Shown here: piece after piece, positions 1 through 34,680 of the stretch
Numbering within the stretch: position 1 is the stretch's first letter
How the letters are laid out: each line of letters begins with the position of its first letter
Origin: Betaproteobacteria bacterium
GTDB taxonomy: Bacteria; Pseudomonadota; Gammaproteobacteria; Burkholderiales; SG8-39
Assembly (NCBI GenBank): GCA_005881595.1
Contig: VBBY01000141.1
Location: forward strand, 1-34,680
DNA: 34,680 bases
Direction of reading: 5' to 3'
The notes under the pieces: model-generated
Told to the model about the DNA's origin: nothing
Database searches by the model: none
The model's input: only the letters and a program-made list of their open reading frames with translations
Program-made: the position numbers and the translations under genes

Positions 1-782
1 GGCTCGCGCGGCCCCGAGACGAGCTTCGCCCGGTCGACGATCTGCAGGATGCCGTCCTTGTTGGTGCCGTAGCCGAAATAGACTCGGTTGCCCTTAGCGC
101 CGGTGGAGATCGGGCCGTGCAGCTCGGTGGGCACCGGGCCGCTCGCTCCCGGCTGCTGCCCGGGCAGCCCGAAATTGCGGATGAACCGCGGACGCGCCGG
201 GTCCGACAGGTCGAACACCTGCGTCATGCGCCGGGTGCGCCAGTCGGGCAGGCCCGAGACGAGATACGCGACGCCGCTGTCGCATTCCCACCAGCTCTTG
301 TGCGTGCCTTTCAGCTTGTCGACGACGACGACGATGCGCGAGGGCTTCTCGGGCGTCGTGACGTCCCAGACCTCGTGCGCGAGGTTGCCGAAGGTGCGCA
401 GCAGGTAGAACTTCGACTTGTCGGCTTTCGGCAGGTCCCTGCCGCTGCACACGCGCGCCATCTGCGCGCCGCCGGTTTCGGCCTGGCCCGGCTCGCCCGG
501 AATGTGGGCGAGATAGCGCGGCTGGCGCGGGTCGGTGACATCGACGATCGAGGTCCCGCTGTCCTCTTCGCGCCCGGTGAGCAAATTCACGGCGCGCCCG
601 CCGTGATGACCGACGTAGGCGATCCAGCGGCCGTTCTGCTCGTGGATCACCGGCTGGTAGGCGCTGCGGCCCTGCAGGTCGTGATGCCCGAGGAGCGTCA
701 TGTTCGAAGCGCTCGCCGAGTGCTGCGCGTGGCCAGGCGGGGTGAAAGCCACGAGCGTGGCTAGGACCATCCAGCTTTTCAT
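1..782 (-). CDS. Exported LVIVD-type beta-propeller protein (C-terminus outside window)
   Basis: About 260 codons are present; the 3' end lies beyond the window edge. The start is an ATG preceded by a strong GAGGAGG ribosome site. Residues 1-19 are a Sec signal peptide ending GHA|Q. The mature part has repeats of the form S-I-V-D-V-T-D-P-xx-P (about residue 75 on), V-W-D-V-T-T-P and V-F-D-L-S-D-P, the signature of LVIVD-repeat propellers. It is the last readable gene of a minus-strand operon, 13 nt after the Bug receptor. Function is unknown; family members are secreted or periplasmic. The repeats support the fold, not an activity. Confidence 0.75.
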   Translation of the reverse strand, partial: MKSWMVLATLVAFTPPGHAQHSASASNMTLLGHHDLQGRSAYQPVIHEQNGRWIAYVGHHGGRAVNLLTGREEDSGTSIVDVTDPRQPRYLAHIPGEPGQAETGGAQMARVCSGRDLPKADKSKFYLLRTFGNLAHEVWDVTTPEKPSRIVVVVDKLKGTHKSWWECDSGVAYLVSGLPDWRTRRMTQVFDLSDPARPRFIRNFGLPGQQPGASGPVPTELHGPISTGAKGNRVYFGYGTNKDGILQIVDRAKLVSGPRE

Positions 783-795
783 CGAGCCTCCTCCT

Positions 796-1749
796 CTAGT
801 CCGGCTTCGCGCCGGAGTCCTTCACAAGGCGCGTCCAGAGCAGTGTATCCTCGGCCAGGAAAGCCGCGAAGTCCTGCGGCGATCTCGAGCCGGAAGTCTC
901 GGTCCCTTCCCTGGCGAGCGCGCGGTTCACCTCCGCGTTCTGCAGCACGGCCCCCGTGGCATCGAACAGGCGCTTCACGACCTCGGCCGGCGTGCCGGCG
1001 GGAACGAAGAAGCCGTACCAGAAGGAGATCTCGTAATCCGGCAGGCCGGCTTCCGCCATGCCCGGCACTCCGGGGACCAGGGGCGTGCGCTCGCGGCTCG
1101 TGACCGCCAGCGCGCGCAGCCGCCCCGCATTCACCAGCGGCAGCACGGACGGCGGCGTGGCGAACGAGAGCTGCGTCTCCCCGGCCAGCACCGACTGCAC
1201 CGCCGGCCCGCCGCCCTTGTAGGGCACGTGGACCATCTCGACGCCGGCGAGGCGCTGAAACAGCACCGCGGCCAGGTGCGGCGCTGCGCCGTTTCCCGAC
1301 GAGGCGAAATTGAGCTTCCCGGGATTCTTCTTCGCATGGTCGATCAGCTCCCGCAGCGAGCTCACGCCCACGCCCGGGTTCACCGCCACCACCAGCGGCG
1401 ACGCGCTCAGCTTGCTGACCGGCGCCAGGTCGCGCAGCGGCTGGAAACCGGGGTTCGGGTTGAGCAGCGGGTTGACCAGGATGCTGGAAGGGCTGGCGAT
1501 CAGCACCGTGTAGCCGTCGGCGGCGGCCTTCGCCACGCTCTCCGCGGCGATGCTTGAGCCGGCGCCGGGCTTGTTCTCCACCACGATCGGCGCGCCGAGC
1601 GCCCTCGACAAGGGGTCCGCGAAAACGCGCGCCACGAAATCCGCCGCGCCGCCCGGGGCGAAGCCGACTACCAGCTTGACCGGACGCGAAGGGTACGATT
1701 GCGCGAGCGCCTGGCTCGCGAAAAGGAAGACGAGGACGAAACTCCTCAC
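796..1749 (-). CDS. Bug/TctC-family periplasmic solute receptor
   Basis: 317 residues, the usual length for tripartite tricarboxylate transporter receptors. The GTG start overlaps the stop of the upstream HemD-like gene as GTGA. The signal peptide ends ALA|Q at residue 16 and is followed by YPSRPVKLVVGFAPGG, the typical Bug N-terminus. Other family marks are VVENKPGAG, DGYTVLIAS and VPYKGGGPA. Members bind small carboxylates or amides in the periplasm. No TctA/TctB membrane genes are nearby, as is usual for the many orphan Bug proteins of Burkholderiales, so the ligand cannot be inferred. Confidence 0.93.
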   Translation of the reverse strand: MRSFVLVFLFASQALAQSYPSRPVKLVVGFAPGGAADFVARVFADPLSRALGAPIVVENKPGAGSSIAAESVAKAAADGYTVLIASPSSILVNPLLNPNPGFQPLRDLAPVSKLSASPLVVAVNPGVGVSSLRELIDHAKKNPGKLNFASSGNGAAPHLAAVLFQRLAGVEMVHVPYKGGGPAVQSVLAGETQLSFATPPSVLPLVNAGRLRALAVTSRERTPLVPGVPGMAEAGLPDYEISFWYGFFVPAGTPAEVVKRLFDATGAVLQNAEVNRALAREGTETSGSRSPQDFAAFLAEDTLLWTRLVKDSGAKPD

Positions 1750-2543
1750 GACAGCGCCGAATCCAGAGCGGACAACAAGGCTCCCAGTTTCGGCGGGCTC
1801 GACTCGAGGCCGACCTTGACCTTGGCCTCGCGCAGCGCCGACGACGCCACCGGGCCGATCGAGGCGACCAGCGTGCGGTTGAGCGCGGCGCGCAGCGCCT
1901 CGCTCCGTCCGAGCTGCCCGGCCACCGCGAACAGGTTTCTCACCTGCTCCGCGTTGGTGAACACCGCCGCGTCCATCTCGCCGCGCTCGAGCGCGCCGAT
2001 CAGCTCGGCGAGCGGCCGCGTGTCCGCGGGCAGCGACCAGCGATAGGTCGGGATCTCGATGACGCTCGCGCCGCGCGCTTCGAGCGCCTTGCCCAGCTCG
2101 ACGTTGACCACGCCGTAGCGCTGCACGATCACGCGCTCGCCGCGCACCGGGACGTCTTTCATGCATTCGAGAACCTCCCGCGTCGTGAACGGATCGGCGG
2201 CGCTGCGGTCGATGCGCACGCCGCGCGCGCGCAGCGCCGCGGTCGGCTTCGGGCCGCGCACCGCGACGACCATGCGCGAAAGCATCTCGAGCAGCTGCGG
2301 CGTGCGGCCGAGCGCGTCGGTCGCGCCGAACAGCGCCTTGGTGCCCACGCCGGTCTGGAATACCGCCGCTTTCGCCGGCCGCTCCTCGAGCGAGCGCAGC
2401 AGGGCGCCGATCGCCCCGGGATCGAGGTCCGGCAGCTCGGCGAGCGCCGGCGCGTGGAACGGCACGCCGCCGCGCTGCGCCACGAGATCGGCGAGCTGCG
2501 CGCCGAGACGGCTCTCGAGGATCGCGACTTTCTTCGCCCGCAT
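1746..2543 (-). CDS. Uroporphyrinogen-III synthase (HemD-like) family protein
   Basis: 265 residues, cytosolic. The C-terminal half carries the recognisable HemD stretch: Y-R-W-S-L-P-x-D-T-x-P-L, then D-A-A-V-F-T-N-A-E-Q-V near residue 200 and A-S-I-G-P-V near residue 230. HemD closes hydroxymethylbilane to uroporphyrinogen III. The gene sits 6 nt after a Ser/Thr kinase gene and overlaps the Bug receptor by 4 nt; no hemC, hemX or hemY is present. It may therefore be a second, non-housekeeping HemD-fold protein rather than the heme-pathway enzyme. The family is convincing, the heme role less so. Confidence 0.8.
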   Translation of the reverse strand: MRAKKVAILESRLGAQLADLVAQRGGVPFHAPALAELPDLDPGAIGALLRSLEERPAKAAVFQTGVGTKALFGATDALGRTPQLLEMLSRMVVAVRGPKPTAALRARGVRIDRSAADPFTTREVLECMKDVPVRGERVIVQRYGVVNVELGKALEARGASVIEIPTYRWSLPADTRPLAELIGALERGEMDAAVFTNAEQVRNLFAVAGQLGRSEALRAALNRTLVASIGPVASSALREAKVKVGLESSPPKLGALLSALDSALS

Positions 2544-2549
2544 GCGCGC

Positions 2550-3878
2550 TCAGCGCCCGATGCGCTTGTTGGCGAGCTCCAGGCGATCGACGACGTTGCG
2601 CACCACCGCGCGCGTCAGCTGCAGCTGCGCCCCCAGGCTCATCTTCTCGAGCGCCGCCGGGGCGAACTCGGCGAGGAGCAGCGGCGTCATCGACTCGACG
2701 GTGGCGTGGCGCCGCTCGGCGCCGCCGCTGATGTAGGCCATCTCGCCGAAGCACTCCCGGTCGTTGAGCATGTTGAGCAGCCGCCCCTGCAGGGTCACCT
2801 TCGCCTGGCCTTTCGCGAGGAAGAAGAAGCTGGTGCCGCGCTCGTTCTCGCGCACCACGACCTTGCCCTTGTCGACCCGGCTCCACCGGCCGGCGCGTAC
2901 CAGCTCCCAGACCTCGTAATCGGAGAGCGTCGCGAGCATGTTCACGGTCTTCAGCGCCACGTACTTCTCGCTGTCGGGAATCGTGCCGCGCGGCAGCACC
3001 TGCTCGCCGAGCTTCGACAGCTCGGCGGCGAACTCGGCCCAGCTCGGGTAGCGCTGCGCGGGGCTCTTCTTCATCGCGCGCAGCACCACCGCGTCGATTT
3101 CCCTGGGCAGATCGCGCCGCAGCTCGCTCGGCGGGACCGGGCTGAGCTTGATGATCTTGTCCATCAGCGCCTGCATGTTCTCGGCGAGGAACGGCCGCCT
3201 GCCGGTGAGCAGCTCGTAGAGCACCACGCCGAGCGAGTACATGTCGCTGTGGAAGGTGACCGGCTTCGATTGGAGCTGCTCCGGCGACATGTAATAGGGC
3301 GAACCCATCCGCGTCGTCCCCATGCGCGTCGTCGTCACGTGCTGGGTGCGCTTCAGGGAGGCGGCGCCGAAGTCGGCGATCTTGATGTCGGTGTCCGCGA
3401 CCAGCATGATGTTCGCGGGCTTGATGTCGCGGTGGACGATGCCCTGCTGCGCCGCGTATTCGAGCGCGCCGCAGCACTTGAAGCCGATTTGCAGCACGTC
3501 GGCGACCGGAAGCAGGTTCTCCGGCGCGGCATGCTTCGACAGGTCGCCGCCGGTCAAGTACTCCATCGCGATGTGGCCTGAGTCCTCGGCGACCACCGCG
3601 TCGAGGATGGCGACGATGTGCGGGTGACGCAGCTTGCCGGCGAGCGATGCCTCCTGGAGAAACTGCGAGCGGTACACCGTGCCGAATTCCGGATCGCGGA
3701 ACACCTCCGGCTCGATCGTCTTCAGGGCCACTTCCCGGCCCGTGAAGGTATCGCGCGCCAGGTACACCGTGCCGGTGGCGCCCTTGCCGAGCAGCTTCTG
3801 GACGTCGTACTTGCCGACCTGGAGGCTGAGGCTTTGATCGAGGTCGAGGTCGAGCTCGAATGCCGGTTTTTGCGTCAC
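2550..3878 (-). CDS. Ser/Thr protein kinase fused to a C-terminal cyclic-nucleotide-binding domain
   Basis: 442 residues with a GTG start behind a GGGTGGGAG stretch. The Hanks-type kinase domain spans about residues 23-290: glycine loop GKGATG (31-36), Lys53 in VALK, HRDIKPAN (149-156, catalytic Asp151), DFG (169-171) and the APE equivalent SPE (198-200). All catalytic residues are present. Residues about 312-430 form a cNMP-binding domain with a phosphate-binding cassette, C-F-G-E-M-A to R-R-H-A-T (376-393). There is no membrane segment, so it is soluble. The likely logic is second-messenger control of kinase activity or the reverse. The activation segment contains a duplicated TTRMG unit. 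It heads the operon with the HemD-like, Bug and LVIVD genes. Confidence 0.93.
   Translation of the reverse strand: MTQKPAFELDLDLDQSLSLQVGKYDVQKLLGKGATGTVYLARDTFTGREVALKTIEPEVFRDPEFGTVYRSQFLQEASLAGKLRHPHIVAILDAVVAEDSGHIAMEYLTGGDLSKHAAPENLLPVADVLQIGFKCCGALEYAAQQGIVHRDIKPANIMLVADTDIKIADFGAASLKRTQHVTTTRMGTTRMGSPYYMSPEQLQSKPVTFHSDMYSLGVVLYELLTGRRPFLAENMQALMDKIIKLSPVPPSELRRDLPREIDAVVLRAMKKSPAQRYPSWAEFAAELSKLGEQVLPRGTIPDSEKYVALKTVNMLATLSDYEVWELVRAGRWSRVDKGKVVVRENERGTSFFFLAKGQAKVTLQGRLLNMLNDRECFGEMAYISGGAERRHATVESMTPLLLAEFAPAALEKMSLGAQLQLTRAVVRNVVDRLELANKRIGR
3304..3333. repeat. 15-bp tandem duplication inside the kinase activation segment
   Basis: Two adjacent 15-nt units, cccatccgcgtcgtc and cccatgcgcgtcgtc, differ at one base. 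On the minus strand they encode TTRMG-TTRMG, residues 183-192, between the DFG motif and SPE of the kinase. The duplication keeps the frame and doubles the Thr-Thr pair. Confidence 0.85.
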
Positions 3879-3948
3879 GGGCTCCCACCCTGTAGGCGAC
3901 AGGAATTTATCACCATACTATTCGGTTTGTTGCCCGGAGGAGTAAATA

Positions 3949-4920
3949 ATGCCAGCGCGTTTCGCCCCGGAGTTCCTGCTTGTCGTCCTGCTGGCGCTCG
4001 CCGCGCCCGCCCTCGCGCAGGTCAGCGTGCAGGAATACGCCATCCCGCGGGGGCACTATGCGCACGACGTCTGGGCGGATGCCGCGCCCGGGGGGCCGGT
4101 GTGGTTCTCGGCGCAGCGCGGCGGCGAGCTCGGCATCCTCGACCCGGCAAGCGGCAAGGTGGAGTTCGTGCCTCTCGGCCCGGGCTCCGCCCCGCACGGC
4201 GTGATTGCGGGCGCCGACGGCGCGCCGTGGCTGACCGACGGCGGCCAGAACGCGATCGTGCGCGTCGATCCGAAAACGCGCCAGGTGAAGGCCTGGCCGC
4301 TGCCCGAAGGCAGCGGGTACACCAATCTCAACACCGCGACCTTCGACCGGAACGGCGTGCAGTGGTTTACCGGCCAGAGCGGCATCTACGGGCGCCTCGA
4401 TCCGCGCAGCGGCGAGATGAAGGTCTTCGACGCGCCGAAGGGCCGCGGCCCCTACGGCATCCACGCGACCCCCCAGGGCGTGGTGTATTACGCCTCGCTC
4501 GCCGGCTCGCACATCGCGCGCATCGAAGCGGCGAGCGGCGCCGCGACGGTGATCGAGCCGCCGACGCGCCGCCAGGGCGCGCGGCGCGTGTGGTCGGACT
4601 CGAAGGGCAGCCTGTGGGTGGCGGAGTGGAACTCGGGCAACCTCAGCCGCTACGAGCCGGGCACCGGCAGGTGGTCGCAGTGGAAGGCGCCCGGCGGCTC
4701 GCCGCACGTCTACGCGGTGTACGTCGACGAGACCGACAGGGTGTGGGCCTCGGAGTGGAGCGCGCAGGTGATGCTGCGCTTCGATCCGGCGAGCGAGAAG
4801 TTCGAGACCTTCAGGTCATCGAGCCCGAACGCCAACGTGCGCCAGATCCACGGCCGCAAGGGCGAGGTGTGGACGCCCGAGTCCGCGGCCGACAAGATCG
4901 TCGTGTACCGCTACCGATAG
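3949..4920 (+). CDS. Exported virginiamycin-B-lyase-like (Vgb) beta-propeller protein
   Basis: 323 residues; ATG after a GGAGGAG ribosome site. The Sec signal peptide ends ALA|Q at residue 23. The mature protein is a run of Vgb/SMP-30-like blades with recurring W-F-T/S and L-D-P-x-S-G-x-x-x-x-F elements, for example G-I-L-D-P-A-S-G and R-L-D-P-R-S-G. The last blade has H301, E306 and E311, in the area where streptogramin lyases keep catalytic His and Glu, but the spacing was not confirmed. Most chromosomal Vgb-like proteins have no shown lyase activity, so antibiotic inactivation should not be assumed. It is divergent from the kinase operon. Confidence 0.85.
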   Translation: MPARFAPEFLLVVLLALAAPALAQVSVQEYAIPRGHYAHDVWADAAPGGPVWFSAQRGGELGILDPASGKVEFVPLGPGSAPHGVIAGADGAPWLTDGGQNAIVRVDPKTRQVKAWPLPEGSGYTNLNTATFDRNGVQWFTGQSGIYGRLDPRSGEMKVFDAPKGRGPYGIHATPQGVVYYASLAGSHIARIEAASGAATVIEPPTRRQGARRVWSDSKGSLWVAEWNSGNLSRYEPGTGRWSQWKAPGGSPHVYAVYVDETDRVWASEWSAQVMLRFDPASEKFETFRSSSPNANVRQIHGRKGEVWTPESAADKIVVYRYR

Positions 4921-4928
4921 CCGCGGGC

Positions 4929-4957
4929 AAAAAAAGAGGGCGCGCCGCAGCGCGCCC
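4929..4957 (-). terminator. Rho-independent terminator for the small-paralogue transcription unit
   Basis: An 8-bp perfect stem gggcgcgc/gcgcgccc (4938-4945 with 4950-4957) closes a CGCA loop. Read on the minus strand it is followed within two bases by seven T residues. It lies about 25 nt after the stop of the 108-residue minus-strand gene and just after the stop of the convergent propeller gene. The T-run direction marks it as the terminator of the minus-strand unit. Confidence 0.85.
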
Positions 4958-4982
4958 ATACCCTCCCTGACGCCCCTTCAGT

Positions 4983-5309
4983 TCAGTGCAGAATTCGCGC
5001 GAACGTGCGGCCGCGCAGAACGCTGTAGGCCATCGGCTCCTCGTACATGAGGTCCGAAATCAGCAGCGTGATCTCGTCGAAAATCTCGCCTTGCAGATCG
5101 GCGTTGAGCTTCGGGTAGATGCCGATCTCGGTGATGAACAGGTCGGCGTCGGGAATCGCCCTGTCGTCGAGCTGAATCGGCAGCATGGCCCGGTCCTGGA
5201 TCGAGAAGCCGCACAGCATCGGGCAGCGCGCGAACAGCGCGTCGATCTTTGCCTGGATATCGGTCAGCAATTGCGGGTCCGGCGTACGAGGTGAGCGGCT
5301 GATTTGCAT
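4983..5309 (-). CDS. Small protein of unknown family, paralogue A (108 aa)
   Basis: Cytosolic, 108 residues, no recognised domain. It is clearly paralogous to the next gene upstream: both share L-F-x-R-C-P-x-L-x-G-F-S-x-Q-D-R in the middle, L-F-(I/V)-(T/S)-(E/D)-(I/V)-G-I-x-P-(K/R)-L, and the same C-terminus L-R-(G/A)-R-T-F-A-R-(I/V)-L-H. Between the invariant ends the proteins have diverged strongly. This copy carries an extra stretch of about 11 residues after QDR. The invariant Cys-Pro and terminal RTFAR-LH look functional. An intrinsic terminator follows the gene. No function is proposed. Confidence 0.8.
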   Translation of the reverse strand: MQISRSPRTPDPQLLTDIQAKIDALFARCPMLCGFSIQDRAMLPIQLDDRAIPDADLFITEIGIYPKLNADLQGEIFDEITLLISDLMYEEPMAYSVLRGRTFARILH

Positions 5310-5413
5310 GCCGCCAAGCTACCCGCGCGCGACGCTTCGCTCAATCAGGGAATACCTGAACCGACTACGCGGAAAACCCTAGGTGAAAATTACAGCAGAA
5401 TCAGCGCCGTAAG
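5310..5413 (-). promoter_or_regulatory. Spacer between the two paralogues, AT-richer, possible promoter of paralogue A
   Basis: The 104-nt gap contains an AT-richer stretch (about 5350-5400) unlike its surroundings, with opposed ACCT (5354-5357) and AGGT (5381-5384) half-sites 23 nt apart. No convincing -35/-10 pair was identified. The presence of a separate leader suggests paralogue A may have its own promoter rather than depend on read-through. Confidence 0.25.
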
Positions 5414-5701
5414 TCAGTGCAGGACGCGCGCGAATGTGCGTGCGCGCAATAGTTCACACACCTCGGGACGCTCGTCCAGGAGAGCGGCCAGCGTCTTGGT
5501 GATGTCCTCGTAGATATCGCCGTACTGCTCGGCGCTCAGGCGCGGCGTGATGCCGACGTCGCTCACGAACAGCTCGTTGTCCCGGTCCTGGACCGAGAAT
5601 CCCCACAGGTCCGGGCAGCGCTCGAAGAGCGACTCGAGCTGGGCCTCGAGATCCCTGCCGGCACGCTGCAGGCGCGGTTCCAGGCTTGGTTGCGTTTTCA
5701 T
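5414..5701 (-). CDS. Small protein of unknown family, paralogue B (95 aa)
   Basis: 95 residues starting MKTQPSLEP. An in-frame ATG exists 31 codons further upstream, but the chosen ATG has GGAAG in place, and its flank TAGCTTGG-(4 nt)-ATG matches the same position in paralogue A, which supports this start for both. It has the conserved R-C-P-D-L-W-G-F-S-V-Q-D-R core and the L-R-A-R-T-F-A-R-V-L-H tail. No signal peptide or membrane segment is seen. It lies 104 nt upstream of paralogue A on the same strand. A tandem duplication that included the translation start region is the simplest origin. Confidence 0.8.
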   Translation of the reverse strand: MKTQPSLEPRLQRAGRDLEAQLESLFERCPDLWGFSVQDRDNELFVSDVGITPRLSAEQYGDIYEDITKTLAALLDERPEVCELLRARTFARVLH

Positions 5702-5846
5702 GGCTTCCAAGCTAGTCCGTTCGGGGGACGGCAGGTTTGAACAACTGTCAGCGCCGCCAACTTTTTCCCGGCCATGAATCGGCTTCCTCATCATTTCTTA
5801 CTATGGCTTACCATGCCGGCTGCAGAGAGTCCTCGAGGAGGCGCAG

Positions 5847-6710
5847 ATGGCCAGGTTCGTGATTTCCCCGCATTTCCGGCTCCACGAATGGGTGGCCGAG
5901 GAAAAGGGCTACTTCAGGGCGGAGGGCCTCGACTACGAATTCCGCAATGTCTTCGAAAGCCATGCGACGCCCGACAGGGTCGGCGCCTACACCAGCTTCG
6001 AGAAGGGCCGCGAGGCCAATGTCAGCTGCGCCTGCCACTGGACGGTGAACGTCGCCGCCTCCAGCGGGCACGGCAAGCTCTACGCCGATGCCTACTCGGT
6101 CGCGCCGGCGGCGGTGTTCGTGCCGCCCGAGTCGGCGATCCGCGACCCCGCGGACCTGCGCGGCGTGCCGATCTCGGTCGGCCACCAGTCAGGCAGCCAC
6201 TACTCGACGCTCCAAGCGCTCGAGCAGTACCTGCCGCTCGCCGACATCAAGCTCTCGTTTGCCGACGGCATCCTGTTTTCGCGGCTGGAGAAGCTGATCG
6301 ACCGCCAGGTGCCGGCCGCGGCGCTGTTTTCCGGGCCGTACTACTTCCTCGAGCAGCTCGGCTTCCGCAAGATCATCGACAGCACGTTCATGATGGCCAC
6401 CATGCTCACCGGCGAGCCCGATCCGGAGGACGTGAAGAAATATTTCCGCGCGCTGCGCAGCGCGCAGCGCGACATCGATCTTCGTCCCGAACGCTACACG
6501 CGCTACTACCGCAGGGAATTCCCGCAGCGCTTCCTCGAGCAAATCGACGTTCGGCGATGGGGCCCGGGCGAGCGCATCGTCTTCGAGCCCTACACCAAGG
6601 AGGTGTTCGAGGATTCCTTCAGGTGGGTCCGCGAGCACAACATCTTCGAGCCCGCGGCGATGGGTCCCGGCTGCTACGAGGACGCCTGCGTCTCGCTAAA
6701 TGCTCATTGA
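5847..6710 (+). CDS. NMT1/THI5-like (ABC-type substrate-binding fold) protein, cytosolic
   Basis: 287 residues; ATG after a strong GAGGAGG site. The sequence follows the NMT1/SsuA-like binding-protein plan: an N-terminal H-E-W-V-A-E-E-K-G-Y-F-R-A-E-G-L-D segment, a central D-L-R-G-V-P-I-S-V-G-H-Q-S-G-S-H hinge region near residue 105, and a G-P-Y-Y-F-L-E-Q-L-G segment near residue 165. It has no signal peptide: the protein begins directly with the first beta strand. A classical periplasmic receptor role is therefore unlikely; a cytosolic sensor, or an enzyme on this fold, is possible. It converges on the Bug operon, and the two stop regions overlap (6704-6710). Confidence 0.8.
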   Translation: MARFVISPHFRLHEWVAEEKGYFRAEGLDYEFRNVFESHATPDRVGAYTSFEKGREANVSCACHWTVNVAASSGHGKLYADAYSVAPAAVFVPPESAIRDPADLRGVPISVGHQSGSHYSTLQALEQYLPLADIKLSFADGILFSRLEKLIDRQVPAAALFSGPYYFLEQLGFRKIIDSTFMMATMLTGEPDPEDVKKYFRALRSAQRDIDLRPERYTRYYRREFPQRFLEQIDVRRWGPGERIVFEPYTKEVFEDSFRWVREHNIFEPAAMGPGCYEDACVSLNAH

Positions 6711-7657
6711 GGCCGGTAGCCGATGTCCCTGACGAGCTTGCCGTATTTCATGAAGTCGTTCTTCAGCAAAGCGGAGAAATACTCCGGCGACTCGCCGACG
6801 ATGATCAGTCCCGCGCTGACCAGCTTCTCGGCCACATCGGGCTGCTGCATCGCGCGGTTGATCTCCCCGTTCAGCTTGAGGACGATGTCGCGCGGCGTGC
6901 CGGCCGGCGCGACATAGCCGAACCAGCCGCCAGACTCGTAGCCCGGGACGTCCTCGGCTGCGGCGGGCGTATCCGGCCAGAGCGCGGCGCGCGTCGGGCT
7001 GGTGACCGCGAGCAGCCGCAGCCGCCCGGACTTGATGTGCGGCGTCATGCCGGTGATGCCGTCGATGCCGGCCTGCACCTGGCCGCCGATGATGTCGGTA
7101 GCGATCGCCGCCGAGCCCTTGTACGGAACGTGCGTGAACGTGAAGCCGCCGAGCGCGCGCAAGTGCTCGAAAGCGAGATGCGGAAACCCGCCTTCGCCGT
7201 TCGTCGCCACGGTCAGCCTGCCGGGATTCGCCCGGGCGTAGGCGACCATCTCGCCGATCGACTTGAACGGCGCAGCCGGGTTGGCGACGATCCCCAGATA
7301 GTTGGTCGTCGTCACCGCGATGGGGACGAAGTCCTTCAGCGGGTCGTACGGAATGTTCCTGCTGGTGTGCGGCAGCACGACCATGTTGCCGCCCTGCCCG
7401 GCGGCGAGCGTGTAGCCGTCGGGCGCGGATTTCGCGACCAGGTCGAGGCCGAGCATCCCGCTCGCCCCCGGCCGGTTCTCCACCACGATCTGCTGGCCGA
7501 GCCGCTCGGCGATCTTCGGACCGATCAGCCGCGTCATGATGTCGGTGGTGTTGCCGGGCGGGAACGGAATGATGATTTTTATGGGTTTGGAAGGGTAGGG
7601 CTGCGCTCGCACCGAAAAAGCCGTGGCAAGCAGCAAGAAAAAAAACAGCTTTTTCAT
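6704..7657 (-). CDS. Bug/TctC-family periplasmic solute receptor
   Basis: 317 residues. The signal peptide (MKKLFFFLLLATAFSVRA|Q) is followed by YPSKPIKIIIPFPPGN, then VVENRPGASG, DGYTLAAGQ and HVPYKGSAA, all standard Bug marks. It is the last gene of a four-gene minus-strand operon, starting one nucleotide after the hydrolase stop. In this setting it probably delivers the ester or amide, or its acid product, handled by the CocE/NonD hydrolase and PhzF-like isomerase. No membrane permease genes are adjacent. Confidence 0.94.
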   Translation of the reverse strand: MKKLFFFLLLATAFSVRAQPYPSKPIKIIIPFPPGNTTDIMTRLIGPKIAERLGQQIVVENRPGASGMLGLDLVAKSAPDGYTLAAGQGGNMVVLPHTSRNIPYDPLKDFVPIAVTTTNYLGIVANPAAPFKSIGEMVAYARANPGRLTVATNGEGGFPHLAFEHLRALGGFTFTHVPYKGSAAIATDIIGGQVQAGIDGITGMTPHIKSGRLRLLAVTSPTRAALWPDTPAAAEDVPGYESGGWFGYVAPAGTPRDIVLKLNGEINRAMQQPDVAEKLVSAGLIIVGESPEYFSALLKNDFMKYGKLVRDIGYRPQ

Positions 7658-7658
7658 C

Positions 7659-9362
7659 CTAATTGCCCGGAATGATGGGAAGGAGAACGAAGGGCTTCCT
7701 GTCGAAATGCAGCGTCACCTTGCCGCCGAACACCTGCGGCGGCCGGTCGGCCGGGTCGTCGTGCACGAAGGGGCCGCAGCCTTTCATCGGGTTCTTCATG
7801 TTGGAAAGGGTCGCCGCCTCGCCTGCGTATTCGTAGTCCTTGCCGCGCAGGGTCAGCGCCACGCGGTAGCCGGCCGGCACGACTATGCAGGTCGGCCAGA
7901 TCTCGATGTCGAGCTCGACCGCCGCGCCGGGCGTGAGCGGCTGCTTCTCGTCGTGGGTATGCCAGGGGCGGTACGCCCGCGAGAGCTCCGCATCGAGCTT
8001 GCGGTGCGAGGCGCGCAGCCATCCCTGCCCGACGGGCGTATGCGGATCGAGCGCGCCCTGGAACACGACCTCTTTCCCTTGCGGGTCGAACACGCGCAGC
8101 ACGACGAAAAGATCGGCGTCGCGAGTCGACGAGGAGATGAAAAGCTTGAGCGCCGAAGGGCCGGTGATCTCCGTCTCGCGTTGCAGCGGCGGCGTCGAGA
8201 AGGTGACTCCTTCCCCCATGGCATCGTAGGTAATGGTCTTTGAAGTATTTACTGGATCACGGGAAAGCTGTTGTTTATCAGGATCAAGATAAAACGGCGT
8301 CCACTTGGTGCGCTTGAGCGGCCATTCGTTCTCGTGGCGCGGCACGAAGCGCTCGCCGGGATGGCGCACGTTGAGCAGCACGCGCGGCTTCCTGTCCCAG
8401 CCGTTCTGCCTGCCCTTCAGGAAGTGATCGAAGAAGTCGAGCTGCAGCTTGCGGCCGTAGTCGGTGTAGAACGGCGCCCAGTGCGAGCCGCCGTGCACTT
8501 CCAGCCATTTGTCCCTGGATGAAGAGCGCACAAACCCCTCGAAGTTGCCGCGCGTGTGCAGGCCCTGCCCGCCCCAGTTGGCGGCGGAAAGCAGCGGCAC
8601 CGCCACTTTCGCGAGATCGGCGCTGCGCTCGCGGTAGTACGGCCCGTCCATCTCGCGCGACAGAAGCTCGCCCCACATGTCTTCCCGATTGCGGAGGAGC
8701 TCATCCTCGGACAGCGTTTCCGGCCCGCAGACCAGCTCGCCCGTGGCGCGGTTCCTGGCGCCGCGCTCGCCCTGGCCGTGCTGCACGGTCTTCACCTGCA
8801 TGTCCTGCCAATGCTTGCGGAAAGTGCAGATGATGCCGCCGTGGCGGTTGCCGTCGCGGTAGGCGTCGTTCCAGCCCTCCCAGGCGCAGATCGCGGCGAG
8901 GTGCGGCGGCTGCGTCGCCGCCGCGCGCCACTGGTTGCTCGCGTAGTACGAGATGCCGTTCATCCCGACCTTGCCGCTGCACCACTTCTGCGCCGCCGCC
9001 CACTCGATGCAGAGGTGGATATCGCGCGTCTCGCGCGCATTGTTGTGGCACAGGTAGCCGGGCGAGCGCCCGGCGCCGCGCGAGTCGACGCGCACGATCG
9101 CGTAGCCTTCGGGCACCCATTTCTCCGGGTCGACCACTTCCCAGTTCTGGTACCTGTTCGACGACCCGGCCAGCGCGTCGGGGTTCTCGCGCGCCATGAT
9201 TTCCCAGGCCGTCTTGTAGCCCTCCTGGAAGGCGAGCCCCTTGCCGTAAGGCCCGTAAGTCAGGATCGCCGGATGGCGGCCGCCGTCGTCCGGACGGAAC
9301 ACGTCGGCCCGCAGCACCAGGCCGTCGTCCATCCTGATCGGAGCGTCCCACTCGATCTTCAT
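7659..9362 (-). CDS. CocE/NonD-family alpha/beta hydrolase
   Basis: 567 residues, about the length of cocaine-esterase-type (X-Pro dipeptidyl-peptidase S15 plus C-terminal jelly roll) enzymes. The ATG overlaps the PhzF stop as ATGA. The N-terminal part shows G-L-V-L-R-A-D-V-F-R-P, D-S-R-G-A-G-R-S and the nucleophile elbow G-M-N-G-I-S-Y-Y-A with Ser138. The His of the triad is probably in G-G-S-H-W-A-P. The C-terminal domain has R-D-A-D-L-F-V-V-L-R-V-F and G-W-L-R-A-S-H-R, typical of the jelly roll. It has no signal peptide and should hydrolyse an ester or amide in the cytosol. The elbow has Ala where most family members have Gly after S-Y-x. Confidence 0.92.
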   Translation of the reverse strand: MKIEWDAPIRMDDGLVLRADVFRPDDGGRHPAILTYGPYGKGLAFQEGYKTAWEIMARENPDALAGSSNRYQNWEVVDPEKWVPEGYAIVRVDSRGAGRSPGYLCHNNARETRDIHLCIEWAAAQKWCSGKVGMNGISYYASNQWRAAATQPPHLAAICAWEGWNDAYRDGNRHGGIICTFRKHWQDMQVKTVQHGQGERGARNRATGELVCGPETLSEDELLRNREDMWGELLSREMDGPYYRERSADLAKVAVPLLSAANWGGQGLHTRGNFEGFVRSSSRDKWLEVHGGSHWAPFYTDYGRKLQLDFFDHFLKGRQNGWDRKPRVLLNVRHPGERFVPRHENEWPLKRTKWTPFYLDPDKQQLSRDPVNTSKTITYDAMGEGVTFSTPPLQRETEITGPSALKLFISSSTRDADLFVVLRVFDPQGKEVVFQGALDPHTPVGQGWLRASHRKLDAELSRAYRPWHTHDEKQPLTPGAAVELDIEIWPTCIVVPAGYRVALTLRGKDYEYAGEAATLSNMKNPMKGCGPFVHDDPADRPPQVFGGKVTLHFDRKPFVLLPIIPGN

Positions 9363-10231
9363 GTCCGCATGTTCCCTTCGCCGACGATGACGCTGTAGCC
9401 GCCGACCTTCAGCTTGGCGACGCGGCCGGCCTGCTTCTCGGCCGAAGCTTCGATCAGGCTCGGTCGGCCCATGGCGACGCCCTGGTCGATGCGCCAGGTA
9501 AAAGTCCCTTCGCGCTCGCCCAGGCGGCCGGCAAGGCGCCCCGCCAGGGCGGCGCAGGCCGAGCCGCTTGCCGCGTCTTCCTCGATGCCGTAAGCCGGCG
9601 CGAACATGCGCGCATAGAGGCGGCTGCCTGGAGCGCGCTCGCCGGCAAAGAGATACAGGCTGGGCGCCCAGGCGCGCGCGAAGTGCTCCGACCACGCCGC
9701 GCGATCGAGCGAAGCGCGATCCACCGCCGCGCGCTCGGCAAGCTCGATGAAGCAGAACGGCACGCCGACGCTCGCGAACCACGCGTCGCGCACCGCCGCC
9801 TCGGGCAGTGACAGCGCCGCCGCTGCCGCGGCTCGCGTTGGCGTTTCCGGCGGGCTCTCCACCTCCTTTTCGAGGCCCAGGCGCGCAAACGGCGCGCGGC
9901 CGCCGAGCTCGAGCTCGACCGTCACTGCGCCGATTCCCTCCTCCAGCACAATAGTTCCAGAATCAAAAGAGTTAAGGGCGGCAAGGACCGCGGCCGTGCC
10001 GACGGTAGGATGACCGGCAAAAGGCAGCTCGACCTTGGGGGTGAAGATGCGCACGCGGCGGAAATGCCGCGGGTCCTGCGGCGGCAGCACGAAGGTCGTT
10101 TCGGCGAAGTTGAACTCGCGGGCGAGCGCCTGCATCGCGCCCTCGCCGAGGCCGCGGGCGTCGGGGAACACGGCGAGCTGGTTTCCACCGAACGCCTTGT
10201 CGGTGAAAACGTCGCAGATCACGAATTTCAC
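9359..10231 (-). CDS. PhzF-family isomerase/epimerase
   Basis: 290 residues. The GTG start overlaps the stop of the DUF1993 gene as GTGA, and the 3' end overlaps the hydrolase as ATGA. PhzF hallmarks are D-V-F-T[11 protein letters not shown] at the N-terminus, E44 in F-A-E-T-T-F (the position of the catalytic Glu of PhzF), [15 protein letters not shown], and the second-half D-A-A-S-G-S-A-C-A. PhzF enzymes act as acid/base isomerases without cofactor. The substrate is not readable; tight coupling to a hydrolase and a Bug receptor suggests a small-molecule catabolic role rather than phenazine synthesis, since no other phz genes are present. Confidence 0.92.
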
Positions 10232-10734
10232 GGATTGCCGATGAAGTCGCGCTTGCCGATGTCGACGCCGTTGTGGCGCAGGATGTCGTAGGCCGTCGTG
10301 GCGTGGAAGTAGAAGTTCGGGTGGGCGAAGCCGAGCAGGTACTGCACGCCGCTGAACTTCACCTCGCGGTCGCGCAGCTTGAGGACGATTTCCTTCGCCT
10401 CGCTGCCGTCGATCTGCGCCGGCCTGGCGCTGTCGATGAAGTCGATGGTCTTGGCGATGCGCGCCTTGAGCTCGTCGAACGTCTGCTCGGTGTCCTCGTG
10501 CTTGGGGATCTCCATGCCGGCGAGGCGCGCGACGGCGCCCTTCGCCGTGTCGCAGGCGATCTGGACCTGGCGGCTGAGCGGAAACATGTCGGGATACAGG
10601 CGCGAGCCGGTGAGCACCGCCGGCTCGATCTTCTTCGCCTCGCAGTAAGCCTGCGCCTTGTCGAGGATCGCGGAAAGGTTCCTGAGCATGCTGGCGAAGC
10701 GCGGCGCGCTTGCCTGATACATCGAGATCGTCAT
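10228..10734 (-). CDS. DUF1993 family protein
   Basis: 168 residues, first gene of the DUF1993-PhzF-hydrolase-Bug operon, with AAGGGA ahead of the ATG. It matches the DUF1993 pattern: M-Y-Q-A-S-A-P-x-F near the N-terminus, L-x-P-D-M-F-P-L-x-x-Q-V-Q around residue 48, and [17 protein letters not shown] near the C-terminus. The family is an all-helical DinB/YfiT-like bundle whose His residues may bind a metal. Function is unknown. It ends 4 nt inside the PhzF gene, so the two are translationally coupled. Confidence 0.9.
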
Positions 10735-10811
10735 GGCAGTCCCTTGTCTGATTTGATCCCATAGTGTAAATCCCTGCCTTGGAATTCCCCGCGTCGTTTC
10801 ACGGAGACCCT

Positions 10812-11246
10812 ATGCAACGCATTGCCATTCTCCTTGCCGCAGCCCTGCTCGCCGGCTGCGAAGCCCCTCCGGTCACCAAGGAGGAAATGAGCTCGGTCGA
10901 CTATGGCCCGCGCCCGACGCGCTGGCAGGAGGAGATCCGCAGCTACCTCGGCATCCGGCTCACCGATCCCAAGTCGGCGATCATCGAGTTCCGCACCGAG
11001 CCCAAGCAGATGTACCAGCGGGCGACCGACGTGCGCGACCGGCAATGGGGCTGGGCGACCTGCGTGTGGATCAACGACAAGAACTCCTCCGGCGCCTACG
11101 ACGGCTTCTACCCGATGACCGTCTTCCTGCGCGAGGAAAAGATCGTCGCCGTGAACAACGGGCCGGATGATTTCGGCGTGATCGGCGCGACCTACGCGCG
11201 CCGGCAATGCGCCGAGCTCGGCGCGCCGTTTACGCCGCGGCCCTAG
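10812..11246 (+). CDS. Small outer- or inner-membrane lipoprotein, unknown function
   Basis: 144 residues. The signal sequence MQRIAILLAAALLAGC ends in a good lipobox (LLAGC, Cys16). The start was placed at this ATG rather than an upstream in-frame codon, because only it puts the lipobox at the right distance; CGGAGA precedes it. The mature part is short with one clear feature, Y-L-G-I-R-L-T-D-P-K-S-A, and a conserved-looking W-G-W-A-T-C-V-W-I-N core. Residue after Cys16 is Glu, so outer-membrane sorting is expected if this is a standard Lol substrate. It is divergent from DUF1993 and overlaps the convergent oxygenase gene by 4 nt. Confidence 0.85.
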   Translation: MQRIAILLAAALLAGCEAPPVTKEEMSSVDYGPRPTRWQEEIRSYLGIRLTDPKSAIIEFRTEPKQMYQRATDVRDRQWGWATCVWINDKNSSGAYDGFYPMTVFLREEKIVAVNNGPDDFGVIGATYARRQCAELGAPFTPRP

Positions 11247-12040
11247 AAGAAGGCCAGCGTGCGCGCCTCGATGCTCTGGCGCGGCGAGGACCCCGGCGGC
11301 GTCGCCGGGTCGACGAACGAGGTGTGCGGCGTGAAGCGCGCCCGTCCGTCGGTCTCCGAGTCGTAGACCTTGAAGACCAGCGCCTCGTCGCGCCGCATCT
11401 CGGGGAAGTAGAACCAGCGGTGGCCGGGGTTGTACTTCAGGCGGTAGGTCTGGCCGACGCGGTGCGGATAGCGCCGCTCGGCCACCAGCAGGTCCTCGGG
11501 CACGAGGCTGCGCGAGTCCAGGATGGCGAGCGGATTCGCCTGGATCGGCTTTCTGATCGCGCGCCACACCTGGATGATCGCGAAGCGGCGCCTGAGCAGC
11601 CGCTCCGCCTCGTCGCCCATGATCTCCCTCACGCGCTGCGGCCCCGACCACTCGGTGTAGTCGTTGTGCGCCGAAAGCACCGGCTCGCGCACCAGCTTCG
11701 CCTCGCGCTCGGCCTCGTCGCCCGAGCGCAAGGTGTGGTCGAACACCACTACGCGCTTCGCTCCAGACAGCTCCTTCACCAGCTGCTCGAGCTCGGGGTA
11801 GTAGACCGACTCGAGCTGCCGCGGGTCGAAGAAGTCCTTCACCGCGCTCTTGTGGTCGACGAGCACGAAGCCGTTTTCGTCGAGCGAGAATTCCTTGCGC
11901 GCCGGCCGGCCGTCGCGGATCTCCACGGGGTGCGCCTGCTCGGTGCCGCTCGTGCGCCGGCGGATGTTGTTCGGCCCGAAGGTCTCGTTGACGAGCTTCT
12001 CGCCGGTGTCGACGGTGTAGACGATCTCGGCGGCGGTCAT
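11243..12040 (-). CDS. CmcJ/NvfI-type 2-oxoglutarate/Fe(II) oxygenase-like protein
   Basis: 265 residues, no signal peptide. It resembles the CmcJ/NvfI group: V-V-V-F-D-H-T-L-R (97-105), an H-x-D motif in S-A-H-N-D-Y-T-E (His125, Asp127), I-I-Q-V-W-R-A-I-R-K-P (155-165), W-F-Y-F-P-E-M (209-215), L-V-F-K-V-Y-D-S (221-228) and a distal F-T-P-H-T-S-F (His239). His125, Asp127 and His239 fit an Fe(II) facial triad. The family includes cephamycin and fungal oxygenases, and many bacterial members are called methyltransferases wrongly. It starts one nucleotide after the DctP stop and is the last gene of the exported-enzyme operon, probably its only cytosolic enzyme. Confidence 0.85.
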   Translation of the reverse strand: MTAAEIVYTVDTGEKLVNETFGPNNIRRRTSGTEQAHPVEIRDGRPARKEFSLDENGFVLVDHKSAVKDFFDPRQLESVYYPELEQLVKELSGAKRVVVFDHTLRSGDEAEREAKLVREPVLSAHNDYTEWSGPQRVREIMGDEAERLLRRRFAIIQVWRAIRKPIQANPLAILDSRSLVPEDLLVAERRYPHRVGQTYRLKYNPGHRWFYFPEMRRDEALVFKVYDSETDGRARFTPHTSFVDPATPPGSSPRQSIEARTLAFF

Positions 12041-12041
12041 G

Positions 12042-13049
12042 TCAGCCGAGCTTGCCGACCTCGCGCTCGAGCAGGCTCCAGGCCGTCGGCCCGAACTCGC
12101 TCTTCCAGCGCTGGTAGAAGCCGCCGCCGAGCTTGGCGCGGAAAGTCGACACGTCCGCGGTGTTGAAGATCATGCCGCGCGCGGCGAGCTTGTCGCCGAG
12201 CTGGCGGTTCAGGTCGTCGGTGTAGGCGCGCTGCAGCGCGACGTACTTCTTCACGTTGCGCTGCACGATCTCCTGCACGTCCCCGGGCAGCGAGTTCCAG
12301 AACTTCAGGTTGGCGAGCAGGTTGAAGCCCGACCACATGTGGTTGGTCGTGGACACGTACTTCGTCACCTCGTAGAGCCGGTTCACTTCGGTGATCACCA
12401 GCGGGTTTTCCTGGCCGTCGACCTGGCGCGACTTGAGCGCCGCGTAGAGCTCGCGGATGTTGATCGTCACCGGCTGCGCCTCGAGCGCCGTGAACACGTC
12501 GCGGAACATCTGGCCGTCGGGAACGCGCATCCTCATGCCGCGCAGGTCCTCGGCGATGAGGACCGGCTTGTCGACCGTCGAGATCTGCCGGAAGCCGTTC
12601 TCGAGCAGCCCGTACTGGAAGCGGTAGATGCCCTTCGCCGCGCATTCGCGGCCGAGGTACTCGCCGAGCGCGCCGTCGTTCGCCCGGTGCACCTGCGCGT
12701 GGCTGGTGAAGGCGAACGGCATGCCCTGGATCTCGGCGACCGGAACCTTGCGCCCGAGGATGCCGCCCATCAGCGTGAAGAACTCGAGCTCCCCGCTCTG
12801 CAGCAGCTCGAGCGCGCCGGGATCGGAGCCCGGGAGGTTGTTGTTCTGCGGGTAGGTCGTGACCTGCAGCCGGCCGCCGGTCTCCTTCGCCACCTGCGCC
12901 CACAGGTCCGAGAGGAACTGGTGCTGGTGGCTCTGCGCCGGCTGGTTATGGAATTGCCTTGCTTTCCAGGAAGTCTCTCTCGTCCCGGCCGCGCAGCCTG
13001 TCAGCGCCAGCCCCGTGGCCACCACCAATCTGCGGCGCGTCGCATTCAC
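12042..13049 (-). CDS. TRAP-type solute-binding lipoprotein (DctP family)
   Basis: 335 residues with a GTG start overlapping the cytochrome stop as GTGA. The N-terminus has both three arginines (TRRRLVV) and a lipobox-like LTGC (Cys19), so it is a lipoprotein, possibly Tat-routed. DctP features: P-G-S-D-P-G-A-L-E-L-L-Q-S-G-E-L-E, the ligand-clamp region L-R-G-M-R-M-R-V-P-D near residue 170, and F-W-N-S-L-P-G-D-V-Q-E-I-V. TRAP receptors capture organic acids. No DctQ/DctM membrane genes are in the window, so it is an orphan that must use a distant permease, or serve the neighbouring periplasmic enzymes. Confidence 0.9.
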   Translation of the reverse strand: MNATRRRLVVATGLALTGCAAGTRETSWKARQFHNQPAQSHQHQFLSDLWAQVAKETGGRLQVTTYPQNNNLPGSDPGALELLQSGELEFFTLMGGILGRKVPVAEIQGMPFAFTSHAQVHRANDGALGEYLGRECAAKGIYRFQYGLLENGFRQISTVDKPVLIAEDLRGMRMRVPDGQMFRDVFTALEAQPVTINIRELYAALKSRQVDGQENPLVITEVNRLYEVTKYVSTTNHMWSGFNLLANLKFWNSLPGDVQEIVQRNVKKYVALQRAYTDDLNRQLGDKLAARGMIFNTADVSTFRAKLGGGFYQRWKSEFGPTAWSLLEREVGKLG

Positions 13050-13396
13050 CGCCTGCCCTCGAAGTTGAGCTGCGGGATGTTGGCCACCGCGGGCGAGGGC
13101 TTGACCGAGCGCAGGTAGGCGTAGATATCGGCGAGGTCCTGGTCGCCGAGATGATCCTTGCGATAGGCCGGCATGTCCTGCCGCGGCGTGCGCGTCTGCA
13201 TCGAGAACGCCACCCAGGGAAAGAGATTCGGCAGCAGCCTCGGCCCGGCGCCGCGCTCGCCGCCCTGGCCGACGGTGCCGTGGCAGCTGTAGCACTGGTA
13301 CTTCAGGAACGCCTGATGGCCGCGCTCGGGCGAGCCGGCGGGCGCGTCCTGTCCGAACACCACCGCGGGGAATAGCAACAGGATGAAAAATCTCAT
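13046..13396 (-). CDS. Periplasmic class I c-type cytochrome
   Basis: 116 residues. The signal peptide ends VVFG|Q at residue 15. One heme site, C-Y-S-C-H (35-39), is followed by G-T-V-G-Q-G-G, and Met75 in Q-D-M-P-A-Y is the likely axial ligand. The C-terminal helix D-L-A-D-I-Y-A-Y-L-R is typical. It starts within the stop of the ThDP-enzyme gene (TGATG) and overlaps DctP by GTGA, so expression is tied to both. It is small enough to be a soluble electron carrier. The simplest reading is that it accepts electrons from an enzyme in this operon. Confidence 0.93.
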   Translation of the reverse strand: MRFFILLLFPAVVFGQDAPAGSPERGHQAFLKYQCYSCHGTVGQGGERGAGPRLLPNLFPWVAFSMQTRTPRQDMPAYRKDHLGDQDLADIYAYLRSVKPSPAVANIPQLNFEGRR

Positions 13397-15264
13397 CAGC
13401 GCCCCTGCGTCACCACGTCGACCAGCGCCGGCTCGCCGCGCTTCACCACCGCCACCGCGCGCTGCAGTGCCGGCGCGATCGCCGCCGGATCGGTGATCGG
13501 GCCTTCGGCCCACACGCCCTGCGCGCGCGCGAGCAGCGCGTAGTCGATGTGCGGGTTCTCGATGGTGGTGCCGATGCGCGCGGTGTCCATGCGCCGGTTG
13601 TGCAGCCCGGCCATCTTCTGCAGGTGCATCACTTCCTGGTGATAGGCGCGGTTGTTGTGCATCAGCATGAGGATCGGGATCTTGTGGTGCGCCGCGGTCC
13701 ACAGCACGCCCGGCGCATACATCAGGTCGCCGTCGGGCTGGATCACCGCGGTGAGGATGCCCTTGTCGCGGTTGGCGAGCGCCGCGCCGACCGCCGCGGG
13801 CGCGATCTGGCCGACGCCCGCAGCGCCGGAGTGGCCGAGGAAGTTGTAATGCTCGGTCGCCGGCCAAAGGCGCGCGCTCCAGCCGAGGTTGCGCGAGTCG
13901 GCGAGACACCACTTGTCGCCCTTGATCGCGTTCCACAGCTCGGCCGAGAGCCGCGCGGTGGTCACCGGGACCGCGTTCCAGCCGTTCGCGGCCGCGGCGC
14001 GCGTGCGCTCCTTCATCTCGCGGTGCTGCGAGCGCAGCTTGTCGGTGCGCCCGGCAAGCGCCGATTTTCTCGAGCCGCCGATTTCCTTCTTCACCGCTTC
14101 GGTGAGCGCGGGCAGCGTGGCTTCCGCGTCGCCGCTGATCGAAAGATCGCAGGGGCAGAAGCGCTGCGCGTCCTGGTAGTTCGACTTCATCAGATTGTCC
14201 GCCAACGTGACGTGGATCAGCTTCACGTCGGGCTTCGCGATGCGGCGGTACTCGTGCTGCGGGTCGCTGATGGTGTTGAGCTGGCCCCAGGGATCGGCGA
14301 CCTCGAGCATCAGCACCACGTCGGCCTCGCGCACCAGCGCGCGGCCGTCCTCGCTGCGGCACAGGTAGTGCGTGGTCGGGAAGTTCATGCGGCTGCCGAG
14401 GTCGACCACCGGGGCGTTCAGCGCCTCGGCGAGCTCGACCATCCGCCTGACGCCCTCCTGCGAGCGCGCGGCGCGGTCGGCGATGATGACGAGATTCTCC
14501 GCGCTCGCCATCATCTTCGCCGCTTCCTTCAGCGCGCCGCTCTCGCCCTGCGGCGGCGCCGACAGCGTGAGCTTCGGAATGGAAAGCTCCGCGTCCCCGT
14601 CGACCGGGTGCTCCTGCAGCATGCCGTCGGCGATGATCACCACCGGCTCCATCGGCGGCGTCGTGGCGAACTTGTAGGCGCGCATCACCGACTCGGCGAA
14701 GTGCTGCAGCGAAGCCGGCTGGTCGTCCCACTTGATGTAGTCGCGCAGGATGCCGGCCGGGTCCTGCACGCAGTGGTACCACTCGACGCCGGGGCGCCGA
14801 TGGGCTGCATCCATGAAGTTGCCGGCGAAGAGCATCACCGGCACGCGGTCGCACCACGCGTTGTACACCGCCATCGCGGCGTGCTGCAGGCCGACGCTGC
14901 CGTGCGCGAGCACGCCCATCGGCTTGCCGGCCGCCTTGGCGTAGCCGTGCGCCATGGCGACCGAGGACTCCTCGTGCATGCAGGTCAGGAACTCGGGCTT
15001 CCTGTTGCCGCCGTAGTTGACGATCGACTCGTGCAGGCTCCTGAAGCTCGAGGCCGGGTTGGAGGCGATGTACTCGATGCCGGTCGCCTTGATGACGTCG
15101 ACCATGAAGTCGGAGCCGGGCCTGCCGATGATTCTCTCGCCCGGCAGGCCGCTTGACGGTTTTTTAGCAGTCTCTGCAGAAACCGTACTCGCGGCGGCCA
15201 TGGTGGTACCGATTGCCGCGGCAGTCTTCAGGAAGGTCCGGCGATCGAGTCCTTCTTCGCTCAT
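13396..15264 (-). CDS. Tat-exported ThDP-dependent enzyme (acetolactate-synthase/decarboxylase superfamily)
   Basis: 622 residues. An N-terminal twin-arginine signal (D-R-R-T-F-L-K, 7-13, then a hydrophobic Ala-rich stretch and a VSA|E site at residue 30) precedes a complete three-domain ThDP enzyme. The Pyr domain (about 45-215) has the activating Glu in C-M-H-E-E (98-99) and A-H-G-S-V-G. A Rossmann-like middle domain (about 240-395) follows. The PP domain (about 430-620) has the ThDP motif G-D-L (512-514) to N-N (537-538). Such enzymes cleave bonds next to a 2-oxo group and normally work in the cytosol. Tat export fits a folded cofactor-loaded protein. It lies 14 nt after the cyclase gene and is fused by stop/start overlap to the cytochrome gene. 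Substrate unknown. Confidence 0.92.
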   Translation of the reverse strand: MSEEGLDRRTFLKTAAAIGTTMAAASTVSAETAKKPSSGLPGERIIGRPGSDFMVDVIKATGIEYIASNPASSFRSLHESIVNYGGNRKPEFLTCMHEESSVAMAHGYAKAAGKPMGVLAHGSVGLQHAAMAVYNAWCDRVPVMLFAGNFMDAAHRRPGVEWYHCVQDPAGILRDYIKWDDQPASLQHFAESVMRAYKFATTPPMEPVVIIADGMLQEHPVDGDAELSIPKLTLSAPPQGESGALKEAAKMMASAENLVIIADRAARSQEGVRRMVELAEALNAPVVDLGSRMNFPTTHYLCRSEDGRALVREADVVLMLEVADPWGQLNTISDPQHEYRRIAKPDVKLIHVTLADNLMKSNYQDAQRFCPCDLSISGDAEATLPALTEAVKKEIGGSRKSALAGRTDKLRSQHREMKERTRAAAANGWNAVPVTTARLSAELWNAIKGDKWCLADSRNLGWSARLWPATEHYNFLGHSGAAGVGQIAPAAVGAALANRDKGILTAVIQPDGDLMYAPGVLWTAAHHKIPILMLMHNNRAYHQEVMHLQKMAGLHNRRMDTARIGTTIENPHIDYALLARAQGVWAEGPITDPAAIAPALQRAVAVVKRGEPALVDVVTQGR

Positions 15265-15278
15265 GCTGTGCTCCTCGT

Positions 15279-16217
15279 CTAGCGGATGGCTGCCGGCGCG
15301 ACGCTCGAGCCCGAGGCGCCGTAGATCTTCAGGGGCTGCATCGTGAACGCGAACTCGTAGACGCGCTTCGCGACCAGCTCGTCGAGCTTCAGGTTTTCCA
15401 GGATGTGGATGCCGTTTACCACCAGGAAGATCTGGTGCACCGGCAGGCTCAGGTCCTTGTCGGGGTTCGGCGCCACTTCCACCGGCCAGTTATCGGAGCC
15501 GACGAGCAGCGGGTCCTGCTTCGCCAGCCACTCGGCCGCGGCGACCCCTACGCCCGGGGCGCTCTTCACGAAGCGCGCGTTGTCCTTGCCGTAGAGCTTG
15601 CCCCAGCCGGTGTGGATGATGACCGCGTCGCCCGGCAGCAGCTTGAGGTTTTCCCGCTGCAGGGCCTGCTGCAGATCGGCGACGGTGATCTCGTAGGTGT
15701 CGCCGAGCATCTCGACGCCCTTCAGGCCGGCAACGTCGATCAGCACGCCGCGCGCGAAGAACGTCGGTGCGTTCTGCACGCCGAGCCTGGTGAAGCCGGA
15801 GCGCGTCGCCGTCTCGCTGATCTTGAAGCAGTTGTAAAGCGAATCACCGTGGCTCTGGTGCGCGAAGCCGTCGAACTGGGTGCCCACCTGGCCGATCTCG
15901 GAAGTCACGACCTCCTCGTTGCTGCCGCGCGTGTTCCTCCCGGTGTTCATGAAGGTGCGCTTGGTGTGCAGGTTGAAGATGCGCGTGCCGAAGAACGCCA
16001 TCCCGGGCCCGAGCACGTAGCCCAGCTCGATCACCTCGCCGGTCTTGATGAGCCGCGCGCCGCGCAGCACGACCTCGGGGTTCTTCATGTGGTTGCCCGA
16101 GCCGCGCTCGTCGCCCGCGCCCCACTTCGACGGGCAGCGCTGGCTTTCGGGCGGCACGTTCCACTGCGCGGCGGCGACCAACGGGACTGCAAGCAAGGCA
16201 GCGGCGATGCGCTTCAT
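15279..16217 (-). CDS. Exported cyclase-family protein (PF04199-like metal hydrolase)
   Basis: 312 residues. Sec signal peptide ends AAA|Q at residue 17. The fold is that of the kynurenine-formamidase/isatin-hydrolase cyclase family: Y-V-L-G-P-G-M-A-F-F-G near residue 70, the metal region G-Q-V-G-T-Q-F-D-G-F-A-H (109-120), L-P-G-D-A-V-I-I-H-T-G-W-G near residue 195, and a late L-P-V-H-Q-I-F-L. In the classical HxGTHxDxPxH motif the first two His positions are Gln here (Gln110, Gln114), while Asp116 and His120 remain. Members open lactams, amides or lactones. It lies between the ABM protein and the ThDP enzyme in one operon. Confidence 0.9.
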   Translation of the reverse strand: MKRIAAALLAVPLVAAAQWNVPPESQRCPSKWGAGDERGSGNHMKNPEVVLRGARLIKTGEVIELGYVLGPGMAFFGTRIFNLHTKRTFMNTGRNTRGSNEEVVTSEIGQVGTQFDGFAHQSHGDSLYNCFKISETATRSGFTRLGVQNAPTFFARGVLIDVAGLKGVEMLGDTYEITVADLQQALQRENLKLLPGDAVIIHTGWGKLYGKDNARFVKSAPGVGVAAAEWLAKQDPLLVGSDNWPVEVAPNPDKDLSLPVHQIFLVVNGIHILENLKLDELVAKRVYEFAFTMQPLKIYGASGSSVAPAAIR

Positions 16218-16227
16218 CGTTTTCCCC

Positions 16228-16905
16228 TTAGTTGACGGCTTCGTAAAGGCGTTCGTCGTACAGCGCCCCGCTCATCGGTGCGAGCCTGTCGCGGAACTCG
16301 CGCACGTGCGGGGCCATGCCGTGCGCGTCGAAGGCTTCCCGGCTCGCCCAGATCTCGATCACGGTGAAATGGTTCGGCCGGTTGGTCTGCTGCACGATCT
16401 CGTAGCGCAGGTTGCCGTCGTCGCGGCGGCTCGCTTCGCCGAGGCTCTTCAGCAGGCCGACGGCGTCGTCCTTGCGCGGCGGGATGACGTCGACGTGGGT
16501 CACGACGTAGACGCCGCGCGCGGGGCGCGCGCCGTCCAGGTCCCCGACCGAGAGCGCATTGTGGAAGCGATCGTCGGCCGGGCTGTTGCGCAGCCCCTGG
16601 AGCTTGTCGCGGAATTCCCGGGTGGAGGCGGCCGCGGCGTGCGCCTCGTACGCCTTCTGGTCCTTCCAGGCCGTGAGGAGGACGAACTGGCCCGGCCGGG
16701 CTGCGTGCTGCACCGCCTCCGAGCGCAGATTTCCGTCTTCCCGGCGGGTAGCGTCGCGGTAGCCCTTGAGGAGCGTCGCGGCTTCCGACTTCGCCGGCGG
16801 CTTCACCTCGACATAAGTCACCACGTAGAGCGGCGCTGGACCTTGAGCGAACACTTCGAAGGCAGCCAATAAAAACAGCGCGGTGCACTTGCGGACAACC
16901 GACAT
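16228..16905 (-). CDS. Exported protein with two tandem ABM (antibiotic biosynthesis monooxygenase-like) domains
   Basis: 225 residues; GAGGAGGAG precedes the ATG. The signal peptide ends VFA|Q at residue 20. Two similar halves follow: Y-V-V-T-Y-V-E-V-K-P-P (27-37) with E-D-G-N-L-R-S-E, and Y-V-V-T-H-V-D-V-I-P-P (about 133-143) with D-D-G-N-L-R-Y-E; each ends in F-R-D-(K/R)-L. These are dimeric alpha-beta barrel ABM domains, here fused so that one chain can form the usual dimer. ABM proteins range from cofactorless monooxygenases to binding proteins. It is the first gene of the exported-enzyme operon. Activity is unproven. Confidence 0.88.
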   Translation of the reverse strand: MSVVRKCTALFLLAAFEVFAQGPAPLYVVTYVEVKPPAKSEAATLLKGYRDATRREDGNLRSEAVQHAARPGQFVLLTAWKDQKAYEAHAAAASTREFRDKLQGLRNSPADDRFHNALSVGDLDGARPARGVYVVTHVDVIPPRKDDAVGLLKSLGEASRRDDGNLRYEIVQQTNRPNHFTVIEIWASREAFDAHGMAPHVREFRDRLAPMSGALYDERLYEAVN

Positions 16906-17002
16906 GCGCTCCTCCTCCAGTCCGCTGCAGCAGGCGCATATCGTACTACGCCTGAGCGGCGCGAATATGTTACAAACTCCGAAACGCGATCAAGGGGGAA
17001 GG
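16906..17002. promoter_or_regulatory. Divergent promoter region between the exported-enzyme operon and the FAD oxidoreductase
   Basis: The 97-nt gap is the only spacer able to hold the start signals of both the six-gene minus operon and the plus-strand FAD gene. Ribosome sites are clear on both sides (GAGGAGGAG on minus, AAGGGGGAAGG on plus). An AT-richer patch, aatatgttacaaact, lies at about 16964-16978. No confident -35/-10 pair or operator was recognised. Confidence 0.4.
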
Positions 17003-18508
17003 ATGGTCAGCCGCAGGAAATTCCTCGGGTTCACCGGCCTTGCCGCCGCCTGGCCGAATGCCGCGTGGACCCAGGACGAAAAGGGCAAGGCCAAGCCCAA
17101 GCCGAAGCCCGAGGGCGTCGTCGTCAACGACGTGCACGCGCAGCTCAACTCGACGCGGGTGTTCCGCATCGTCGAGCCGCAATCGATCGAGGCCGTGCGC
17201 GCCGCGATGAAGCTGGCGCGGACCGAGAAGCGCGCGCTGTGCATCGCCGGCGGGCGCCACGCCATGGGCACGCAGCAGTTCGCCACCGACGGCGTGCTGC
17301 TCGACATCCGCAAGATGAACAGGGTGCTGGCGTTCGACACCGAGCGCGGGCTGATCGAGATGGAATCGGGCATGCAGTGGCCGCAGCTGCTCGAGCACCT
17401 GGCGGCGGCGCGCTTCTCCGGCGACAAGCAATGGGCTTTCAACCAGAAGCAGACCGGCGCCGACCGGCTGACGATGGGCGGCTGCCTCGCGGCGAACATC
17501 CACGGCCGCGGGCTGACGCTGCCGCCGTTCATCTCCGATGTCGAGTCGTTCACGCTCATCGACGCGAAGGGCGAGCTGCGTCCCTGCAGCCGCACCGAGA
17601 ACGCCGAGCTGTTCCGCCTCGCGATCGGCGGCTACGGCCTGTTCGGCTTCGTCTACTCCGTCACGCTGCGCCTGGTCCCGCGCCGCAAGCTCGAGCGGGC
17701 GGTCGAGCTGCGCACGGTGGACGAGATTCCCGGCGCCTTTGCCGAGCGCATCCGCGACGGCTTCCTGTACGGCGACTTCCAGTGCGCGATCGACGATCTT
17801 TCGCCGGACGATTTCCTGCGCCGCGGCGTGTTCTCGTGCTACCGGCCGGCGCCCGACGACACGCCGATGCCCCCGGCGCACAAGGAGCTCAGCGAGCGCG
17901 ACCGGATAGAGCTGCTCTACCTCGCGCACAAGGACAAGCCGGCCGCCTTCCAGCGCTACGCCGGCCAATACCTCGCGACCAACGGGCAGCTCTACTGGTC
18001 CGACGAGCAGCAGATGAGCATCTATCCCGAGAACTACCACCGCGCTCTCGACAAGCGGCTGCAGTCGGAGTTCCGCGGCACCGAAGCGATCACCGAGATT
18101 CTCTGCGAGCGCGACGCGCTGCCGGCGTTCATGGCCGAGGTCGCCCGCAATGCGCGCCGCGAGAAGATGGAGATCATCTCCGGCGCGGTGCGGCTCATCG
18201 AGCAGGACAAGGAGAGCTTCCTCGCCTGGGCGAGTAAGCCCTACGCCTGCGTCGTCTTCAACCTGCACATCGAGCACACCTCGCGCGGCCTGATCCGCGC
18301 CGGCGACCAGTTCCGCCGCCTGATCGACCTGGGCATCAAGTACGGCGGCAGCTGGTATCCGACGTATCACCGGCACGCGCTGCGTCGCCAGGTCGACGCC
18401 TGCTACCCGCAGCTTGCCGACTTCCTCAAGCTCAAGCGCAAGTACGACCCGGAAGAGCTGTTCCAGAGCGACTGGTACCGGCACTACAAGAACATGTTCA
18501 ACTACTGA
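17003..18508 (+). CDS. Tat-exported FAD-binding oxidoreductase (VAO/PCMH family)
   Basis: 501 residues. The ATG with AAGGGGGAAGG in front was chosen because it places a Tat signal (S-R-R-K-F-L-G-F) at residues 3-10; an earlier in-frame start would bury it. A Lys-Pro repeat linker (about 27-37) follows. The FAD_binding_4 domain begins near residue 50; C-I-A-G-G-R-H-A-M-G (80-89) is the flavin-binding loop, with His86 at the position of covalent flavin linkage in related oxidases. M-G-G-C-L-A-A-N-I-H-G-R-G near residue 155 and G-G-Y-G-L-F-G-F-V near residue 210 are further PCMH marks. It is divergent from the ThDP/cytochrome operon. Substrate unknown. Confidence 0.9.
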   Translation: MVSRRKFLGFTGLAAAWPNAAWTQDEKGKAKPKPKPEGVVVNDVHAQLNSTRVFRIVEPQSIEAVRAAMKLARTEKRALCIAGGRHAMGTQQFATDGVLLDIRKMNRVLAFDTERGLIEMESGMQWPQLLEHLAAARFSGDKQWAFNQKQTGADRLTMGGCLAANIHGRGLTLPPFISDVESFTLIDAKGELRPCSRTENAELFRLAIGGYGLFGFVYSVTLRLVPRRKLERAVELRTVDEIPGAFAERIRDGFLYGDFQCAIDDLSPDDFLRRGVFSCYRPAPDDTPMPPAHKELSERDRIELLYLAHKDKPAAFQRYAGQYLATNGQLYWSDEQQMSIYPENYHRALDKRLQSEFRGTEAITEILCERDALPAFMAEVARNARREKMEIISGAVRLIEQDKESFLAWASKPYACVVFNLHIEHTSRGLIRAGDQFRRLIDLGIKYGGSWYPTYHRHALRRQVDACYPQLADFLKLKRKYDPEELFQSDWYRHYKNMFNY

Positions 18509-18513
18509 TTTTT

Positions 18514-18900
18514 CTACCGCGGCGTCACGTAGAGCGCGACGATCTCGAGCAGCCGGTCGGCGGACACTGGCTTGTGAAGGTAGGCGACGGCGCCGAGCTG
18601 CTTCGCGTAGTCGGCCACGTCCTCCCTGGAGGTCAGGAACACGACCGGAATATCGCGCGTGGCGCTGTCGGCCTTGAGCGCGCGTACCAGCTCGTAACCG
18701 TCCATGTACGGCATGCTGACGTCGGCGATGATCAGGTCCGGGGCGGCCTCGAACACATGCCGCCCCGCGACGACCGCGTCTTCCGCGGTCACCACGTCGT
18801 AGCCCGCGTTCGACAAGTGCAGCTTCAGCAGCTCGAGCATGCTCTTGTCGTCGTCCACGACGAGGATTCTGGCCTTGGGCTTGGTGCGACGGCGCGCCAT
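18514..18900 (-). CDS. Single-domain response regulator (CheY-like receiver)
   Basis: 128 residues and only a receiver domain: acidic pocket D-D-D (16-18), phospho-acceptor Asp60 in I-I-A-D-V-S-M-P, Thr90 in F-L-T-S, and Lys110 in H-K-P. All five key positions are present. A basic N-terminal tail (ARRRTKPKA) precedes it. There is no output domain and no histidine kinase next to it, so it probably works by protein-protein contact in a phosphorelay or with a distant kinase. It converges on the FAD gene with a 5-nt gap and is divergent from the MFS gene. Confidence 0.95.
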   Translation of the reverse strand: MARRRTKPKARILVVDDDKSMLELLKLHLSNAGYDVVTAEDAVVAGRHVFEAAPDLIIADVSMPYMDGYELVRALKADSATRDIPVVFLTSREDVADYAKQLGAVAYLHKPVSADRLLEIVALYVTPR

Positions 18901-18975
18901 GGTTCGATCAAATCACGGACGCTGAAAGCGCGCAAGACACTAAAATAGCCGCGGCGGACCTTGAGCCGCCGCCCG

Positions 18976-20223
18976 ATGAAGCGGATCTTCTACGGCTGGT
19001 ACATGGTCGCCGCCGGCTGCGGCCTGCAGTTCCTGCAGTCGTCGCTGCTGATGCAGTCCTTCGGCGCGTACGTCGCGGTGCTGCGCGACGACCGCGGCTG
19101 GAGCAAGACCGCGCTGTCGGGCGCCGCGGCCCTGCATCAAATGGAAGCCGCGATCCTCGGCCCGGTGCTCGGCTGGATCATCGACCGCTTCGGCCCGCAG
19201 GGGCTGATCCGCGTGGGCGTGGTGGTGTTCGGCGCCGGCTTCATGCTGTTCAGCCAGGTCGAGACCCTGCTCGAGTTCTACGGCGCCTTCATCGTGATGG
19301 CGATCGGCTCGAGCTTCTGCGGCTTTTTCCCGGTCAACGTCGCGCTGATCCACTGGTTCGAGCGCTGGCGCGCCCGCGCGCTTTCCAGCCTTTCGCTCGG
19401 CCTCGCGCTCGGCGGCATTTTCGTCCCGGTGATCGCCTGGTCGCTCGCCGCCTTCGGCTGGCGCGCCACCGCGTTCGCCTCGGGCGTCGCCTATATCCTG
19501 GTCGGCCTGCCGCTCGCCTGGATCATCCGCCGCCGGCCCGAGGACCACGGCGAGACGATCGATGGGCTGCCTTCAAAAACAGAGATGGGGAAGGTTGCGG
19601 AAGAAAAGGCAGAGCAGACGCGAGACTTCACTGCGCGCGAGGCGCTGCGCACGCCGGCGTTCTGGCTGATCTCGCTCGGCCACGGCTTCGCGCTGCTGGT
19701 GGTCCACGCGGTGAACGTGCACGCCATCACGCACATGAAAGAGGGCCTGGGCTACTCGGTCGCCCAGGCCGCGTTCGTGATCACGCTGATGACCGTCGGG
19801 CAGATGGGCGGCGTCGGCGTCGGCTGGCTGGTCGGCGACCGCTTCGAGAAGCGCCTGGTCGCCGCCACCTGCATGCTGATGCACATGACCGGGCTGCTGC
19901 TGCTCACCTATGCGGTCGCGCTGCCGATGCTCATTGCCTTCGCCGCGCTGCACGGCGTCGCCTGGGGCCTGCGCGGCCCGTTCATGCAGGCGATCCGCGC
20001 CGACTATTTCGGCCGCGCCGCGATCGGCATGATCCTCGGGCTGTCCTACCTGATCATCGTCGTCGGCCAGGTCGGCGGCCCGATGATCGCCGGCATCACG
20101 GCCGACGCGACCGGCGACTACCGCGCGGGCTTCACCATCCTCGCGCTGCTTGCCGGCATCGGCTCGTTTTTCTTCCTGCTGGCGAGGCGTCCGTCACGGC
20201 CGCTGCGCGCGCCAGGCGAGTAG
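18976..20223 (+). CDS. Major facilitator superfamily transporter
   Basis: 415 residues from this ATG; a TTG five codons upstream is an alternative, and neither has a strong ribosome site. About twelve hydrophobic segments are visible, with a polar loop in the middle (about 200-225, rich in Lys and Glu). Family marks are F-Y-G-W-Y-M-V-A-A-G at the N-terminus and G-W-I-I-D-R-F-G-P-Q between TM2 and TM3. This N-terminus is common in betaproteobacterial oxalate/formate-antiporter-like or monocarboxylate MFS proteins. The substrate cannot be told; the surrounding catabolic genes favour an organic acid. It lies in the inner membrane. Confidence 0.92.
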   Translation: MKRIFYGWYMVAAGCGLQFLQSSLLMQSFGAYVAVLRDDRGWSKTALSGAAALHQMEAAILGPVLGWIIDRFGPQGLIRVGVVVFGAGFMLFSQVETLLEFYGAFIVMAIGSSFCGFFPVNVALIHWFERWRARALSSLSLGLALGGIFVPVIAWSLAAFGWRATAFASGVAYILVGLPLAWIIRRRPEDHGETIDGLPSKTEMGKVAEEKAEQTRDFTAREALRTPAFWLISLGHGFALLVVHAVNVHAITHMKEGLGYSVAQAAFVITLMTVGQMGGVGVGWLVGDRFEKRLVAATCMLMHMTGLLLLTYAVALPMLIAFAALHGVAWGLRGPFMQAIRADYFGRAAIGMILGLSYLIIVVGQVGGPMIAGITADATGDYRAGFTILALLAGIGSFFFLLARRPSRPLRAPGE

Positions 20224-20254
20224 CATTGGCGTACCTGATTCCAAGGAGCACCGC

Positions 20255-20527
20255 ATGACCTCTCCCACCGAGTCCACCGAGCAGTACCGGGAGCTGGCGC
20301 TGCGAATCTACGTGCAGCTGGCGGCCAACGTGTACTCCACCGGCACGCAGGGCAAGCCCGAGCCCAAGATCCTCGCCGCGTTCAGCTTCAGATGCGCCGA
20401 GGCCTTCGAGGCGGCCGAGGGCGAAACCCCTCGCGCGAAGGCCCGCGCCGCGAGGGAAGCGAAGGAGAAGGTCGATCTCAACAAGATCGACATGTCGGGC
20501 ATGTTCGCCAACGTCGCCAAGAAGTAA
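20255..20527 (+). CDS. Hypothetical protein, 90 aa
   Basis: AAGGAG stands at the right distance before the ATG. The protein has an amphipathic N-terminal half (Y-R-E-L-A-L-R-I-Y-V-Q-L-A-A-N) and an Ala/Glu/Lys-rich helix (A-K-A-R-A-A-R-E-A-K-E-K) in the second half. It has no membrane segment, Cys or known motif. Its stop overlaps the next start (TAATG), so the two small genes are coupled. Codon use matches the neighbours and supports a real gene. No function is proposed. Confidence 0.75.
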   Translation: MTSPTESTEQYRELALRIYVQLAANVYSTGTQGKPEPKILAAFSFRCAEAFEAAEGETPRAKARAAREAKEKVDLNKIDMSGMFANVAKK

Positions 20528-20829
20528 TGACCGAAACCAGGGAGCAGCTCTTCGCCAGGCTCGAGGCCCTGGGCTTCGAGAAGGTGAGCGAGATGCGCAA
20601 TCGCGGCATCCTCGACGGCGAGCCGGCGTGGGTCTACGAATGGCTCGAGGAGCGCGGCATCAAGCGGCTGGACGAGGCCAACAGTTTGCAGCGCGAGGCA
20701 GTCTACGCGGCCGAGCGCTCCGCCGCCGGCGCCGAGAAATCCGCGCGCTACGCGATGTTCGCCGCGCTCGCCGCGCTGGCGACCGTGGTTGCTTCGATCA
20801 TTCCCGGCTGCATCGATCGGCTGCGGTAA
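20527..20829 (+). CDS. Hypothetical protein, 100 aa, with a C-terminal membrane helix
   Basis: The start overlaps the previous stop by one base (TAATG). The N-terminal 60 residues are charged and helical (R-E-Q-L-F-A-R-L-E-A-L-G); the C-terminus has one hydrophobic helix, about residues 76-93 ([16 protein letters not shown]), followed by a short basic tail. It is therefore likely a tail-anchored or single-pass inner-membrane protein. The last 82 nt overlap the convergent HxlR-type gene. No family recognised. Confidence 0.7.
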   Translation: MTETREQLFARLEALGFEKVSEMRNRGILDGEPAWVYEWLEERGIKRLDEANSLQREAVYAAERSAAGAEKSARYAMFAALAALATVVASIIPGCIDRLR

Positions 20830-21113
20830 CCCTCGCCCCACACGCAAAGCAAGCTCATCACCGGCTTCAGGCTGCGGCCGATTTCGGTAAGGGCGTACTC
20901 GACGCGCAGCGGCGAGCTGTCGTAGACCTTGCGTGTGACGATGCTGTCGCGCTCGAGCTGGCGCAGTTGCGCCGTGAGCACCCTCTTACTGATGCCCCCG
21001 GTGGCGCGCTGCAGCTCGTTGAAGCGCGCGATGCCCTCGAACAGGTTGTAGACAACGGCGCGGGGGCGCCCTAGAGTGGCACGCACCCCAACTGGAGACT
21101 GAAATGATCGCAT
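20748..21113 (-). CDS. HxlR-type winged-helix regulator, short and possibly N-terminally eroded
   Basis: 121 residues. The core is plainly Hxl[19 protein letters not shown], then [22 protein letters not shown] and L-C-V-W-G. The usual N-terminal C-P-(8-10)-G-G-K-W segment is poorly kept: S-P-V replaces C-P-V and the G-G-K-W block is shortened to L-G-R. The ATG lies 10 nt inside the divergent [2Fe-2S] gene and has no ribosome site, so the true start is uncertain. HxlR proteins often repress a divergent gene, here the molybdenum hydroxylase. It could be a decaying copy. Confidence 0.6.
21045..21056. promoter_or_regulatory. Inverted repeat GTTGT-AG-ACAAC, candidate operator
   Basis: A 5-bp inverted repeat with a 2-nt centre overlaps the candidate -35 element of the molybdenum-hydroxylase operon and lies in the 5' part of the divergent HxlR-type gene. 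The position suits a repressor site, but short inverted repeats arise easily by chance. Confidence 0.3.
21049..21077 (+). promoter_or_regulatory. Candidate sigma70-type promoter of the molybdenum hydroxylase genes
   Basis: TAGACA (21049-21054) and TAGAGT (21072-21077) are separated by 17 nt, and the [2Fe-2S] gene starts 26 nt later with TGGAGA as ribosome site. The elements match consensus at five of six and four of six positions. The promoter would lie inside the 5' end of the divergent HxlR-type reading frame. Confidence 0.35.
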
Positions 21114-21562
21114 TGAACGTCAACGGCAAGCGCGTCGAGGTCGACGCCGAGGCCGACACGCCGCTGCTCTGGGTGCTGCGCGACTACCTCGACATGACCG
21201 GCACCAAGTTCGGCTGCGGCATGGCGCTGTGCGGCGCGTGCACCGTCCACATCGACGGCCAGCCGACGCGAAGCTGCGTGACGCCCGCCTCGGCGGTGGC
21301 CGGAAAGAGCATCACGACGATCGAAGCGATCGGCGCAACCCGGGCCGGCAAGGCGGTGCAGGACGCCTGGGTCGCGGAGAACGTGCCGCAGTGCGGCTAC
21401 TGCCAGTCGGGCCAGGTGATGAGCGCTGCGGCGCTCCTCGCTTCGAAGAAGAACCCGGGCGACGCCGACATCGACAGCGCGATGTCCGGAAACATCTGCC
21501 GCTGCGCCACCTACCCGCGCATCCGCGCCGCCATAAAGCGCGCGGCAAGGGGGCTCGCATGA
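21104..21562 (+). CDS. Xanthine-dehydrogenase-family [2Fe-2S] small subunit (IorA/CoxS type)
   Basis: 152 residues. It has two [2Fe-2S] clusters: the plant-ferredoxin type with Cys38, Cys43, Cys46 and Cys58 ([10 protein letters not shown]), and the helical type with Cys97, Cys100, Cys132 and Cys134 (C-G-Y-C-Q-S-G and I-C-R-C). All eight ligands are present. It passes electrons from the molybdenum centre of the partner encoded next. No FAD subunit gene follows, so like isoquinoline 1-oxidoreductase and related aldehyde dehydrogenases it probably uses another acceptor, such as a cytochrome. Its stop overlaps the next start as ATGA. Confidence 0.96.
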
Positions 21563-23736
21563 TCGCCAACGTCAGCCGCAGGGATTTTTTCAAGGCGTCG
21601 GGTGCCCTCGTTCTCGCTATCTCCTTTCCTGGAAAAGTATTTTCCCAAACGCAGAATGCTTTCTCGCCCAACGCATTTGTCAGGATCGGCTCCGACAACA
21701 GCGTCACCGTGATCGTGAAGCACCTCGAGATGGGGCAGGGCACCTACACCGGGCTGCCGACGCTGGTCGCCGAGGAGCTCGACGCCGACTGGTCGCAGAT
21801 CCGGGTCGAGGGCGCGCCCGCCGACGCGAGCCGCTACAACAACCTGTTCTGGGGCCAGGCGCAGGGCACCGGCGGCAGCACCGCGCTCGCCAATTCCTAC
21901 GAGCAGCTGAGGAAGGCGGGCGCCACCGCGCGCGCCATGCTGGTCGCCGCGGCTGCGCAGAAATGGGGCGTGCCTGCCTCGCAAATCACCGTTGCGAAAG
22001 GCGTGGTTCAACATCAGAAAGGCAGGCTGACGTTCGGCGAGCTGGCGGCCGATGCCGCAAGCCAGCCGGTGCCGGCCGAAGTCGCGCTCAAGGACCCGAA
22101 GGACTTCGCCTACATCGGCAAGCCCGCGGCGCGCACCGACGCGCGCGCCAAGTCGAACGGCAGCGCGATGTTCACGCAGGACGTGAAGCTGCCGGGCATG
22201 CTCACCGCCGTGGTGCTGCACCCCGAGCGCTTCGGCGCGAAGCTCAAGAGCTTCGACGCCGCCAGGGCAAAAGCCGTCAAGGGCGTGGTCGATGTCGTCG
22301 CCTTCTCCACGCCGGCGACGAACGGCGTCGCAGTGCTCGCCCGGGACTACTGGAGCGCGAAGAAAGGCCGCGATGCGCTCACCGCGGAGTGGGACGAAAC
22401 CGGCGCCTTTCGCCTGGGCTCGGCCGAGATCATGGCCGAGTACAAGAAGCTCGCCGTCACGCAGGGCACCGTGGCGCGCAAGGATGGCGACGTCGAGCGC
22501 GCGCTGAAGGACGCGCCGAGGAAGCTCGAGGCGGCCTACGAGTTCCCGTACCTCGCGCACGCCAGCATGGAGCCGATGAACTGCGTGGTGAAGCTCGACG
22601 CCAATAGTGAAAAGGCAGGCTGCGAGATCTGGAACGGCGAGCAGTTCCAGACCATCGACCAGGCGGTCGTGGCGAAGCTCCTCGGGCTCAAGCCCGAGCA
22701 GGTGAAGCTCAACATGCTGTACGCCGGCGGCAGCTTCGGCCGGCGCGCCAACCCGCAGTCCGACTTCGTGCTGGAAGCGGCGGCGATTGCAAAAGCGATC
22801 GACGCTCGCGCCCCGGTGAAGCTGGTCTGGGGGCGCGAGGACGACATGCGCGCGGGTTACTACCGGCCCATGTACTACCACTCGCTCGAAGCGGGCCTCG
22901 ACGCGCGCGGCAGGCTGATCGCGTGGCGCCACAGCATCGTCGGCCAGTCGATCCTCGCCGGCACCGCGTTCGAGCCGATGATGGTGAAGAACGGCGTCGA
23001 CGCCACCTCGGTGGAAGGCGCCGCCACCCTGCCCTACGCGATCCCGAACCTCGCCGTCGACCTGCACTCCCCGAAGCTCGGCGTGCCGGTGCAGTGGTGG
23101 CGCTCGGTGGGCTCGACGCACACCGCCTTCGCCACCGAGTGCTTCCTAGACGAGGTCGCGCGCGCCACGAAGCGGGACCCGTTCCAGCTGCGCCGCGCGC
23201 TCCTCGGCAAGCACCCGCGCCACAAGGCGGCGCTCGAGCTCGCCGCGCAGAAGGCGGGCTGGGGCAAGCCGCTCGCCAATGGGAAAAATGAGGGCCGCTC
23301 GCGCGGCATCGCGGTGCACGAGTCGTTCAATACCTTCGTCGCCCAGGTGGCCGAGATCTCGAGGAAGAAAGACGGCTCCCTCAGGCTCGAGCGCGTCGTT
23401 TGCGCGGTCGACTGCGGCGTCGCCGTCAACCCGAACATCATCGCCATGCAGATGGAGTCGGGCATCGGCTACGGCCTGTCGGCCGCGCTGACAGGTGCAA
23501 TCACGCTGAAGGACGGCAAGGTCGAGCAGTCCAACTTCCACGACTACCCGGTGCTGCGCATCAACCAGATGCCGCGGGTCGAAGTCCACATCGTTGCCTC
23601 AAAGGAGAAACCGAGCGGGGTCGGCGAGCCCGCCACGCCGGTGATCGCGCCAGCGCTCGCGAACGCGATCCTCGCGCTCGGCGGCAAGCCGGTGCGGGCG
23701 CTGCCGCTATCGGCCCAGGGAATTACCTTTTCTTGA
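21559..23736 (+). CDS. Xanthine-dehydrogenase-family molybdopterin-binding subunit, Tat signal (IorB type)
   Basis: 725 residues, the normal size of IorB-like Mo subunits. The ATG overlapping the small-subunit stop gives a Tat signal (S-R-R-D-F-F-K, 6-12, with a hydrophobic core ending near VFS|Q); the small subunit has none and would be co-exported. Mo-hydroxylase marks: M-G-Q-G-T-Y-T-G near residue 57, Q-G-T-G-G-S-T near residue 106, A-G-G-S-F-G-R-R-A near residue 390, and the catalytic Glu in G-V-G-E-P-A-T-P near the C-terminus. It hydroxylates N-heterocycles or oxidises aldehydes. The end overlaps the convergent IF-1 gene by 14 nt. Confidence 0.95.
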
Positions 23737-23995
23737 AGAAGTTCCGGCGCGGGGCCGCGGGCGGCACCGGGCGCTCGTCCTTGTGCCGGAAGCTGATGCG
23801 GCCGCGGGTCAGGTCGTAGGGCGAGATCTCGAGCGAGACCTTGTCGCCGGCGATGATGCGGATGCGGTGCTTGCGCACCTTGCCCGAGGCATAGGCGAGC
23901 ACCTGCGCGCCGTTCGCCATCTCGACGCGGAACTGGGTGTTGGGGAGCACTTCCTGCACTACGCCGTCCATGGTGAGCATGTCTTCTTTGGCCAT
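23723..23995 (-). CDS. infA: Translation initiation factor IF-1
   Basis: 90 residues, against about 72 in the usual IF-1. The S1/OB fold is complete: M-A-K-E-D at the N-terminus, [38 protein letters not shown] and [14 protein letters not shown] basic Pro/Arg/Lys tail of about 18 residues (from H-K-D-E-R) is extra. Betaproteobacteria often carry two infA genes; this one is outside the ribosomal protein cluster, so it is probably the accessory copy. It stands alone, convergent with the molybdenum hydroxylase. Confidence 0.95.
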
Positions 23996-24068
23996 GCGGC
24001 CAGTATGAGGCTTGAGCCGGGCCTGCGACCGGCGTGAAAGACTTTATTCCCCAAGGTCGAACGATTCG

Positions 24069-24096
24069 TTGGCTTTTGGGTCCAAATATGTGATAC
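24069..24096 (+). promoter_or_regulatory. Weak candidate promoter ahead of the unknown two-gene unit
   Basis: TTGGCT (24069-24074) and TGATAC (24091-24096) are 16 nt apart in an AT-richer patch of the 187-nt gap between IF-1 and the next plus-strand gene. The start codon is about 85 nt downstream with its own ribosome site. This is a pattern match only. The rest of the gap shows no other recognised element. Confidence 0.25.
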
Positions 24097-24182
24097 ATCA
24101 ATGAGTAAGCCACACGGAGCCCAGGCTCACCGGCAAATCCCTGCTGATCCCTCGCTTCGCTGTAGTTCAGAAGGGGATCGGT

Positions 24183-24815
24183 ATGCAGGCAGGCAAGGAG
24201 GCATTCAGGGCGCGACGCTCCGCGGCCTGGACCCGGGAGCGCGTCGGCAATCTCAGCAAGCAGGAAATCCAGCAGCTGCGCGCCAACGCTGGAGACCTGG
24301 GCGAGCAGGATGTAGTTGCGCTGTGCGATGAAGCGCTTCGTTCTCTGCCCAAGGGCGGCGGCAAGCGCGACGCCGTATCAGCGAAGAATGCGAAGGGACG
24401 CCGGCGGCTGATCTCGCGCGGCAAGGCCTTCGAAGCGCGCGGCGTGCACCTGGATGACGCGCGCGGCAGCTGGGGCGGGGTGCGCGGCTCCGACGGCGTG
24501 GTGGTCATGAGCCTGTGGGCGGATGAGGTCAAGTCGCGCGACGGCGCGTGCAACTATCTGCTGTGGGCGCCGAACGTGGACGGCACGCGTCCCTGGTCGG
24601 ACACGCCTTCGGGCCAGGAGCGGCTGAAGCACTGCCAGCTCGCCCTCGCGGGCGCCGGCGCCGAAGGGCTCCTCGTCTTCGGCGAGCGGCTGGACGGTCA
24701 CCTGCCGGAAGAAAAGGCGCGCAGCGTGCACGGCATCGACCCGGAGACGGTGCTGCGCTTCAAGGTCGAGAAACAGGGCGACGAATACTGGGCAGTCTGG
24801 GGAAAGAAGATCTAG
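24183..24815 (+). CDS. Hypothetical cytosolic protein, 210 aa
   Basis: AGAAGGGG precedes the ATG. The N-terminal part (1-75) is basic and helical (R-A-R-R-S-A-A-W-T-R-E-R-V; L-S-K-Q-E-I-Q-Q-L-R-A-N), and a compact C-terminal domain (about 78-208) follows with R-G-V-H-L-D-D-A-R-G-S-W-G-G-V-R, W-A-D-E-V-K-S-R-D-G, Y-L-L-W-A-P-N, and a C-terminal hydrophobic strand with L-L-V-F-G-E-R-L-D-G. There is no signal peptide or membrane segment. The charged surface and basic N-terminus would suit nucleic-acid contact, but that is a guess. It is followed 8 nt later by another unknown gene. No family recognised. Confidence 0.75.
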   Translation: MQAGKEAFRARRSAAWTRERVGNLSKQEIQQLRANAGDLGEQDVVALCDEALRSLPKGGGKRDAVSAKNAKGRRRLISRGKAFEARGVHLDDARGSWGGVRGSDGVVVMSLWADEVKSRDGACNYLLWAPNVDGTRPWSDTPSGQERLKHCQLALAGAGAEGLLVFGERLDGHLPEEKARSVHGIDPETVLRFKVEKQGDEYWAVWGKKI

Positions 24816-24823
24816 GGGAAACG

Positions 24824-25138
24824 ATGGCGCCGCCAATGCTCGAGAGAAGGCAATACAAGATCGGCAAGTACGACATCGTGGCGCAGCCGGCGAACGGCTC
24901 GATGCACATGCTGCGCTACACCGTGATGCTGGAGGGCAGGCGGCTCGGCGCGCTGCTCAGCGTGCCGACCGAATCGGACTGCCGCTTCCTGGAAGCTCCG
25001 CCGGCGGTGCCGCCGCTGAAGATTTTCTCGGTGACCTACCGCCCGGGCCGGCCGAAGAAGAGCGCACCGCGCCCCGGCGGCGCCGAGCCCGAGCACGGCC
25101 CGACCATCCCCTGGTCGATCAAGGGGCAGCGCTACTAG
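24824..25138 (+). CDS. Hypothetical protein, 104 aa
   Basis: Starts 8 nt after the previous gene, with AGGGGAAACG ahead of the ATG, so probably the same transcript. The first 70 residues look like a small beta domain (Y-K-I-G-K-Y-D-I-V-A-Q-P, L-R-Y-T-V-M-L-E-G-R-R-L-G-A-L-L); the rest is a Pro/Lys/Arg-rich tail (R-P-K-K-S-A-P-R-P-G-G) ending T-I-P-W-S-I-K-G-Q-R-Y. No Cys pair, signal peptide or known motif. Function unknown. Confidence 0.75.
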   Translation: MAPPMLERRQYKIGKYDIVAQPANGSMHMLRYTVMLEGRRLGALLSVPTESDCRFLEAPPAVPPLKIFSVTYRPGRPKKSAPRPGGAEPEHGPTIPWSIKGQRY

Positions 25139-25143
25139 AGCGC

Positions 25144-25395
25144 TCAGTGCCGGTTTTCCCTGCGCCCGCCGTCCGAGGAGTCGGGAGTGGATCTTCCCGG
25201 CGGCTGCGAAGCGGAGGCCTCGAGAATCAGGCCGACCGCCTGCAGGAACACCGGCGTCGGCACTTCCTCCTCGCCCGACAGCCAGCGCTCGAGGCTCCCA
25301 GCAGTCGTATTGAGCGCGTCGCCGAGCGCGTCGATCCCGCCGCACCACTCGACCGCGCGGCGCAGGGTCATCATCGGCACGTCCGAGTTGCGCAC
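25144..25395 (-). CDS. Small putative helix-turn-helix protein, 83 aa
   Basis: GTG start; an in-frame ATG pair lies seven codons in. Residues about 11-48 fit a Cro/YdaS-like HTH: L-R-R-A-V-E-W-C-G-G-I-D-A-L-G-D-A-L-N-T-T-A-G-S-L-E-R-W-L with G-x-E-x-x-P after it, the pattern of helix 2, turn and recognition helix followed by W-x-x-G. The C-terminal 25 residues are polar and probably disordered. There is no toxin-like partner beside it; the neighbours are convergent or in another unit. DNA binding is inferred from the pattern only. Confidence 0.6.
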   Translation of the reverse strand: MRNSDVPMMTLRRAVEWCGGIDALGDALNTTAGSLERWLSGEEEVPTPVFLQAVGLILEASASQPPGRSTPDSSDGGRRENRH

Positions 25396-25429
25396 CCGGT
25401 CATCATGACACGATATCGCCCGCGCCTCG

Positions 25430-25966
25430 TCAGTCCTCCCGTTTCACCTTGATGACCGCCCGCATCCAGGGATGGATGCAGCACTGGAAGTGGTGATTGC
25501 CTTCACCGAGCCCGCTCACCTCCGCCTTGCCGCCCGGAGCGATGTCGGTCGATACCAGGCACTCCGGAGCGGTCACCAGCCCCTTGTTGAGCGCAGGACT
25601 GGGAATCTTCCCCCCGCCAAAGCTCTGCACCTCGGTGAAGGTATGCACTCGCCCGCCCCTGTTCCGCACCATCAGGTCGTCGTCGGCCTGGATCTCGACA
25701 TACGGCGGATCCATCCGCCAGGCCTGATGTCCGATGAGGGAGGTCGGCGCCAGCGGCGAAGACAACTCCGTGCCAAATTCGGCAAACGATACGTCGCCTT
25801 CCTTCCGCAGGCAGCCGCCCGTGGGGGCCCAGCCCGGGTCGTTGGGAGCGCAATCATCCCGCATGACGACCATCGCGGCATGATCATCGTGCGCCGCGGC
25901 CGGCAGCGGAAATGGCATCGAGGCAGCCAAACCCATGATGACCAACGTGAATCGACTCGGCTTCAT
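25430..25966 (-). CDS. Exported cupredoxin (plastocyanin/azurin-like copper protein)
   Basis: 178 residues. Sec signal ends AAA|H at residue 25. The type-1 copper set is present: His108 (R-V-H-T-F), and C-x-x-H-P-W-M at 162-168 giving Cys162, His165 and Met168; Cys163 is an extra adjacent Cys. Between them D-L-M-V-R-N-R-G-G is the usual strand before the first His. A longer N-terminal region with three further Cys (39, 52 and 136) may form disulfides. It should be a periplasmic electron carrier or copper-binding protein. It is divergent from an exported cupin. Confidence 0.88.
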   Translation of the reverse strand: MKPSRFTLVIMGLAASMPFPLPAAAHDDHAAMVVMRDDCAPNDPGWAPTGGCLRKEGDVSFAEFGTELSSPLAPTSLIGHQAWRMDPPYVEIQADDDLMVRNRGGRVHTFTEVQSFGGGKIPSPALNKGLVTAPECLVSTDIAPGGKAEVSGLGEGNHHFQCCIHPWMRAVIKVKRED

Positions 25967-26093
25967 GTGCTCTCCTTGCGAAGTGATGATGACTAAGCAC
26001 TGAACGCCGGGGATGAGCCGGTTATTCCACCCGGTCCCCTTTCCTTTGTTCCCCGGCAGGCGGACACTGCAGGCTCAACCAAGGGGAGGAAGC

Positions 26094-26558
26094 ATGAAAT
26101 CCACGCACGCAGCACTCGCCGCAGCGGCGCTCTTGTTCGCCGCCTCGGGCTGGGCCCAGCACGGCGATCACAAGATGGTTTCGCCGAGCGACCTCAAATG
26201 GAGCGATGTCCCCTCGCTGCCGCCGGGCGCCAAGATCGCCGTGATCGAGGGGCCGATGAGCGAGCCGGTTCCCTTCACGGTACGGCTGAAGTTCCCGGCC
26301 AACTACCAGATTTCCGCGCACTGGCATCCCGCGGTCGAGCGCGTGACCGTGCTCACCGGCACCTTTCACATGGGCATCGGCGACAAGCTCGACAGGCAGC
26401 AGTCGATGGCCCTGTCGCCGGGAAGCATCATGATCATGCAGCCGAAGACCAACCACTTCGCGTGGACCGCGGGCGAGGAAGTCATCGTCCAGCTCAACGG
26501 CACCGGGCCCTGGGGCGTCACCTACGTCAACCCGGCAGACGACCCGAGGAAAAAATGA
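26094..26558 (+). CDS. Exported cupin-domain protein
   Basis: 154 residues with AAGGGGAGG before the ATG. The signal peptide ends GWA|Q at residue 21. One cupin barrel: motif 1 is H-W-H-P-A-V-E-R-V-T-V-L-T-G-T-F-H-M-G (His76, His78, Glu82) and motif 2 contributes His121 in T-N-H-F-A-W. These four residues form a standard metal site. The combination of one small cupin and a signal peptide is common in betaproteobacteria and mostly uncharacterised. The divergent cupredoxin could be a redox partner or unrelated. Function unknown. Confidence 0.88.
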   Translation: MKSTHAALAAAALLFAASGWAQHGDHKMVSPSDLKWSDVPSLPPGAKIAVIEGPMSEPVPFTVRLKFPANYQISAHWHPAVERVTVLTGTFHMGIGDKLDRQQSMALSPGSIMIMQPKTNHFAWTAGEEVIVQLNGTGPWGVTYVNPADDPRKK

Positions 26559-26587
26559 CTGCCGCGCGCCGGTAGGAACCGCGCGCC

Positions 26588-27736
26588 ATGACCCTGAAGA
26601 TGGCTTCGAGCAGCGGCGAGCAGCTGCCGGGGCAGGTGGTTCTGGTGCTGCAGGGCGGCGGCGCGCTCGGCGCCTACCAGGTCGGCGTCTACCAGGCGCT
26701 GCACGAGGCGGGCGTCGAGCCCGACTGGGTCATCGGCACCTCGATCGGCGCGGTCAACGGCGCGATCATCGCCGGAAATGAAACGGAAAAGCGCCTGCCG
26801 CGCCTGCACGAGTTCTGGGACAAGGTGCGGCTCGGCGGATGGGTCGAGCCGATGGCCGGGCCCTGGGCGAACCACTGGTACGCCAACCTGTCGACGTACA
26901 TCGGCGGCATTCCCGGCTTCTTCATGCCGCGCGCCATTCCCTGGGGCGGCATGTACGCGCCGCTCGGCGTGTACTCCTCGTCGTGGTACCGCACCGAGCC
27001 GCTGCACGCGACGCTCACGCCGCTCATCGACTTCGAGCTGCTGAAAGCGAAGCGCACGCGCCTCACCGTCGGCGCGGTCAACGTGAAGAGCGGCGAGCTG
27101 CGCTACTTCGACAACACGCGCGACCCGGAGCCGCTCACCCTCGAGCACGTGATGGCCTCCGGCGCGCTGCCGCCCGCCTTCCCCGCGATCGCCGTCGACG
27201 GCGAGCCCTACTGGGACGGCGGCATCTACTCGAACACGCCGATCGAGGCGGTGCTCGATGACCACCCGCGTCGCGACTCGGTGATCTTCAGCGTCAACGT
27301 CTGGCAGCCCGCGGGCCCGGAGCCGCAGTCGATCTGGGACGTGCTCGGCCGCCAGAAGAACATCCAGTACGCGAGCCGCGCCGACAGCCACATCGCGCGC
27401 CACAAGCAGATCCACCGCCTGCGCCACATCATCCGCAAGCTCTCGCATCACCTGCCCGAGGAGAAGCGCGCCCACCCCGACGTCAAGGGCCACGCCGGCC
27501 ACGGCTGCGGCACCACCATGCATATCGTGCGCTTCCTCGCCCCCGAGCTCGAGGGCGACGACTACAGCAAGGACATCGACTTCACGCCCACCGGCATCAC
27601 CGCGCGCTGCGAGGCCGGCTACGCCGACACGCAGAAGATGCTCGCGCGCAAGCCGTGGGAGAAGCCGGTCGACCCGATGGAAGGAGTGATCATCCATCAG
27701 GACGCGCCGCTCGGCGAACGCCTCGCGAGGAGCTGA
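26588..27736 (+). CDS. Patatin-like phospholipase with DUF3734-type C-terminus
   Basis: 382 residues; an ATG four codons further in is an alternative start. Patatin catalytic parts are all present: the oxyanion loop G-G-G-A-L-G (23-28), nucleophile elbow G-T-S-I-G (Ser52) and the dyad Asp210 in D-G-G. The C-terminal third (from about 240) has a His/Arg-rich region (S-H-I-A-R-H-K-Q-I-H-R-L-R-H) and D-F-T-P-T-G-I-T-A-R, seen in patatins of the DUF3734 group. No signal peptide. It should cleave acyl esters of lipids or storage polyesters in the cytosol. It is followed 15 nt later by an M23 peptidase gene. Confidence 0.93.
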   Translation: MTLKMASSSGEQLPGQVVLVLQGGGALGAYQVGVYQALHEAGVEPDWVIGTSIGAVNGAIIAGNETEKRLPRLHEFWDKVRLGGWVEPMAGPWANHWYANLSTYIGGIPGFFMPRAIPWGGMYAPLGVYSSSWYRTEPLHATLTPLIDFELLKAKRTRLTVGAVNVKSGELRYFDNTRDPEPLTLEHVMASGALPPAFPAIAVDGEPYWDGGIYSNTPIEAVLDDHPRRDSVIFSVNVWQPAGPEPQSIWDVLGRQKNIQYASRADSHIARHKQIHRLRHIIRKLSHHLPEEKRAHPDVKGHAGHGCGTTMHIVRFLAPELEGDDYSKDIDFTPTGITARCEAGYADTQKMLARKPWEKPVDPMEGVIIHQDAPLGERLARS

Positions 27737-27751
27737 ACTAGAATCCCGCTC

Positions 27752-28588
27752 ATGAGCCGGCGCCGGTTCCTCCTGTCGCTCGCGCCCGCGCTCGTTGCGC
27801 CGGGATGGGCGGCGCGCGCCTGGGCCGCGACGCTGCCGCGCGCGTCGGCGGTGCCGGGCGGCGTCGCGAGGATCGGCCTCGGCGCCTCGGAGCAGCCGCC
27901 GCGCGTACACCTCGGCGGCGATCGCGTCCTGGTGATGCGCGACGGCGACGAGTGGGTCGCGTTCGTCGGCATCGCGCTGAGCGCGAAGCCGGGCTCGAAG
28001 CTGCGGGTGGAGGCGGAGCAGCCCGGCGGCGCGGTCGGGCGCTTCGAGATCGCCGTCGCGCCGAAGGAATACGCCTCGCAGCATCTCAAGGTGCCGCCGG
28101 GCCAGGTGGATCTTTCGAGGGAGCATCTCACCCGGTACGAGCGCGAGCGGGTGCATCTGAGCGAGGTGCTCAGGACGTTCACCGACTCCGCGCCGGCGAC
28201 GCTCGCCATGCTGCAGCCCGCGCCCGGGGAGCGCTCGAGCTCGTTCGGGCTGCGCCGCTACTTCAACGGCCAGGCGCGCAGCCCCCACAACGGGATGGAC
28301 TTCGCGGCGCCCGCGGGCACGCCGGTCGTCGCCGCGAACGCGGGGCGCGTCATCGACACCGGCGATTACTTCTTCCCGGGCCGCACCATCGTCCTCGACC
28401 ATGGGCAGGGCCTGCTCACGCTCTACGCTCACCTGGAAGCCATCGACGCGGCCGTGGCGCAGGCCGTGTCCGCCGGCAGCGTCATCGGCAAGGTGGGCGC
28501 CACCGGCCGCAGCACCGCAGCGCATCTGCACTTCTCGGACTATCTCAACGCGGTCGCCGTCGACCCAGCGCTCTTTCTGCAGGATTAG
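27752..28588 (+). CDS. Exported M23 (LytM-type) metallopeptidase
   Basis: 278 residues. The N-terminus M-S-R-R-R-F-L-L-S-L is Tat-like and the signal ends AWA|A near residue 25. The LytM domain (about 160-278) keeps the Zn site: H-N-G-M-D (His179, Asp183) and H-L-H (258-260), plus His227 in Y-A-H-L, so it should be an active peptidoglycan endopeptidase rather than an EnvC-like activator. The preceding region (residues 35-110) is a small beta domain of the kind found ahead of M23 in such proteins. Confidence 0.92.
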   Translation: MSRRRFLLSLAPALVAPGWAARAWAATLPRASAVPGGVARIGLGASEQPPRVHLGGDRVLVMRDGDEWVAFVGIALSAKPGSKLRVEAEQPGGAVGRFEIAVAPKEYASQHLKVPPGQVDLSREHLTRYERERVHLSEVLRTFTDSAPATLAMLQPAPGERSSSFGLRRYFNGQARSPHNGMDFAAPAGTPVVAANAGRVIDTGDYFFPGRTIVLDHGQGLLTLYAHLEAIDAAVAQAVSAGSVIGKVGATGRSTAAHLHFSDYLNAVAVDPALFLQD

Positions 28589-28615
28589 ACGGCAGGCGAG
28601 GCGCCTCTCTTGAGA

Positions 28616-29104
28616 TCAGTATGTCTTGTAGGGCAGGAACTTGCCCGACATCTCGACGCGCACGCGATCGCCCTTTTCGTTGGCCTCGCGCCGGATGTCC
28701 ATGGAGAAGTCGATGGCGCTCATGATGCCGTCGCCGAACTCCTCGTGGATCAACTCCTTGATGGTGGTGCCGTAGACATTCACGATCTCGTACCAGCGGT
28801 AGATCAGCGGATCGGTCGGCACCGCGGTGGGCAGCGAGCCCTTGTAAGGCACCGTCTGCAGGATCAGCACCGCCTCCTGCGGCAGGTCGAAGAGGCGGCC
28901 GACTGTCTCGGCCTGCTTCTTCGTCATCTGCATCTGGCCCAGGCAGGCGGCGGTGGTCCATTCCTTTGACTGGCCGACTTTCTTCGCCACGTCGGCCCAC
29001 TTGATTGCCTTCTTCACCTTGCGGAAAGCGATAAGGTCGGTGACGTCCTCCCGCTTCATGGGCTTCATCAGCCCGGCTACGGCTTCGTCTGCGTCGCGTT
29101 TCAT
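28616..29104 (-). CDS. cynS: Cyanate hydratase (cyanase)
   Basis: 162 residues against about 156 in Escherichia coli CynS, with GAGGAGG before the ATG. Catalytic residues are in register: Arg103, Glu106 (Y-R-W-Y-E) and Ser129 (D-G-I-M-S-A), with the same spacing as Arg96/Glu99/Ser122. The N-terminal helical domain (W-A-D-V-A-K-K-V-G-Q-S-K-E-W) and C-terminal K-F-L-P-Y-K are typical. It decomposes cyanate with bicarbonate to ammonia and CO2. No carbonic anhydrase cynT or transporter cynX is adjacent, so it is an orphan copy, convergent with the M23 gene. Confidence 0.97.
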   Translation of the reverse strand: MKRDADEAVAGLMKPMKREDVTDLIAFRKVKKAIKWADVAKKVGQSKEWTTAACLGQMQMTKKQAETVGRLFDLPQEAVLILQTVPYKGSLPTAVPTDPLIYRWYEIVNVYGTTIKELIHEEFGDGIMSAIDFSMDIRREANEKGDRVRVEMSGKFLPYKTY

Positions 29105-29237
29105 AGCTGCCTCCTCAAGTACTGCGGATCGTGGCGCATAGTATGGCGCTCGCGCGGCCCGGGCAAGCCGTTGTCGACGATCTCGGTTGCGGGCGCTTGA
29201 TAGATTCGTGCACAGTAGTAACCTATCGCGCACCTCG
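29105..29237. promoter_or_regulatory. Divergent spacer between cyanase and the Rieske/PQQ unit
   Basis: 133 nt between two divergent starts must hold both promoters. GAGGAGG lies 5' of the cyanase start; the Rieske gene has only a weak site (ACCTCG before ATG). An AT-richer stretch, gatagattcgtgcacagtagtaac, at about 29200-29223 may be part of the plus-strand promoter. No operator pattern recognised. Confidence 0.3.
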
Positions 29238-29801
29238 ATGAATATCGAAAACTCGACGCGGCGCGGCTTTCTCACGGTGGTATCGGTTGCTGGATTGAAG
29301 CTGGCGCTCGAGCCGATCCCCGCCTTGGCGCAGCCGGCGAGCGAGCGGCCGAAGGAGGGGGATGTGCTCGTCCCGGTCGAGAGCGAGAGCACGAACGCGC
29401 TCGAACCCAGGGATATTCCGCTCGGCGGCCCGCCGCTTCTCGCATGGCCGATGGATGCGGCGGACAAAACCGTGCGCAAGGACTCGCGTCTCAACAAGAT
29501 CCTCTTGCTGCGTTTGGACCCTTCGACGCTGGTCGGCGCGACCAAGGATCGCGCGGCGGAGGGCGTCGTCGCCTATTCCGCGATCTGCCCGCACGCCGGC
29601 TGCGAGGTGAATGTCTGGGTGGCGGAGCAGCAGACTCTCGAATGCTCCTGCCACTATTCGCACTACAATCCGCGCGAGGGCGCGTCGGTCATCGATGGTC
29701 CTGCGCCGCGCGCCCTGGCCGCGCTGCCGCTCAAGATCGTGGGCGGCAAGCTGGCGGTGGCGAAACCGTTCACCGGCCGCGTCGGCATTGTTGCGAGCTG
29801 A
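29238..29801 (+). CDS. Tat-exported Rieske [2Fe-2S] protein
   Basis: 187 residues. A Tat signal (S-T-R-R-G-F-L-T, 6-13) precedes a Rieske domain with C-P-H (Cys117, His119) and C-S-C-H (Cys136, His139). Cys122 and Cys138 are placed to form the disulfide typical of high-potential Rieske proteins. Residues 35-100 show no other domain. The gene is 38 nt ahead of the PQQ dehydrogenase gene on the same strand. Apart from bc1-type complexes, stand-alone exported Rieske proteins act as electron carriers (for example the arsenite oxidase small subunit). Here it probably accepts electrons from the PQQ enzyme; no cytochrome c gene is adjacent. Confidence 0.93.
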   Translation: MNIENSTRRGFLTVVSVAGLKLALEPIPALAQPASERPKEGDVLVPVESESTNALEPRDIPLGGPPLLAWPMDAADKTVRKDSRLNKILLLRLDPSTLVGATKDRAAEGVVAYSAICPHAGCEVNVWVAEQQTLECSCHYSHYNPREGASVIDGPAPRALAALPLKIVGGKLAVAKPFTGRVGIVAS

Positions 29802-29839
29802 CACCGGTCTTGCCCGGGAAAGACGAGGAGGAAAACGTG

Positions 29840-31612
29840 ATGACCAAGATTCTCATGCGAGGCGTATGCGTCGCCGCCATCGCGGCGGCTGGCATGTGCG
29901 GGGCTTCGGCGCAGCAGATGATCGAGCCGGCCTCGGCAACGCCGGTGCCGGGACCGATGCCGGAGATCCTTCGGCAGTACACGGCGGTGACCGCCGCGCG
30001 GCTGAAAAATCCGGAGGACGGCAATTGGCTGATGTTCCGCCGCACCTTCGACGGCTGGGGTTACAGCCCGCTCGGGGAGATCACGCCTGCCAATGTGAGC
30101 CGGCTGCAGCCGGCCTGGAGCTTCGCTACCGGCCAGACGGAAGGCCATGAGGCGCCGCCGGTCGTGAACAACGGCGTCATGTTCGTCGCCACGCCCGGCA
30201 ACCAGCTGCTCGCGCTGGAGGCGAGGACCGGCAAGGTGCTGTGGCGGTACAAGCGCCCGTTCCCCGAAGACATGACCCCGCTGCACCCGACGAGTCGCGG
30301 CGTGGGGCTTTACGGCGACAAGGTGTATTTCGCGGCAGCGGAAGCGGTGCTGGTCGCGATCGATGCCAGGACCGGCAAGGAAGCCTGGGCCGCCAAGGTC
30401 GACGACTATAAAAAGGGCTACTACCTGTCGCTCGCGCCGCTCGTAATCGACGGCAAGGTGCTGCTCGGCGCATCAGGCGGTGAATTGGGCGCGCGCGGCT
30501 TCCTCGCGGCCTTCGACGCGGAGACCGGAAGGGAGCTCTGGAGGACCTATACGGTGCCCGCGCCGGGCGAGCCGGGCAGCGAGACCTGGCCCGCGGGCGG
30601 CGACCACTATAAGCGGGGCGGCGCCTCGATCTGGATCACCGGCACCTATGACCCCGAGACCAATCTCACTTTCTGGGGCACCGGCAACGGCGGCCCATGG
30701 TTCGGGGATCAGCGTCCCGGCGACAATCTCTTCACCAGCTCGGTGGTCGCCTTCAACCCCGGCACCGGGCAGATCAAGGGACACTTTCAATATCATCCCA
30801 ACGACTCCTGGGATTGGGACGAAGTCTCGCCGCCGCTGATCGTCGACTACCGGCGCGACGGGAGAACCGTGAAAGGCCTCGTCAACGTCGCTCGAAACGG
30901 CTATCTCTGGCAGCTCGAGCGCACGCACGACAAGATCAACTTCGTTGCCGGCCAGCCCTACGTGCGCCAGAACGTGTTCAAGGGCCTCGATCCCAGGACC
31001 GGACGGCCCGACGTCGACGAGACGCGCAAGCCGGGCACCAACAAGACCGCCGAGTTCTGTCCGAGCCTGTGGGGCGGCAAGAATTGGCCGCCGGCCGCGT
31101 ACAGCCCGCAAACGCGGATGCTCTACATCCCCGCCAACGACAACCTCTGCACACAACTCACCGGCGAGGCCCCGAAATACGTGCAGGGCGAGCGTTTCCA
31201 GGGCGTCGCGAAAAACGTGCTGAAGATGGTTGCCGGCGCCGACCACATCGGCGAGCTGCAGGCCTGGAATCTCGATACCGGCAAAAAGGTATGGACGACC
31301 AACATGCCGTCGTTCAATTGGGGCCCGGTCCTCGCCACGGGCGGCGGATTGCTGTTCGCGGGCGGCACCAACGATCGCATGTTCCGCGCGTTCGACGCCA
31401 GGACCGGCAAGATCCTGTGGGAGTTCCCGACCGGCTCGGGCGTTGCCGGAGTGCCGGTATCGTTCCAGGTCGACGGCAAGCAATATGTCGCGGTGCAGTC
31501 CGGCTGGGGCGTCGACCCCGCGAAAATGCAAACGCGCATGAACCTGATTTTCCCCGGCCAGTATCCGGATGTGCCGCAGGGGGGGACGGTCTGGGTGTTC
31601 GCCGTGAAGTGA
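29840..31612 (+). CDS. PQQ-dependent alcohol dehydrogenase (methanol/ethanol family), periplasmic
   Basis: 590 residues; GAGGAGG precedes the ATG. The signal peptide ends ASA|Q at residue 24. Eight-bladed propeller W-motifs recur (L-E-A-R-T-G-K-V-L-W, I-D-A-R-T-G-K-E-A-W, F-D-A-E-T-G-R-E-L-W, W-N-L-D-T-G-K-K-V-W, F-D-A-R-T-G-K-I-L-W). Metal and catalytic positions appear as Glu215, Asn283 and Asp325 in S-W-D-W-D, with a second Asp327 two residues on. No vicinal Cys pair is present where many members have one. It oxidises a primary alcohol or aldehyde with PQQ. The window has no pqq genes. A Rieske protein gene precedes it. Confidence 0.95.
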   Translation: MTKILMRGVCVAAIAAAGMCGASAQQMIEPASATPVPGPMPEILRQYTAVTAARLKNPEDGNWLMFRRTFDGWGYSPLGEITPANVSRLQPAWSFATGQTEGHEAPPVVNNGVMFVATPGNQLLALEARTGKVLWRYKRPFPEDMTPLHPTSRGVGLYGDKVYFAAAEAVLVAIDARTGKEAWAAKVDDYKKGYYLSLAPLVIDGKVLLGASGGELGARGFLAAFDAETGRELWRTYTVPAPGEPGSETWPAGGDHYKRGGASIWITGTYDPETNLTFWGTGNGGPWFGDQRPGDNLFTSSVVAFNPGTGQIKGHFQYHPNDSWDWDEVSPPLIVDYRRDGRTVKGLVNVARNGYLWQLERTHDKINFVAGQPYVRQNVFKGLDPRTGRPDVDETRKPGTNKTAEFCPSLWGGKNWPPAAYSPQTRMLYIPANDNLCTQLTGEAPKYVQGERFQGVAKNVLKMVAGADHIGELQAWNLDTGKKVWTTNMPSFNWGPVLATGGGLLFAGGTNDRMFRAFDARTGKILWEFPTGSGVAGVPVSFQVDGKQYVAVQSGWGVDPAKMQTRMNLIFPGQYPDVPQGGTVWVFAVK

Positions 31613-31615
31613 CGG

Positions 31616-31975
31616 TTACTTCGCCTTGATGCTCGCGATCTTCTTTGCGACCTGCGCAAGGATCAGGCCGATGAGCGCCCCGGACGCATCGATGGCCACA
31701 TCCTGCAGCTCGTAAGGATGACGGTGGCCGAATATCTCGATGGCCTCGTGCAGGAAGGCGAATCCGATTACGCCCAGCGCGACCATCGAGACGGGCACTC
31801 GCGGCAGCGACCACCTCCATGCGAGGGCGAGAACCGCAAATGAAACCAGGTGCGCCCTTCGATGAAGCTCGCCTCCGAATGCCTGTCCAGCCGACGGCAT
31901 GACGCCGGCCACGAGCAGGGCAATCGTCAGCGCGATTGCGCAGGCGAGGGAAACGCGACGCAGAACTTCAAACAT
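31616..31975 (-). CDS. VanZ-like family membrane protein
   Basis: 119 residues with about four hydrophobic segments (about 8-26, 44-58, 62-78 and 95-111). The VanZ signature is present: F-L-H-E-A-I-E-I-F (73-81) and D-V-A-I-D-A-S-G-A-L-I-G (92-103), with the conserved Glu and Asp. The family includes VanZ of teicoplanin resistance, but most chromosomal members have no known function, so resistance is not implied. It ends 3 nt after the PQQ dehydrogenase stop, on the opposite strand. Confidence 0.85.
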   Translation of the reverse strand: MFEVLRRVSLACAIALTIALLVAGVMPSAGQAFGGELHRRAHLVSFAVLALAWRWSLPRVPVSMVALGVIGFAFLHEAIEIFGHRHPYELQDVAIDASGALIGLILAQVAKKIASIKAK

Positions 31976-32013
31976 TTAATGATTTTAAATGCTGGAGTGG
32001 ATAGGAGGAACGC

Positions 32014-32568
32014 ATGAAACCGAGCACGCGCTGGACGATTGCGGTTGTCGCTGTGATAGTGATCGCGATACTTCTCCTGCTCTTGTTCCGGCGCGGCGAG
32101 CCGGAAGCGCCGGCCAAGAGCGTGGTCGCCACGCAGCCCGCGGCACCCAAGGCGGAGCCGGCCGCTCCGGTCAAGCCCATGGCGGCTGAGCCGCTGAGCG
32201 CAACGGCGTACTTCGGCTACAACCGGACCGAAGTGCGTCCCGGTGAAGCACCGAAGCTCGACGATTTCGCCGCCAAGCTGAAGGCTCGGGCCTACGATCG
32301 CATCGACGCCATCGGTCACACCGACCGGATCGGCAGCGACTCGTACAACCTGGCGCTCTCCAGGCGGCGCGCCGAAGCCGTGCGCGCGTACCTCGCCGGC
32401 AAGGGTGTGGACGCCGGACGCGTTCGCATCGATGCAAAAGGGGAGGCGGAACCCGTGACCGGCGAAGCATGCAAGAACATGGGCCCGGAGAACCACCGCA
32501 ACCGGAAGCTGATCAGCTGCCTGCAGCGCGATCGCCGCGTCGAAGTCAAGCTCGTCGCCAGGTCCTAG
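32014..32568 (+). CDS. OmpA-family protein with N-terminal membrane anchor
   Basis: 184 residues; AGGAGG precedes the ATG. One membrane helix (about 9-25) is followed by an Ala/Pro/Lys linker (26-57) and an OmpA-like peptidoglycan-binding domain: A-Y-F-G-Y-N-R-T-E-V (65-74), G-H-T-D-R-I-G-S-D-S-Y-N-L-A-L-S-R-R-R-A (101-120), a C/N-containing loop, and R-R-V-E-V at the end. The Asp and Arg that grip diaminopimelate are in place. The anchor suggests an inner-membrane-to-wall tether rather than an outer-membrane barrel. It is divergent from the VanZ-like gene. Confidence 0.93.
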   Translation: MKPSTRWTIAVVAVIVIAILLLLLFRRGEPEAPAKSVVATQPAAPKAEPAAPVKPMAAEPLSATAYFGYNRTEVRPGEAPKLDDFAAKLKARAYDRIDAIGHTDRIGSDSYNLALSRRRAEAVRAYLAGKGVDAGRVRIDAKGEAEPVTGEACKNMGPENHRNRKLISCLQRDRRVEVKLVARS

Positions 32569-32644
32569 CCTTAAGGCAGGTCCTGATCCCGCCCGAGAGT
32601 TGGAAGCAGTGCCACCTCTATGAGGCGCCGGCCGGCAGCGCCGA

Positions 32645-33664
32645 TCATTGCGCGGCCTCCCACTCCTTTGCGGCCTTCACCAGCGCTTCGAAGGCGCCGC
32701 CGCTCTCGAGCAGCGCGCGCTTGAGCGCCGGCTCGAGCGGCTGCTCTATGCCCGTTTCGTCGAGCGGCATCCTGTCCTCGCGCACCGCTTTCATCAGCCT
32801 GCCGATCTCGCCCGAGGCGTGCGCCGGGGTATGCATGATCAGCAGCCGGCGCATCGGCAGGGGGTTATTGGGCATGTGGCAGTTTTCGCACTGCGCGTCG
32901 CGCATCCGCAGCGCCAGGGTCCTGTAGGTGAACTCGAGCTTCGGCAAATAGGGGTTGTCCTGCCGGAACAGGCCGTCGAAGAGCGTGACGCGCGGCTGAA
33001 TGCGGCCCTCCTTGTCCATCCACATCCAGTTGCCGTCGAATTTCGGGCTCAAGGGTTGCGTGGCGACGACCGTGCTGCCGAGTTCGCCGCGCTCGGTGAA
33101 CTGCCCGATGACGATCCTGGCTGTCTTGGGATTGACCCACAGCAGGATGCAGTTCGTCGCCTGGTAGACGCCCCATTTCGCCTCGTCGTGCCAGAACGGA
33201 TAGGGAAACTGCCCCGGCGGCAGGCGGTTGCGGAACGCCGACTGCAGCCGGATCAGGTACATCCGCTCGCGCTCCACGTATTCGACGCTGTGCTCGCCGC
33301 TGAACATGAAGAGCGCGAGATACAGGCCGGCGAACACGTCGGGCGCGAACTGCGTGAGGTTGGTGTCCTTGAGCAACGCCCCTGCATCCTGATTGCGGCG
33401 TCCCCACAGGAGCCGCGGCGCCAGGCTGCGCCGCAGCGCCGAATCGCCGAACAGGCTGCGCCGGCAGCGATCGAAGGCCGCCTGATCCGCGGGCGAAGCC
33501 GGCGGACAGACGCGCTGCAGCTCGAGCGCCACCTCGGAGGCCATGCGCTCGACCTGCTCGCCGAGGTCCGGCAGATCGTCCTCGGCCGCCGCGACGCCGC
33601 CCGCGAAGAGCGCGGCGGCGAGCAGGAGCGCGCCGCCCGGCGCGCAGCCACCTGCGATGCGCAT
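32645..33664 (-). CDS. Exported protein with one c-heme motif, unknown function
   Basis: 339 residues. A Sec signal is visible (hydrophobic 10-25, ending VAAA|E near residue 27). Near the C-terminus is one C-E-N-C-H motif (259-263) followed by M-P-N-N-P-L-P, so one covalent c-heme is likely. The rest does not look like a classical class I cytochrome: a long region with Y-L-I-R-L-Q-S-A-F-R-N-R-L-P-P-G-Q-F-P-Y-P-F-W-H near 137-159 and N-C-I-L-L-W near 171-176. The gene starts 4 nt after the stop of the haloperoxidase-like gene, so they are one operon and may form a redox pair. Confidence 0.85.
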   Translation of the reverse strand: MRIAGGCAPGGALLLAAALFAGGVAAAEDDLPDLGEQVERMASEVALELQRVCPPASPADQAAFDRCRRSLFGDSALRRSLAPRLLWGRRNQDAGALLKDTNLTQFAPDVFAGLYLALFMFSGEHSVEYVERERMYLIRLQSAFRNRLPPGQFPYPFWHDEAKWGVYQATNCILLWVNPKTARIVIGQFTERGELGSTVVATQPLSPKFDGNWMWMDKEGRIQPRVTLFDGLFRQDNPYLPKLEFTYRTLALRMRDAQCENCHMPNNPLPMRRLLIMHTPAHASGEIGRLMKAVREDRMPLDETGIEQPLEPALKRALLESGGAFEALVKAAKEWEAAQ

Positions 33665-33668
33665 CGGG

Positions 33669-34680
33669 CTAGCGCGTGGGCTTCAGGTAATTGGCGAGCA
33701 GGTGGTCGGCGAGCTTGCGCCCCATCGATTCGCCCACATCGAGCGAATTGCGGAAGTGGATGCCGCCCCAGATGCGCACCTCCTTGTGCTCTTCCGCCAT
33801 CTGCACGAGGCTGTCGAAGCGGCGCTGCAGGCGCGCGTCCGCGACGTCGGTCACGGCAAAGCTCTCGGGCCCGGCGCCGAAGACGGATTCGAGAATGCTT
33901 CTCGCGGTACCCGCGTTGATCCCCGCCTGGGACGGATATTCCGGATGCATCGGCGTGGCATTGAGCGCCAGCCAGCCCGCGTCGCGCTCGGTGGCGTCGT
34001 TGCCGTCCTGGTCGCCGTTGCGGATCGCCGTGAGCGGCCGCCAGAACTGGTAATGGAACTTCGCGTCCCAGTCGAGGATGTAGCAGTTGGCGATGCCCAT
34101 GGAGAGCAGCGCGAACAGGCGCGCGTTCTCGGCAAGCCCGAGCCCCCTGCGGGCTGAAATCTGCGCGGCCGCCTGGTACCACGCGGCAAAAAGATTGCCT
34201 TGCGCCCAGAAGCGCACCGCATCGGACTGCGCGTCGGTGCGCTTCACGCTCTTCAGCCCGCCAAATTCCTTGGTCTCGTTGTAGTCGCGCGCGTAGAGGG
34301 TGCTCGAGAGCTTCGGCGGCGGGCCGGGACGGAACTGGTTCGCCGCCTTCATTCCCCACGGCCTCGCCGTCGCGTACTGCGAGAAAAGCGGCGGCGTGGT
34401 CGGGACCCACACGCCGGGCCGCGTCAGAGGCCGGTACGTGTCCGGGACATTGGTGTCGTCGTTCTGGCGATCGGCAAAGACGCTGGCCGCGACTTTTTCG
34501 CCCAAGGCAATGCCGGCGGCCCGCGCGGGGCTGTCCGGCACCCTCTCCAGCATCGCCGTAAATGCGGTATCGATGCGCGCTTTCTGGCCGGGATACTGCC
34601 GCATCAGGATCTCGCGCGCAGCCGCTGCCGCAGCGGCCTCCGCGGACGCGTTCGGATCCGCCGCGATATCGGGCGTAAAG
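33669..34680 (-). CDS. Vanadium-dependent haloperoxidase/PAP2-like protein (N-terminus outside window)
   Basis: 337 codons are present and no start is seen; the gene enters from beyond the window. It has the plan of bacterial vanadium-haloperoxidase-like proteins: K-F-H-Y-Q-F-W-R-P-L-T-A-I-R (motif 1, Lys and Arg for the oxyanion), H-P-E-Y-P-S-Q-A-G-I-N-A-G (motif 2), and G-I-H-F-R-N-S-L-D-V-G (motif 3, with Arg and His). Motif 2 normally reads P-S-G-H; here it is P-S-Q-A, so the acid-base His is missing from its usual place. The motif 3 His that would bind vanadate or form the phospho-enzyme is kept. Next gene in the operon is a c-heme protein. Confidence 0.88.
   Translation of the reverse strand, partial: FTPDIAADPNASAEAAAAAAAREILMRQYPGQKARIDTAFTAMLERVPDSPARAAGIALGEKVAASVFADRQNDDTNVPDTYRPLTRPGVWVPTTPPLFSQYATARPWGMKAANQFRPGPPPKLSSTLYARDYNETKEFGGLKSVKRTDAQSDAVRFWAQGNLFAAWYQAAAQISARRGLGLAENARLFALLSMGIANCYILDWDAKFHYQFWRPLTAIRNGDQDGNDATERDAGWLALNATPMHPEYPSQAGINAGTARSILESVFGAGPESFAVTDVADARLQRRFDSLVQMAEEHKEVRIWGGIHFRNSLDVGESMGRKLADHLLANYLKPTR

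Follow-up and report, generated by a model that had tools for sequence, protein, structure and literature searches.

The window, that is, the whole stretch of DNA analysed, was one complete contig of 34,680 nt from a 257-contig assembly of 3.79 Mb, which belonged to a relative of uncultured Betaproteobacteria. The six tightly packed genes that the initial annotation had placed at 11243–16905 were all recovered as ORFs on the minus strand, with intergenic distances of 10, 14, −1, −4, and 1 nt from the ABM gene to the CmcJ gene and hence no gap above 14 nt. The export signals claimed for the first five products were readable in five of the six, and the CmcJ product had none. The cluster and the genes on its two sides were organized as follows:

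10812–11246, plus strand: small lipoprotein, convergent with the CmcJ gene and forming the 3′ boundary of the cluster; homologue in the congener locus L038.
11243–12040, minus strand: CmcJ/NvfI family oxidoreductase (NF041278, 1.4e-95), without export signal; otherwise found only in the congener L038.
12042–13049, minus strand: DctP-type TRAP solute-binding lipoprotein (DctP, 6e-61; RRRLVV...LTGC lipobox); none in the L038 locus.
13046–13396, minus strand: secreted mono-heme c-type cytochrome, core gene (116 aa; Cytochrome_CBB3; CYSCHG...GQGG...MPAY).
13396–15264, minus strand: ThDP-dependent enzyme, core gene (622 aa; TPP_enzyme N, M, and C all above cut-off; RRTFLK at residues 8–13).
15279–16217, minus strand: PF04199 cyclase-family hydrolase (Cyclase, 3.2e-22) with a Sec-type signal; unconserved in related loci.
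16228–16905, minus strand: tandem ABM-domain protein (Pfam/NCBIfam, 2.5e-31) with a Sec-type signal; the L038 homologue also looks exported.
17003–18508, plus strand: FAD_binding_4 (VAO/ALO type) oxidoreductase, divergent to the cluster, with the signal RRKFLG; kept in L038 with RRTFLK.

The window also encoded a molybdenum aldehyde-oxidoreductase-like pair and a PQQ dehydrogenase.

The ThDP enzyme had been described as translationally fused to the cytochrome, but the two were separate ORFs that shared one base (TGATG), and a fused ORF was seen neither in the window nor in the examined loci. Translational coupling of the two genes is possible at most. The export signal of the cytochrome, read directly, was MRFFILLLFPAVVFGQ. 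Its product displayed the features of class I c-type cytochromes, namely CxxCH, a distal Met, and a signal peptide (Pfam, 8.9e-10), and C35, C38, H39, and M75 were invariant in the cytochrome alignment (A3). Beyond the heme fold, an I-P-L-L-like C-terminal tail was present in its loose form in 76 of 92 cytochromes and in its strict form in 45, and it may be a candidate docking element.

The Pyr and PP domains of the ThDP enzyme were intact, as previously annotated, and together with the middle domain they were complete (PF02776, PF00205, and PF02775, all above cut-off). The equivalents of the catalytic residues Glu47 and His70 of benzoylformate decarboxylase (BFDC) in the alignment were Glu98 and His121, which were invariant in 74 homologues, and the Mg-binding metal-site residues Asp511 and Asn538 were invariant in the 74 sequences as well. 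In the GDG motif for ThDP, the first Gly was replaced (P510 in the window), which was counted against the reading that we prefer below. The AlphaFold model had a mean pLDDT of 89.8, with low values only in the signal and the linker, and its fold matches in the PDB were ThDP decarboxylases, lyases, and carboligases at 16–22% identity. No named family was reached: the best one, PRK08327/NF006203, scored 259.8 bits against a cut-off of 456, the BFDC model PRK07092 scored 144.6 against 493, and the pyruvate oxidase model PRK08611 was far below its cut-off (75.6 vs. 742). The closest sequence and fold relatives were flavin-free. Among ThDP enzymes, the best reading of these matches places the enzyme closest to BFDC.

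Taken alone, the window protein gave only a weak Tat signal hit (Pfam TAT_signal, 0.011, below cut-off), and the case for the signal depends on conservation among relatives. A collection scan seeded with catalytic-domain peptides yielded 80 relatives at about 51–64% identity, distributed over Burkholderiales, Rhodospirillales, Hyphomicrobiales, Caulobacteraceae, other Pseudomonadota, and many Acidobacteriota. The genomes surveyed were mostly MAGs; cultured hosts of the enzyme included Caballeronia zhejiangensis and Novosphingobium. In 79 of the 80 relatives, an in-frame RRxF(L/M/I/F) motif followed the start codon and preceded a hydrophobic stretch, and the 80th was truncated by its contig, which began within the gene. 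Several relatives passed the TIGR01409 cut-off. The initial observation of a full ThDP enzyme carrying RRTFLK was thus borne out, and the conserved signal ruled out a wrong start codon with the true start downstream; homologues did not generally lack the Tat region. Paralogues at 34–41% identity, one of them in the same genome, had no Tat signal. Two outgroup sequences (L026 and L140) matched a loose Tat pattern, but these matches were judged false, as the motif lay upstream of the likely start. The Tat pathway is described as carrying folded proteins, in E. coli mostly those that bind redox cofactors (PMC3712460). The genome encoded TatC (229 bits) and CcmH. Tat targeting of the enzyme and its pairing with the cytochrome are well supported at the sequence level, and from this we infer that the enzyme is exported to the periplasm.

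The six cluster genes and three flanking genes were compared with 100 loci by tblastn, and the cytochrome was the sole recurring partner among them. The initial annotation had suggested a search for the gene order ABM-cyclase-ThDP-cytochrome-DctP; the conserved core proved to be two genes, which ruled out a conserved six-gene operon. The ABM, CmcJ, divergent Tat-type FAD enzyme, lipoprotein, and MFS genes recurred only in the congener locus L038, which was 77% identical and in which the ABM gene adjoined the ThDP gene. The cyclase and DctP genes were not found by tblastn in the L038 locus, and the other DctP-like matches in the 100 loci were weak (22–30%). The four remaining genes of the operon look like lineage-specific additions.

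To count the pairing, matches to a cytochrome-subfamily profile within 2.5 kb of the ThDP gene were used. A matching cytochrome was present near 71 of 80 named Tat-ThDP loci, 19 of 19 family and order loci, and both plasmid loci, in total 92 of 101 (89 of 98 distinct loci, since three were duplicated under different handles). The same profile and distance gave 0/23 for loci of non-Tat ThDP enzymes. The cytochrome gene was mostly downstream on the same strand, but 11 named loci had it in convergent orientation and one had it upstream, and the pair thus persisted through inversion or relocation of this gene. Nine named loci had no adjacent cytochrome. One of them was cut 147 nt after the ThDP gene; the genomes of the other eight carried the cytochrome elsewhere, in some cases beside other copies of the enzyme, and these eight were counted against the pairing. 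In a family survey of 98 genomes (E ≤ 1e-25), the cytochrome subfamily was detected in 16, of which 15 coincided exactly with the genomes that carried a full-length Tat-ThDP gene; in these 15, each of the 16 cytochrome sites adjoined that gene. The exceptions were two genomes with a contig-cut ThDP gene and a third (G048) in which only a partial cytochrome was present. One acidobacterial genome contained five enzyme–cytochrome pairs. The 0/23 controls and the co-occurrence over 98 genomes ruled out chance adjacency. The neighbourhood was conserved as far as the pair is concerned: neither the cyclase nor DctP but the cytochrome is the invariant partner of the ThDP enzyme.

The pairwise distances of ThDP enzymes and cytochromes were correlated over 80 pairs, with an r of 0.83 that is inflated by the shared ancestry of related species; none of 2000 permutations was as high, and none exceeded 0.14. 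In seven tested genomes with two pairs, the nearest relatives of the partners matched clearly in five and less so in two. These sequence distances indicate that the enzyme and the cytochrome co-evolve. In the tree, all Tat sequences of the type found in the window (type I) formed one clade with a support of 99/99, within which Acidobacteriota and Pseudomonadota were intermixed, and the sister group of this clade possessed neither Tat signal nor cytochrome.

A second ThDP enzyme in the same genome (type II) was 26% identical to the first and carried the signal RRSFLK, and its upstream gene, which overlapped it by 4 nt, encoded a different secreted cytochrome. Among the type II loci in the family, the cytochrome was upstream in 13 of 14, and the remaining one had none within the short stretch covered. 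A third Tat-ThDP group (type III), 37% identical to the second, had a diheme cytochrome downstream. The occurrence of the same combination with different cytochromes and gene orders argues for a functional reason. Export may have arisen separately in each of the Tat-ThDP groups, which were joined by long branches in the tree.

The initial annotation had proposed an exported pathway around the ThDP enzyme. Its core, a Tat-targeted enzyme tied to a c-type cytochrome, was retained; the six-gene route was not. On balance, we consider it probable that the two-gene module encodes a periplasmic BFDC-like ThDP oxidoreductase that gives its electrons to a dedicated cytochrome c. The enzyme would fold with its cofactor in the cytosol, be exported by Tat, and act in the periplasm or at the outer face of the inner membrane, where a 2-oxo acid or related carbonyl compound may be cleaved. 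The ThDP-bound intermediate would give up its two electrons singly to the enzyme's dedicated small cytochrome c, a carboxylic acid would be released, and the cytochrome would then feed the respiratory chain. Since neither CoA nor NAD would be expected in the periplasm, the acid would be released from the acyl-ThDP by hydrolysis, as in PoxB. The lack of flavin in the nearest solved relatives makes it plausible that heme oxidises the intermediate directly in one-electron steps, and we infer both the redox chemistry and a direct transfer from ThDP to heme without flavin.

The nearest solved relatives are also mostly non-redox catalysts, which was counted against an oxidoreductase. The exported enzyme could instead decarboxylate, cleave, or ligate without net oxidation, as its closest solved relatives do (BFDC, benzaldehyde lyase, and glyoxylate carboligase), with the cytochrome serving another step, such as taking electrons from a separate dehydrogenase that acts on the aldehyde product; the molybdenum aldehyde-oxidoreductase-like pair and the PQQ dehydrogenase of the window would fit that role. 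However, no dehydrogenase was conserved alongside the pair in the related loci, the cytochrome was the only invariant neighbour, and the matched co-evolution points to direct contact, so this explanation appears unlikely. It is improbable that the enzyme uses a flavin like PoxB or pyruvate oxidase and that the cytochrome takes electrons from the flavin. The middle domain PF00205, which binds FAD in several relatives, was present, and PoxB is the known ThDP enzyme linked to the respiratory chain; against this stand the low score with the pyruvate oxidase model given above and the top matches by sequence and by fold, which were headed by the flavin-free BFDC and its kin and included no solved pyruvate oxidase. 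An ordinary cytosolic enzyme with an unused Tat-like N-terminus and a cytochrome beside it by chance would agree with the usual location of ThDP enzymes and with the subthreshold TAT_signal score of the window protein, but it is very hard to reconcile with a signal that was conserved across two phyla and absent from the sister group, with the linkage to a necessarily periplasmic protein, and with the recurrence in distant groups. Least credible is a conserved six-gene exported pathway in which the cyclase opens a lactam or lactone before the oxo-acid is cleaved: tight packing and five export signals speak for it, but the absence of cyclase and DctP from a locus as close as that of the congener, and the restriction of ABM and CmcJ to it, leave the lactam or lactone route unsupported as a general function.

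The periplasmic oxidoreductase with its dedicated cytochrome that we favour resembles several known systems in part. BFDC (MdlC; PDB 1bfd and 4q9d) shares the three-domain ThDP fold and the E98 and H121 equivalents, and it was the best solved sequence match. However, the window enzyme was only about 20% identical to it and remained well below the BFDC model cut-off, and BFDC is cytosolic, with no Tat signal, cytochrome partner, or net redox reaction. PoxB is a functional analogy only: it is a ThDP enzyme that supplies the respiratory chain with electrons from an intermediate formed by decarboxylation, but it works at the inner face with FAD and ubiquinone, in place of the Tat signal and cytochrome c of the window enzyme, and the corresponding oxidase model fits poorly. 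In pyruvate:ferredoxin oxidoreductase, a metal centre oxidises the ThDP intermediate by one electron, as proposed for the window enzyme; that system differs in its iron-sulfur clusters, use of CoA, cytosolic location, domain order, and lack of a Tat signal. The p-cresol methylhydroxylase PchF/PchC likewise pairs a catalytic subunit in the periplasm with a small class I cytochrome of its own, and the cytochrome profile matched the PchC-type subunit 1dii_C (E 7.9e-9). A dedicated cytochrome encoded with its enzyme, as at the present locus, is the arrangement of PCMH-like periplasmic dehydrogenases; the catalytic subunit of PchF/PchC is a VAO-type flavoprotein, whereas that of the window is a ThDP enzyme. 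The ‘thiamine pyrophosphate-requiring protein’ family NF006203/PRK08327 was the top named family for exported and non-exported relatives alike, but all of them scored about 240–260 bits against 456, and this family, which has no assigned function, does not separate the exported from the cytosolic enzymes.

Around the related loci, recurring neighbours were TctC (29 loci), molybdenum hydroxylases (15), UbiD (12), amidohydrolases (11), and TctA (10). Protocatechuate-pathway-like genes were recognised by eye in locus L060, and a ring-hydroxylating dioxygenase was located near the Caballeronia pair. The neighbour count over the related loci revealed none besides the cytochrome that was general enough to indicate the substrate, and the recurring neighbours give only a hint of cyclic or aromatic acids.

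In the open-licence papers covered, neither an exported or periplasmic ThDP enzyme nor a pair of a ThDP enzyme with a cytochrome c was found, and the RefSeq names of the Caballeronia pair, WP_244808613 and WP_244808614, are ‘thiamine pyrophosphate-binding protein’ and ‘c-type cytochrome’. To our knowledge, the cytosol is taken to be the location of ThDP enzymes, and those with known redox roles rely on FAD, lipoamide, or iron-sulfur clusters. We propose only tentatively that the pairs could represent an undescribed class of flavin-free ThDP enzymes that pass enamine electrons directly to heme c, which may have arisen repeatedly (types I–III) and spread between phyla. The class would possibly be new if the redox step is shown.

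Some soil and freshwater bacteria seem to export a complete ThDP enzyme along with a small heme protein dedicated to it. If the preferred reading is true, these bacteria would cleave carbon–carbon bonds in the periplasm and supply their respiratory chain with the electrons, and the substrate would not have to be imported. ThDP radical chemistry could then be followed through the colour of a small heme protein, and a new compartment and function would be assigned to many genes that so far bear only the name ‘thiamine pyrophosphate-binding protein’.

The genome carrying the window encoded a second ThDP enzyme with a Tat signal on another contig (G000:C95, locus L175:7438-9620), which was distant from the window enzyme (26% protein identity). 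This type II gene overlapped by 4 nt with the gene of its own, different, predicted secreted cytochrome, and a cytochrome gene upstream of the enzyme was present in 13 of the 14 type II loci from the family. A third group of Tat-signal ThDP enzymes (37% identity to type II) had a diheme cytochrome encoded downstream. Five Tat-ThDP and cytochrome pairs were found in a single acidobacterial genome (G857; loci L162-L166), which suggests an expansion for different substrates.

At some type I loci (L093, L107, L108, L112, L116, and L122) the partner was a diheme or tandem cytochrome rather than a mono-heme one. The partner at L060:31-396 had CFSCLG where CxxCH was expected, and thus either the heme-ligating His would have been lost or the base was misread in sequencing. 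An I-P-L-L-like tail past the last helix, outside the heme fold, was conserved at the C-termini of the partner cytochromes (e.g., window 13046-13396) and is a possible docking motif.

Further genes for oxidative enzymes were located on the window contig:

17003-18508, divergent FAD oxidoreductase of the VAO/ALO type that carries a twin-arginine signal and is also retained in the congener (locus L038)
21104-23736, molybdenum hydroxylase pair, 4-hydroxybenzoyl-CoA reductase/xanthine dehydrogenase-like
29840-31612, PQQ alcohol dehydrogenase that appears to carry a signal

Given the molybdenum hydroxylase pair and the PQQ alcohol dehydrogenase, this contig is rich in oxidative enzymes. The FAD oxidoreductase may be part of the same periplasmic pathway as the ThDP pair.
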